Of a DNA stretch of 64,000 nucleotides, positions 1 through 64,000 are shown piece by piece (position 1 is the first letter of the stretch; each line of letters begins with the position of its first letter). The translations under genes were made by a program, and so were the position numbers. Under the pieces are notes generated by a model. That model had not been told where the DNA came from. It saw only the letters and a program-made list of their open reading frames with translations, and made no database searches. Origin of the DNA: Mytilus galloprovincialis (taxonomy: Eukaryota > Mollusca > Bivalvia > Mytilida > Mytilidae); the NCBI RefSeq assembly GCF_965363235.1, contig NC_134845.1:26042524-26106523 (forward strand). Reading direction: 5' to 3'.

Positions 1-1340
1 TACGTGGGATTGACAAATCACATGAAAATAAACTCATCATAGACACCAGGATTGAAATTCTATGTGATCTTCCAAGTGCTCAAGGAAACCTATTTATAAA
101 TTATTAACATAAAGTTTATCAGCAATCAAAGCCGGGCTTCAAAGTTTTTGTGAAACTGCCTATTCAAGAGGTGGCGGGAATCAGAGGTGGATACTAAAAA
201 CAACCAATGATTTTTTAGAGTACATAGAGTCTAAGACTCTTTCATCTTGCAATCGTATTAAAACATTTGACTTTTCTACATTTCATACAAGTATTCCCAA
301 TTTCAAACTAAAAGAAAAATTGAAAAAGTTGGTTTTGCTTTGATTCATAAAAAAGAATGTTCAATCAACGTAGATATATGTATCTTGTCTTAGGGAGGGA
401 TAAATCCTACGACCTAAAAATAAATCTGATTCAAACAAAAAATTCTCTGAAACTGACAAGATGCTTGAATTCTTGATTGACAACATACTTGTTACGTTTA
501 GAGGACGTGTTTTTCAACAAACTATCGGTATTCCCAAGGGAACCAACTGTGCCCCTCTTCTTGCTGGCATTTATCTTTATTCCTATGAGGCTGACTTCAT
601 ACAGGAACTTCTTAGGGCGAAAGGAAAGAAGAACTTTACTTTCAACTAAATAGATGGTGTTTTCTCACTAAATAATTCAAAATTATGTAACTATGTTGAA
701 CGGACAAAGGATACAACAGATACAGTTAAGTATGCCTATAATGTTGACTTACATCTAGAAATTGACAATGAGGGTCGGTTGAAAACAAAACTTTACGACA
801 AAAGATGTGATTCAAGCTTCCCAATTGAAATTTCCATTTCTATGTAGCAACATTCCAACAGCGCCTGCATACGGAGTATATATCTCCCAATTGATACGAA
901 ATTCCAAGGCATTTATTTTCTATCATGATTATATTGATAGAGGGTTGCTGCTCCCAATGAAGCTATCAAATCAAGAGTTCCCATTGGTGAAGTTGAAATC
1001 ATCCCTTCTTAAATTTTACAGACGCCATCACGAGTTGGTTGACGGTTATTGAATATCCGTTTCACAGATAATACCGTATATGTTTCTTATGTCGTAACTA
1101 CAATCCCTTTTCACGAATGTGACCTACCAAATTCGACTATTTACCGGGTTTATACTAACATGAACAACACGATAGGTGCCACCTGTGGAGCAGGGTCTGG
1201 TAACCCTTTCTAGAGCACCTAAGATCACCCTGTTTGTCTGTTTGTCTTTTTCTTTTTTAGCCATGGCGAGGTCAGTTTATTTTCAATTTATGAGTTTGAA
1301 TGTCCATCTGGTATATTTTGCCCCTCTTTTATTGTATAAA
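1..1340 (+). mobile_element. Penelope-like retroelement, decayed 3' part
   Basis: Translated pieces match the reverse transcriptase encoded at 48280-49242: the palm motif GIPKGTNCAPLLAGIYLYSY near 500-600, and the C-terminal part (CSNIPTAPAYGVYISQLIR, then a K/R-rich HHELVDGY end) at 840-1050. The reading frame is split by several stops and shifts, so this copy is dead. The C-terminus ends in MFLMS and a stop near 1098, the same place as in the other copy. The non-coding tail (CATTCGTGA-type block, GGTGCCACCTGTGGAGCAGG, then the block near 1260-1330) is also shared with 47945-48280. The left end runs off the window. Confidence 0.85.
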
Positions 1341-1556
1341 GCATTTTTGAAGATATATTTATTGTCGAAATGCATATATGATGCAGAACAATTTGTTCCG
1401 TTGAAGTTATTTCAATAAACAATATTGGAACTTTCATTTAAATATCGCAGTACTAAGCAACTGGTAACCCCATTATTACTGTATTAGAGCGCATTTTGAC
1501 GATTAATGTATCTTCGGTGATGCTAGATGCCAACACTATTGAGCATTCAAAACATA

Positions 1557-1575
1557 ATGTCAACTGTAAAGAGTT
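1557..1575. repeat. Target-site duplication, LINE 3' side
   Basis: ATGTCAACTGTAAAGAGTT occurs here and again, identically, at 7698-7716. This copy is followed directly by the run of T that is the poly(A) tail of the minus-strand LINE. The pair marks both edges of the insertion. Confidence 0.93.
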
Positions 1576-1761
1576 TTTTTTTTTTGTAATATATATTTTA
1601 TTATTTTCATATCATTTTCAAATCTCATCTACAAATAAAGATGTACACACAAATTATTCTGCTATAAATCTTAAACATATGGTTTACCATACTTGTTATA
1701 AATTATAAAATACATTGTACAAAGTCAAATAACAGAATACAGAATACATCTGCATCGAGCT

Positions 1762-4700
1762 CTATTTTTTAATAATATTATTAATGTTTGACCATTTTTC
1801 TTTTATTCTTTTTGCTTTACTGGTAGAGCACAAACTCATAGAGACCATGTCAACCCTATAATAATAGTTAAGCCATTCAATTGCTTCAGCAACAGATGGG
1901 ACTGTAAATCTAACTCTACATAAGTAAACATATCTCTTCAATATCAGAATACATGTATTTAGAATATCTTTAAATATGTGATAATTAACACCCAAGATTA
2001 TACTTGATAAGGTTGGGAGAAAGCTTACATTACATACATCTTCTAACTTTTGAAAAAAATTAAGCCAGAATGTTCGAACGTATCTACATTCAAAAAAGAG
2101 GTGTATGTATGTTTCTTTAGTTTCTGTACAAAAAGTGCACAGTTCTGTTTCACTATATTTACACTTCATAAGTAAAATATTTGTTCCTAGAATTCTATGG
2201 AGTAATCTGTATTGAAATGCCCTTAATGTGGGATCTTCAGTTATAAGTAAAGGAAGACTAAAAAAATAATTCCATTCTTCGGCCACAATATCTATTCCCA
2301 ATTTTATTTTCCATTTCTCTTGTATGCGTGATGGGGTTTCCTTTATTTTCTCTAGAAAAAATTTATACAAATGTTTTGATACTTTATCAACTGTTTTTAT
2401 GGCGGTAACAATTTTGTGACTGACAGTATTTAGTTTGATAAATACTTGTGAATGAATTATATTCTTCCATTCCTTTGGAAGAGCCAAGATTAGTCCATAG
2501 AACTCTAAGAAAGTTGTTTTTATATTATGATTTCTAATAAATTCATCATAATTGTAAAATTCTCCATTTTCCTTAATGAGATCATTTATGAAAAATACAT
2601 TATTCTGTATCCACCTTTTATAAAAAACTGTTTTTCCATCAATCATAATATTTTCATTTAAAAACAATGGTTGAGACAAGATATCACTTGGGGCTGTGGT
2701 CAGAGGTTCACACAGTGAGGCATATGATGAAATTACATTTTGCCAAAAAGGGTTAAATTCTTTTTTAATTTCATTGAGTGCTGATTTTGATAGATGCCAC
2801 ATATTTTCTCCACCATTCATTTCAAGGTGATCTGCCAATAGAACTTTCCATGAGGAATAATTTGTGGGGTCTAAAACTTTTTTAACCCAGGATAACTTAA
2901 GTGATTTTATAAATGATTCAATATGTGGCATTTTTACCCCACCATCCTCGTAATTTGAGATAAGTATATTTCTTTTAATTTTGTCCCCTTTACCATCCCA
3001 CACAAATCTGTATAGCATAGCTTGTAACTGCTTTAATATATCTGGGGATGGATCTGGTAAAACAGTAAAACATTGAATTAGAATTGGTAGGGCGAGAGTT
3101 TTCACAACTACAATTTTCCCATATATAGTAATATTTCTGAATGACCAATCACTTAAAAGATTTTTTACTTTTTGAATTTTTTCTAAATAATTATCAACAC
3201 ATATATCAACTTTTGACAAACAATATTGAATGCCTAGGAGTTTGAAATTTCCTGAATGGTTCCATATTATTGTTTTATTTGTGTTTAGCTCCTCACCACA
3301 GCCCCTTTTTGCCCCAATCCATATAACTTGGGTTTTTTCAAAATTAGCCTTCAAACCAGAGCATGAGTAAAACAAGTCTATCTTATTTAGAGCACTGTTG
3401 AGAGATTCTTCACTATCATCCAGGATCAAAGTCGAATCATCAGCATACTGACTGAGTAAAAATTCAGAATTTTTAATCTTTATACCATTGATGTTGTTGT
3501 CATATTTTATAGATGCACTAAGCAGTTCCAAACATAAAATAAAAAGATAGGGAGACAGCGGATCCCCTTGTCGTACCCCCCTCTCTATTACAAAAAAATC
3601 AGATAGATAGCCATTATTTTGAATGCAACTTTTTGAGTTGTAGTAAAGAGTTGTGAACCATTTCACTATTGTGTCACCAAAACCTAGAAATTTCAAGGTT
3701 TCGCATATAAAGTTCCACTCAAGAGAGTCGAAAGCTTTTTCAAAGTCCAACAAAACAAGCAAGCCAGGAATATCTTCCTCATCTACTTTTTTCAAGAGGT
3801 CATATATAAGTCTTGTACACTCACCAATATATCTGCCTTTCATAAAGCCAGTTTGAGTTTCACTAATCAGGTGATCTAGGACTTTTTTAATTCTATTTGC
3901 AATACATGTTGATACTATTTTATAGTCTACATTAAGTAGTGAGATAGGTCGCCAATTTTTTAGAAAATGTTTTGGTTTACCATCTTTGGGTAGACAGGTA
4001 ATAACACCTTGTGTTTGTGAAATTGATAATTTACCTCCTTGAAATGCTTCTTTGAAAGAACGCAGTAGGAAAGGATTAATGTCGTGCCAAAAAATTTTAT
4101 AAAACTCAGTTGTAAAACCATCCAGACCGGGAGATTTTCCATTTTTCATATTTTTTAATGCATTATGAATTTCTGAGCTTTTTAGTTCCCCCTCTAAATT
4201 AATATTTTGTTCATCAGAGAGAATTTTGATAAATGGGTTTTCCAGAGAAAAGAAATTAGCTCTGTGTGTATTATTTATAATTGTTTTCTTAGATGAATAT
4301 AGATTTTCATAATATAACTTTTGTTCCGCACGAATTTTTGCTTGATCAGTGATAGTTTCACCATTATCTAGAGTTAATTTTTGAATTACTTTTTCAATAT
4401 AATTTCTTTTCTCTAGATTACAGAAATATTTTGTACTTCTCTCTCCTTCAATTTGCCATTTTGCTTTTGCTCTCATTATTGCCCCTTTTATTCTAGATTC
4501 TCTTAAAGACCTTAACTGAAGTTCAATACGTGTAATTTCTTCCCTTTTATCATTGATATTTTCATTATTGTTCAAATTGTTCAATTGACTTTCTAGTTCT
4601 TCTTCTTCCCTACTGCGTTCTTTCTTTTTAAAAGATGAATAAGATATTGTTTTTCCTCGTATCATCAGTTTTAATGTTTCCCAAAACAGTTGGTCTGAAA

Positions 4701-5565
4701 TGGAAAATTCTATTTCTTCCCTATTTTCAGAATCAACTATTTTATATTGATCAATACAATCAGCAATACAAGTTTTAGTATTAGCAATAAATTCTTTGTC
4801 GTATAATAAAGCATTGTTAAATTTCCACGTCCCTTTGCCTTTTTCATTTGTATTAAATTGAATGGACAGAGATACAGGTGAGTGATCAGACCTATATGCA
4901 ACACCAATATCACACGAGGTTATCAGTGGTTGAAAATCAGATGAGACAAGGAAGTAGTCCAGTCTTGCCTGCTTCTTGTTAGGTCCTCTCCAGGAAAACC
5001 TCTTTTTCTCTGGGTATAATTCCCTATAAACATCAACCAAATCTATTTCTGACATCATTTCATTAACCTTTTTTTGGGCTTTAGGATTATTTTTGTGCAA
5101 ATAGTTTAAAGTATCCATATCATAATTTTGTGGTAAATTCCAATCACCCCCCACTATTACTGAAGTATTACCAAAATTTTCAATATCTCTTTGGAGTATT
5201 TCATAAAAAACAGGTTTGTCCTCGTTGGGTCCATATACTACTGCTATTGTCATTCTATGATTGAAAATTTTTATATCTAGAATTGCATAGTTCCCGTCTT
5301 GATCCACTTTCTGTCCAAAGATTTCAAAAGAAAAAGTGCTTCTAAATAAGATAGCCACGCCCCTACTGCTCGTGGTATGCGACCCAAATATTATTTTATA
5401 CCCCCATTCTGCTTGCCAATACTTTTCAAGTTCTTTTTTACAGTGAGTATCTACCAAGAAAACCATATCATAGTTTTCTCTACATTTACTAAATATATCT
5501 CTTCTTTTAATTTTATCAGAAGACAGGCCTCTACAATTTATGCAACCAATTTTCAAACTACCCAT
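1762..5565 (-). CDS. LINE ORF2: AP endonuclease-reverse transcriptase
   Basis: A 1267-residue open frame. Residues 1-240 form an apurinic/apyrimidinic-type endonuclease (CINCRGL at the start, VGGDWNLPQN near 140, DHSPVSL near 225) that nicks target DNA. A charged linker follows (about 300-420). The reverse transcriptase spans roughly 480-780, with SPGLDGFTTEFYK, NWRPISLLNVDYKI, LLVLLDFEKAFDSLEW, GVRQGDPLSPYLF and the catalytic box QYADDSTLIL. The C-terminus (about 1150-1200) carries a Cys-rich knuckle, C-x2-C-x6-7-H-x4-C, typical of L1 ORF2 proteins. The length is normal for the group. The ATG gives MGSLKIGCINCRG, a usual ORF2 start. The product would prime reverse transcription at the nicked target. 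No stops or shifts are seen. Confidence 0.95.
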   Translation of the reverse strand: MGSLKIGCINCRGLSSDKIKRRDIFSKCRENYDMVFLVDTHCKKELEKYWQAEWGYKIIFGSHTTSSRGVAILFRSTFSFEIFGQKVDQDGNYAILDIKIFNHRMTIAVVYGPNEDKPVFYEILQRDIENFGNTSVIVGGDWNLPQNYDMDTLNYLHKNNPKAQKKVNEMMSEIDLVDVYRELYPEKKRFSWRGPNKKQARLDYFLVSSDFQPLITSCDIGVAYRSDHSPVSLSIQFNTNEKGKGTWKFNNALLYDKEFIANTKTCIADCIDQYKIVDSENREEIEFSISDQLFWETLKLMIRGKTISYSSFKKKERSREEEELESQLNNLNNNENINDKREEITRIELQLRSLRESRIKGAIMRAKAKWQIEGERSTKYFCNLEKRNYIEKVIQKLTLDNGETITDQAKIRAEQKLYYENLYSSKKTIINNTHRANFFSLENPFIKILSDEQNINLEGELKSSEIHNALKNMKNGKSPGLDGFTTEFYKIFWHDINPFLLRSFKEAFQGGKLSISQTQGVITCLPKDGKPKHFLKNWRPISLLNVDYKIVSTCIANRIKKVLDHLISETQTGFMKGRYIGECTRLIYDLLKKVDEEDIPGLLVLLDFEKAFDSLEWNFICETLKFLGFGDTIVKWFTTLYYNSKSCIQNNGYLSDFFVIERGVRQGDPLSPYLFILCLELLSASIKYDNNINGIKIKNSEFLLSQYADDSTLILDDSEESLNSALNKIDLFYSCSGLKANFEKTQVIWIGAKRGCGEELNTNKTIIWNHSGNFKLLGIQYCLSKVDICVDNYLEKIQKVKNLLSDWSFRNITIYGKIVVVKTLALPILIQCFTVLPDPSPDILKQLQAMLYRFVWDGKGDKIKRNILISNYEDGGVKMPHIESFIKSLKLSWVKKVLDPTNYSSWKVLLADHLEMNGGENMWHLSKSALNEIKKEFNPFWQNVISSYASLCEPLTTAPSDILSQPLFLNENIMIDGKTVFYKRWIQNNVFFINDLIKENGEFYNYDEFIRNHNIKTTFLEFYGLILALPKEWKNIIHSQVFIKLNTVSHKIVTAIKTVDKVSKHLYKFFLEKIKETPSRIQEKWKIKLGIDIVAEEWNYFFSLPLLITEDPTLRAFQYRLLHRILGTNILLMKCKYSETELCTFCTETKETYIHLFFECRYVRTFWLNFFQKLEDVCNVSFLPTLSSIILGVNYHIFKDILNTCILILKRYVYLCRVRFTVPSVAEAIEWLNYYYRVDMVSMSLCSTSKAKRIKEKWSNINNIIKK

Positions 5566-6692
5566 ATTTTATATCACTTACAATTGTAACGGATGAATGA
5601 TCTAAAATTATACAGTCAATAAACATATTCAGAGCAATACAAAAAAATGAAGTACAAATAAATAGAGAGAAATGAAAGTGACATAAAAATGCTTTTTTCC
5701 AACCATTTAAACAATAACTACCAAAAAGCTCCCGTTTCATGGTATTGCAGCAAATACAATTTAAATCAAATAAATTAAGTAACTAAGATACAGTGGGTTT
5801 CCTTCTTCCCCAGCCATTTATGTAAACAAAATATAGTGTTGTCTAAATCTTTATTATTATTATTATTTTTTTTTTTTGGCTCTTTTCTTCATGCCTCTAA
5901 AAGAACAGTTTTTTAACCTTAAATATGGTGTAAAATCTATTTCCCAGTTAATTTTAATAGTGTTTGATTAAGGTTCGGAAGTTTGAATGAAGTATTTGTT
6001 ATTTTTGACAGGGGTGCCCCCTTTTTTTGTGGAAAGCAGATAACTATTTGTTTGTAACTTGTCTCTCAGGTAGACATGTTTTTTTTAAAGATACTAGGGT
6101 TTTATAAATATTCTTTAGTGACATGTTACTTATATGTAGGGCTCTTTGAAATAGAGAAAAAGTGCAACATGTGGTGATATGTATCTTGACATGTGGATTT
6201 TATGATCTACCGCCGGTGACCACGCTTAAAACTTATAAAACTATTTTCACCAATAGGACAAGTTCAAACATGTTACGTAACTGGATTACCTTTTGCCTAA
6301 TTACTCTCAAAAGGCACATATTGTGTATTTATTTAGTTTAGAGTAGGCAATATTACTGTAATGAATCTATTAGTGTTTATGTCTGATTAGCTTGCACGAG
6401 TCAAAACATCCGGTTTTGTTTGCGCATGTCTACCTGGGATACCTAATATGCAAATTAGCCATGTGCAGATTGACCGGGACACTCAATTAACAACATAGAA
6501 AAAAAACCCGAATTTAGAGAGAGTTTCAAAATACACAATGGCAAAAAAACATCAAAAAACAAAGTTATAACATACAATAATACTAAAAAGATATACTATG
6601 AGTGTTCAAATGAGTTTTTGTTACAATTCTTGGTTTAATTCAGTTAAAAGTTGTCATTGGTTTTTTTTTCACGAGTAGGTAAGCTAAAAAGT
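5566..6692 (-). other. LINE inter-ORF spacer
   Basis: A stretch of 1.13 kb lies between ORF1 and ORF2 of the LINE, with T-rich tracts (5865-5879) and no open frame over 60 codons that resembles a LINE protein. It is long for an L1-type element. It could hold an internal promoter or entry signal for ORF2, or be a decayed part of a longer ORF1. Neither can be decided from this copy alone. Confidence 0.6.
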
Positions 6693-7397
6693 CTATGATG
6701 ATCTCTTTTTTTTCAGCATAACAAACGGATAATCTTTAATGTACACTAGATGGACGTTCCTCTGTTCAGATGAGGACAGTGCACGTCTTTCATTCAGAAG
6801 GTTAAATCTAAGTTTTGCAACAGACGGCGGCACATCGGGAACGACACTGTAACCACTTCCACGTTTTAATTTCATTCCTGCAGCCAGAACATCATCTCGA
6901 TCTATTAGGCTATTAAACCGTACAATGATCTTTCTCTTCTCCTTGTCGCTCTCTTTTCCTGGTAGCCTATGCACGGCCTGGAATAGCATTTTTTCTATGC
7001 GCTCCTTTGGTATCTCTAGAGTTTTTTCAAAGAAGGCCCGGACATAAACATCAGTCGCTTTAGGCATCTCGGTCAAGGGGGATCCCCTCACGCCACTTAT
7101 AACCAGGTTCCATTTTCGGCCCCAATACTCCAGCTTTAGACGTTCCTTTTCTTCTGTTGATATTTTTTCCTCAATATCAGGGAGGAGTGTGTTATGGACA
7201 TCTTTTATACTATCCTCCATGAGTTTAGCGTGAGATTCAAGGTTTTCTACATTGTCCCTTAGTACCTTGACCTCCGTTCTCAGAGTTTCAACATCCCCCT
7301 CTAATTTAAGGTGCAAACTTGCAAAACATTCGGACACAGACTTTGATTCGTACATTTGTTTTAGTGTCTCATACCTTTCTTGTTCCCTGGGGTCCAT
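6693..7397 (-). CDS. LINE ORF1: L1-type RNA-binding protein
   Basis: A 234-residue open frame. The N-terminal third is a predicted coiled coil (about residues 25-85, with leucine/valine heptads around LEGDVETLRTEVKVLRDNV). It is followed by an RRM-like domain (WNLVISGVRG near 105, RKIIVRFNS near 160) and a short basic C-terminal domain ending KKKRSS. This is the layout of L1 ORF1 proteins, which trimerise through the coiled coil and coat LINE RNA as a chaperone. It starts at ATG (MDPREQERYETLK). ORF2 lies 1.1 kb downstream on the same strand. It is shorter than vertebrate L1 ORF1p, mainly in the coiled coil. The frame is intact. Confidence 0.85.
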   Translation of the reverse strand: MDPREQERYETLKQMYESKSVSECFASLHLKLEGDVETLRTEVKVLRDNVENLESHAKLMEDSIKDVHNTLLPDIEEKISTEEKERLKLEYWGRKWNLVISGVRGSPLTEMPKATDVYVRAFFEKTLEIPKERIEKMLFQAVHRLPGKESDKEKRKIIVRFNSLIDRDDVLAAGMKLKRGSGYSVVPDVPPSVAKLRFNLLNERRALSSSEQRNVHLVYIKDYPFVMLKKKRSS

Positions 7398-7697
7398 TGT
7401 ATCAGCTGTTTCAGTATAATACCGTCAAAATGTATTTCAGGTATTGGTTTCTATTCCGACCAGTGGCCCCTGTTTACACGAGTACTGGAATTCGGTCCAC
7501 TCGAATGATCTTATAACTGTAATGTTTGTGGCAATTAAAGAGTTTTTATCAGATAAATGTCATTAAAACAGACAGAGTTGTTTCTGGATCATCTATTGTT
7601 TTTATTTTAAGACCTAGCTCATAACTCACATAACTTATTAACTGTGTTTTCAATAAAAACGGCGGAGAGTAGAAAAACACCACTTCATGCAATCGCC

Positions 7698-7716
7698 ATG
7701 TCAACTGTAAAGAGTT
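7698..7716. repeat. Target-site duplication, LINE 5' side
   Basis: Identical to 1557-1575. Its inner edge sets the 5' end of the LINE at 7697, about 300 bp upstream of the ORF1 start codon, so the 5' UTR is present. Confidence 0.93.
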
Positions 7717-8150
7717 GATACAATCAAATGGGATCAAGACTTAATTTATGCATAGATTCTTTTGTTTTCAACTGTCTTTCATATTTATATCAGTATACCC
7801 TACGAAACACAATGAGACTGAGTACGGTAATATTTACATTGGAATAAAAAGGTGCACTATGGAAATGCATGATCCGATAAAACCATACCAAGATTAACGT
7901 ACCACATACTTGGTGTACATAAAATCACATAAGGAAAATCACTTTTTTTCAAATTGCATATAAGAGTTTTAAATAAAACAATGTAAAAAATGTAGTGACA
8001 ACAGTTAACAATTACGTAATACCACAGATTATATAAAAAGTAACACATAAAAGTTAATATATTAATATATTCATTTTATAGGATTACACGGCACTCGTTT
8101 TCTTACAAATTTAGGCTAACGTTTATACCTGTATTCAAACTATCATATCG
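7717..8150. other. 3' flank of gene A, no gene seen
   Basis: AT-rich sequence downstream of gene A on the minus strand. It would include the 3' UTR if transcription runs on. I see no coding or repeat feature that I can name. Confidence 0.5.
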
Positions 8151-8423
8151 TTAAGACGTACAAAGATTTTGAAAGTCAGGCGATTCATGTCGTTGATTTT
8201 TCCGCAAAGGAGGTAGCACATGAGGACGACTTTTAGCAAAATCTTCGTCGCATACTGTTGTTCTCATTTGTAATATGCTAAATGCTTGTGATCTAGGTAT
8301 AAGACCAGGTGTACTTTCGTTTCGAAGTTCATCAACACCCATGGTACGCATTGTACGCAAAACTGTTGCCTTAGTTACTTGTTGATTGCTTATTATTTCA
8401 ATACTATTGTTCTTCGGCTGAAC
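8151..8423 (-). other. Open extension of gene A tail beyond an in-frame stop
   Basis: Directly after the TAA at 8424-8426 the same frame stays open for 90 codons, starting VQPKNNSIEIISNQQVTKA and ending HESPDFQNLCTS, then TAA. It has mixed polar composition with Pro/Arg-rich parts (RPHVLPPLRKNQR) and looks like receptor tail rather than random UTR. It may be the original C-terminus cut off by a recent nonsense change, a readthrough product, or a sequencing error at one base. The TAA is not in a known strong readthrough context, so a nonsense allele or error seems likelier. Confidence 0.55.
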
Positions 8424-9307
8424 TTAACAAGGGTTTTCTCTAACTGATGTTGGTCTTTGTTGCTTTTCAAAGTCGATCTGAGTTCGTGCTCTCGCTATGT
8501 TTCGATCATTATGACCATATTTTGAATGCGCATGATAAATATTCTTTAAGTTTTTCATCCTTTGTTCATAATGCTCCTGATTAAGTTTTGGTAGACTTAT
8601 TTTGTTTTCAGGAATATACTGTTTGATATTATATCTAAACCTCTTCCTTTCTTTAGATTTTTTAAAATTGCTTGTTGCGCCATTTGGAATTGTTACTATT
8701 AGAGAGTTATCAACGAAACGATTGCTCGTACCAGTAGTCTGTCCCTTAGGTTGCTCAGAAATGGTTCCCGAATTTAATATCAAGGGAGCAGATTTTGATA
8801 AAATAGGTTTATTCTCAATTTTAGTATTCCCAGTTTCCACAATTTTTTCAGGTATACATGTGTTGTCATTTTGATTATTGTTATCATTTTGGTTCTTTTT
8901 TGTTTCAAATTTGCCATCGTCTCTCACTTGATTTGATTTTTCATGTTCAATGCTTTCTGTAGGTACTACAGAATTGTTTGAATGAATAATTTTTCGCTCC
9001 TGTCTTTGCCAGGTGTATTTTGGTGGCGTTTTATTTAAACTTTCAAAGAAAGCAATGTTGAATATCATTTTTGCAGCTTTGTCTGGCCGTGAAGTCTGGT
9101 TGTCTGATTTTGTATAATAATCGTTATATTTAACTTCTCTGGTAAGTGGCCTCTCCTCCAATGTATTATCAATCGGCTTTGTTTGTTGAGCTTTAGATTT
9201 CTTCTTGCAACATACGACACAGATAAGTATTATGAAGATTATGATTATTAAAGCTGTTACAGCGCATGTAATTATTATGTATAATAAGGTATTGTCTTCC
9301 TTTTTAC
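8424..9307 (-). CDS. Gene A terminal exon: transmembrane helix and cytoplasmic tail
   Basis: The exon opens after a TTGCAG acceptor at 9308-9309 in phase 1, which joins exon 3 (12885-13091) in frame as serine. It encodes 293 residues. KKEDNT is followed by a strong membrane helix (LLYIIITCAVTALIIIIFII, then LICVVCC) and a basic stop-transfer KKKSK, as in a single-pass type I receptor. The remaining 250 residues are a polar cytoplasmic tail with an Asn/Gln-rich stretch near 95-110 and a tyrosine cluster KYNDYY near 60. I see no kinase, TIR or ITIM-like module, so its signalling role is unknown. The frame stops at TAA 8424-8426, yet continues open beyond it. Confidence 0.8.
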
Positions 9308-9639
9308 CTGCAACGAAAATATTTATAAAAAATGTATATGTTGATCAATCTGAGGCTCATATTCATATCTAAATGAATTTAAAACGTAATGATTTGAGAA
9401 ACAAACACAAAAACTAGATGCTCTAATGAGTCTGTGTCGCTCAACTATATCTTCAACAAAATAAAAATGTATATGACCACTTTTTAAATGTAGCAAAAAT
9501 CATGATTAAATGCATAGCGCTTTTAAGAGTTGATTGACAATTTCAGTCATGTTGTCATTTTTGTAAATATTTTCCTGCTGACAATTTTCCTTTCGAAAGT
9601 TTCCATCTATATATTAGAGTTTTCGTTTTCAAGATAAAA

Positions 9640-10110
9640 GTCACAAAATGCAAACAAAATAAAATAATACAAAAATATTCTAAACGGGCAATAACTTTAA
9701 TTCAACTTTAGATTTCGACCATAAGGCTTCTTTGTAGATCTTGTCTTGTTGATTTATTTTGTTAGTCTTGCTAATTATTTTTGTTAATAAGATTTTTTTA
9801 TCTATCTATTACATTTTTTTAAGTTAGGAGGCAAAAAAACCCAAACAAACAAATAATGGTAAAAATCGTCAATGCAGGGTAATAACTCTAAAAAAAAATA
9901 GTCTTCTCGATTTTGGTCTTGTCATTTTTTTGACGTTCTGATTTTTGTTATTTTTTTTGATAATAGGGTAAAAATACAAAATTGAATAATTTGTCATTTT
10001 AGGGCAATAACTCGTATAAGAAGTCACCTGACAGTTTTAATTGTAATAAACAATAGTTAGAGCTCAACATTTGACTTTAGATGAATTTGGCTATTAATGA
10101 TATGTATTTC
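9640..10110 (+). repeat. Dispersed repeat family R1, partial copy
   Basis: Shares blocks such as GGGCAATAACTC, a CTGACAGTTTT block and AGAGCTCAACAT with 12079-12597, and more weakly with 37770-38220 and 39225-39530. It is non-coding. It is a decayed copy of a family recurring at least four times here. Confidence 0.6.
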
Positions 10111-10299
10111 TTTCATATAGCTCTTTTGCAGTGGTGACTTGCCATGGCTTTGTTTGGACTTGTATGTTTGCTTTTTGGCCTTTAATGTTTGTCCCTAATA
10201 TTTTATTAACTGTGCATTTGCATTCAGATATCGCAGATCGAATTTATTCGTTTATAGTGTATTAATGTACGTTTTTTGATTGAGTTAAGCCTGCCAATT

Positions 10300-10800
10300 G
10301 TTATTTTAATGTGTGTTTTTCTATGTTGTGATGTTATGCTATTGTTTCAGAAAAAGGGAGACGGTTTGGATCCATTAAAACGTTTAATCCCGCTGCAAAT
10401 GTTTGCACCTGTCCTAAGTCAGGAATCTGATGTACAGTAGTTGTCGTTTGTTTATGTAATTTATACGTGTTTCTCGTTTTTTTATATATAGATTAGACCG
10501 TTGGTTTTCCCGTTTGAATGGTTTTGTACTAGTAATTCTGGAGCCCTTTATAGCTTGTTGGTCGGTGTCTATATCTATCTTCAATGGTTGCGGTACTTAT
10601 ACATCCTCGGATTTCAAATGTTTGGCTTTGAGTGTTCCTGATGAAGGTAAATCAAGAGAAGAGCATGGACGCATTGAAATTTTCAAACGTGTTGTTTTCA
10701 ATGATTTACATCATTCGGTTAACACCTCTGCTGGTGGACTATCAGTTCTCAAGGATATCATCAGCTCAGTAGCCAGTACTTCGATACATGTACTGACATG
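10300..10800 (+). repeat. Dispersed repeat, two joined blocks
   Basis: 10355-10520 carries AATCCCGCTGCAAATGTTTG and GACCGTTGGTTTTCCCGTTT, shared with 19450-19500 and 33205-33260. 10590-10700 carries ATGTTTGGCTTTGAGTGTTC and GTGTTGTTTTCAATG, shared with 10940-11070 and, inverted, with 14465-14580. I think both are mussel retroelement or SINE 3' ends, but I cannot name the family. The open frame at 10514-10801 is a by-product. Confidence 0.65.
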
Positions 10801-10899
10801 ATATAACAAATTTTTCTAAAATTGTCAATTTATAAATTTTGAAATTATTAAGAAACTCAAGTCAACTCCCTCAGGCAAAGTTGAATTTACATGAATTTG

Positions 10900-11080
10900 G
10901 CTATCAATTTTAGGTATTTTTGTAATATAGCTCTTCCACGGTTTCGGTACTTATACATCCTCGAATTTGAAATGTTTGGCTTTGAGCGTTCCTGATGAAG
11001 GTACATCCAATAATACGCTTCGGACGCATTGAAATTATTAAACGTGTTGTTTTCAATTTTTTAAACATTTTTACTCCTGT
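10900..11080 (+). repeat. Second copy of the TTTGGCTTTGAGCGTTCC repeat
   Basis: Resembles 10590-10700 along the TACATCCTCG / GTTCCTGATGAAGGT / CGTGTTGTTTTCAAT core, so the two neighbouring copies form a loose tandem pair. Confidence 0.65.
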
Positions 11081-11089
11081 CCATTTTTT

Positions 11090-11600
11090 TTAATTTATTT
11101 ATTGCGGATTTTAAATGTTTTACTTTTATCCATGTCAACCATTTTGTGTGACAGGCGGGGTCATTGGTCACATTTTTAAAAACTAGATACATAAATGATG
11201 TTTTGGCCAGGTTTTGTTAAGTTTGCCAACAAGTTTTAGAGGAGAAGATTTGCGTAAACGTTAACAAACGACGACAATGACGACGACGAAATACAAAAAA
11301 ACGACGAACGCTCAGATGAGAAAAGCTCATTTGGCCTTTCGGCTGAATTAAATATAAATGTATAAAAGAGTTTATAACAATTTTTGATTGATGTACTTAA
11401 CATACCTAAATATGTCAGTTCAAAAAATTTGTTTTTATCATAATAGATTGCAGCATTAAAATTAGTTTGAATCATAGTGAATTATGCCTAAAATAGTTAA
11501 TTACAAACAACGAACTTGTCTTATAAATTAGCTTCATATTAAGTAAGAACAAATGCCCTTTTAGACACTATTCTCAGTAAATACCGGTAATAATAATAAA
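11090..11600. repeat. Duplicated intron block, copy 1
   Basis: Matches 12340-12850 along its length, including a GACGACGA-rich stretch, an AAGCTCATTTGGC-type repeat end, and the unique run AAATAGTTAATTACAAA near 11490. In copy 2 this block lies directly beside CUB exon 3, so copy 1 marks where a second exon 3 once lay. Confidence 0.75.
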
Positions 11601-11612
11601 TAGAAGGCTGTT

Positions 11613-11870
11613 TTTAGCTAGTCCACATAATTATTTGGACTAGTTTTTAGCTTCTTTCTGATAGCTGAGGGAAAGTTATGATGATAACAAGACTCAGCTA
11701 GTGTCTTAAGAAAGAGTCTATCGCACGCGCGGGCGTATTTATGTACCGTAAGGAGGACATTGCTAGAACGATAAATAAAGGCAACAGTAGTATACCGCTG
11801 TTCAAAACTCGTAAATCGATGGACAAAAAACAAAATCGAGGTAACAAACTAGAACTGAGGGAAACGCATT
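11613..11870. repeat. Dispersed repeat with a GTAGTATACCGCTGTTC core
   Basis: The core GGCAACAGTAGTATACCGCT at 11780 recurs at 61557-61580 and as a diverged form at 58335-58365. The left edge has a short inverted repeat CTAGTCCA/TGGACTAG. It occupies the place where a duplicated CUB exon 3 would be expected. Confidence 0.6.
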
Positions 11871-12021
11871 ACAAATTCTTTTTTGTTGTACATTTTTAAG
11901 TAAGACGGCGTGTTATTTATACATGTATGAAGATATTTTCTGTTTGTATGGTTTGATTTCTGATAATGCTTGCCTATGAGTAATTTTCAGTTAGTTTAAA
12001 GGAATTCTAATGTTAACGCAC

Positions 12022-12078
12022 CATCGTAAATAAAGATGTCATCAAAAAGACAAATTCCCTTGGCAACCTCTATATACG
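12022..12078 (-). pseudogene. Relic of a duplicated CUB exon 2
   Basis: Translates to IEVAKGICLFDDIFIYDG with a GATG|GT splice-donor junction, nearly the same as the 3' end of exon 2 at 14621-14680 (IENSKGICLFDDVFIYDG). Homology continues into the flanking intron (11880-12021 against 14350-14465). The 5' two thirds of the exon are missing and an R1 repeat starts at the breakpoint near 12079. It is therefore the remains of a second CUB module in gene A. Confidence 0.8.
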
Positions 12079-12597
12079 GTCTTCTGACGATTTTGGTTTT
12101 GTTGATTTATTTGAAATTCTGCTCTTGCTGATGATTTTGCTATTTTTGAGATATAGGGAAAATATAAAATAGTAAAATTCGTCATTTAAGGACAATAACT
12201 CATATAAAAATCGTCTGACAGTTTTTATTTTAACGGACTAAAGTAAAAGCTCAACATATGAACATATTTACTACTGTCCGAATTTCTTTATTTAATGCAG
12301 TTTTCCTAATAATAGACAAAACAGGTATTTACTCAAATGTTTATTTCTATCAATGCCAACTGTCTTGTGTAGCAGGTGGGGTTATCGGTCTCATTTTAAA
12401 AACTATATACATTTTTGTACTTTAATGATAATTATGGACAGGTTTGATTAAATTTAGCCAAGAAATTTCAGATGATAAGATTGGTGTCAAAGTTAATAAA
12501 CGACGACACAGACGACGACAAGACGACGACGAAGAACGATGAACATCGCAAGCAAAGTGATGACAAAAGCTTACTTGGGCTTACCGCTGAGCTAAAA
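12079..12597 (+). repeat. Dispersed repeat family R1, longest copy
   Basis: Runs from TCTTCTGACGATTTTGGTTT to a GACGACGA-rich tail and an AAGCTTACTTGGGC end. Related copies lie at 9640-10110, 11090-11345 (tail only), 37770-38220 and 39225-39530. It is non-coding, so it is a non-autonomous element of unknown class. Confidence 0.6.
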
Positions 12598-12884
12598 ATA
12601 TATATCAAAGCGTTTATAATAATTTTAATTTCAAGAAGATAAATGTGCTAAAAACACCTTATTTAAAATATGTCAGCTCAGATAATTAGTAATTATGATA
12701 ATAGATTGCATCAATGAACTTAGTTTGAATCATATTGAATTATGTTTAAAAATAGTTAATTACAAATAACGAATATGTCTTATAAATTATTCTCTTATTA
12801 AGTAAGAGCAAATGTCCTTTTAGACACTATTATCAGTATATACTGTTACAATTACTTTGAAGAAACTCATTCTGTTTTACATAC

Positions 12885-13091
12885 TTGCAGCGACTTCCAC
12901 AGTTGTAATACTAACAGTACTTGTTGGTGCTCCTTGAAGGATGTAGCTAACACGAAAACCTTCTGCTGCCACTGTGTTGTCAGTTGAAAATAGAACGTAC
13001 ATAGTTCCATCTGTACTTTGCAATGTAAAGGGAGGAAGACTTGGAGCCTCACAACACGTTTTCAAGAGGAGAGGTGCGCTTGAGTTGGATC
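12885..13091 (-). CDS. Gene A exon 3: C-terminal half of a CUB domain
   Basis: A 207-bp exon with phase 1 at both ends and consensus sites (TTTAATAG acceptor, AA|GTATGT donor). It encodes 68 residues, including SNSSAPLLLKTCCE, then TMYVLFSTDNTVAAEGFRVS, the conserved end of a CUB domain where alternating hydrophobics form the last beta strands and the Cys pair closes a disulphide. A Ser/Thr-rich linker follows (APTSTVSITT) and leads into the membrane exon at 9307. CUB domains are extracellular binding modules; the ligand is unknown. The matching gene B exons are at 57216-57398 and 60568-60795. Confidence 0.85.
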
Positions 13092-14620
13092 CTATTAAAA
13101 AAATATAAACAGAAACAAAATTGAAAAAATTATCAACCCCGAAACATTAACTAATGATTAACTATTTTATTAAAAAATAAGGAGATATATGAGATAAACT
13201 TAATTAAGACAGAAACAACACAACACAGATTACAAGAAGATGTGAACATACGGGTTGCAATACTATACCAATGTAAAAAAACAACAGAAAGGTTTTGAAT
13301 TATTCAAACAGAGATTAACAAATGTCAACCAGCTTACTCTGCTCACGTGAAAGTGTGCAATTGTAAACTCTATATTGGCTAGTGCACTTCGGAAATCATT
13401 TTGAGCATTAACGCCGTTACCAGTGCAAAGACGTACAATTGAATGTAATTGTTACGGTCCATTTTAATAAATCAAAACGCAAAAACACTAGAGGTAATTA
13501 GTTGTATAAAAAAGATAGGACTTCTGGTGTAGCGTCGAATGAGAAAAATATCAACCTGAACTTTTAAAGTCCACCAAACTGACACAAAAATGTCGAAGAC
13601 GTAAGCAAAATAGAACATTGAACGATCTCACCCGAAAAAAAACCTTACCAAATATTAAGCAGGACAAAATGAGAAAAATAATGAATTCAAAGAAAAAAAG
13701 TAAAGCGGTCTAATTTAAAACAAAATTAAGACAGATAGCGAACAACGATAACACCTGAATGACTTTTTACTGGCTTAAGACTAGCACCAGAGATGGATAA
13801 GGATAAACACTCAACCCTCCCACCAACATGGATCTGTGGCGAAACAGCCCTATATAGTAACAAACTATAAAAATCAGTTCGATAAGTCAATAAGAACAGA
13901 AAAACTATCAAAAGGAAAAATCGACAAGGAACTTTCTAAGAGTACTCGTAGTTACTAGGTTCTTATTTTAAAGCAAAATCAATTAAAAAATATACCATGT
14001 TTACTAAGATTCAAATCTTAGTTCAGATATGTTTCAGACTACAGCTAAGCGAATTATTTTGAATTAAATTTTCAAGAATTCAAATATAGAAAAAACATAT
14101 ACGAAAACCTTCTCGCGCTAGGTCAGGTTTGTAGGCTAAACATCAACACCTTATCCCATAAAAGACGCACATTTGAAAACTGCATACACCTTTAAATGAT
14201 CATTCAGGAATTTTAAATGATCAAACGAGGAAGCCAACTTCATTAATCAAATATTCAAAAATATTTCTAGCTCTGTTTTTATAAATTGATTAAAAAAGAA
14301 CATGAGTTCAAACATTTATGTATTGCAATGAGAAAATGTCCTGATGATTTTGTTTTTCTTTTAGTTGTATAATTTTAAGTTAGACAATGTACAATGTATG
14401 AGACTATTTTCTGTTTGTATGGTATGATTTCTGATACTGCTTACCTATGAGTAATTTTCAGTTAGTTTAAAGAATTGAAAACAACACCATTAATAATTTA
14501 TTGCGTCCGAAACGCTTTTCTGGATTTACCTTCATCAGGAACGCTCAAAGCCAAACATTTAAAACCCGAAGATATATAAGTATACAAAAAAAAAAAAAAA
14601 AATCTAATGTTATAACACAC
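13092..14620 (-). other. Gene A intron 2
   Basis: A 1.5-kb intron between CUB exons 3 and 2. It is AT-rich and has no exon. A short repeat with an A-run inserted next to exon 2 (14465-14605). The stretch 14350-14465 is the parent of the duplicated block at 11880-12021. Confidence 0.7.
14465..14605 (-). repeat. Inserted short repeat with poly(A)
   Basis: Its reverse complement carries the ATGTTTGGCTTTGAGCGTTC and TTGTTTTCAATTC core also found at 10590-10700 and 10940-11070. An A-run lies at 14586-14602. The duplicated paralogous block at 11995-12010 lacks it, so the insertion came after that duplication. Confidence 0.7.
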
Positions 14621-14748
14621 CATCGTAAATAAAGACGTCATCAAAAAGACATATTCCCTTGCTATTCTCTATGACACATGCCTCGAATTCTATTGTAATC
14701 GTGTAGTTTGCTATTTCTCCTGTAATCAACCAGTCTCGAGAATAATTA
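14621..14748 (-). CDS. Gene A exon 2: middle of a CUB domain
   Basis: A 128-bp exon with a TTTATTGCAG acceptor and GATG|GTGTGT donor. It enters in phase 2 and leaves in phase 1. The 42 residues read NYSRDWLITGEIANYTITIE, then FEACVIENSKGICLFDDVFI and YD, the CUB core in which the F-x-x-C...C-x-x-D pattern carries the second disulphide and the edge that often binds calcium. Gene B has an exon of identical length and phase at 57925-58052. A truncated relic is at 12022-12078. Confidence 0.88.
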
Positions 14749-15235
14749 CTGCAATAAAATATTTATGAATAATAATGGTTCATTCAGATTATCTGTATCA
14801 ATTTAATTAAGTGGGATCAATAGAGGAAGACATCCATCAGTGTAGTAGATAATCTTTCGCTCCATCGTAATATCTTATATAATTACAGCCCAAATCCTTC
14901 TGACATGGGTGACCTAAAAATGTTTCATGTAATTTGGTTTAGAAAGTATCTGATCAAGGTGTCAATAAACAATAGATAAAAGAGACCATTCCCAATGTGC
15001 TTGTTATATCGTTAGGGAAATCCTATAATCATTACCTCAACTATCTTTGGAATGATCAACCGTAAAGTTAATGTTGTTGCAAGTAGCTATAGAAAGAAAT
15101 AGATATAATTTGGTTTCGTTAGATTTTGAGTTTTCAAGTGATGTAAATTATAATCCGACGAAGAAGGCCATAATGGCCGAAACATTTTGAAAACTATGTT
15201 AAAGTTTTTAGTATATAATCAATCAGAGACTTTAT

Positions 15236-15530
15236 ATATATACTAGTCAACAAAAGTAACGGTACACAAGTTAAACTCTCATAAAATGTAACAAATGTGG
15301 AAAATATTAAACTGTCAAATAAAAACCATTCATTTGTAAGGCAAATGCATATGATTAAAAGAATCTTTTCAAATTGGAAAGTGAAACAATACCGTGTCAT
15401 TAAACATAGGGATCTGATATATTTTGCGCAAAATGATGACAAACGTTCGCACTAAATTTCGAAGATGGGAATCTCCATCGTTCAAGGCTTAATGCATTTC
15501 GCTTTTTGTTGTTGACTAGTATATACGTTT
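15236..15530. mobile_element. MITE with inverted ends
   Basis: The left end ATATATACTAGTCAACAAAA and the right end (GTTGTTGACTAGTATATAC) are inverted copies around 250 bp with no credible transposase. TA bases at both edges fit a Tc1/mariner-type insertion. The open frame inside is not credible as a gene. Confidence 0.65.
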
Positions 15531-15969
15531 ATCACATGCATATATTTGTTACGGAAACATTGAGTTTTGAGTTATATGTAATAACTGCAAAACTGTCCTA
15601 CCCATATTGCTGATCGGGGCAAAAAAGTTGCAATTAGTTATTGTGCCCCGATTCCACATGACGTGTCATTACGTTCTTACCGATACATACTAGTAACAAT
15701 GTGCAATTAACTATAATCAATTAAGCCGTAATTATACCAAGGTATAGCTTTTGTATATTACCATATTCAAAATCAAAGGGAAATGTAACACTACATTTGT
15801 AAGAAGCAAATGAAAAAAGAATGGAAAATGTGATAAATTGTTTGAGATTTTAACTTGGGTGGTTAATTAGATCTTTATAATTAAAACGTTTTACTATTTT
15901 TTTCTGCAGAACTTAAATATGTGATACATAGATTAAACCATGTATTTTCTATGTCGGCACTGGTATCAT

Positions 15970-16032
15970 CCCTCGATCCATATCGGTCCTCGCCTAAAGC
16001 CTCGGGCTGATATTGGAGTCTCAGGATGATAC
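15970..16032. repeat. Imperfect foldback
   Basis: TGGTATCATCC and GGATGATACCA face each other across about 40 bp, with further weak pairing inside (CGATCCATATCGG against CTGATATTGGAG). It could form a stem in RNA or DNA. Family unknown. Confidence 0.55.
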
Positions 16033-16908
16033 CAAGGCAAATACGGAAAGGGCATACATATGTTATGTATATTATATTGTGAAGCTATGCATTTACAACG
16101 GGGACCTGCGCGTGTTGGGGTACTGACATCTGCGTCATCAAAAACATAGTATTTACCAACAATATTATATGATAGTAATAAAAATGGTACAAGATACTTA
16201 CAAATATTTAAAAGTCTATTACAAAAACGCTTAAATAACATAATACATTAGTTCGTTCATAAAAGTACATTAAAGTAACAAGCTCATATTCATATATTAT
16301 CGAAGTTTTTCTGTCGTATATAAAAGATAAAAAAAAAAAAAAACTTGAAACTAAATAAGGTTGGCTATTATATAAACCTAGCCTCAAGTTAAGCAACATA
16401 TGATAATTTGTAAGAATTGATTTTACTGTATATGTAATTAATCAAAATATCGATAAAATTACCGAATTTGTGTTTCTATTAGATAACCAACAGAATATTA
16501 ATTGCCAAGTGAAAGTTTTTACCGTTTTCATGATTTAAATTTGTGACTTTTACATTTTGAGCAAATGGTTGCAAAATGTCAAAACAAAAGATAATAACCT
16601 CAAAAGGAAGCTGTAAAATAAAATAAACGTGTCATGTCCATTACGATACATGTAGAACATGAAGTTATCACACGTTTATATTCTCACCTTATTTAGCTTT
16701 TTTTTTCCGATGCATCTTTTCCTTCTGCATAGCTCATATTACACAAAATCATGTAATACACAAACGATTATTGTTCCCCAAAAAAAACTTTATTTTGTAA
16801 AAACTGCATGGTTTATACATTCTCCTATCAATCTAAATGGATTAATGCATTTTCTGTCTTCTCAGTAAATCCCATTGTTTATTATAAAATAGATTTGCAT
16901 TAACTTAC

Positions 16909-17002
16909 CCTACTGGATAATATACAGTGCCATCATAAGCGTCATGTGACACAAATCTTTGTAAGTATGGGGTAGCTGTCAAGTCGATGGTACAATTAGC
17001 AT
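16909..17002 (-). CDS. Gene A exon 1 of the CUB domain
   Basis: A 94-bp exon with a TTTTAAG acceptor and AGG|GTAAGT donor. It enters in phase 1 and leaves in phase 2, and joins exon 2 as glycine. It encodes ANCTIDLTATPYLQRFVSHD, then AYDGTVYYPV, the start of a CUB domain: the first Cys, and the Y-D-G-x-V-x-Y-P motif that precedes NYSRDW in exon 2. Gene B has a matching exon at 59779-59878. Further 5' exons, including a signal peptide, must exist but I could not find them between 17 and 39 kb. Confidence 0.82.
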
Positions 17003-17091
17003 CTTAAAATAGAGATGAAAAGATCAAATTGTTCTCATAATTTGTGGAATGCAATTTGCTTAATAATCCAAAATTATTTTTAGTATACACC

Positions 17092-17225
17092 TATTGACTG
17101 GGTTTGAGGGTAATAGCAAGTTTGTTGTCCCTGAGATACCAACTATTTCTCGAGGCAAAGCCGAGAACGATAGTTGGTATGCGAAGGGACAACACACTTC
17201 CTATTACCCGCACAACCAGTCATTA
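17092..17225. repeat. Foldback element of about 134 bp
   Basis: The left arm (GACTGGGTTTGAGGGTAATA, then TTGTTGTCCC and ACCAACTAT) pairs with the right arm (ATAGTTGGT, GGGACAACA, TATTACCCGCACAACCAGTC) around a loop GAGGCAAAGCCGAG. Its arms are richer in GC than the flanks. It looks like a MITE-type hairpin. Confidence 0.75.
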
Positions 17226-19439
17226 GTTGTTTTATTATACTGAACAATATAGTTATTAAGTGTTTTATATACCAAATTACCTAATTTTCTAAAAGTGTAC
17301 ATATATTCACCCGAGTTTGATTAAGGTTGTACCCTTGCTTTTTATAAAAACAAGCTTTTAAAAGTATGTGTAGTACCAAACTTTAAAAAAACATAAAACA
17401 CAAAACCGTTCCGTTTGCCTTGTGGTAACTTCGAAAATGTTTGAAATATTGAAATCAATGTATACTGTCTCAAAAGTTATGATCATAACAGAACACTGGG
17501 CAAGACAAATTTACCATTCCAGAAATCTGACGTTGTTGCTCTATGACGAGTAAGTAAACTTCTATCGCAATTTTATGAAAATGGGATATATCAAGAGCCC
17601 GTTACATGCATATATGTCCATCGATTGGTACATAAATTGGCAATTAAAAAGTTTAGTAAAACTATTATACTTTAAGTGCTACAGGTTTTTAGGACAATTA
17701 ACATTTTTATTGTGCTATCATGATACCATTTAAAAATTCAATATTCTTCAATGAATAAATTACATTCTCAAAAATGCCATTGATAATTTAACTTTTTAAG
17801 CACAACTAAAATTTCAGTTACTTATGAATAAAATAAATGACATGGACAAATGTCTTCTGTTCATCCCATGGAATGTTATTGTTTAGTTTAACAAATGTCA
17901 ACATGTTAAATCAGTACGATATGACTTGCATGTAAGATTACCTATAACAACATGTATATTTACTATCCAACTTACGATAAAATTCTACTTACGATTGTTT
18001 ATGAAATGATCGAAAACTTACGATATAACGAAGGACCGACGTAAGATCTAGGATTATCGTACGAATTGTTGCTAAATGATGGCCGTTTCATTAAGCAAAT
18101 GAGGTTTTGAATTCCGGAACAATCGTAAATTTACCATTCCTACAGTTCAGATTATGTTAATTGAACTAAAAATGTTCTGAATCTTTGACCATATTAACAA
18201 TTTCGAAATGATTGAGATAGCACAGCACTAGGGACATCTGCTTTTATATCATGCGGGATTGGTACATTCCTTGCACTTTGTACTAAAAACTCTCAAAAAA
18301 GAAACATGTACACGTTTGTTTTACATCCCACACAGCATTATACACCACACTTGAGTCAATGTGTGCAATTGTTTCTCTATAGGCGGTAATGGTAACGTTT
18401 TCGTCTGTTGCTCAGTCCATATCGTTAACTTGGATATATATGATGTCTCGTTTCGAAGCTGAGACATTTTTACGTATGTGTGATTACTTTTCCCGTTAAT
18501 TTGCAAACCTCATAAATCTTTTTATTGAAGCGGCTCCTGGTTGTAAAAAATCCCTTTTTTTAACACAATAAGTTCTTTGAAAATTTAGTACGTTGAACAC
18601 ATTAAATAGTTCCATAGTTTTTACAGATTAATTCTATGTTCTCCTGCTTTCTAAATCAACACAGATGGTTCAGCTTAGTCGCTTTTTTATCATAGAAACG
18701 TGTCTTATATCATCACACAGAGATTTTGAGTTCCTCTTTTTGAGGCGCATTAGAGATAATGACCCACTTTTGTCGTTCTACACGGTGATTGTGAAATTAA
18801 AAATGACTAGATATGTCAAGCCTAAATTGTTATCATCCATACGATCCTGCGGTATACATTACAATGGAGGACGGTGCTGTTTACTTCATAAACTCTATGT
18901 GCACTTCCCGTGATATAAGAGTATAAGTGACTATTTTATGTTTTGAATGAAAAAGTGGAATGTGCATAGTACAAAAACTGTATTATACAATTTGAAATAA
19001 ATATATAGCTTTTAAACGGAAACTTGGAATATCATTTGTTTTACAGAAGTAAGTCCCGATAAATTGTCCCTTTTAATTAAAAGATTGATTGAATCAGTAT
19101 TATCTCAGGCGGCTTCGATTGGGGTGTAGGCTAGAGATAGGCACTCCTTCAGAGTTACTCAAACGTCAAACTTCAAACATTTTCTTGCTGATGAGTCTCT
19201 CTTAAAAAAAACTAGAAACGACTCAGAACATATCGTCATATTTAATGACATTATACTAGTTCATTATTACCATTTAAAGATACGTAAATTAAAGTTCAAT
19301 TTTTCATTTTGATTTGGAATCAACAAAGAGTTCTCATGCATTTGTCTTGGTTTTTTTTATGATTTTGTCATTCTTCAACAATACCAAAAACATACGACTT
19401 GCAAAAAAACCTCCTACAGCTATTTTTTTCTAATAAAAC
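17226..19439. other. No gene seen
   Basis: AT-rich sequence upstream of the last recognised gene A exon. Around 17965-18070 the hexamer TACGAT and its variants recur several times. No exon with sensible splice sites and domain similarity was found. Confidence 0.5.
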
Positions 19440-19745
19440 CGAAACAAATTAATTTAACCCCGTCGCATTTGTGCGCCTGTCCCAAGTCAGGAGCCTCTGG
19501 CCTTTGTTAGTCTTGTATTATTTTAATTTTAGTTTCTTGTGTACAATTTGGAAATTAGTATGGCCTTCATTATCACTGAACTAGTATATATTTGTTTAGG
19601 GGCCAGTTGAAGGACGCCTCCGGGTGCCGGAATTTCTCGCTACATTGAAGACCTGTTGGTGACCTTCTGCTGTTGTTTTTTTTTCTATGGTCGGGTTGTT
19701 GTCTCTTTGGCACATTCCCCATTTCCATTCTCAATTTTATAATAT
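19440..19745 (+). repeat. Dispersed repeat, retroelement 3' tail type
   Basis: Contains CGCCTGTCCCAAGTCAGGAG (compare 10410-10430) and TTGTTGTCTCTTTGGCACAT near 19700, a stretch I know as common in mussel DNA. Related TGTCTCATTGGCA tails occur at 33360, 57868, 60215 (inverted) and 60480 (inverted). It is non-coding, and the overlapping minus-strand frame is not a gene. Confidence 0.6.
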
Positions 19746-21949
19746 ATATTGAAACTAGATGGGACAATTTAAACCTATCCTTCCAGAGCAACTGAGATCA
19801 TCCCCGTTTTTGGTTTGATTCGTGTTGCATAGTTTTCATTTGTGTTTTGTGTACTGTTGTTTGCTGTATTCCCGTAGTTTTTTTTTTAATTTTCACAATG
19901 CCATTGTAAGTTTGTTCTCGTTAAAAAAATAATCGTGACGTCAAAATGCAAAACCGTCTATAAAAGCATGTATCTTTTCTGAAAAGCTGAGAAATAAATA
20001 GCCTCCGTATTCTTAACAAATTAGCCCCATATGGAATGCAAGGACACCGAGATGAAATGCACACACACAGTCAATGTACAAAGTAAATTCCATATGAGTA
20101 AAAAGTATAACACTCTAGAAACTCTTCAAGAAATACATCTTTATTTACCATAGTCATGTTTTGCGGTAAATATTGTGTAAGTAAATTTAATATTAAAAAA
20201 GGAAAAAAAGAAAACATACTTAAAAACAAAATAAAATGAACACACTTGTACTTAAGTATAATTTTTGAACGGATATTTTCTCATTTTCGTACATTTGTCG
20301 TTTTCATCATTTTGTTTGTATATACTGATGTAACGACCGTGGTTAATATTTTATTGAAACAAAATGAAAATATGTATAATGTAAATTACTACAGAAAAGG
20401 TATTCTAATTTCTCGTTAATTTAATATCTTCATAAATCATTCATTAAAAAAGAACTGCTTCCTTTTCCCGCAGGTTTCTATACTTTTTAAAATTCTATTT
20501 CAATTTGCTAGTCTTTAATTTTACACAGTTTAAGAACTTCAGTACTCAGTTGAGACGAAATATGAATAACACACTCTAAGCATAGAAAGAGAAGGAGACG
20601 AACTTGTCACCAGTAGACAAACTTCACGATATCATGTGCATGGACACGTTGTGCAACAATTATGCTCGAAATATCCTAAATTAGTACTAAAACAATAGCG
20701 AGAAATATTAATGGATTTGCCTCTAAATTACTACAAGTTGTATTTCTACCCATACGAGGTTGATTGTTTTATCATCAGAAAAAGCGGAATTCAAAAGAAA
20801 GCAGAAAAGGAAAGAGAAAATAGTTGAAAGCGAATTATATGTTCTCTTCATACCTTTCAACACTAATAGAATTCCAATTACTGTGTAAATGTAAGACTTC
20901 ATTATTCATTTTCCATTTATTTTTCACTGCGGTTTAAAATCCGATTTGTTCAACACGTCATCATAGTTCAAAGGTAAACTTGTTCATGTCACGGCCTTAG
21001 TAGAAACCCTGTGTGTTCTTAAACTTTCGGAGTTCCACTTATACCAAGTCTTAATAGTTTAATACTGGATTTCCCACTTATTTAAAAGCAATATACTATC
21101 CAAGTGAAAAAATATTAGTAAAAACGTTTTATCATTCATGGACCAAATTTAACTGATCTTAACTAATTATGTTGATAAATATTGTCCTTCGATACTATTG
21201 CATGTTTGCACCATAATCAGGTATTAAATTACTTCAAATTTCTATGGAATTAATTCTAAGAACCAGATATTGCTTTGACAATTAAACTTTACAAAATCAC
21301 AACAAAGATTCAAACGATTGGATTTATCTATCTATGATGATTTTATTAATAATAATGATACAACTTCAAGTGCACAAACCAGTCATTGTGAAAAAAATAT
21401 AAGAGACAAAACCCAAGCTATTTAAAGGGACGATTTTAACAAAATTTTAACTATTTTTAAAGATGCTAAAAACAAAGACATGGTCAGAACTTAACAATAG
21501 GATCACAGGAATGTTAACATAAACAGCAGAAGTTATTATACTTGATAATGGATATTGTGTTGCATGCTTAATCATCTCATTACTTATGCATAGGGTTTAT
21601 TTTCCCAAACTTTATTTGATATTTTTTTTTAAATAAAACGTGTGTACCTCTTTGACGTCAATCATCAAGTTATGTAATTATATAAACATAACAAAATATA
21701 ACAAAGGCATAGTGGCATATTGTTCCAACAATTTCTCGAACAATGACGATATTGTACACTTGTTTTTACATTTGTATGACAAAACAATACGAATAGTATA
21801 CCCGTGTTTGAGACTTGAATTAAGGCCAGTATAGAAGACATAGTACACAAGCAGAATAACAAAAAGTATTATTAAATTGAAAGAAGTTGATTCTTCTTTC
21901 TTTGTTTTGATACCACTGTCGTGTATTAATAGTTTTATTACATGCATGT
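19746..21949. other. No gene seen
   Basis: AT-rich, with short frames only. Nothing resembles a conserved protein or an RNA gene. Confidence 0.5.
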
Positions 21950-22215
21950 TTCAGAAAAAATATTTTGATTGGATAGCAACGCTTGCGCGTCATACTAAAC
22001 ATGCTAAAGTTGACCGTAATACCCAAATGAAGTGTAACATTTTTGATGACACGTGCCATCATAATAAAGTGCACAGGCTAAATAAAGAAATAAATCATCG
22101 AAATAGACTCTAGGATAAACATGTTATTATATGACTTGAATGCTCCTTTTTGTAATTTCATAGAGTTGTAAAAGTATTGATCTTGCGCATATTTCTAGAA
22201 TGAAACGCTTCCCCA
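21950..22215 (+). mobile_element. Foldback family F, single-armed copy
   Basis: TTTTGATTGGATAGCAAC, CACGTGCCATCATAATAAAG and TGAATGCTCCTTTTTGTAAT recur in order, on the opposite strand, at 23211-23570 and in part at 49680-49960. It is non-coding, so it is likely a non-autonomous DNA transposon family. Confidence 0.65.
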
Positions 22216-23210
22216 CATATACAAAACATTTGACTGTAACAACCGATCCAGTAAATTGGTTTCTACAATTCTCTTTTAAAAATACATTTACTTTAAAGCA
22301 CTAGCTGTCAAATAATGTTTCACTTTCAATGTTGATATTCTTTTCTTTTAATATCCTATCACGAATTAATCCTGCATAATCCATCTTAAGCAACGGATTC
22401 AAAGAGGACGAACTATTCACTTTCAAGTGAATACGTCAATATTGATATTTTAGCTTAGTTTGACAAAACTGAACCATACTGGCTGTTTATAACGAATAAT
22501 TATTTTCCTTTCACTTCAATGATTGAACAAAAAAAATCATGATTTAGTTTGTTTTATTGTATCTAGCAAGATCTAAAACGGTCCTTTTGGTCTGATCCTG
22601 TCTGAATCGACTGAATACACCGCTAGGGAAAAACGTTCAGACTTTTTCAGACTTTCAGACGCTGTTCCGATTTGTCGTGTTTAGTCCGTTCATTCATGTC
22701 AAGATGAAAAAGACAAAAAGCTCAAGCTGTTCACAAGATATGGTTAGACGGTTTAGATGAATTCAGACCAAACATAAAAAGTAACGTTCAAAATTTTCAG
22801 TATGGGTTAAGGTCCGTTTAGTGTGTCAGAATGTTATTAAGAGTTACACACCTTCATGTGGATGCTACATTTTAATTACAAAAATGTACAAGATAAATGA
22901 AAAACGTATATAGTGCCCCTTTAAATTAGGATCTGCTTATCCTATTTTAGTGAGTCTGAAATCTATACAGAATTATGTTTTCATTATGAAATCCGATAAT
23001 TTACTCTACATCAATGATTTAAAAAACCTGTTTTAAACTGAAAAATTGTGACTCAATAAATTGATTCCATATTTCTGCGTACTGCATTTGATTAGAAGGC
23101 AAATATAGTTCTAGATACACTTGAAACAATGAAAAGTTTTTTAAGGTAGGATGACTAACGCCTGTATAATTCATTTATAAAAAGACTATAGATCTAAAAT
23201 TTATCTACTT

Positions 23211-23570
23211 AAGAATTGAATGCTTCTTTTTGTAAATTTATTGGGGTGTAAAAGCGTTGACCGAAGTACATTTTGTATGAAGCGCGCAAGCGCTTCATTC
23301 TAAAAATGTACGCACGGTCAACGCTTTTACAACCCTATAAAGTTACAAAAAGAAGCATTCAATACTTATAATTACATTTTTTAGCTATGATCATGAAAAC
23401 ACGAATTTTATATATTTTATTGTTTAATTCTTCTGTGCACTTTATTGTTGGAGCACGTGTTATCATGAGTGAAAAGTTGTATTGAGCAATGCAACTGCTT
23501 ACGTAATAACACTTGATGTGCAGTTAGCCAATCAGAATAAAATATTATAATGAAACATACATCTAATGTA
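23211..23570 (-). mobile_element. Foldback family F, with intact hairpin
   Basis: The stretch 23211-23366 is an inverted repeat: AATTGAATGCTTCTTTTTGT pairs with ACAAAAAGAAGCATTCAATA, and the centre is GAAGCGC-GCAA-GCGCTTC. The right arm runs on into the family body (AGTGCACAGA / CACGTG / CAATCAG blocks) up to about 23570. Related copies are at 21950-22215 and 49680-49960. Confidence 0.75.
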
Positions 23571-24239
23571 ATTATTCTGATTTAATACCAAAATTATGCA
23601 TAGCAAATACAGGCTAGTGAAGATAAGGTTAAGTGAACAATGGTCCACATTTACAAATTCGGCATGGTAATCTGTAATTAAGGAATAATTCTTAGAACGT
23701 AGTGTCAATTATTACATTGTATATTTAACGCTTCGATCATTTAAAATATTTGAAATTCCGTATAAAATTAACCTGAATATCTTGTTCAAAACGATAGCTA
23801 GGAGGGTCTGAATGGTGTTTACAGACATGACAAAAAGAAAAAAGAAAAATAGGACATATAACAAAAAGAGAAAAGCATGGTGTTAAAACATAAAAAAACG
23901 AAAATGGGTAACAGAAAAATAAGAAAAGAGAAACTGGTTTAAATGAATAAACAATGATACAAAAATAAAGACATCATATAGAAATTCAGCTTTTATACAT
24001 GTAATAGGGTAAATATACAATAAAGGAAATTATGTTAAGTATTCAAATTGACAAAAAACAGTGTTGTCCTTTAAATTCCGGAATAATTATATAGAACATA
24101 TTATTACAAGAATTTTAATGAAATTAGAACAAATTTTGGACAGAATTGTTGGCTTCTTTTTTCAACATTGAATAATACGCTTATATGTTTGATTGGAGCT
24201 TTTAGTTTAAGATTAGTGAATTAGGTTGCATAGATATTA

Positions 24240-24395
24240 TGAATAAGCTTATCATAGATACCAGGATTAAAACTTTATATTTACGCCAGACGCGCGTTTC
24301 GTCTGCAAAAGACTAGAATAGAGTACGAAGTTGAAGAGCATTGAGGACCAAATATTCCTAAATATTTTGTCAAATAGAATGAGAAAGAATTTATA
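24240..24395 (+). repeat. Dispersed repeat family R2
   Basis: Carries ATCATAGATACCAGGATTAA, CGCCAGACGCGCGTTTCGTC and GAAGTTGAAGAGCATTGAGG. The same order is seen at 58995-59180. Fragments lie at 53060-53145, 56160-56235 (both inverted) and 59375-59420. I recognise it as an abundant mussel repeat. Class unknown. Confidence 0.75.
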
Positions 24396-24437
24396 CCGTA
24401 TTGACGAGAATGCATTGTACATTATGATATTCATTTG

Positions 24438-24690
24438 TTAATTGCCCGAGTGGTCTAAGTAGTTACTACTGTCACCACTAGCCAGTCCACACTGAGGTTG
24501 TGAGTTCGAACCCCGCTCGTGTGGTTGCACTCGACTCTAGTCTAAATTGACTAGGATTGTCAGTTTTTCTATCGAAGGTCGGTGGTTTTCTATGGGCACT
24601 CCGGCTTCCTCCACCAATATAAACTGGCCGCAACGAAATAGCCTAAATGCGGTGCTTAAAAGTGACGTTTGACACCAAAAATAAAAATAA
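24438..24690 (+). mobile_element. tRNA-derived SINE
   Basis: The head looks like a Ser/Leu-type tRNA: TTGCCCGAGTGGTCTAAG as A box and GTGAGTTCGAACCCC (near 24498-24513) as B box, the two internal RNA polymerase III promoter elements. A body with TGGGCACTCCGGCTTCCTCC and ACTGGCCGCAACGAAATAGC follows, then GACACCAAAAATAAAAATAA. The body resembles the conserved central domain of the MetaSINE superfamily known from molluscs; that name is from memory. It looks nearly full length. Confidence 0.82.
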
Positions 24691-25689
24691 TCAAACCATT
24701 ACATACTCCTATAAAAGATTTTCAAATGTTTCTGAATGTAGTTTTCTCCTTTCAAGGGCCAAATAAGGTCTTAAACAACCTTTTAGCAGATAATCTAAAA
24801 TTGCAATATCAATATTGCAAGGCACTGATGTTTAAAAAAAGAAACTCAGACCTTGTTAACCGAGTAAAAGCGAGATGAACTGTACATGTATCCAAATTCA
24901 AATTAAATGCAGATATTTGTTTGTTTTGTTTTTTTATATATTTTTATAGAGATGTGCACCAAGCTTGATTAGGTTTCAAGTGATGACTGTTCATATAAAC
25001 ATATAAAAGCGGATCCAAATTTTACCTATATTCCCTTACATACTTTTCATTAATTGTTGCGGAGGATTCGTAGCCACCATTTCCAGCAGACTCGGATTAG
25101 AATAATTGGTGTGATATAGGTCTTTGTTTGCTCCCATGAACACAATTTATTTAAGTTGCCTTAGTCATATGAAATCTGTTGTATTGCCTTTATTTCCTTT
25201 CAGTAATCGTTTAATAAGAAGCGTTGAATCTTACATATAATCATGCATCAACAAAAATATTTATTAGGTAAACAAGTTATTTGCGATTTAAATATCCTTC
25301 AACCAGAAAAAAAAACCCATTCATTTATCTACAGTTAATCGTTAATAATTTTCCTCTGACTAGTACGTACTACAGCAAATTTCAGATAAACGAAGGACAA
25401 CCCTAATTAATTCAAGCGCAAAACTAAAAATGATAGTTAATGTCATACTAATTTTAAGGAAATGTAAAATGAAATTGCATTTTATCAATATAAATGACGT
25501 GTGTGTTACGCACTTTTGGATTTAAGTTCCCGATGAACGTACTAGGATGAACAGCAAAATACATCGAAGGTCCTTCACAACCTTGGCTTAGTTTTTCAAT
25601 AATTTCTCGTCCTAATCATGCTTAAATATTTGCCACTGAGCTTTACATGCAATCACTATCATTCTTTCCCCATTGGACTTAAGATAGAT

Positions 25690-27890
25690 AACTTAGTCTA
25701 GACTTGGTTATCATGGAATTCACGAATGGAGTCGATCTCGTTTCGTGTGAAGCAGGTCCGTTTTTGTCTGACCACTGCGCCATAAAAGTGACAACGAGGG
25801 TACAAAAAAGAGAACATTGTCAATAAATCCATTTCATTTCGAAACTTCAAAAATATGAACAAACAAAATTTCACAGAAGATCTCCAAAAATTGTCACTAG
25901 ATTCCGATAACGTTGAAACCTTTGTTGGCGAATTTGAGAACACTATCGAATCTTTACTTAATACTCATGCACCAATGCAGGAAGAGCCACAAATATGTAG
26001 AGCACCCAAGCCCTGGTTTAACGAAACGATCATGTCTTTGCAACGACTCATGCGGAAATCGGAAAGACTCTGACGTATACACCGAAAACCGTGTGATTAC
26101 GAAATTTATAAATCATCCATGAACAAATACCACCATGAACTTAGAAATGAGAAACATTCCATTCTTACACATGTAGTCAAAAAATACTTTCTTTTTAAGG
26201 TGATTCTAAAAAGCTATATAAATTCGTAAAAGACTTAACAGGCAGTAAGTCGGAAAATCCGATGCTAGCCGTTGAAAACGAAAACGAACTTTCCGATAAA
26301 TTTGCAGACTTCTTCATGAACAAAAAAAAAACAATTCGTGATTCTCTGAAAGACTTTGACGATTACAAACCATTTTTCAAAGACGTTCCATTATTTACAT
26401 CATTTAAAAATCTTTCAGAAGACGAAGTTAAGACCATCATAAATAAATTGCAATGTAAATTATGTGAACTTGACATTTTGCCTACGAAAGTACTTAAATC
26501 GTTCCTTATTGAATTGTTGCCTTTATCACAAAGTAAGTTAACTTGTCTCTTAGTCAAGGCGTCTTCCCATTAAGATGGAAGCAAGCGGTAGTTAGGCCTC
26601 TGCTGCAAAAGGCTGGTCTTGAACTAATTTACTCAAATTATAGACCAGTAAGCAACTTGTCTTTCCTGTCTAAATTAATTGAAAACTGTTCGCTATATAG
26701 ACTGAATGAACACATGAAAGATCATGATCTCCTTCCTACAAGCCAATCTGAGTATCGTCAATTCCATTCGTGCGAATCGGCCCTTCTACGACTCGATAGT
26801 GACATACTCGATGGGATAGAGCATCAAGAAGTCACCGCTATGATCGCCGTTGATTTAAGTGCATCATTCGATACTGTAGATCATAGTATTTTGATAAAAT
26901 TACTCGAATATCAGTACGGTGTAAATGGAACCGCAGTTAAATGGATCGATTCCTATTTAAGACCTCGAAGCTGTCGTGTAAATGTCAGCTCTACAACATC
27001 ATCAGAGCGACAACTTGAGTGTAGCGTACCACAGGGAAGTTGCTTAGGTCCCTGGCTTTATTTAGTCTACGCCGGAACTCTATTCGACATTATTCCACCA
27101 TCTATTACTGTGTACGGATTTGCAGACGACCATACTGCTAATAAACGTTTCGTGCCAACATTAACGAATGAGATGGATGCAATTCGTTACTTACAGGACT
27201 GCGCTGTTCGTATAAACACCTGGATGAACAGTAACAAACTAAAAATGAACAATGCGGAAACAGAGTTTTTTCTTTTTGGCAGTCGACACCAACTCTCTAA
27301 ATTTCAGACAAAAGAAATAATCATTTGTGGAGATGTTATAAAATCAAAAACATGTATACGGTACTTAGGAGCTTTTCTGGATGAGACTCTAAACTTCAAA
27401 GAAGCAACTGAAACTTTGGTCTTATCTTTGGTTATATCACATTTAGATTATTGCAATGTTATACTTTTTGGAATTTTACAAACTGATTTATATAAATTGC
27501 AACGTATACAGAATATGTTTGCCAAACTTGTGTTAAACCGTTCTAAGTATGATAGTGCCAAGCAGGCATTGTTTAACTTACACTGGCTTCCGATCAAAGC
27601 CAGAATTACATTCAAAATCTTAACATATATGTACAACTGTCATGTAGGTAATGCACCGTCATATTTGATCAAGTTGTTAAATCCTCAAGTGTCGAAACGT
27701 TCATTAAGGTCGTCAGAGTCATCTATTGGTTGTTATGCAGTCCCATATAACAAAAAGAAAACTTTAGAAGCTTTAGTACTATTGGGCCAAAATTCTGGAA
27801 TGAACTAGGTACAAATGTAAGAAACCCTGAATCTTTGGATACTTTTAAATGTCGGTTGAAAACATGTGAATTTCAAAAATTATTTTGAAC
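25690..27890 (+). mobile_element. CR1/L2-type LINE, 5'-truncated and frameshifted
   Basis: Coding traces start with the end of an AP endonuclease (LSDHCAIKV near 25765) and run through the RT linker (25855-26073), the start of the RT (26262-26573) and the main RT frame (26543-27808). The pieces lie in three frames, so at least two shifts exist, and most of the endonuclease is absent. Style ([22 protein letters not shown] near the end) points to the CR1/L2/Jockey side of LINEs. No poly(A) or target duplication was recognised. It cannot move by itself. Confidence 0.85.
26543..27808 (+). CDS. CR1-like reverse transcriptase fragment
   Basis: A 421-residue open frame. It holds the RT fingers ([30 protein letters not shown]), the palm ([18 protein letters not shown]), the box [19 protein letters not shown], the catalytic YGFADDH near residue 190, and thumb/C-terminal parts ([24 protein letters not shown]). 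The F-A-D-D residues are present. Upstream RT residues sit in another frame (26262-26573, ending around 26540), so no full protein is made. It belongs to the decayed LINE and is not a host gene. Confidence 0.85.
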
Positions 27891-28059
27891 ATTTCTGACT
27901 TTTTTTTGTGTATCACAGTATATATTTTCAATTTTTGGTATAGTTCATACATATTGTATTTTTGTATAGTATTTTTGTATGTTATATGTCATTTATGTAC
28001 AACGCCGTTGAATACATATTGTATATTTAACAAAACTTTAAAAGAGATGATTTTAGCTT

Positions 28060-28310
28060 TCAAATTACAAAAGTTTCATCTCTATGTAGCAACATTTCAG
28101 CAGCGCCTGCATACAGAATATATATCTCCGAGTTGATAGGATATGCCAGGGCTTGAATTGATTTTTAAGCATTTTTTTACCTGAAAGAGGGATGCTACTC
28201 ACACAAGGAAGCCATAAACCCAAACGTTCCAATGGTAAAGTTTAAAACACCCCTTCGTTTGGTTTTTAATAAGGACGAGTTGGTTAACCGTTATTAAATA
28301 TCTTTTCGAA
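28060..28310 (+). mobile_element. Penelope-like fragment
   Basis: TAGCAACATT-CAGCAGCGCCTGCATAC and the following 200 bp, ending GACGAGTTGGTTAACCGTTA, match the C-terminal RT part at 840-1055. Many changes and small indels are present. It is a short, old fragment right after the CR1 piece. Confidence 0.75.
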
Positions 28311-28867
28311 AAGTATAATTTCCATGAAGACTTACGTAAATGGACTATCAAAAGTCCTTAATTTTTTTGGACTTACTACATGTAAGTCAATGTATCTTTT
28401 GTAATTTATAGAAAGCAGGCATGTCGCATTTTTAAATCTTTATTTGCATATCGTGCTTCATTTACTAACAAGAATAATCAATGTATGTTCGATAAGGTCC
28501 TAAAATGGCCCCCTTTTTTAACGTAAATTTCAAATTCGGATTTATTGACCAATATCACGATAAATTATAGCTAATACATTGACTAGATAGGATATAAGCC
28601 ATTTTGTTGAAAATTTTACGTTTCTGCGTTTCATTTTGACGTCACAAGTTGTACGCATATTGATTTTTCACAAAAAATCAATGAAAATGGATAAATTTCC
28701 ATAGATTATTGGACTGGAAACATAGAGCTCATACGTCGACAACAAAGATCTTTTAGAATAATGTTTGTGAAGACATTTCACATGTTTCATACGAATATGA
28801 AGCTTGTCTACGCCTGCGCTCTATGTTTCCTGGTCCTTTATTTGGTTGAAATCCAGCTGATTTTGTC

Positions 28868-28887
28868 AAAGGAGAAGGTATGATAAG
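28868..28887. repeat. Inverted repeat, left partner
   Basis: AAAGGAGAAGGTATGATAAG is the exact reverse complement of 36054-36073. Confidence 0.85.
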
Positions 28888-28993
28888 GGACGTTTTTGGC
28901 CCCCTCCCCAAAGAAGCCTTTATTCGTACCATTGCTAGCCTTAGTATAGAAACTTAGAAAAAAAATATTTTTTTTATGTTCCGGTAAAAAGAA

Positions 28994-29965
28994 GGTTGCC
29001 TAGCAACCGTTTTAATTATATAATAAAATAAGCAGATATAAATTGCTGTATCTGTACAAATAACCATATTTCCAGATAAGATGGTTGGTTTGAGAATAAC
29101 TTGAAGTTACAAATAAATAGTCACTTCAATTTGAGTTTACAGGATGCTTAGCAACAACCTAACAACAGAAATATTCCCTAGCAACGGTTAATTAAAGGTG
29201 ATTTTTGTCCTTTTAAGAATGCATCTAGCATTGTTTGTGTTCATATAATGGTGTTTCATTATAATACAATGTGTGAGTAATCCATATCTTTTTTTTACTA
29301 GGTTTATATTGAGCCTAGCAACACAAATGTTGTTTAGCAACAGCATAAAATATTTAATTAAAGCTAACTGCAAATGAAGTAGTCATTTTATTGTACTAGT
29401 ACAAATAAATGCGAAAACAGAATGCATGTTTAAGAATAACAATTGGTAAGAAATGAAAATGTCAGTTTAATTGTAGCTCTATTGTATAAATGCTTGACAA
29501 CAACGTAGTAACAGAAATGGTGCATAGCAACGGTTAACAATTTATAAGATACTAGTATGTTACAGGTCTTTTTAGTCACTCTTTTTACATATAACTGCAT
29601 AAAAGTTCATTAGAAGATCTTTTCATAGAGCAATTTTTCTCACAAGAACAGTTTATTGCCTAGCAACAGATTTTACTGAATACCATAAAATATCCTTTAT
29701 TGGTGAACTATCTCTTTGAAATGGTTATGAAATATTTAAAATACTTTAGGTGGTGTCAAATGCTTAAAATTATCGAGATGCATATTTAGTATGCGTTGTG
29801 TTACAGTAATAGCTTCAATCTAGTAATGGCCATGATCTCTGGAAACCACTGAGGACTTTATTAGGCAATATTAAAATTTTGAGTAACGGCTTGCGTTTGC
29901 TTTTGGTAGTTCTAGTTATCAACATCATGTATATATTTATTAGTATTTCCTTAGCAACAACAGCA
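28994..29965. repeat. Degenerate 320-340 bp tandem repeat with CTAGCAAC motifs
   Basis: Units start near 28997, 29316 and 29657. Within them the segment GAT/AATGCTT..CAACAAC..AACAGAAAT...AGCAACGGTTAA at 29147 recurs at 29490. TAGCAAC occurs at about 29000, 29151, 29176, 29317, 29334, 29520, 29660 and 29951. The first site, GTTGCCTAGCAACC, is an almost perfect palindrome like an RFX X-box. The array lies 3' of the transposase gene inside the putative transposon. Confidence 0.7.
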
Positions 29966-30653
29966 AGTCAGAAGGGAAAGTGTTTTAACAAACATATTAA
30001 GATACTTTTCAAGAGTATTATTATTCTAGTTTGTACCATCTTATATTCTAAACTTTAAAATCAACAAAAATAATTTTCCATTGCTCCAAACAGGTAAGGT
30101 TTTCGACTTATGTTAGACTTATAAATTCAGTGGGTATCATGGAAACACAAAATATATTTAATACGTGACTATTACATAACCATGATAACAGCATTCTACT
30201 TTTTTTATGTTACTACATTTTAATTGAAAAGTCTTTTCTTATACAAAATACAACAATCTCATGTAAGTTAAATGTATATGAACAGCAATTTGTTTAATAG
30301 CCTGTGTACTCCTTATCGTCTGAGATTTCGATATTCCAATTTTAAGTACACCGAAAATTATATGAAAATATTGTTTTAATACTAACATTTGCATTGACGA
30401 TAAAATTTACTAACATGAATAGGTTATGACCATTTCATTATAGAAAAGTAATTTAACCACAATATAATGACTAAATCAGCATGATTTGGTAAATAATGAG
30501 AGTAAGACATTAGCTATTTGTAAATGCTCATAAAATATGTGAATACATGACTTATTTAAACATTTTCTTGAAAAACAGAATTTTAATTAAAGTTATGCCC
30601 TAAAATATAAGTGAAGGGTAGCTGTCACATACACACAGTTTGTATTAGTTATT
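29966..30653. other. No gene seen
   Basis: AT-rich 3' flank of the transposase gene. No coding or repeat structure that I can support. Confidence 0.5.
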
Positions 30654-31517
30654 TCACTCCTCTGGCAAAGAATCACAGTCACTTTCATCATAACTCGGTA
30701 TGTGAGATGCATCTAAAACAGATGTTTTAAAGTCTCTCCTTGATCCAGACTGCTGTTCAAGTCTTTGATACCCCAGATACCATAGCACACTTGCAACATG
30801 TGCACAACAACCAACTACTCGTGCTCCCGATTTGCATGTACAATACCATCCTTCTATATCTCCTTCGTCACTGTAACTTGTGAAGACAGTATGGGAAAGT
30901 TTGTTACTATGCCTAGATTGTATTTTAATTTTGAGCAGGTTTGCTTTGATTTTGCACACATACAGTTCAAATTTTCCGTCTTCACCCTCATGTTCTCTGA
31001 CATAGTTAGGGGCCTGTTTAAGCTGATATACCCCCATGGTTATTTCTCGTAGTTTATCCATACTCAGAACTGGAAAATCAGCTAGTTCATCTAAAACATT
31101 TGATGCATCAACTAATTTGTAAATGGTACGTTTGGTCAATAAGCCTTCTTCCGTCACCATCTTTTGGATTGCATTTCCCTTTTTGCATTTTTCAAGCATT
31201 GCTTCGGCAATACTTTTATCCTCAGGGTGTGTACCAGCAAGTGGTGGCCGAAACTTGTTGCAAACAGCGCATACAATCCGTAATAAATCACCAATGATTG
31301 GAATGAAATGGTTAGAAACTACCTTGTCGAAGAACCTCCATTGTTTAACTCGTGCATTCACACTTTCAACGACCCATCTCACTTTTGTTACTAGTCTGCT
31401 GGCGTTGGCTTCTTCTACCGGGTGCTGTTTTGATCCCTTCTTCAGGTAAACGGGCATTTCTACGTTATACCCTTGTTCTCTTAAGAAGTCTACCACGTCT
31501 CTAAATCGACCACACAA
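30654..31517 (-). CDS. Transposase, C-terminal part with SWIM zinc finger
   Basis: A 287-codon frame continuing the protein of 31490-32740 after a frameshift near 31500. It starts with FRDVVDFLREQGYNVEMPVY and then RWVVESVNARVKQWRFF (about residue 50), the usual surroundings of the catalytic glutamate in IS5/Harbinger-type DDE transposases. The C-terminal part has a SWIM finger, C-T-C-x9-C-x-H (residues about 225-240), a zinc module that binds DNA or protein. The tail is acidic (ESDCDSLPEE). The first codon of this frame is TTG, so it is not an independent gene. Confidence 0.8.
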   Translation of the reverse strand: MCGRFRDVVDFLREQGYNVEMPVYLKKGSKQHPVEEANASRLVTKVRWVVESVNARVKQWRFFDKVVSNHFIPIIGDLLRIVCAVCNKFRPPLAGTHPEDKSIAEAMLEKCKKGNAIQKMVTEEGLLTKRTIYKLVDASNVLDELADFPVLSMDKLREITMGVYQLKQAPNYVREHEGEDGKFELYVCKIKANLLKIKIQSRHSNKLSHTVFTSYSDEGDIEGWYCTCKSGARVVGCCAHVASVLWYLGYQRLEQQSGSRRDFKTSVLDASHIPSYDESDCDSLPEE

Positions 31518-32740
31518 ACATCGCTAGTCTCTAGCCACTCATTCATGCCTTCGGCATTGACAGAAATCATGTGCTTTGTTATTGCCGCGTCATTATTTTT
31601 TCCGTTTGCAAAATAGGGACCCAGTACTGACAGGATATATCCATCTGTTCCTACTATGACCATTGGTTTAACTAGCGGTCTGTTTTTATGCAGGCTGTAT
31701 GATAACCTCTGAAATTCATAATCAGCGCTTTTCTGGAGGTAGATATAAGTACCGTCCATGACAATAATTGCAGCATCTTCAGAATCATTGGCAAACAGAG
31801 TTTTTGCTATTTGAGTGGTGTGGTTCCGAACAAAATCTTCGTGGCTTATATGCTGAAACCCAATGAAATGTGGTACAAAATCCTGCATAAGGGAAACTCT
31901 GGCACTATGAATACATCTTTGCACTTGGCTTTTGGTTAACGAAAATATTGTTCCAAGTATATGATTTGGAAGTCCTGTCCTTAGTTTTGTTAACAAGACA
32001 GCTATACATGTGCGTACAGACCTAACATTGGTTTGACGTGCTGATACAATATATGAGGAGAGTTCATTGAATTGCTGCTTTGATAATCCAGTTAGATTGT
32101 AATAGTCACCATCAGATAATGATAATGGATTGTCAAAATTCAGGATATGAGAGGTTGCCAAGGTTTTTCTCACATTTTCTAATAATGAAGTTATATCAGA
32201 ACGATTCATATATGTTGTAGTGTATTTTGCAGTTAATGCTTGAAGTGATGTGTCGTCGAAAAGTTGTTCAGATAAATGATGTTTGCAACAGCGTGTATTT
32301 CCATCTATAAAAACGGCATTTTTTATAAAGGCTTGGGTTCTTGCCTGTAAAGGAACTTTGCATAACTTATTTCTACTGGTACCTTCCTTCTTGCATACAA
32401 TGCAGAATCTATGTGATGTGTGAGTGGAAGAAATATTCAGTTCAATTTGTTTCGGACTTAATATTTTCGTGGATACGGCTTCTTCTGTATTTATAACAAA
32501 CTCAGAGTCACTGTCATCTGTAATACACTCGGAAAGACAGTTTGAAACTTTCTGTTCATTGTTTACTTTTTTTAGTGTTTTCCTGTATATTGATCTGCAC
32601 TTCTCACATATCACATCATTTTCTTCAAGGTTTCGCTCAATTCTTTTTCTTACAAACTGTTTCAGTGCTTTAGTTGTTATCTTACGTCTGGATTTTAGAT
32701 GACATCTACCACAAACCACACACTTGAACTCTTTAGCCAT
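31490..32740 (-). CDS. DDE transposase (IS5/Harbinger-like), N-terminal part
   Basis: A 416-residue frame from an ATG 9 bp inside a TTTTTCCAG splice acceptor. N-terminal Cys pairs (CVVCGRC, CEKC) and a second C/H cluster near residues 110-160 (CIVCKKEG...CCKHHL) look like DNA-binding zinc modules. A helix-turn-helix follows (about 215-285: LTGLSKQQFNELSSYIV, then CIAVLLTKLRTGLPNHILG). The DDE core starts with IIVMDGTYIYL (first Asp, about 325) and GPYFANGKNNDAAI (second Asp). The frame ends in VCVVDLETW where the usual D-R-G-F-R-D continues in the other frame, so about two codons are lost by a small deletion near 31500. The protein is therefore broken. Confidence 0.85.
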   Translation of the reverse strand: MAKEFKCVVCGRCHLKSRRKITTKALKQFVRKRIERNLEENDVICEKCRSIYRKTLKKVNNEQKVSNCLSECITDDSDSEFVINTEEAVSTKILSPKQIELNISSTHTSHRFCIVCKKEGTSRNKLCKVPLQARTQAFIKNAVFIDGNTRCCKHHLSEQLFDDTSLQALTAKYTTTYMNRSDITSLLENVRKTLATSHILNFDNPLSLSDGDYYNLTGLSKQQFNELSSYIVSARQTNVRSVRTCIAVLLTKLRTGLPNHILGTIFSLTKSQVQRCIHSARVSLMQDFVPHFIGFQHISHEDFVRNHTTQIAKTLFANDSEDAAIIVMDGTYIYLQKSADYEFQRLSYSLHKNRPLVKPMVIVGTDGYILSVLGPYFANGKNNDAAITKHMISVNAEGMNEWLETSDVCVVDLETW

Positions 32741-33169
32741 CAGTCACCTGGAAAAATGTAAACAAATATTATTGATTAATGTAAAAAAAAAATAAAAAAT
32801 ATCAGCACGTAAGATAAGATCAATTTTATTTCCTATAGAGGACCCATAATGGGCATAATCAGTACAGTGATATTCATATTAAAAAAATACAATATAGATA
32901 ATACAAACAAAAAAAAGCCATAACGTGAAATATGCATGAGTTAATAATATATGTAGTCATATAACCCGTAATGTTTAGTGTTTCTTGACCATGCACCAGA
33001 AGCAGCATTACATTCTTTATAAAATAGCTTTTATTTATATTCTAGCACTTTTAATCACAACATGCATAAATAAAAATCAAAAAGGATTATTATAGTATCC
33101 TTCTCGAGGATAGTGCTCACGAACAAGATTGTTAAGCAGTTATCAAAATGCAGAAGTCACCTAGGGCAG
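32741..33169. other. 5' flank of the transposase, no gene seen
   Basis: Begins with a likely splice acceptor (TTTTTCCAG at about 32749-32757 on the minus strand), which suggests the transposase message has an upstream exon. The rest is AT-rich and shows nothing nameable. Confidence 0.45.
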
Positions 33170-33400
33170 GTGCGTAAAGGATATAGTAACATGTTTGTTA
33201 TATAGATGAGACCGTTGGTTTTCCCGTTTGAATGGGTTTACACTAGTAATTTGGGGCCCTTTATAGCTTATTGTTTGGTGTGAGCCAAGGCTCCGTGTTG
33301 AAGGGCACACATTGACCTAAAATGGTTTACTTTTATAAATTATTATTTGGATGGAGAGCTGTCTCATTGGCACTCACACCACATCTTCCTATATATATTT
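33170..33400 (+). repeat. Dispersed repeat, longest example in the window
   Basis: Runs from GAGACCGTTGGTTTTCCCG through GGCCCTTTATAGCTTATTG and GAGCCAAGGCTCCGTGTTG to GAGAGCTGTCTCATTGGCAC. It matches 10495-10560 at its start and 57855-57900, 60190-60245 and 60440-60490 at its tail. I recognise this chain as common in bivalve genomes. Confidence 0.75.
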
Positions 33401-34039
33401 GTAAAGTTTTTGTGCAATGAGAATATTCCGAATTAGATACAGCCTCTAGCGCAACTTGTCCCAATGCTCACTCTGATAAAAAAAAAAACAAAAAAAAAAA
33501 AACAGACAAAATTACACATAAAACACAAACAATTGTATAATCGAAAAAAAAAAATTGAACCCCCTTTTTGTTTACCTCCCCCCTTTGGAGAAATTATCCT
33601 TAAGTAAATCCCAGCCTACTCCTTTAAGGTATGATATCTTGTATTACAAGTTCAATGCGATCCATACACTTTAACACAAGATTTTGTCTGAAAACTGCGA
33701 CTTTCTAAATGTATTACCCCCAAACTTAATCCCTACCTTTCTTTTGTAGTATTGAACCATCTGCTAAAATTTAAAATCGATTCATTCACATAAACTTAAA
33801 TTATTGTTTGGAAACCAAATGTGTCTCGGACGACATGATAGCAATATAACTAAAAAATGTTGCGGTCGTATTAAAAGTCTTTAACAAACAGTTTACGATG
33901 CATGGACTCGATAATATGTATTTGATTTTCGTACATGTATTTATTTTATTACATATATGGTACATAATGCCCCTTTCAAGTATAATCAATAACACTGAAT
34001 AATTTTGCAACTTACATTTAAGTTTAATACATGTTTTCA

Positions 34040-34129
34040 CTACCACCGCCATCTTTTAATGTCTAGGACAATCCATGCGTGAATAAACCAAGCCATGGGT
34101 ATTGCTGCGACGTACAACGTATCTCGAAT
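34040..34129 (-). CDS. Possible small gene, exon 2
   Basis: Follows a TTTTTTTAG acceptor in phase 0 and reads IRDTLYVAAIPMAWFIHAWI, then VLDIKRWRW and stop. The hydrophobic middle could be a membrane helix followed by a basic end. It joins in frame to 35416-35511 to give a 61-residue protein. I do not recognise it. It lies within the putative DNA transposon, upstream of and on the same strand as the transposase, so it may instead be leader sequence of that transcript. Confidence 0.3.
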   Translation of the reverse strand: MRDTLYVAAIPMAWFIHAWIVLDIKRWRW

Positions 34130-34264
34130 CTAAAAAAAGAAAAAAAGTTATGTTGATTAAAAATGTATCATAGATTTTCGCTGTGGTTGGCATGGTTGGG
34201 GTGTGGGGTTTGGTTACTGACTATCCTTTATGGCATAACTGTGCCGACAGCACTTGCCAAATCA

Positions 34265-34595
34265 TATCCTGTTCTAACCAGAAAATATTGAAACACATAT
34301 ATCCTGTTCTAAACAAAAATATTGAAAAAACATACCCTGTTCTATACACGCTCCAAAAATGTATACCCTGTTCTAGACCGTATAAAATAGATGCAGTTCT
34401 AGACCTGGGCTCTATACTGTATCTTAAACAGTTATATACGCGATCCTGTTCTAGGCAAATACTTTGTTTAAAAAAGACCTTGTTCTCACCAGCAAGGCAT
34501 GAAAGGACGACCCTGTTCTAACCAGCAGGACATGAAAAAGGGAGACTGTTCTAACAAACAGGGCATGAAAAAGTTACCCTGTTTTGCGGCACTCT
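34265..34595 (+). repeat. Degenerate minisatellite with a CCTGTTCTA motif
   Basis: About ten copies of (C)CCTGTTCTA, or variants of it, follow one another from 34268 to 34585 at spacings of roughly 28-48 bp, often with AAAAA or CATGAAAAAG between them. Units are quite diverged. The short open frame across it is a by-product of the array. Confidence 0.75.
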
Positions 34596-34980
34596 CATAC
34601 CACTAAAAATATAGGAAGTAATCCCCCTTGCAACAACACCGACAAGGACACATAAGAATTGACTATAAAAATCATTCAAAAATGGCGTAACTCAGCAGAT
34701 GGATGGATACAAAGCAGAAATATTTTTTAAAAATACACAGAGTTGGCGTGACAGGGAAGCATAGCCTTTAATTGTTTGCTTGTTGGTTTTTTAATCATTT
34801 AAGCTGAGAAGTCACTTTCAATAAAATCATCATGAAAGGAAATAACAGTAATATTCATTATCTACAATTCCCGCATGATATAGGTCTAGTGAACATCTTT
34901 GTGCCTTATAATTGTTTGTTATGTTTGTTATTTCCTTAAAGAACCGATTATTACATTCAGGTGATATTATTTATATATTT

Positions 34981-35076
34981 AAAAAAAAAAAAAAAAAAAA
35001 AATTGTGTCTGAGATACGATCTATGACCATCTAGGTTGCAGAGCAGCGATGTGTACCATTGAGCCACGGCGGCTGA
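34981..35076 (-). pseudogene. tRNA-like sequence followed by a T-run
   Basis: On the minus strand GCCGCCGTGGCTCAATGGTA holds a perfect A box (TGGCTCAATGG), and the later GGTCATAGATCGTATC is a worn B box. A run of T (A-run at 34981-35001 on the plus strand) follows. The loop would expose TGC, but stems pair poorly. It is a tRNA pseudogene or the head of a SINE, not a working tRNA. Confidence 0.4.
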
Positions 35077-35415
35077 TCAATTGTACATTGTAATTTTAAT
35101 GTACTTAAATGTTTTGTCAAAATCAGTGATGAATATTTCCCCGTCTAATTCAGTTGACAAACTAAATAAATCTTGCTGGGTTGATTAGTTTTTACAAATA
35201 TCGAAGTTGAAACAAAAAATACGTGTATTTTACCGCATAGTATTTTCTACGGAAATATTTTTGCCATTGGCATTGCTCATGATCGTCTGCCGCTTCCCTG
35301 TCATCACATTATCTCAAGTTTATCGGCGATTTGTTGCTCTGTTTACAAAATGTTTTAGAACAGATTTCTAATCAAATCATTTTTCAATTTATATAAAAAA
35401 TATTGAAGTACATAC

Positions 35416-35511
35416 CTTTGTTTTACGGCTCTCTGGGTTGCCAATGTAATCTATCGTGTCAGTTCCTTCCGACAGAAACAGAGTCACAAAATAAGTCTTA
35501 CAATCCGGCAT
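35416..35511 (-). CDS. Possible small gene, exon 1
   Basis: ATG opens 32 codons, MPDCKTYFVTLFLSEGTDTI, then DYIGNPESRKTK, ending at a consensus donor AAAG|GTATGT in phase 0. The next acceptor (34130) continues in phase 0. The stretch is richer in GC than its surroundings and codon-like, but there is no homology I can name. Confidence 0.3.
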
Positions 35512-35737
35512 TTCAAAATGAACTATTAATTGTTCATTAAATAAAATTCGTTGTTGATTTCCATGTATTTATATCACTGGAAAAGTCAACATAAGTCTTT
35601 TAACTTAATCTACGTGTATGAAAATGAGCTTGGAAACATGTACGTAAATTCGGGAAATAAAACGAGTTCATTCCGTCAACCGGTAAAAAGTAAGTTTTTC
35701 GGTCAAAATTCCGACAGTTTTTTTTTAATTTCAATAT

Positions 35738-35834
35738 GAGCGGACGCTCGCCCCAAAAAGTCCTTTTGTAAGGTGACACAACATTACATTTTTGGCAATA
35801 TCTAAAAATATCTTCTTGGGGCGAGCGTCCGCTC
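35738..35834. repeat. Perfect 19-bp GC-rich inverted repeat
   Basis: GAGCGGACGCTCGCCCCAA at 35738-35756 is matched exactly by its reverse complement at 35816-35834, with 59 bp between. It is much richer in GC than the surrounding DNA. It would form a stable hairpin, and a tiny MITE is likely. Confidence 0.85.
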
Positions 35835-36053
35835 CTATTTAATTTATTCGATATTACTGTTAGGTACCGACCATTTTGTTGTTTTTGCGTTACTAGGCAA
35901 AGAAAAACGTCTCGTTTCGATTGTTAAAAGTTAAAAATATTCGAACTTCAATGGTGTTTTTATTAGTTCGATATTTATGGAAGTTAAAAAACATATATTT
36001 CAGAAAAACAATTGTCTTTAATTTTTCACTAAAATAGGGGGCCAATTAGATAG

Positions 36054-36073
36054 CTTATCATACCTTCTCCTTT
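36054..36073. repeat. Inverted repeat, right partner
   Basis: CTTATCATACCTTCTCCTTT is the exact reverse complement of 28868-28887. Confidence 0.85.
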
Positions 36074-36559
36074 CACAAAAATCCCTTATGTTGACCTTTT
36101 TGGGATGTAAAAATCAACGTGTTAGAATAAAACTTTGACAAAAACAGTTCTGTTCAACTTTCTCTCATGTCTTTACGGCAACTTAAAACATTTATTGTCT
36201 TGTAACTGTGGACTTTATAATTGGGGCCAAATATGGCCCTTACCGAACTTACTCCAAGTTAACATCTGTATTGTACCATAAACATTCTTTAGTGCACTTG
36301 AAAAATTAAATTACTTTGCGTCCAAAGATGAGAATTTTATTGTTGTTAATAACGTTTAAACATATACTTAGTATAAAAAAAAACGCTGGCACCTACCAAT
36401 AATCTTTACCAATTTCATTTTTTTTCAGTGATACATTTATATGCAATCTCCAATGCTTAATTGTGCAACATTTTTAAAATGTTAGTACTAATCTATTTCT
36501 GTGTTGAGATATAAAGTGTATATGTGAACTGACCCCTAAAAGTTACACATGAAAAAAAG

Positions 36560-36770
36560 TAAAATCACAAAAATACTGAACTTAAAGGAAAATCCAATCG
36601 GAAAGTCCATAATCACATGGCAAACTCAAATAACAAAACACATCAAAAACGAATGGACAAGAACTGTTATATACCTGACTTGGTACAGGCATCTTCAAAT
36701 GTAGAAAATGGGGGATTAAATATGAAATCATATTGAATAGACAATTTTTACTAGTTTCAGTGGGTTGACA
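36560..36770 (+). repeat. Dispersed repeat with a TGACTTGGTACAGGCAT core
   Basis: AAAGGAAAATCCAATCGGAA, ACACATCAAAAACGAATGGA and TGACTTGGTACAGGCATCTT follow one another; 37670-37755 carries a decayed second copy. I recognise the core as a frequent mussel repeat. The minus-strand frame here is not a gene. Confidence 0.6.
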
Positions 36771-36951
36771 CACCACTAGACGATGTTGTCGAAACTACTT
36801 TGAATTATCGAAACCTAAAAGTTTACACAGCATATATACTATGTCAATTTTACTGTGATGTATCCTTGCGCGATACATATGAATTATACATGGGGTTCCA
36901 TGTCAATGGTTTGGGTTGCAATGTATAAGGACTAACACACCTTAAGAAAGG

Positions 36952-37134
36952 TTATAGGTGTGTAAATTTGGCCGCTGAAACACAAACGTTTCTTAGAAGT
37001 CCTTTTGGGCTTTTTTTCAGGTATTGAATTAATCGGTCCTCATTTTCTGGAGAGAAAGTGTTAAATGCCATCATTATTTTGCAATATTCGTCTCTGCTAC
37101 TTGACCCCGAATGCATATATATAGCTGTGTTCAC
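36952..37134 (-). CDS. Unrecognised open frame, possible last exon
   Basis: It reads NTAIYMHSGSSSRDEYCKIM, then a mixed sequence with FSPENEDRLIQYLKK, and stops at 36952. Composition is protein-like and there is a weak AG (AATCCAG) just upstream near 37143. No domain or partner exon was found, and it lies outside both host genes. It could be a relic of a gene or chance. Confidence 0.25.
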   Translation of the reverse strand: MNTAIYMHSGSSSRDEYCKIMMAFNTFSPENEDRLIQYLKKSPKGLLRNVCVSAAKFTHL

Positions 37135-37769
37135 TGATCTGGATTACAAAGTATAATTGCATAACAGTTGTAATGCTATGCTTGTCATGACTTTGTTATG
37201 TTGCTCTCTGTTTACTTTTATAATTATCACTATATATCATGTTTTTTTGCCATAGCTATATCGATTTTTTTTCTACAATGAACTATTCATTCATCAATCA
37301 ATTTATTCACTTACAATATATCATTTATTCATTCATAGTCAATTTGTTTGTAATTGTCTACCCTACAAACAAGCATAATCATAAAATAATTATTCATTGA
37401 AACTATCTAATGACAAGCTAACATACAAATGTACCAGTTTAAATGACATATTTTTGTTTAAGATGAATATTTATGAATGAAAGTTCTTTGTTTTTAAGAA
37501 ACGAACATTGTTAGTCGTTAAAGCCGAAGCTTCACTGAAATACATTACGCCAAAATTAATTGCTATCCATCAAAGGAACTAAAGAAAATTATAGTAACAG
37601 ACAACCACAGGGCATATTTGAAATTTTGCTAAAATAGGAATTTGGAAAATAAAAAGTAAAATAGCAAAAATAACGAACTCCAAGGGATATCCATAAAGGA
37701 AAATCTATTATCAAAGGACGAAATCAAATTTAAAGCTGAAACACATCAAACGAATTGAAAACGAGAGGC

Positions 37770-38220
37770 TCCGAAGAGCCAGTGTCGCTCACCTGATTTT
37801 TTTTGTAAACTGCGTATTACCCCTATGTTCTATTTTAAGACATGTCGGCAATGTTGGTTGTCGGACAGGGTTATCGGACACATTTTAAAATTAAATACCT
37901 TACTATTGATGGTGGCCAGGTTTTGTTAAATTTGTCTCAGTAGTTTCACGGTAGAAGATTTACAAAAATTTATGACAAATTGTTAAAAATTGACTTTAAA
38001 GGGCAATAAATCCTTTAGGGGTCAACTGACAATTTTGGTCGTGAGACTTATTTGTAGATCTTACTTTGCTGACCATTATTGCTGTTACAGTTTATCTTTA
38101 TCTATAATTATATTCAAGATTATAACAAAAAAACTGTTAAATTATCTTAAAACAACTGATTCCGGGGCAGCAACCCAACAACAGCTTGTCTGATTCGTCT
38201 GTAAAGTCCAGACCAGATAG
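37770..38220 (+). repeat. Dispersed repeat family R1, 5' type
   Basis: Starts GGCTCCGAAGAGCCAGTGTC, continues with GGTTATCGGACACATTTTAA and AGGGGTCAACTGACAATTTT, and ends in a T/A-rich tract. 39225-39530 repeats its middle, and 12079-12260 is a weaker match. Non-coding. Confidence 0.65.
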
Positions 38221-38369
38221 ATATCAACCTGATGAACATGTTTACCACATGTCAGTTACCCTATGTCATATTTGCTATAAATGATTTAGTTTGAGAGATA
38301 TAAGCCAAAAACTGCATTTAACGCTCTCTGTTCTATTTTTAGTAAGGATGTCAAATTGTCTGATATTTA

Positions 38370-38425
38370 ATACTCGGATACTCGGTCGAGATACTCGAGT
38401 ACTCGCGAGTACTCGGATGAATCTT
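38370..38425. repeat. TACTCG-rich short palindromic repeat
   Basis: ACTCGGATACTCGGTCGAGA and CTCGAGTACTCGCGAGTACT are built from TACTCG and its complement. Such motifs occur at ends of some hAT-type elements, but no partner end was found. Confidence 0.5.
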
Positions 38426-38962
38426 AAATGTCTATTGAAAAGTTAAGATTTTAGGTTGGATGCATTGTTTTTATTATTACCTTTCATGAACATTAAACAA
38501 ACGCACTACACACATAGCTTGCTCCGGTGTTTTCTGTGTCAATTGAACAATGAATTACCGACCGACGTTTCTACAAATAACCTATCATAATAGCAATTAG
38601 TTTTTGTGTACGTGTTCATGAACCAAATTCCTATAAAATCAAAAAATTGCATATAAAGTTCGACAAAGTAGACAATATATATGTGTTATCTGTTTCTGAG
38701 GAGTTGGTATTTTTTATGATACGACTTGTTCATCAGTTTGTCAACAATAATATTAGACTTCAAGACATATATATATTCTTTATTCCAAAAGCAATACTGC
38801 TTATAGGTATCAAGTACAATAAATATTACATTAAATATAATAAGCAACACATTTTACAATAAGGTAATTCATTAATATGCAATTAATACAATTAAAAACA
38901 AATGTAGGAGCATGATATTAATTAGCATTATTTAACAATCTTAGTTAAAGTATGATATACAC

Positions 38963-39180
38963 ATTCAACGATTACGAATTTTTTCGGCAATACATAAATA
39001 CTTTCCAAAATTATTAAGTTCTTTTATATTACGAACAGATAACAATTGTATAAGTTTAAATACTGATGGATTTCTCCAATAATAAGGTTTGATATACTTC
39101 ATACGAATATCTTTGTATCCAATACATTCCAAAATAAAATGATATTCATCTTCAACAGAATCAAACTTTCAAATTACTTG
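38963..39180 (-). mobile_element. LINE 3' coding remnant
   Basis: The minus strand reads VEDEYHFILECIGYKDIR, then KYIKPYYWRNPSVFKLIQLL and GKYLCIAEKIRNR. This is the H/C-motif tail found at the C-terminus of many non-LTR reverse transcriptases. The RT core is absent, so this is a 5'-truncated old copy. The LINE family cannot be fixed from this piece. Confidence 0.65.
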
Positions 39181-39224
39181 TGTTTTTTTTCGTATTACTC
39201 AGTCTTACTTCTTACTTTTAAATT

Positions 39225-39530
39225 TTTCCACCCATATCGGTCATGCTGTTTGGCAGGCGGAGTCATCGGACACATTCTTTAAGCTATATACCATAATGAT
39301 CGGAGCCAAGTTTGTTTAAATTTGTCTAAGCAGTTTCAGAGGATAATATTTTGGTAAAAGATTACAAAAATATTACGAAAAATTGGTGAAAATTACTATA
39401 AAGGTCTATAACACCTTAAAGGATCGATTAGCAATTTTGGTCTTTTGACTTATTTGTGAATCTTACTTTGCTGAACAGTATTGCTGTTTACAGTTTATCT
39501 TTATCTATTACAATATAGTAATAATCAAGA
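39225..39530 (+). repeat. Dispersed repeat family R1, middle part
   Basis: ATCGGACACATTCTTTAAGC, TTTCAGAGGATAATATTTTG and TGCTGTTTACAGTTTATCTT match 37870-38110. It sits beside the dinucleotide array at 39537. Confidence 0.65.
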
Positions 39531-39534
39531 TAAT

Positions 39535-39536
<2 letters not shown>

Positions 39537-39611
<75 letters not shown>
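39537..39611. repeat. (CT)n microsatellite
   Basis: 75 bp of uninterrupted CT. The minus-strand frame of alternating Arg-Glu is an artefact of it. Confidence 0.98.
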
Positions 39612-39614
<3 letters not shown>

Positions 39615-39871
39615 CTGAATTAAATTTGACAAAGTAATAGTAAAATGTAAAATACCGATTTGTATAGTCTTTACTGTACACATCCTTGGTAAAATCACCA
39701 AAATGCATTTATAGATGAAACTCATTAATCATGGAAATCATTTGGTTATACAAAACAACTTTTAAGAATATAAAGTCTAATGGGTAACAATGCATCACAT
39801 AACTTTTCTTGTTGTGTCACACAACAAATTTATGAATATGAAAACAGCAACATGTCACTTTCGTATCCGAA

Positions 39872-40179
39872 CTATCCGTGCACTTCCGGCAATGCAAGAG
39901 CTGCTCGCCCTTGTTTATTACCATACATTTTGGTGTTGCTTATTCCAGCAACGTTCACAGTGATCACTTTGGAACTTTCATTCGAAGATTTAGCAAAACG
40001 GGACCAGAATAATTTTGTTTTTGTTTGTTCTGTCTGCTCATTTTGCAGAATTCTGCCCTTAAATCCATCGTTCGTTTTACATTTGTTCTTTTTTCTGCAA
40101 ACTATTCCAAATATTATCAGCAATGTGACCACTACAATCACGCTAGAACAACAGACTATAGCTATTGTATATTCCATCA
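39872..40179 (-). CDS. Gene B terminal exon: transmembrane helix and short tail
   Basis: After an AG acceptor near 40180 (phase 1, like gene A) the exon encodes 101 residues: MEYTIAIVCCSSVIVVVTLL and IIFGIVC form a membrane helix, RKKNKCK a basic stop-transfer, and about 65 polar residues a cytoplasmic tail ending LPEVHG. The plan equals gene A's last exon, but the tail is much shorter and not alignable. It lies 12.7 kb downstream of the EGF-like exon, with an LTR element and a Penelope element in between, so assignment to gene B rests on strand, phase and plan. A second acceptor three bases upstream is equally possible. Confidence 0.65.
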
Positions 40180-40485
40180 CTACTCACTATCTATAATAGA
40201 AGAAACAAAGTACGACTATTACATACGAAAATTATAAAAAAATTCTAGTCATACTTTTAGATATTCGATATCAGTCAATATTAAGATATAGCAAATCAGA
40301 GCTATGTTTTTTTCACATTATAGATTTTGTTTTTGCCATGGAAATTTCTGTCCTAAGCTTTCTTCGGCTTTAGGTTTGCAAAAGCCGATTGGATATCTTT
40401 TTATTCTATATATCAAATGTGCGTTTTATATCTTTATATTTACATTATTAATAGTATACCCATCTTTTGGTTAGAGTGTACCTTG

Positions 40486-41055
40486 TGTTACGGCCAGAAA
40501 TCGCCTTTAAATTGTAGCCAACAAAAGACACAAATCAATACTAAAATTTAACAATATTTATTATACAAAAGTTTACAAATATTACTGATAACTTAACTGT
40601 CAAAATATGAGTCCACTCTTTTATCTTTATCTGTATCCGGAAATCTTTCGGAATCCAATCTGAATATTATGTTCACTACTAAGGTCACAATCCAGTATGA
40701 TGTTGTTTGTAGAATAAAAGTGTCAATCCAAAGGCTATGAATATTAATGTCTATCAATATCTAAGTCCAAGTTTAATTATGAGAGTTTAACTTTAGTGTC
40801 TGTATATATAGTGTTGTCATGGAAAATTCTAGAACACTCTATAATGGAACATTGTGGAAAATCCTGGAAAGTTACAACGGAAGTTTCTGGAATAACGTAG
40901 AAGTTTAAATTACGCATCTTTTATAAGGATCATTCTAGAAAGTTCCAGTGATTCCTAAACTGCACAGTTATAAGATTATTTAGTAAACAACTATCAGGCC
41001 ATACAACACAAATTAGGCCAACATAAATAAACATAATAGTTACAATATCATAACA
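40486..41055 (-). repeat. 3' LTR
   Basis: 570 bp, bounded by TGTTA and TAACA, nearly identical to 45954-46537. The polypurine tract (CCTCCCCCCTT on the plus strand) lies directly inside at 41056. Left flank ends in CTTG. Confidence 0.93.
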
Positions 41056-41206
41056 CCTCCCCCCTTAAAAGAAGTTTTAGTGTAACAAAAACTTATCATG
41101 AATAATATGAACAAAAATACATAATATATACAAAGTGATTTAATAAGCTCTAGATAAAGCATCAGCTATTACATTATCTTTACCCTTAATATGTTTTACA
41201 ATTACA

Positions 41207-44200
41207 TCATATTCCTGTAACAATAAACTCCACCTTGTTTCTCATTTTATGCATGAAGGTGAGAGGATTATGATCAGTATAAACAAGAATAGGATATACA
41301 GTGGGATTCAAATATACATCAAAATGTTGAAGTGCTGACAACATTGCAAAACACTCTTTTTCAATAGTTGAATAATTTTTCTGATGTTTATCTAATTTCT
41401 TAGAAAAATATGATATAGGTTTTTCAACATTATCATCTGTCTCTTGATATAAAACAGCTCCTATTCCTACATCGCTTGCATCAACGGCAAGTTTAAATTG
41501 TTTTTCAAAGTCTGGAGTAATCAGAACTGGACTATTAATTAAAAGTGATTTGCTATTTTCAAAAGCTTTTTGACAATTTTCACTCCAGATAAATTTAGAA
41601 TCTTTTCGTAAAAGATGAGTCAATGGTTGAACAACAGTAGCAAAATTTGAACAGAATTTCCTGTAAAATCCTATCATGCCTAAATATCTCATAAGTTGTT
41701 TTCTATTTGTAGGAGGTGGAAATTTGGAAATAGCTTCCACTTTAGCCATAATAGGTTTTACTTGACCTTGGCCAACTGTATGCCCTAAATAATCAACAGT
41801 GGCCTGACAAAATTCACTTTTACCAAGATTAACAGTCAAATTTGAATGTGACAATCTATCAAAAGTATCATACAAATGTGTTAAATGCTGTTCCCAGCTA
41901 TCACTACATACAATAAGATCATCAATATAAGCATAACAACAGTCTAAATCTTTTATAACATTATTGATCATTCTTTGAAATGTAGCTGGAGCACTTTTCA
42001 TGCCAAATGGCATTACAGTATATTGAAATAAGCCATCTGGTGTAACAAAAACTGATATTTCACGAGCTCTCTGTGTCAATGGAACTTGCCAATAACCTTT
42101 CAATAAATCAAATTTGCTCACAAATTTTGCTTGACCAATATTGTCAATACAATCGTCTATCCTTGGAATCGGATAGGAATCAGATTTTGAGACTGAATTT
42201 ACTTTTCTGAAATCAGTCACGAAACGAAAAGTTTTATCTGGTTTTGGCACAAGGAGACAAGGAGAGCTCCATTCACTGTTACTCGGCTCAATAATATCAT
42301 TGTCAAGCATATATTTAATTTCTTTTCTCATAACTTCAAGTTTGAGTGGATTGAGCCTGTAAGGATGTTGCTTAATTGGAGAAGCATCTCCTACATCAAC
42401 ATCATGACAAACAGCAGTGGTTTTGTTTGGCACATCTGGAAAAAGATTTTTAAAAGAAAATACCAAAGTTTTTATTTCTTCTCTACGATCAAAAGACAGA
42501 TGTGCAAGTTTTGAATCTAAATTTGACAAAATTTCTGAATTTTTCAATCTAACTGTCTCTTCCATAGTTTTACAACTAAAAGTTGGTTCAATTACATCTG
42601 GTTTGTCATGATTGTTCTCAAATTTAACCATGCCTAAAGTGGCAACTGGTTTACTATAACATAGTACATTAGTACGCTCAAAATATGGTTTTAACATATT
42701 AATATGACACACTCTATTTTGTTTGCGCCGACCTGGAGTTTTTACAATATAATTCAAATCATTAATTTTACTCTCTATTGTATAAGGACCACAATATTTA
42801 GCCTGTAAAGGATGTCCAGGGACAGGCAGAAATACAAGTACCTTATCACCAGGCTCAAAAACTCTGTCCCTGGCATCTTTATCATACCATATTTTCATCT
42901 TGTTCTGTACATTTTTTAAGTTTTTCTGAGCAATTTGACAAGCAGTATACAATTTTTCTTTAAATCTAGATACATAGTCTAAAAGATTCAAGTCAGTATG
43001 TTCAGTAAGCCACTTTTCCTTAATCAATTTTAACGGTCCCCTTACAGTATGGCCAAATACCAACTCAAAGGGACTAAATCCAAGGGATTCTTGAACAGCC
43101 TCTCGAACCGCAAAAAGTAGAAAGTGAACTCCATCATCCCAGTCTCTGTCAAATTGAAGACAAAAAGTTCTAATCATGTTCTTCAATGTTTGATGAAAAC
43201 GTTCTAAGGCACCTTGAGATTCTGGATGATAAGCACTTGATCTGTACTGAGCAATCCCTAACTGGTATACGACTTGCTGAAATAAACCTGACATGAAATT
43301 TGATCCCTGGTCGGACTGTATAGACTTAGGAAGTCCTACTAATGTGAAAAATTTGATCAAAGCTTTGACGATAGTAGGTGTCTTGATATTTCTGAGCGGA
43401 ATAGCTTCAGGAAAGCGGGTAGATGTACACATGATTGTCAATAAATATGCATTTCCAGTCTTGGTCTTTGGTAAAGGTCCAACACAGTCAATTAGAACTC
43501 TGCTGAAAGGTTCGTCAAAGGCTGGAATAGGCAGAAGTGGTGCTGGTGGTATTTTCTGGTTAGGTTTACCAACAACCTGGCATATATGACATGATTTGCA
43601 GTATTCTGCAACATCGTTTCTAAGTTTAGGCCAGTAAAAATGCTGCAAGATCTTAAGGCAAGTCTTCCTTATACCTAAGTGTCCAGCCAAGGGGGTGTCA
43701 TGGGCAAGACCAATAATTTCTTGTCTATAAACTTTAGGCACCACCACTTGGTATAGCACTCTCCATTCCTCCTCTGGGGTGGCATCAGGAGGCCTCCACT
43801 TCCTCATTAAAATACTGTCCTGATGGTAATAGCATTCGGCCACTTTGTCTGCTTCCTCCTGTGGTTGAGCCCTCTGGCTGAGCTGAAGAACCTCAGGGTC
43901 TTTATGTTGTTCTTCGAGTAAATTATTTCGGTCTAATGAATGGCTGTTCACATCTGGCCATGGCATAATAACATTTTTGTTAACACTAGGTGGTTTTATA
44001 ATAGCCTTTTCTGAGTTACCAGGATCTTCAATATCAGCTATAAAAGTGTCAGAAAGGTCCATGTAATCAAACTGGTCTTCTTGCAAATTCTCATCTTGTT
44101 GTTTTCTAGCCATCGCCCTAGTAACAACACAAGCTGGATACAATTCAGCATCATCTTCAGGTGATTTAACATCCACCACTGGTTCACTGGTAACAATTGG

Positions 44201-45862
44201 TTCAGCAACCACTTTGTTCCTAGCTAGATCATTTCCTAGCAATAATGTAACACCCTCTACAGGGAGATTAGGACGAACACCTACAATAACTGGTCCAGTT
44301 ATCAAATCTGACTTCAGATAAATACGATGGAGAGGAACATCTATACAACCCAACTCTACACCTTGTAACAAAACGGAGGCACCAACAGAAGTCTTCTCGG
44401 ACAAAGGCAACACACCTTCTAACAATAAAGACTGAGAAGCTCCAGTGTCCCGTAAAATCTTAATAGGCTGAAGAGTGGTATCATCAACAATAGAAATAAA
44501 CCCATCAGACATAAAGGGTTTATATTCCTCCATGTAATCACAAAAACTGGACTTAAAAGCCTGACTCGCAGGACATTCCAACGTACTGGTAATATAAGGT
44601 GTCGTACAAGCACTGGTCTTCGGCTTATTATCTCGTTCATTCTTCTTCTGGAGTCTAAAACAATCAGCCATCAGGTGACCAATCTTCTTACAATAAGCAC
44701 AAGTCAGTGACTTCTTCTCAAAAGTATCAAATTTTGGACTAGACATATTATAACTGGACTGACTCTTATTCTGTGGAACAGGCTTACTATCAGTACGCTC
44801 AGTGCTTTGATTTTTGTAATTTCCACTGGAAGTATTAACATTTTGACTCTTGAAACTTCTTTTATGTGAAAGAGTATAATTATCTGAAATTACAGCCGCA
44901 TCATGTATTGACTCAACAGTTTTGTCGTCTAAATGTGTTTTTAATTCTGAATGAACACATTGTTTAAACTCTTCTAATAACATCAATTGTCTTAGTTGAT
45001 CAAAATTGTTTTTTGTTTTCTTTGAAGTAAGCCATTTATCAAATAGATCTTCTTTTTCCCGAGCAAATTCCACATAGGTTTGCGAATCAAACTTTTTATA
45101 AAATCTAAATTTCTGTCTATATGCTTCTGGTACTAGCTCATAGGCTTTCAAAATTTCCTGTTTCACAGTGTCATAATCAGAACTTTTTTCTGATGGAAGT
45201 GCGGAATAAATTTCAGCGGCCTTACCCTCAAAAACACTTTGCAGCATCGTAGTCCAATACGGCATTGGCCATTTCAAATTATTAGCAATTTTCTCAAACT
45301 GTGGAAAATATTTATCAACTGTTTTTTCACAAAATTTCGGAACCAAACGTATATTTTTTGCTGCATCAAAATAATCTGATTTCGACTGGACTTTAGTGTT
45401 GCTTTCTTCTTTGACCATTTCAATTTTCAGTTTTTCCATCTCTAGCCTTTCTCTCATTTCAAGTTCTTTTAATTTAAATTCATCTTCTTTTTCTTTTTTC
45501 TCCATTTCTAACCTTTCCTTCATTTCCAGTTCTGCCTGTTTTAATTTAAATTCATCTTCTTTTCTTTTCTCCATCTCCTTCAAATTCATTTCCAGTTCTT
45601 TTAGTTTGAGTTCATGTTCTAATTCAAGCTGTTTTAATTTAAAGGCGTCAATATTTTCGACCTTAAGTTCAAGAGCCTCTTCACCTAAAATTTCTGCGTC
45701 AACTAATTTGTCTATAACCAAATTTTTTATAATTTGTTTTCTCATAGATACTTTAAAAACTAATTTCAGTTCTTTAGCAAGCAACACTAATTCCTCTTTC
45801 TTTAAATTATCAAAACTCTCCAGGTCTGGCGTTTTCAAAAATTTACCAGCATCAAATGCCAT
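41207..45862 (-). CDS. LTR element Gag-Pol polyprotein (fossil)
   Basis: One frame of 1551 residues. Gag: a charged coiled coil built from FKLKELEM-like repeats (about 70-150), a capsid-type region (about 165-330) and a zinc knuckle [14 protein letters not shown] near 387. Protease: [10 protein letters not shown] near 474. Integrase: an HHCC finger ([12 protein letters not shown]...CKSCHIC, about 725-765) and a D-D-E core (IDCVGP near 790, SDQGSNF near 852, [13 protein letters not shown] near 884). Reverse transcriptase: about 1120-1330, with YIDDLIV near 1312. RNase [14 protein letters not shown] near 1460. Integrase before reverse transcriptase defines the Gmr1-like group. Length and domain set are near the family norm. 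Confidence 0.9.
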
Positions 45863-45929
45863 TTTGTAGAATTTTGTTGGCTAGTTATAATACAAATACT
45901 AAACAAATTTTGAATAAAATATTTTTAAG

Positions 45930-45953
45930 ATCCCAGGACGAGCCCCCAATTTC
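45930..45953 (-). other. Primer-binding site of the LTR element
   Basis: Directly downstream of the 5' LTR on the minus strand lies TTGGGGGCTCGTCC-type sequence, resembling proline-tRNA primer sites used by many LTR elements. Confidence 0.7.
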
Positions 45954-46537
45954 TGTTACGGCCAGAAATCGCCTTTAAATTGTAGCCAACAAAAGACACA
46001 AATCAATACTAAAATTTAACAATATTTATTATACAAAAGTTTACAAGAAGTATTTTACAAATATTACTGATAACTTAACTGTCAAAATATGAGTCCACTC
46101 TTTTATCTTTATCTGTATCCGGAAATCTTTCGGAATCCAATCTGAATATTATGTTCACTACTAAGGTCACAATCCAGTATGATGTTGTTTGTAGAATAAA
46201 AGTGTCAATCCAAAGGCTATGAATATTAATGTCTATCAATATCTAAGTCCAAGTTTAATTATGAGAGTTTAACTTTAGTGTCTGTATATATAGTGTTGTC
46301 ATGGAAAATTCTAGAACACTCTATAATGGAACATTGTGGAAAATCCTGGAAAGTTACAACGGAAGTTTCTGGAATAACGTAGAAGTTTAAATTACGCATC
46401 TTTTATAAGGATCATTCTAGAAAGTTCCAGTGATTCCTAAACTGCACAGTTATAAGATTATTTAGTAAACAACTATCAGGCCATACAACACAAATTAGGC
46501 CAACATAAATAAACATAATAGTTACAATATCATAACA
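45954..46537 (-). repeat. 5' LTR
   Basis: 584 bp, TGTTACGG to CATAACA, matching 40486-41055. Right flank begins with CTTG, matching the left flank of the other LTR. The element's promoter should be here. Confidence 0.93.
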
Positions 46538-47149
46538 CTTGGATATTTAAATCAAAGAATACGTGTTACATTTACCCAAATTTGGAATATTTCACGACAA
46601 TTTATAGTGATAAAAAGTTGTTCAATATAATCGATTTATACATTCTAAGATTCCATATACATGCATGAGGTTGACATTACAAATTCTGTTCAACAACCAG
46701 TCTGAATAAACCATACTATATTGTAGATTTCATTATAAACTTATTAAAACGGTCAAAGGGGAGCAGGATTTGCTAAACTATTGGCTTACTGCCAATGAAT
46801 AAAGTAAGATGGTAAGGGGTCATACATACTGATATCATTCTCAAATCATTGCACAGTCTGACAGAGAACTATTAGCTAACTGTAAATAAAAGTACCTGTG
46901 TTTGTAAAGTTTTAGTTTGTGTTGCTAAGTCTTTTATTCTATGCTATAATTTTTGTACTAATGTGTGTCTTTTCGGGATCATTATAAGCCTATTGAAAAA
47001 AGGGGTTCCCACCCAGGATAACGGGGGAGGGATTCCAACATAATGTCGCCATTCAAAAGTATTTATAGGAAACAACGGAGAAATCTAAACCCTGCAACCC
47101 CACCTCAATGTTCACCCCTTTGATCCGCTACAGTTGATTGGTTTTCTAT

Positions 47150-47218
47150 TTTTTACATTTGTTTTCGATTTGTGAGTTTGAATATCCGTTTGGCATCTTT
47201 TGCCACTTATTTTGCAGT
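47150..47218 (+). repeat. Penelope-type 3' tail fragment
   Basis: TTTGTTTTCGATTTGTGAGTTTGA-like sequence followed by a CGTTTGGCATCTTTTGCC block. It matches the tail of the other Penelope copies (1270-1330; inverse of 47985-48055). Confidence 0.6.
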
Positions 47219-47944
47219 TTAAACACATGTGTTTAAAATAGATATACACTATGAGATATCACACAGCAAGCTTTTTTAAACCAGCATTCAAATAGACCGA
47301 CTCGTCCTCGAATTGAATACAAAATTCATAATCTAGGATGCATTTGTGTACAGCTGTAAGATTTAAGAATAATTCTTATTAAACTCTTATTAATATATAA
47401 CGGTCCGCAATTATTTTACCATTCAACAAATGTTCAAACCAAATTAAGTATACACAATGATTCTGTATTAAAAGATTTTGGAAAAAGCATATGCATATCA
47501 GACAACATATACATGTATTTCCGTAAACGCAGTGTGCATCCCTGGCTATATAAAATCATATTTAATATACAGATAGTAATCATAAAAACACTTACCATTA
47601 TTATCAAATATTGTCGTCGTTATGTGATAATGATGTCACAGATTTACACATTATATTGTACCAATGATCTACATGAATAAACTATACATGTTTTTAGTAT
47701 ATATCCGGTTGGCAATACTCTCATTGTCTACATTCCAAAGAAACATCATCAAATATGTATAATCATTGTTACTGATCACTTAATGTATTGATCTTTAAGT
47801 GAGCGTTTTATTTAAATTGTCGATTTTACTGATGAACTGTTGAATACGTTACTGTTGGCAAGGAGGGAGGTGCAGAATATTGGAAAACGTATCCATGAAA
47901 AATTAGGAAATTATCTTTGAATTTCATCATTATTTGCCAGACAG

Positions 47945-49560
47945 AGGACCTTATTTGTCACGATTAAAAAATTGTACAAAAAGAGGGACGAAAGATACCA
48001 AAGGTGGAGTCAAACTCATAAATCCAAAACAAACTGACAATGCCATGGCTAAAAATGAAAAAGACAAACAGAAAAACAATAGTACACATGACACAACATA
48101 GAAAACTAAATAATAAACAACACGAACCCAACCAAAAACTAGGGGTGATCTCAGGTGCTCCGGAAGGGTAAGCAGATCCTGCTCCACATGTGGCACCCGT
48201 CGTGTTGCTTATGTGATTACAAATCCGGTAAATAGTCTTATTCGGTAGGTCACATTCATGAAAGGGAAGGGGGTTGTAGTTACGACGTAAGGAACATATC
48301 CGATATCATTTGTGAAACGGTTATTCCATAACGGTCAACCAACTCGTGATGGCGTCCGTAAAATTTACGAAGGGATGATTTCAACTTCACCATTTGGAAC
48401 TCTTGGTTTAATAGCTTCCTTGTGAGCAGCAACCCTCTATCAAGAAAATCATGATAGGAAATGCAAGCACGGGAATATCGTATTAATTGGGAGATATATA
48501 CCCCGTATGCAGGTGCTGCTGGAATGTTGCTACTTAGAAATGGAAAGTTCACAATTGGAAAGCTGAAATCATCTCTTTTGTCGTAAAGTTTTGTTTTCAA
48601 CCGACCCTCATTGTCAATTTCTAGATGTAAGTCAAGATATGAAGCCGACTTAACTGTATCTGTAGTATCCTTTATCTCCAATTCGATGGGATAGATGCGT
48701 TCCACATAGTCACCAAATTTTGAATTGTTTAGTGAAAGAACGTCATCTATATAGCGGAAAGTAGAGTTAAAGGATATTGCTAACTTCTTATCTTTCTTCC
48801 TAAGAATTTCCTGCATGAAGTCAGCCTCATAATAATAAAGAAACAAGTCGGCAAGTAGAGGGGCACAATTTGTTCCCATTGGGATGCCGACAGTCTGTTG
48901 AAAAACACGTCCTCCGAACGTTACAAATATGTTGTCAATCAAGAAATCAAGCATCTTGATAATATCGGTTTCAGAGAATTTTTTGTTTGAATCAGAGTGA
49001 TTCTTTACAAAGTATGATTTATCCCTCCCTAAGACAAGATACTTGTTTCTACGTTGGCCATTCTTTTTTATGAAGCAAAGTAATACCAACTCTTTCAATT
49101 TGTCTTTTAGTTTGGAATGTGGAATACTTGTGTACAGAGTAGAAAAGTCAAATGTTTTAATACTGTTACAAGATGAAAGAGAGTTAGATTGTATGTACTC
49201 TAAAAGATCTTTGGAATTTTTAGGTATCCACATCTGATTCACGCCACCTTTAGAATAGGCAGTTTCACAATACTTTGAAGCCCGTCTTTGATTGCTGATA
49301 AAATAGATGTTAATAATTTAGAAAGAGGTTTCGTGGAGCACTTGGAAGACCCAGCAATATACCGTTGTTTGTAAGGACACTTATGTAGTTTAGGTATCCA
49401 ATACAGTGATGGAAGATCCAGTTCTTCATCTTTGGTTGAAATACCAAAGGAACAAAGAACAGACCTATGATTATCCAGGATTTCCTCTTTGGTAAGTGTC
49501 GTGAGGGTATATGTTTCTAAGTGAATTGTCTATACCTAAAAAATTAGGACGTCATTTATT
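47945..49560 (-). mobile_element. Penelope-like element, 5'-truncated
   Basis: The RT frame at 48280-49242 continues upstream in a broken way to about 49540. Pieces such as SLYWIPKLHKCPYKQRYIAG and ASKYCETAYSKGGV are readable in different frames, so there is at least one shift near 49265-49300. Downstream lies a non-coding tail (47950-48270) shared with 1100-1330. No GIY-YIG endonuclease follows the RT. The N-terminal region beyond 49560 is missing. Confidence 0.85.
48280..49242 (-). CDS. Penelope-like reverse transcriptase
   Basis: A 320-codon open frame (the annotated first residue is a GTG; the natural protein starts further upstream). RT motifs: KTFDFSTLYTSIPHSKLKDK near 28, GIPMGTNCAPLLADLFLYYY near 118, catalytic FRYIDDVLSLNN near 165, then SYLDLHLEID and the C-terminal NIPAAPAYGVYISQLIR and HHELVDRYGITVSQMISDMF. 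Penelope RTs are related to telomerase RT. The frame closes with MFLTS and TAA, as in the copy at 1-1340 (MFLMS, TAA), so this is the natural end. Canonical Penelope elements carry a C-terminal GIY-YIG nuclease, which is absent here. Confidence 0.88.
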   Translation of the reverse strand: MNQMWIPKNSKDLLEYIQSNSLSSCNSIKTFDFSTLYTSIPHSKLKDKLKELVLLCFIKKNGQRRNKYLVLGRDKSYFVKNHSDSNKKFSETDIIKMLDFLIDNIFVTFGGRVFQQTVGIPMGTNCAPLLADLFLYYYEADFMQEILRKKDKKLAISFNSTFRYIDDVLSLNNSKFGDYVERIYPIELEIKDTTDTVKSASYLDLHLEIDNEGRLKTKLYDKRDDFSFPIVNFPFLSSNIPAAPAYGVYISQLIRYSRACISYHDFLDRGLLLTRKLLNQEFQMVKLKSSLRKFYGRHHELVDRYGITVSQMISDMFLTS

Positions 49561-49679
49561 TTGAGGGGGTTTTGCTTGCATTAGGATGACAATATTAAAA
49601 GTGAAAATGGTAAATACAAAAAGTTCAGAATGCTTAGGCTCTATCGCAACCATTACCATGCTTCTTTTTTTTTTGGTAA

Positions 49680-49960
49680 ATTCATTGCAGAGTAAAAGCT
49701 TTGAAGGAAGTATATTTTGAATGAAGCGCTTTCAATAGTTATAATTATATTTTTTCGCTATGATCATGAAAACACGATTTTTTCAAGTTTTGCTTTAATT
49801 TACCTTTGCACTTTATTAAGGAAACGTGTGTCATCATGTATGTTTCAATTCATGCAATTCATCTTGAAATGAAGAATGACGCTATATTGCTCAAAATAGC
49901 GAACGATGATGAAACGTTCTTCTAATGTAAATTGTAATAGGAATTAACCAACGAACATAA
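49680..49960 (-). mobile_element. Foldback family F, worn copy
   Basis: GAATGAAGCGCTTTCAATAG, GCTATGATCATGAAAACACG and TTTGCACTTTATTAAGGAAA follow the same order as 23285-23460. Half of the hairpin is lost. Confidence 0.6.
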
Positions 49961-52913
49961 AAGACCAATAAAAGGCCAACTGCATGCAGGTTTAGTAACG
50001 GTACATTGATACATGCATTAGCTATGAGGTAAATGGCCATTACAAGAACATCGGGTTTTACTAGCCATAAGCAACACGAAGTGTTCCAATTATTGAAGAG
50101 GATCTACTGAAACACTCCCCATATTCTCTGTTCAATGAGTGTGTTCAAATTTCGGAATCTTAAAGGGGTCTGTGGTTGATTTTTTGTTTTGGCCATGGCT
50201 TTGTTAATTTACTAATAATATGTCAATGCCATAGAGTAACTAAAAATAATCTTCTCCCTTTGTGAAGAATTAAATGTTACCTTTAAGTATTTGACTATAT
50301 TGACGTACTTAATAAGACTGCAACAAAACGACATAACTCTAGAAAAGTTGTGTTTCGGACTCAAAAGAGACATATTATCATGTAGAAGAGTCTCTTTTGA
50401 TTGTTTTTTTTTTATCAACTAACGAGTTATTTAAAAAAATATTTATTGTTTTCATTTATCATGATCAGCTCCCATTATTTTTTTTATATAACCGTAAAAC
50501 AAGTCTATTTAGTAAGGCTTTTAATCTAGAATTATGATATATTTATTAACGACAAATGAATGGAAAACAAGTAAACAATTTTAACCGTTCTAACATATGG
50601 AGGGATTTGCATGCAGTATCATAAATTAACGTCAGTTTTTGTTTTGTTCTTGTTTGTTTGTTTGTTTGGTTGTATGTTTTTCTTAAGTATTTAGTTTCGC
50701 TTTTATTATATACCTTTGATTTTCGTCATTAGTATTTTTTTTTAAATAAATGCTTCTGCTACATATGTACATGGACTGTTTCGTTTAAATTTCAGTTTCG
50801 TATTAGTGAAAATCTTCGATTAACTTTTCAATAATATATAATATTTCCCTATAGCAAATATATAGTCGTTAAACTGCTAGGAAACAATATCAAATATGTA
50901 TTAGAATCTACAAACTATATATTTCACGAGAGAAGATATAATGATTTAAAAAATTGACGACTCTCTTTGGGATAGTAACAAATGACAGACTATAATTATT
51001 GGTACATTTTATGCTTCGATTGACATACAAATGTACTTATCTTGATGTAATAATTATGCTTGGCATTGGTAACAATACCATGAGCCGCACTGAAGGAATA
51101 ACAAAAAAGTACGTACACATGTACTTACAAAAATGTACACACAATGACCAATTAGAAAAAAATATCAGATCATTTTCATCGTAGAACACGGATGGAAATT
51201 ATTTTTATTTACAGAATACTTATGCAGATGCAGATTCAATATTCTATAACGTCCATGCATTGTTGTAAAATTTATTGCTGGTCGAAGGAAAATCAGCTGT
51301 TGTAACTCGTGTTGGCTTTGTAAAATATTCGAGAGGATAAACTTTTTTTTTTAAATTTTGAAACACAATCAAGAACAAAAACAAAGAAACTGTTTTACTG
51401 CCCAATTCTAACTGCATGACATAAACAATAAATACCTATCTCTTGAAAAACGTTTCCTTTGAAAGACTGACTAATTATACCACATGACTATGCGTTCAAA
51501 AATCGTCCAATTGATAAAATGTGGTTTCATCTTAAGGTTAATCAGTGCTAAATTGAAAATTAGGAAAATAATATTAAACATTTCCCCGTAAGTATTTTTT
51601 TAGTAGTCAATATGTCCTTTGTAAATTTTAAACTCTCATGATATGCGACTTTCCTTATTTGTAACTCTTATCTAAATTATTTACCAAAATATATTTCCTT
51701 TATATAGTTTTCTTTACCAAAAGGTTATATACCGGTTAAATTACCAAGGGAGAAAGTATGACAAGGCAAGTTTTGTTTTGCTTTTAAATATGAATTCCTA
51801 AATGGAAGTATTATGAATATAAAAAAAAACCAACACCATGTATATATACATTTGTACATGTACATGACAGTATGTTCATAATACATAAGTCGGTCACATG
51901 TTTACATTTTTGAGATGTGTCTTACGTGTTATGGATATTTCATATCTTTTAAATATAGGTTTTGCAGTATTTCGTGAATTATACTATAGCCTCTGTTAAA
52001 AATCCGGAAAATGTCCTCACGAGACGAAGTCGAGCGAGGCTGCAAAGGGTTTCAAGTCAACAAAACACTAGGATATATTTTACGATACACCGAAAAATTA
52101 TCCAAAATATATAAACTAAAAACTTAGGAGGGCAATCAAAACCGGAACGTATGAGATCCCTTATTATTTACTTTTTAATTTATTCTCACGTTTTTTGTTG
52201 AATGAAGAGACATTTTAATATTATGTTACAACGATACGTCATACAGTGAACGGCAAGCCTTCAACTATGCACAGTTTCTTTTGTTTACAGAATTGTTATT
52301 TTACCTTTCAATACTTTGGTGATATGATTCGTTTCCGTGCATACTCATTGTTAATTACTTGTAGATAGATTCTATAAAATATAAACTTAATGATGCTCTT
52401 TTATCTTAAAATCCAATTGTTACAGTTTCAGTCGTGATCTTGGTAATACAGGACTTTTCAATTGTGACATGTGAAACATACATAATAGAAAATAGAAGAA
52501 AAAAACTATACAAGCGACATTAGAATGAATCGACATATATATGTAATACGTGAAGGATATGATTGATACACAAGGGATTTAAAGTTGTCTCTCTTCATAC
52601 AAAAATTTGGATTATATACAGGTGAATTTCATCTTTATTGTATTATTATTAAACATAACGAATATACCCGTAGATATCGTTCTTTGTTCAAATTAAAACC
52701 TTATTAGTATTGCTGCTAATATCACTCTCACCTGATGAATGCATAAAATCTTATACGGGAAAGAAATGGTATAATTCTATCGTCTATTTACGTATCTTGA
52801 AGGTCCCTTGCGTGAATCAACATGCCACTGTAACGAGTGAAACAACAGTTCTTGAATTGAAGAAAAAATCTTCAAATTAATTTCAACCAAAAATTCACTA
52901 AGACATAACTTAC

Positions 52914-53022
52914 CTGCATTACATGTTGTACCTTCAAACATTGAAGCACATGTGCATGTATATAACGAGTAAATGTAAACTATATGTACCACTGTTTAAG
53001 CAGGGATTGAGGAGGCATGGAT
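52914..53022 (-). CDS. Gene B EGF-like exon, out of frame
   Basis: After a TATTTCAG acceptor the exon starts in phase 1 as (D)PCLLNPCLNSGT, the first half of an EGF-like domain. From there the frame slips and the second half, YTCTCASMFEGTTCNA, is readable only in another frame, ending at a GCAG|GTAAGT donor in phase 1. The exon is 109 bp; a whole phase 1-1 EGF exon here would be 111, so two bases and the third Cys seem lost. An internal acceptor (AAACAG, exon start 52991) gives a 78-bp exon that keeps frame but only half the domain. Skipping the exon would also keep frame. EGF modules commonly alternate with CUB in secreted and receptor proteins. Confidence 0.65.
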
Positions 53023-53059
53023 CTGAAATATTGAATACTAATTAAATTAATTTGGATTC

Positions 53060-53145
53060 TTTTTTTGGATTCGAGCGTCAATGATGAGGCTTTTGTAGAC
53101 AAAACGAGCGTCTGTCGCAAATACACAATTCCAATCCTGGTATAT
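53060..53145 (-). repeat. Dispersed repeat family R2, fragment
   Basis: The reverse complement reads CCAGGATTGGAATTG...GACGCTCG, matching the first 100 bp of 58995-59180. Confidence 0.6.
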
Positions 53146-54478
53146 ATGGTGAGTTATTTTGGTAAATCTACATATAGATTAAATTGCTATTAATGTTGTT
53201 TGTAAGATGTATTTGAATGTTTGTTTGTATTGTTTCAAGTCAGCTGTGTTGTATATCCATAATGTATGTTTACATAGTTTTGTATGGAACATGCCTTATG
53301 TTAATGACTATTATACTACACAGTGGTATAGGTGGTCACGTCATTGTTTGCAGTGGCCACAAAATTATATGTAATTCATAATACCCGGCAAAAACAACGA
53401 AACAATTATTAGAGTTATGCATCTTTGGCAATAGGATTGTCAACTTCATCAGAAAAAATAAGATCTACAAATTGGAGAGATGGTTGTTTTTTTATATCAG
53501 CTGCAGGGTACCAATTTTCGCAATATTGCATCTGTAGGTAAAACTCAGATTGACGTCTGCCGGTTACCTTATCGACGTCAAATTTCTGAAATCAACGTTT
53601 AATCTGACATCTCAGTATCATTCTCAAATCAAGGTCTAATATATTTACCCTCTGATTGACGTACACTGTTTTGCCTTGAATCAAACATAAACTCTAACCC
53701 CGAGTCTACTCTTTTGTTTTCTATAAAGTTGTTATGCCATAACCTGTCATCTGACTTCAATAAGAGAAATTAGTTCTATTGTTTAAAATTCAATGGCATT
53801 GTTCTTTTTCTATATCAAACGACTCTCCATTGAATCTATATCAACCTTACACTTTATTTAAGGGCATCAGCTGTCAAGTGTATGACCACCGATTTGAATG
53901 AAGTTCTCATATATGATTTGGATCACATTTGGTAAACTTACAAAAGTCTTAATTAAACAATGGAATATTCATGAACTCGATTATATGTATAAGCATGTTG
54001 TGTGTGCTTAATCTAGACGCAATCTTACTAACCGTAGAGATGACCTCCGATATAATGCCGACGAAGATATGATACGATATAATCATAAACATCTATGCGA
54101 ATAGATAGCAAACACGTGCAATTGAATATTTTAATTCATGTTCGATTATATATTATAAAATATAAACATGTCCATCGTCTTTTTTAACCTATAGAAATGT
54201 AGAATAACACAAATAATTCAAAAAAGTATTAGTAGCTACAGTAATACCAGTTAGTTCATGATAAGGTTTGATGGTTCATAAATAAATGAATAACCAAACT
54301 TAGACTTACATAATCGTTGCAACAACCCTGTCCTATTGTCACGATAGTTATATCAAAGATTTAGACTTATTATCGAATTTAACTTGTCATGACTAGTACA
54401 ACACGGTGAACATGATCGGCGTATCTTTCTGGAACACCAGTATCGTCCAGGTTCACAGTGTGGTTCGTGTTGCTAGAT
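53146..54478 (-). other. No gene seen, within gene B intron
   Basis: AT-rich intronic sequence between the EGF-like exon and the large palindrome. No exon or named repeat. Confidence 0.5.
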
Positions 54479-55088
54479 CAATTAACAGTCTCCGGGACAC
54501 GTTTGCAATTCCGCTGAGTGCAAAAGTTGTCACCTTAATTTTTGGAGTTAAGTCAAAACGAAGTTGATAATTTGGTTGGTATTGGTTACCTGATATTTGT
54601 CCTTAAATGTTTTGGCTCTAGCACTACTGTTGAAAAAAGTTATGCCCCTTTTTCAACAATTTCCTCAGAGGAAAAGTAGTTTTCCTCACGGGAAATCAAA
54701 TTTCCCTAAAGGAAAAAGATTTTTCCTCAAAGGAAATTGTTTTTCCCTCAAGGGAAAAACATTTCCCATAGGGAATTTGCTGCATAAATATTTCCTTTGA
54801 GGAAATTCTATTTCCTTAGCGGATATTCTATTTCCCTTGAGGAAAAATCTTTTTCCTTTAGGGAAATATGATTTCCCTTGAGGAAAAATACTTTTCCTCT
54901 GAGGAAATTGTTGAAAAAGGGGCATAACTTTTTCAACAGTGGTGCTAGAGTCAACACATTTGAGGTCAAATATCAGGGAACCAATACCAACCAAGTTATC
55001 AACTTCATTTTGACTTAACTCCAAAAATTAAGGTGACAACTTTTGCACTCAGCGGAATTGCAAACTTTTCCCGGAAACTGTTAATTGT
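54479..55088. mobile_element. 610-bp near-perfect palindrome (foldback element)
   Basis: The left arm starts CAATTAACAGTCTCCGGGAC and the right arm ends with its near-exact inverse at 55069-55088. The arms then pair almost base for base for 300 bp: TTGCAATTCCGCTGAGTGCA, TTGTCACCTTAATTTTTGGA, GTTATGCCCCTTTTTCAACA. The centre is near 54783. High arm identity implies a young or gene-converted structure. Reading either strand gives similar peptides rich in F-P-Q/K-R/G-K-S because of the symmetry, so the overlapping frames are not genes. No transposase and no clear target duplication. Confidence 0.92.
54659..54908. repeat. Array of twelve small palindromes, TTTCCnnnnnGGAAA
   Basis: In the core of the large palindrome, units such as TTTCCTCAGAGGAAA, TTTCCCTAAAGGAAA and TTTTCCCTCAAGGGAAAA start near 54659, 54681, 54701, 54722, 54742, 54762, 54791, 54811, 54831, 54852, 54871 and 54892. 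The period is about 20 bp, two helical turns. Six units on the left mirror six on the right. Each unit pairs TTCC with GGAA at a spacing of 3-5 bases. Confidence 0.92.
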
Positions 55089-57215
55089 TGTCATTGAAGT
55101 GTTTTGTAGAAATGGTACAGAGTTGCAGTGTCATAATGTTCGATATGAAGTTCAACGGGTCCGGACTTGGAGTTCGACGACAATGTTTTATTAATGTTAT
55201 CATACCCATAATCAATTGTCTGAGGAAGAAAAAACACGAATATTTTCTAATATGTGCTTACAATATATACGCAATATTCCTTCTACAGCTGATCACTTGA
55301 TTGAACAAAACATAATCAATGTTTCTCTTTCAAATGTCAAAATCTTACAAATTGGTAGGTTACAGTCTGAAATAATACATTCCAAATTTTAATCTTCTGT
55401 GAAACATTGTTGCAATTTGAACCACATAATCAATGCAAATATTGTATCAACTAGCTGTAATGCTGACCAGGATTTGATTCTTTCTGAAACTCAGTATTGA
55501 TAAAGTATAAATAAACGAGAAGGGAACCGTTTACCTAGACAATTTAAAAGAAACATGAATATGAATTCAAGATTAGATTTTCGTCCTTGAGTTTAAAAAA
55601 CCATAAAATGAAATACAGAATTATTATGCAATATATGTAATTAAAATTTTATTATTGTAAAAATAGCTCTCTGAACATTCAGAAAAAAGCAGGGTTTCTG
55701 TAGGTTAATAAATCACAAGGTCGCTTCAGTATTCATCTCAGATAAACCTTGGGGGTCATGCAAAAATAACTGGTGTTTTCATTTAAAACAGATAATATTC
55801 TGTTCTTAGATAACATTCTGGAACAGATTTTGAATAAAACTGATTTCTAGTTTTATTCCGAAGATAGCACAAAAAAAAAAACTTTTATAATTTTAGAAAA
55901 CCATAAATATGTTAATAAAATGGTTTTAGAACAAATAATGTTGAACCCTAACCGTTGGTTATTTTCTACGTATGCTACCAATATGAACATCAAATATAGC
56001 TGTCACTCTTGAACATATCTAAAGAAATAAACGGCTTTGCGAGGGATATATGAAATAAACCAGAAAACACATAGTGGGGCACAAACAATGTATACAATCA
56101 GTGTAGAAAACACAGTAAAACATTCAAAATATACTTACACTATTACTATCTAGATTTGATCCGTTTCCACGAGACGAGACGCGCGTCTGGCGTACTGAAT
56201 TATAATCCTGGTACCTTTGATAACTATCCACACTGGTTTGATACTATATAAGAACCGCAAACAGTATCCATCGTCAAATGTCAATTTTAATGCATGTAAC
56301 ATCGTTTGTAACGTTCATTTCGTTTAGATAACGCCAGCAACGTGTATGGCATCAAATCTGAATAAATGCTTTAAAAACGTACACGCCTGCGCAGACGACA
56401 TAGCCGGATTTTAAATGTATGATTTTACGTTGTTTTCTGTCAGTTTCATTAAAATGGAGATAACAACATTGAATTTTTAGATTCAACGGCACTAATTGTT
56501 GTTTTGATGGTGGCAAATACCGGTTTACTGGCACCGAAATTAATTGGCGACCACAACATAACCAAGTTATGCCATCGGAGCTTAAGATACAATACAGTTA
56601 TCTCATAGTTGAAATATAATGAGATATAACTGATTTGTATTTATATAAAGAAATATCAGTAGAAGGATATGTGAATATAGTGAAATATGAATATATTGCT
56701 ACATGAATATAGTGATATATGAAAATAATGAATATGGATATACAGAAATACGGATATAACGAAACACATATACAATGAAATATAGCAAATTTAACAATTA
56801 TGAATGGGGAACTTAATAACAAAAACATAGAATATAGAAATATTAAACACTGAATATTCACGTAGTAAATAGTATAGCAAAATCATAAATATAACACAAA
56901 ATTTGCTTTCTATCAATGTTGGGCTGATACAGTTTTGTATTTAGACGAATTATATATATATTAATAAATAGAAATACAAAATATCTTTTTGAAAGTATGT
57001 GTAAACGGGAACCAGGGGATTTATATCATTTTCAACCTATAAAAATTAATTAAAGTAAATAGTACATCACTAACAGTTTGCAAAAAATCGAATTTATCAA
57101 AACGTATCACTAAATTTATTTTCTTAAATTTATTTTTGCATTTTTTGTGATACTTTACTTTAGCATGTTATAATAAGTGGTAATGTTACTTTTGATTTGT
57201 GATAAACTAATTTAC
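55089..57215 (-). other. No gene seen, within gene B intron
   Basis: AT-rich. 56160-56235 is an inverted fragment of repeat R2 (GACGCGCGTCTGGCGTACTG, CCTGGTACCTTTGATAAC). 56600-56870 is an ATATGAATATAG-like low-complexity stretch. No exon recognised. Confidence 0.55.
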
Positions 57216-57398
57216 CTGTATGAGAAGCTCCTGTTGTTGTGATACCATTCGACCAGTATTCGATTTCAAAACCAATATCACCTACAGTATAGTCCGTCTC
57301 AAACAAAATATACATTTCTCCAGACGAACTCTCTAATGTTGCACTGTGTGTTTCTCTACAACAGGTCCTCAGCAGTTCTGGACTACTTGAATTTGCCC
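57216..57398 (-). CDS. Gene B CUB exon 3 (second CUB)
   Basis: A 183-bp exon with phase 1 at both ends, TTTGTCAG acceptor and ACAG|GTAAAT donor. It encodes ANSSSPELLRTCCRETHSAT, then LESSSGEMYILFETDYTVGD and IGFEIEYWSNG, the C-terminal half of a CUB domain, and a short linker TTTGASHT. It is about 80% identical to the exon at 60568-60795, showing an internal CUB duplication, and clearly related to gene A exon 3. Confidence 0.87.
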
Positions 57399-57699
57399 CT
57401 GACAAAGACAACAAACTTTTCCGTGGTTTGTATAGTTTACAATTGTGTTAACCTATATACACACAGTCTTGAAATACAAGTATTCAAATCAGTGTTGTCA
57501 TGTTCATATTTGTAACTATTTGAATACTTTAAAGCATTCCGTTACGTTTTATCTCTAATAGGATGTCCAATTATACCCAAATCAAACCAAAATATGAAAT
57601 GCGTAATATGGTACAAATTGTCAATAAATTGTAGTGTTCCGCATGAATAGGCAGTTCTTGCATATCTAATGCGGGAGCAATCAGTGATTAAAAAGTCGC

Positions 57700-57905
57700 A
57701 TTTCATATGTCATGAAAAAACGATGGGAGGAGGACAAGAGAAGTCTACGACAAAAGGAACATAATCCATGCCATTCAACCGTAAATGAAATCTTCTGCAT
57801 GACAAGATGCTTCCAATACCTACCTATATTTACTTTTAACTTTTTATACATTGTGACTTGGATGGACAGTTGTCTCATTGGCACATATACCATATTTTCT
57901 TATTT
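57700..57905 (+). repeat. Dispersed repeat tail
   Basis: Ends in TGGATGGACAGTTGTCTCATTGGCA-type sequence, as in 33350-33400. A neighbouring block near 57660-57780 resembles 61075-61200 (AACAGTTCTTGCATA and CATGCCATT/CATGCA blocks), so both introns carry the same insertion or come from the module duplication. Confidence 0.55.
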
Positions 57906-57924
57906 TTATCTAACTGATACTTAC

Positions 57925-58052
57925 CATCATACACGTTAAGGTAATCAAACAAACAGATTCCTTTAGAATTTTCTATGAAACAAGTAGCAAAGTGTATTTT
58001 TATTGTGTGGTTAATCCAGTTTGTTGTTATATACCAGTCCTGTCTATAGTTC
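57925..58052 (-). CDS. Gene B CUB exon 2 (second CUB)
   Basis: A 128-bp exon, the same length and phases (2 in, 1 out) as gene A exon 2; GTTTGTAG acceptor and GATG|GTAAGT donor. The 42 residues include NYRQDWYITTNWINHTIKIH and FATCFIENSKGICLFDYLNV with two Cys that should form a CUB disulphide. ENSKGICLFD is shared word for word with gene A. Confidence 0.88.
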
Positions 58053-58159
58053 CTACAAACAACAGAATTACAGGTAGTTTAGTAAAAAGGTTTGACAAGG
58101 GTATAGACATAAAATCTCATTGAATTCTTCTTACCAATTGACAATTCATCGCTAGATGG

Positions 58160-58500
58160 GTATTTTCTTACGATTTTAAATACTTAAAAACGAACGTCCA
58201 GAGTGGGGGCATAACAACTGTTGCAAGAGGGAGGCGCTCCTTTGATTGTGTATGAATAAGTCAGGAAAAACGTGTTTGACGATATATCCGTTGCTAGTTG
58301 GGGCAACCTCATAACTAAAATTAGAGCAATAAAAGACAATAGAAGTATGCCGCTGATCAAATTCATTAATTGATTTGCAAAAAAAAACTAAAACCGATGT
58401 GAACACATCAACCTTAAGAGGAAAACAATGGAACAATAGAAATGCAGTGAAAACAAAAACCAATATATATAGAAACGAATTGTTTGATAACAAACTATAT
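58160..58500. repeat. Dispersed repeat, GTATGCCGCTGATCA variant
   Basis: A diverged relative of 11770-11860 and 61557-61610 (AGAAGTATGCCGCTGATCAA, then AAAACCGATGTGAACACATC). It is intronic in gene B. The minus-strand frames are not credible. Confidence 0.5.
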
Positions 58501-58994
58501 ATTGAATGGCGATTTCGTTTCTAGATAGTGGCGACCCTCTGATGGTATGGAAATACAATTTTAATCCGTTTCAACAATTCTTTGTGTGATTGATAGTTCT
58601 ACCTTATTAATTGTTAGAGCCAGTTTTGCAATTGTTTCTTTAAAACTTTCTATAAAACTTGATCACCAACGTACGTAACCTTTCAATTGAGATCGCGTTA
58701 ATGAGATATAATGAATAGATCACGATATGACGCAGACCTTATAGTTTCTTAAATATCACTATTGTCAATTGTCCTTGGATATGTGAGATGAAACCACTCA
58801 TTGAAATGAAGGTTATTGGTTGACATCACATCATCCACTGAGTTGAAGGTAATCTAAAAACAAGAAGGCGTGGTGCTTTTTCTTTCTATCTTTGAACAAT
58901 ATTTTGTAATACATCATCTCTGTATATGTCATATGTATAAATACAGAAAGTTAGTCGGTGGAGCTCTAGATCCACAATAAGTTCCAATTGGTAT

Positions 58995-59420
58995 ACTGAT
59001 AAATAAACTCATCATAGATACCAGGAGTAAAATTTTACACTTACGCCAGATGCGCGTTTCGTCTACAAATTATTCATCCGTGACGCTCGAATCAACAAAT
59101 GTTTTAAAGGCCAAATACATAACGATGTTGAAGAGCATTGAGGACCAAAAATTCCTAAAAGTTTTGCCAAATAGAGCATGTAAAGCTAAGGTAATCTATT
59201 CTTGGGGTAGAAAAGCCTTATTATTTCAAATATTCAAAGTTTTGTCAACAGTTAATTTATTATTATGAACATATCAATGATAACTCAAGTCAACAAAGAA
59301 GTGCTGACTACTAGGCTGGTGATACCCTCGGGAAAATAAATCTCCACCAGCAGTGGCATCGACCCAGTGGTTGTAAATAAACTCATCATTATTACCAGGA
59401 CTAACATTTTATTCTTACGC
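58995..59420 (+). repeat. Dispersed repeat family R2, longest copy
   Basis: Starts AAATAAACTCATCATAGATA, carries CGCCAGATGCGCGTTTCGTC and GTTGAAGAGCATTGAGGACC, then a second part with GAAAATAAATCTCCACCAGC and AGTGGCATCGACCCAGTGGT, and starts over with a partial CTCATCATTATTACCAGGAC near 59381, so it is a partial tandem. Confidence 0.75.
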
Positions 59421-59778
59421 CAAACTAATTGGTAACTGCTCAATCAAACAAACAAAAAAATATTGTATTTTCGGAAATTACAATTATGCAATAGAAACAT
59501 ATATTTTTGTCACCTTTAAAAACGTTCAGCGTTGAATAACATCGTCTTTAAATTATCATTTGTAAGAATTAGTGAAGAAGGTATATTGTAGTAGAAATGT
59601 TTATCGAGATAAGATGTTAATTAAATAAAACAGTAATTGTCACGAAACTGGAAGACACTTACCACGCGTTTTTAACTTATTATCTTTAGTCTTAATATTC
59701 CAATTTTAAATATTCAAAGTGCTTTTCTTAGATACAAGTACAAGGTATTTATTCAATAAACATAAATTAAATGCATAC

Positions 59779-59878
59779 CCGTCAGGATAACGTACATGTC
59801 CATCATAGTCCGGGTGTGAGGTAAATACTTGAATCTGTGGTGTTGCTGTAAGTGTTATTAAACTACTGTTGTAAAATG
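59779..59878 (-). CDS. Gene B CUB exon 1 (second CUB)
   Basis: A 100-bp exon, phase 1 in and 2 out, TTTCTTTCAG acceptor and GG|GTATGC donor. It encodes FYNSSLITLTATPQIQVFTS, then HPDYDGHVRYPD. The Y-D-G-x-V-x-Y-P motif equals gene A exon 1. The first CUB Cys, present in gene A (ANC), is not seen here, so this domain has only the inner Cys set. Confidence 0.85.
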
Positions 59879-60179
59879 CTGAAAGAAATTACAAAATAAA
59901 CTACAAGTAAAACTGTAAGCTATTGCCCTTATTGTAACTTCAAATTAATTAGATACGACACAAATAGTTCTGACATTCCTCTTAGTTGAGTTGAAGATTG
60001 ATGAATCAAAAAATGAATCAAACGATAGAGCATGTTATCTTAAGACTGGTTAGAGTTTTGAGAAAGATTAGTTCTTGATGAAATTTCGACGGAATTTCAT
60101 GGGACAAATAGACAGACGGAAGATAAACAGTACAAACCAAATCTTCAGTAGCATGGTTAGAGTAAATATATGAATATCT

Positions 60180-60500
60180 ATACTGAAAAAACTATATATA
60201 AAAAAGAAGATGTGGTATGATTGCCAATGAGATAACTCTCCACAAGAGACCAAATGACGCAGAATTTTAAAAATATAGGTCACGCTACGGCCTTCAACAA
60301 TAAGAAAATACTACTATATAGACTACTTTAATATAATGTTTCTGGAATGTATTCTGAACTGATTAATTATCTTCACATTACCTGGTTTACAAAAACTTCA
60401 GAAAAGAAAGCATGCTATTGACACTTTAAAATTAGTATGTATATATATACAAATAAGAAGATGTGGTATAATTGTCAATGAGACAACCAGAGTAGACCAT
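60180..60500 (-). repeat. Two inverted dispersed-repeat tails
   Basis: 60197-60250 and 60452-60500 both read AAGAAGATGTGGTAT(G/A)ATTG, then CAATGAGA(T/C)AAC, the reverse complement of the tail at 33350-33400. The two copies are 255 bp apart. Confidence 0.65.
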
Positions 60501-60567
60501 TAATCATATGACCGTTTGCAATTACAAACAAGGAAGGTGACTTTTAACATACTATTACATATCTTAC

Positions 60568-60795
60568 CTGTTGATTGAGCGACTGGTGTTGTCGTAGTTG
60601 GTGTTGTCATAGTTGTCGTTGTCATAGTCGTCGTTGTGATACCATTAGACCAGTACTCGATCTCAAACCCAGTATCACCTACCGTATTGTCTGTCTCAAA
60701 CAAGATGTACATCTCTCCGGTAGAGCTTTCTAAAGTTGCACTGTGTGTTCGTCCACAACATGATTTCATCAATTCTGGACTGCTGGAGTTTGCCC
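60568..60795 (-). CDS. Gene B CUB exon 3 (first CUB) with Thr-rich linker
   Basis: A 228-bp exon, phase 1 at both ends, ATCAG acceptor and ACAG|GTAAGA donor. ANSSSPELMKSCCGRTHSAT, LESSTGEMYILFETDNTVGD and TGFEIEYWSNG close a CUB domain. A linker of about 24 residues follows, mostly Thr with Met and Pro (TTTTMTTTTMTTPTTTTP), likely O-glycosylated and built from a GTYGTY-type microsatellite in the exon. The matching exons 1 and 2 were not found up to 64000, so the gene continues off the right edge. Confidence 0.87.
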
Positions 60796-62300
60796 CTGAT
60801 AAGATAATAACACTTTCCTTGCATTGTATATTTAAAACTTGTATAGATATAAACAAACTTCAATAACTAAAAGTAGTCCAGTTAACTGAGGCATTCTAAT
60901 ATATTTTTATACTGATTTTACTCTTATCTAAATACACTATTACCGTATTTCAAAGCACATAGCCTTTGTAAACGATCTAAACAGAGCTGGTAAGAAGTGC
61001 AAACATTTTCGGGAAAAGTATGAAAATTTTGATATAAGAAAAAACCTGTCCATGATTTGGAGTGTACCGCGTGGATAAACAGTTCTTGCATAACAAAAGT
61101 GGCACCAATAAATGAAAAGCAGCATTTTTAATGTCATAAACGATTTAATGAGGACAGGAATGGGGCTACGACATGAAGAACACAACCAATGCATGTCACA
61201 CATGTATCAGAGAGGTCAACCTTATCAAAATATTTAACGTATAGTAATATAAACTCATAAGAACACGTGCATGACACAAAAGACAAAAATGAAGAGACAA
61301 TTGTCTGATGTATGCAGAAATAATTACCAATAAGACATTCAGCAACTAACTCTAACCTCTGAATTAGTGTCTTGGAACAAGCATATTAAGGATGGTCACG
61401 TTTGAAAGCTTTATTACCTAGATATTTATACACTTTATCAGAGCGAGATTGAGGTTCTCTGGATTTTGACAAAAAGGCTTAACGTTTTCTAAGTCGTACA
61501 AATGGATATACATACATGCAACTATATCAAATATACTACGTGCTACTAATCTATAAAGCAACAGTAGTATACCGCTGTTCGAAATTCATAAATCGATAGA
61601 GAAACAACAAATCCTGCATATACATATATTATACACATATACACAACTATATACTTCACACAATATAATACCGAAAAGAAAAAACAACCCTCCAGTCCTA
61701 TTAATCCTATATATCTTATAAATAATTAAAAAGGGGGGACTTATTGAATAAATTAAAATTTACTAAGTATTTAGAAGAGGGCCGATCGCTTTGGCGCTGT
61801 CGTGCTGAATGACCGAAACCCCCGTTTCAGCGGGAAACTGACCACACGAAACGTACGACACCTATATACATCATGAAAAGACAAGAGAAAATAATTTCAC
61901 TCTAATTCACTACGTTCAACCGTATGAAATTATATATATCGTGTAAATGTCGTTGATCCAACTAAAATCTAATAAATGAACTGGACGATTAATGATATTT
62001 ACCATAACACACGAATACAACATAAAAAATAAGATTTACAACTACAAACGTTAAGACATGTGACTAAATACGATGACAATAACAAATATAACATCAAAAC
62101 TAAATAATGTTGTGATCAATACGGCCAATAGTGGGATGGAAAAGTTCTGTGACACGTCTTATAGTAATTCGAGTGAACACTAAGCAAAACAGTCACAATC
62201 GGGAATAAGTCACGTTCAGTAATAAAAAGATCAGACGACGTAATGATAAACCAGAATATAACACGTGGTAAAAATGTCCATAGTTAGTTTGGAAAAAGAT
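60796..62300 (-). other. Gene B upstream intron, no exon seen
   Basis: AT-rich; 61557-61620 holds the AGTAGTATACCGCTGTTC repeat core. I searched by eye for CUB exon 2 (…GICLF-D…YDG with a GATG|GT junction) and did not find it. Confidence 0.5.
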
Positions 62301-62307
62301 ACATCGT

Positions 62308-62370
62308 ATGGACCAACCAATTCGTGATGGTGTCCGTAAAACTTACGGAGTGTCATTTTTAATCTGTCCT
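62308..62370 (-). mobile_element. Short Penelope-like fragment
   Basis: CCAACCAATTCGTGATGGTG and TCCGTAAAACTTACGGAGTG match the inverse of the RT C-terminus (compare 48336-48380). Only about 60 bp remain. Confidence 0.65.
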
Positions 62371-64000
62371 CCTCATAAGTTTATTGGAGTCGATACTTCA
62401 TTTTAACGTCTCTCAGTAGTACTTTCATTCTACTTTCAGGAATTATGGTCCTTACATGTACATTGTTTGATAAAATATTAATGCAACAGTCTTTGTATAA
62501 TTCAACCATTTCAGGGGCAAGTAAATATATGATCACATCTACTTCTCTGCCAAAGAAGTTTATCTGATTATAAATAAAACTATTTAACAAAGTAACCTAT
62601 AAAAACATCATCACTTTCCTCGGTTTGAATTAACTTTGTATTTTTTTAGACCGCAGGATCAAAACCTAAGATTTGAAAATTGGTTGTGACTGCTTCGTCT
62701 TTTCAAATTAGAATTTAGGCGTACGGAGAAACACTGACCTCATCTGGTCGAAAAAATGTGTCTCGGTTAAATGCTTTTCTGTGGATTGTTGACATTTGAA
62801 CTATAATTAAAAATTATGGACATTGTTCACAAACACATCATATTAATATGGTCTCGTCTTGGCATTCATATTATATTTGACAATGACCGGAAAACACTCA
62901 AACAATATCCATTATATGAATACATCTGTGTTCTTATACTATGCAATTAAATGTATGCCCAGCAATCACATCTCCTTATATCTATATGGTATGAGTTTGT
63001 AAAGCTCAAGTTTCGTAGAAAGGTCAGTTAACAGTTTTGACATTTCGGTTATCTAAAAAACATTTGTTATACACTTTTTCTATTTTGTATGATTTTGTAT
63101 CTAGAAATACATTTTTCAGTCAAACATTGTAAATTTTAACTTGTGTCTGTTCTTGAAATCGAGTGCATTGATATTGATTTTTGTTTGTTTGTTATTTTGT
63201 ATGTTAAGATAGATATAATTGATCACCTACATGTAGATCATTTATTTGATTTTTAGTTTAAAGCCACTTCATGCATAAATCAATTTGTTTTAACATAGTT
63301 TGATTTATTAGAAAACCCGGAATGGTTATAGATCACAAACTTTTTCACGTTTAAACAATTCTTAATTGATATTTTTGAATTAGTTAAAACATACATCAAA
63401 TAACACCATTACAAACTTAATCAAAATTTTATATTCTATTATTAATAGAATAACTAATTCAAATAGAGCTAATATTCAACTAATGATCGAACACCACATT
63501 AATTCACGAATGTGCATAGCGTATTAGTTTATTATCCGTGCTGTTTGGGATCGATATTTGAAGTTATTCTTTTTTTATCTCAACCCTACCCGTATACCTC
63601 TAGCCATTGTATAAAAAAAAGACACACAGCAGTACGCACAGTAAAACTCAGTTTAAGAGGATTCAAAGTCCGATGTCAGAATAAGTAACAAAAGAAGCTA
63701 AACAAAATGACAATGATACATATATTAACAAAAGACTACATGTACTAGTAGTTACCTACATATTAGCTCTAGACCTCAATTAAACTGATTGACAGGTAAT
63801 ATCTTCATTACATGAATATCTAGCACAATCTCTCCCGTTAGGGATTTAGTATCATACCATCATAACATATATGAGAAGAACATAACCTGCATCATGCCAA
63901 CAGCTGGTTTTAGAATAGATGTGTTATTTCCAATGCAAAAAAAAGTTAAATAATATAAAAACCAAAACGTGCCATGTTTAATATTTAACAGTATCGTAAC
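62371..64000. other. No gene seen
   Basis: AT-rich, with no recognised exon, RNA gene or repeat family. It is probably further intron of gene B. Confidence 0.5.

Follow-up and report, generated by a model that had tools for sequence, protein, structure and literature searches.

Among the closest described systems, the foldback element Tetris of Drosophila virilis is non-coding and has terminal inverted repeats (TIRs) that combine a flanking domain with an internal repeat array, and in the available sections of its description its autonomous partner had not been found, features that it shares with the family presented here (PMC4079207). Galileo, a foldback-like element of the P superfamily in Drosophila, generates target duplications of 7-8 bp and has a THAP transposase, whereas the present family generates duplications of 4 bp. 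The repeats in the Galileo TIRs are said to hold additional transposase sites (PMC4079207, in an excerpt citing Marzo 2013). In bivalves, Academ has been amplified, according to the portion of PMC10294476 that we draw on, and the family described in PMC9587614 is, as far as its accessible text goes, different from that of our element.

Here we show that a nested palindrome in the window, the whole 64-kb stretch of DNA analysed in this study, belongs to a large TIR DNA transposon of moderate copy number that duplicates 4 bp of its target, and that it is a copy whose interior has been deleted. The account that best explains the data as a whole, and in which we have high confidence, is that of a TIR transposon that collapsed through fusion at a shared ATTTCC, whose ends carry arrays of putative dimer sites and whose copies, where they lack a transposase gene, would be moved in trans.

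The nested palindrome and its transposon family

The initial annotation had described a palindrome of 610 bp with arms of 300 bp each. The palindrome is real but its extent was too generous: the element occupies 54484-55082 (599 bp) and is flanked on both sides by AATT, and the edges had been placed 5-6 bases too far out, mainly owing to the self-complementarity of AATT and to one additional C-G pair. With one gap allowed, 252 bases of each arm can be paired at 94%, leaving 15 mismatches; ungapped pairing gives stretches of 174 nt (90%) and 142 nt (87%). As single-stranded DNA, the element folds into one hairpin of -280.9 kcal/mol, as computed with DNA parameters, compared with -64.7 +/- 5.7 kcal/mol for 20 shuffled sequences. 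The core (54660-54907) holds 12 TTTCC/GGAAA palindromes at a spacing of 19.5-21 bp with a single gap of 29, compared with never more than one such palindrome in 500 mononucleotide shuffles of the core, and the array is asymmetric about its middle, with eight units from one end and four from the other. A search of the 64-kb window with Rfam at gathering scores and a tRNA scan returned no match. The coordinates are collected in Table 1 together with other open frames of the window, of which the 1557-aa frame has a domain order that we take to be Gmr1-like.

Table 1. Parts of the palindromic element and other features of the window
Feature	Position	Strand	Remarks
Left target-site duplication, AATT	54480..54483	.	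AATT directly outside both ends; preferred A at 3 bp beyond each duplication
Outer arm of left TIR, ~176 bp, start AACAGTCTCCGGGACA	54484..54659	+	Boundary from many ends
Left share of palindrome array, eight TTTCC/GGAAA units	54660..54829	+	To TIR position ~346; best ungapped match to forward TIRs
Fusion point, ATTTCC common to both parent ends	54830..54835	.	Switch from forward to reverse TIR; parents compared
Right share of palindrome array, four units	54830..54907	-	TIR positions ~253-176 reversed; best match to reversed TIRs
Outer arm of right TIR, end ACTGTT	54908..55082	-	Matched to genome places
Right target-site duplication, AATT	55083..55086	.	Flank comparison
Open frame, 1268 aa	1762..5568	-	By eye a LINE (endonuclease, reverse transcriptase)
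Reverse transcriptase frame	26540..27808	+	RVT_1
Two overlapping frames	30654..32743	-	DDE_Tnp_4 plus SWIM zinc finger / HTH_Tnp_4, below curated cut-off; probably another DNA transposon
Open frame, 1557 aa	41207..45880	-	By eye a retroelement polyprotein, integrase part ahead of reverse transcriptase part
RVT_1 frame	48283..49317	-	Below curated cut-off; Penelope-like by eye
CUB-domain frame with Thr-rich stretch	60503..60859	-	5.4 kb from the hairpin; perhaps an exon of a host gene

The left 322 bp of the window copy retrieved 365 candidate places in the 1.38-Gb genome, and the 40 of them that were scored comprise the window copy itself and 39 places at 94-95% identity, many of them arranged as inverted pairs; to these 39 the left outer arm of the window copy is 92-96% and the right one 93-96% identical. 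The terminal 16-mer at no more than one mismatch has 248 genome matches, compared with 11 for the reversed control. Among 100 listed of these 248 ends, neighbours less than 70 kb apart form 32 '+-', no '-+', one '++' and two '--' pairs, so that the inward-facing pairs take in 64 of the 100 listed ends, with sizes from 3.2 to 65 kb and a median of 19 kb. Long copies are mostly about 16-22 kb, the same element being found in either orientation, and their bodies are mostly 97-99% alike on C1, C3, C5 and C6 and about 75-95% alike, depending on the segment, in more distant copies. An alignment of the TIRs from four copies extends over 720-770 bp, with 88-91% identity.

In the long copies, an outer arm of ~176 bp is followed by palindromic units, usually 18-20 (34 of 43 ends; range 0-22), and 708 of the 721 unit spacings in these ends measure 20-22 or 28-30 bp, although the spacings are not independent because the 43 ends are homologous. 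Arrays and transposon ends occur together. A two-unit array pattern matched the genome 621 times and its reversed control not at all; of the array matches listed on C1 and C2, 82 of 99 lie within 1 kb of a listed exact end and the remaining 17 fall in seven places, C1:2.50 Mb being a separately found array match. At C10:48.476-48.480 Mb, three left ends (L026, L027 and L028) stand in tandem about 1.1 kb apart with an identical outside flank, reflecting either a local duplication or an assembly fault.

An identical 4-bp duplication was present in 17 of the 18 pairs that were read on both flanks, which had been picked for being pairs and not at random; the sole exception is C2:104.9 Mb, duplications of 5 or 6 bp occurred in none of the 18, and cross-matched flank pairs, which served as control, agreed in 7 of 306 cases. 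The duplicated sequences vary (AATT, TATA, TTAT, AAAG, TACG and others; AATA on both sides of the 3.2-kb copy L101). A target preference is seen as well: of 61 distinct flanks, 52 carry an A three bases beyond the duplication (left, 22 of 27; right, 30 of 34), against a background of 0.37 (P 1.3e-14). This position was chosen after inspection of the table, and in some cases both flanks of a single insertion are included in the set. As the A is preferred on both sides, the target is symmetric, A-N2-[4 bp]-N2-T, and the window insertion fits it on both sides. The proposal of a foldback-type mobile element is thus borne out by genome copies with inward TIR pairs and target duplications, and the copies with duplications that had been looked for exist, though in the form of long parent elements.

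Inward terminal inverted repeats and a duplication of fixed length are features of class II TIR elements, and several other assignments were discarded. The 4-bp duplications do not match the 7-8 bp of Galileo and the P superfamily. Kolobok, KolobokP and piggyBac, which duplicate a TTAA target, were rejected with TTAA at 0 of 18 pairs, KolobokP also on its direct repeats. Maverick/Polinton elements have 6-bp duplications and genes for DNA polymerase, integrase and capsid-type proteins. A Polinton or provirus reading, prompted by the pairs of 17-20 kb, was dropped on the 4-bp duplication, and no viral-type domain (DNA polymerase, integrase or capsid) was present among 20 open reading frames (ORFs) scanned with Pfam.

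Origin and age of the window copy

Stretches of 36 bases from the window copy match forward TIRs best if they start at 54814 or before, and reversed TIRs if they start at 54826 or beyond; both parent ends carry ATTTCC at the fusion point. The 29-mer across the junction, at no more than three mismatches, has one match in 1.38 Gb, a search that a strongly diverged sister could escape. Together, the switch from forward to reverse, the shared ATTTCC and the single junction indicate a junction between ~346 bp from one end and ~253 bp from the opposite one; judged from the sequence, the window copy is the product of one event, a head-to-head fusion inside the palindrome arrays of the family TIRs. 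A longer parent would have lost its middle through repair, or through template switching, at the ATTTCC that its two ends have in common. A loss of the same kind is seen in the 7.5-kb copy L104, which is a long copy minus its middle.

Since the junction was found once, the window copy is not a MITE family with many similar short members, and the suggestion that the palindrome constitutes a family of its own is not supported. With its two ends, its target duplication and a target site that fits, the 599-bp form could have been mobile in a MITE-like manner and have copied itself, but with the junction matched once genome-wide we regard such a history as very unlikely.

The outer arms of the window copy differ at 11 of 175 positions plus one gap, compared with 0-1 differences over 176 positions in each of three long copies. 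The window copy is therefore older than those three copies, at odds with the recent origin or gene conversion that had been proposed for its arms. Compared with the family majority over 261 columns, eight changes are private to the left arm and seven to the right, seven are shared and two are three-way. These differences also bear on the concern that one arm is the mis-joined inverse of another copy, which arises as palindromes are difficult to assemble. Such an artefact is extremely improbable in view of the divergence between the outer arms, the private changes in each of them, and the AATT duplications and target context that match on both sides.

If the hairpin were transcribed, it might yield double-stranded RNA against the TIRs and silence the family, as proposed for Mu killer, itself an inverted duplication with two TIR copies in the part of PMC3440606 at hand. 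The strong fold of the element (with DNA parameters) would be in keeping with such a role, as would the fact that, among the 40 of 365 places that were scored, the window copy is the only one to pair its own outer arms within a kilobase; however, the changes private to each arm are compatible with simple decay, and we consider a silencing function highly unlikely.

Conservation of the half-sites and proposed function of the arrays

The diversity of the parts of the arrays was compared in 40 of the 43 ends, three having been left out for less than 75% identity. Diversity is 0.013 in the half-sites, 0.022 in the outer arm, 0.059 in the spacers and 0.075 in the centres. When the labels were slid along the sequence, this contrast was equalled or exceeded in 7 of 435 shifts, and it is seen for each base type, with only two array positions in CpG. 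Because an exchange of units could mimic a low diversity of half-sites, subfamilies were compared as well. In the A-A comparison of one C10 end with two sister copies, whose bodies are 15.6-16.5% different, the half-sites differ at 0 of 180 and 1 of 190 positions, the centres at 11-12% and the spacers at 9% (0/180 vs 11/101 in centres, P 9e-6; vs 13/143 in spacers, P 2e-5). In the B-B comparisons, with 6% difference in the body, L018 shows changes at 3/183 and 3/193 half-site positions and L063 at 0/180 and 0/190; against the centres, P is 9e-4 for L018 and 3e-5 for L063, and against the spacers 0.11 (not significant) and 0.04, respectively. On this small sample of few lineages, in which a single C10 copy and a single C2 copy are set against two sisters, the aligned sequences show that the half-sites of the array have diverged less than the intervening centres and spacers. 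Little change is also seen in the outer arm (4/176, range 1.7-2.8%; half-sites vs outer arm, P 0.06), and low change is therefore not special to the half-sites.

We conclude that selection probably maintains the half-sites, a constraint that is new to the interpretation; their simplest role would be that of inverted dimer-binding sites. The idea of paired sites for a dimeric factor, already put forward in the initial annotation, has with this conservation become the best reading of the array, and we lean towards arrays that serve as putative multiple dimer-binding sites for a transposase that pairs the ends, or for a host protein that it uses. The main competitor is a satellite-like expansion inside the TIR, in which half-sites would be alike through the copying of units and not through protein binding. 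In its favour, the inner array repeats with a period of 50 bp (20+30 bp), an exchange of units would by itself give common half-sites a uniform look, and the half-sites do not stand out clearly with L018, nor between the two ends of one copy, where they differ at 4-5 of 180-191 positions, about like the spacers. Divergence between lineages, however, is not halted by unit exchange, yet the A-A half-sites have stayed almost identical against 9-12% change in centres and spacers and 16% in the body, and the base-matched comparison agrees with constraint on the half-sites. We thus regard satellite-like expansion as possible but rather doubtful, and favour protein binding.

The half-sites alternate on a lattice of roughly 10 bp, and dimers seated on them would pair the ends of the element. 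By likeness to Galileo, a protein that would bind the half-sites may be the transposase. Here we speculate further, and only very tentatively, that an undescribed transposase might load as a chain of dimers on the ~10-bp TTTCC/GGAAA lattice, such that ends 17-20 kb apart meet and insert at A-N2-[4 bp]-N2-T, a scenario that we consider improbable in this complete form.

Mobility and comparison with known systems

No transposase was detected in the 20 of 64 ORFs (at least 55 aa; L069, L070, L072 and L074) that were scanned with Pfam, in which the sole match had an E of 0.09, at chance level. Nor did reading by eye of longer (L098, L099, L100 and L102) and short (L097, L101, L103 and L104) copies reveal an autonomous partner; apart from small ORFs, these eight contain a frame of 260 aa and one of 223-233 aa that consists of a tandem repeat. 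The tandem repeat is open in frame at 913-1581 of L098 (223 aa) and 4540-5241 of L103 (233 aa), both interior. The 260-aa frame (L070 and L100) presumably resembles the tail of a LINE, Pfam giving only the match at E 0.09, to another family. For copies that have no transposase gene, mobility would depend on an autonomous partner acting in trans.

Together, these data indicate that a striking nested palindrome can come from a large transposon that collapses onto its own ends. The natural array, with usually 18-20 palindromic sites per end, offers a test case for the costs and benefits of stacked binding sites. With no transposase seen so far in these large elements, one may also ask how they are mobilised.

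In comparison with the known systems, the repeats of Tetris are direct, 220 bp long and have also spread as satellite arrays, and one Galileo copy of D. willistoni has direct repeats of ~140 bp, whereas the present family has short palindromes of 15-16 bp at 20 or 30 bp. The 4-bp duplications agree with the 3 or 4 bp given for the AcademX lineage in the accessible part of PMC10045372, a likeness that concerns duplication length; no Academ protein was seen among the frames inspected. With Mu killer of maize, as described in the available section of PMC3440606, the window copy shares rearranged, inverted TIR copies in a single locus. Mu killer differs from it in that it also includes transposase gene sequence and acts as a silencer of its family.
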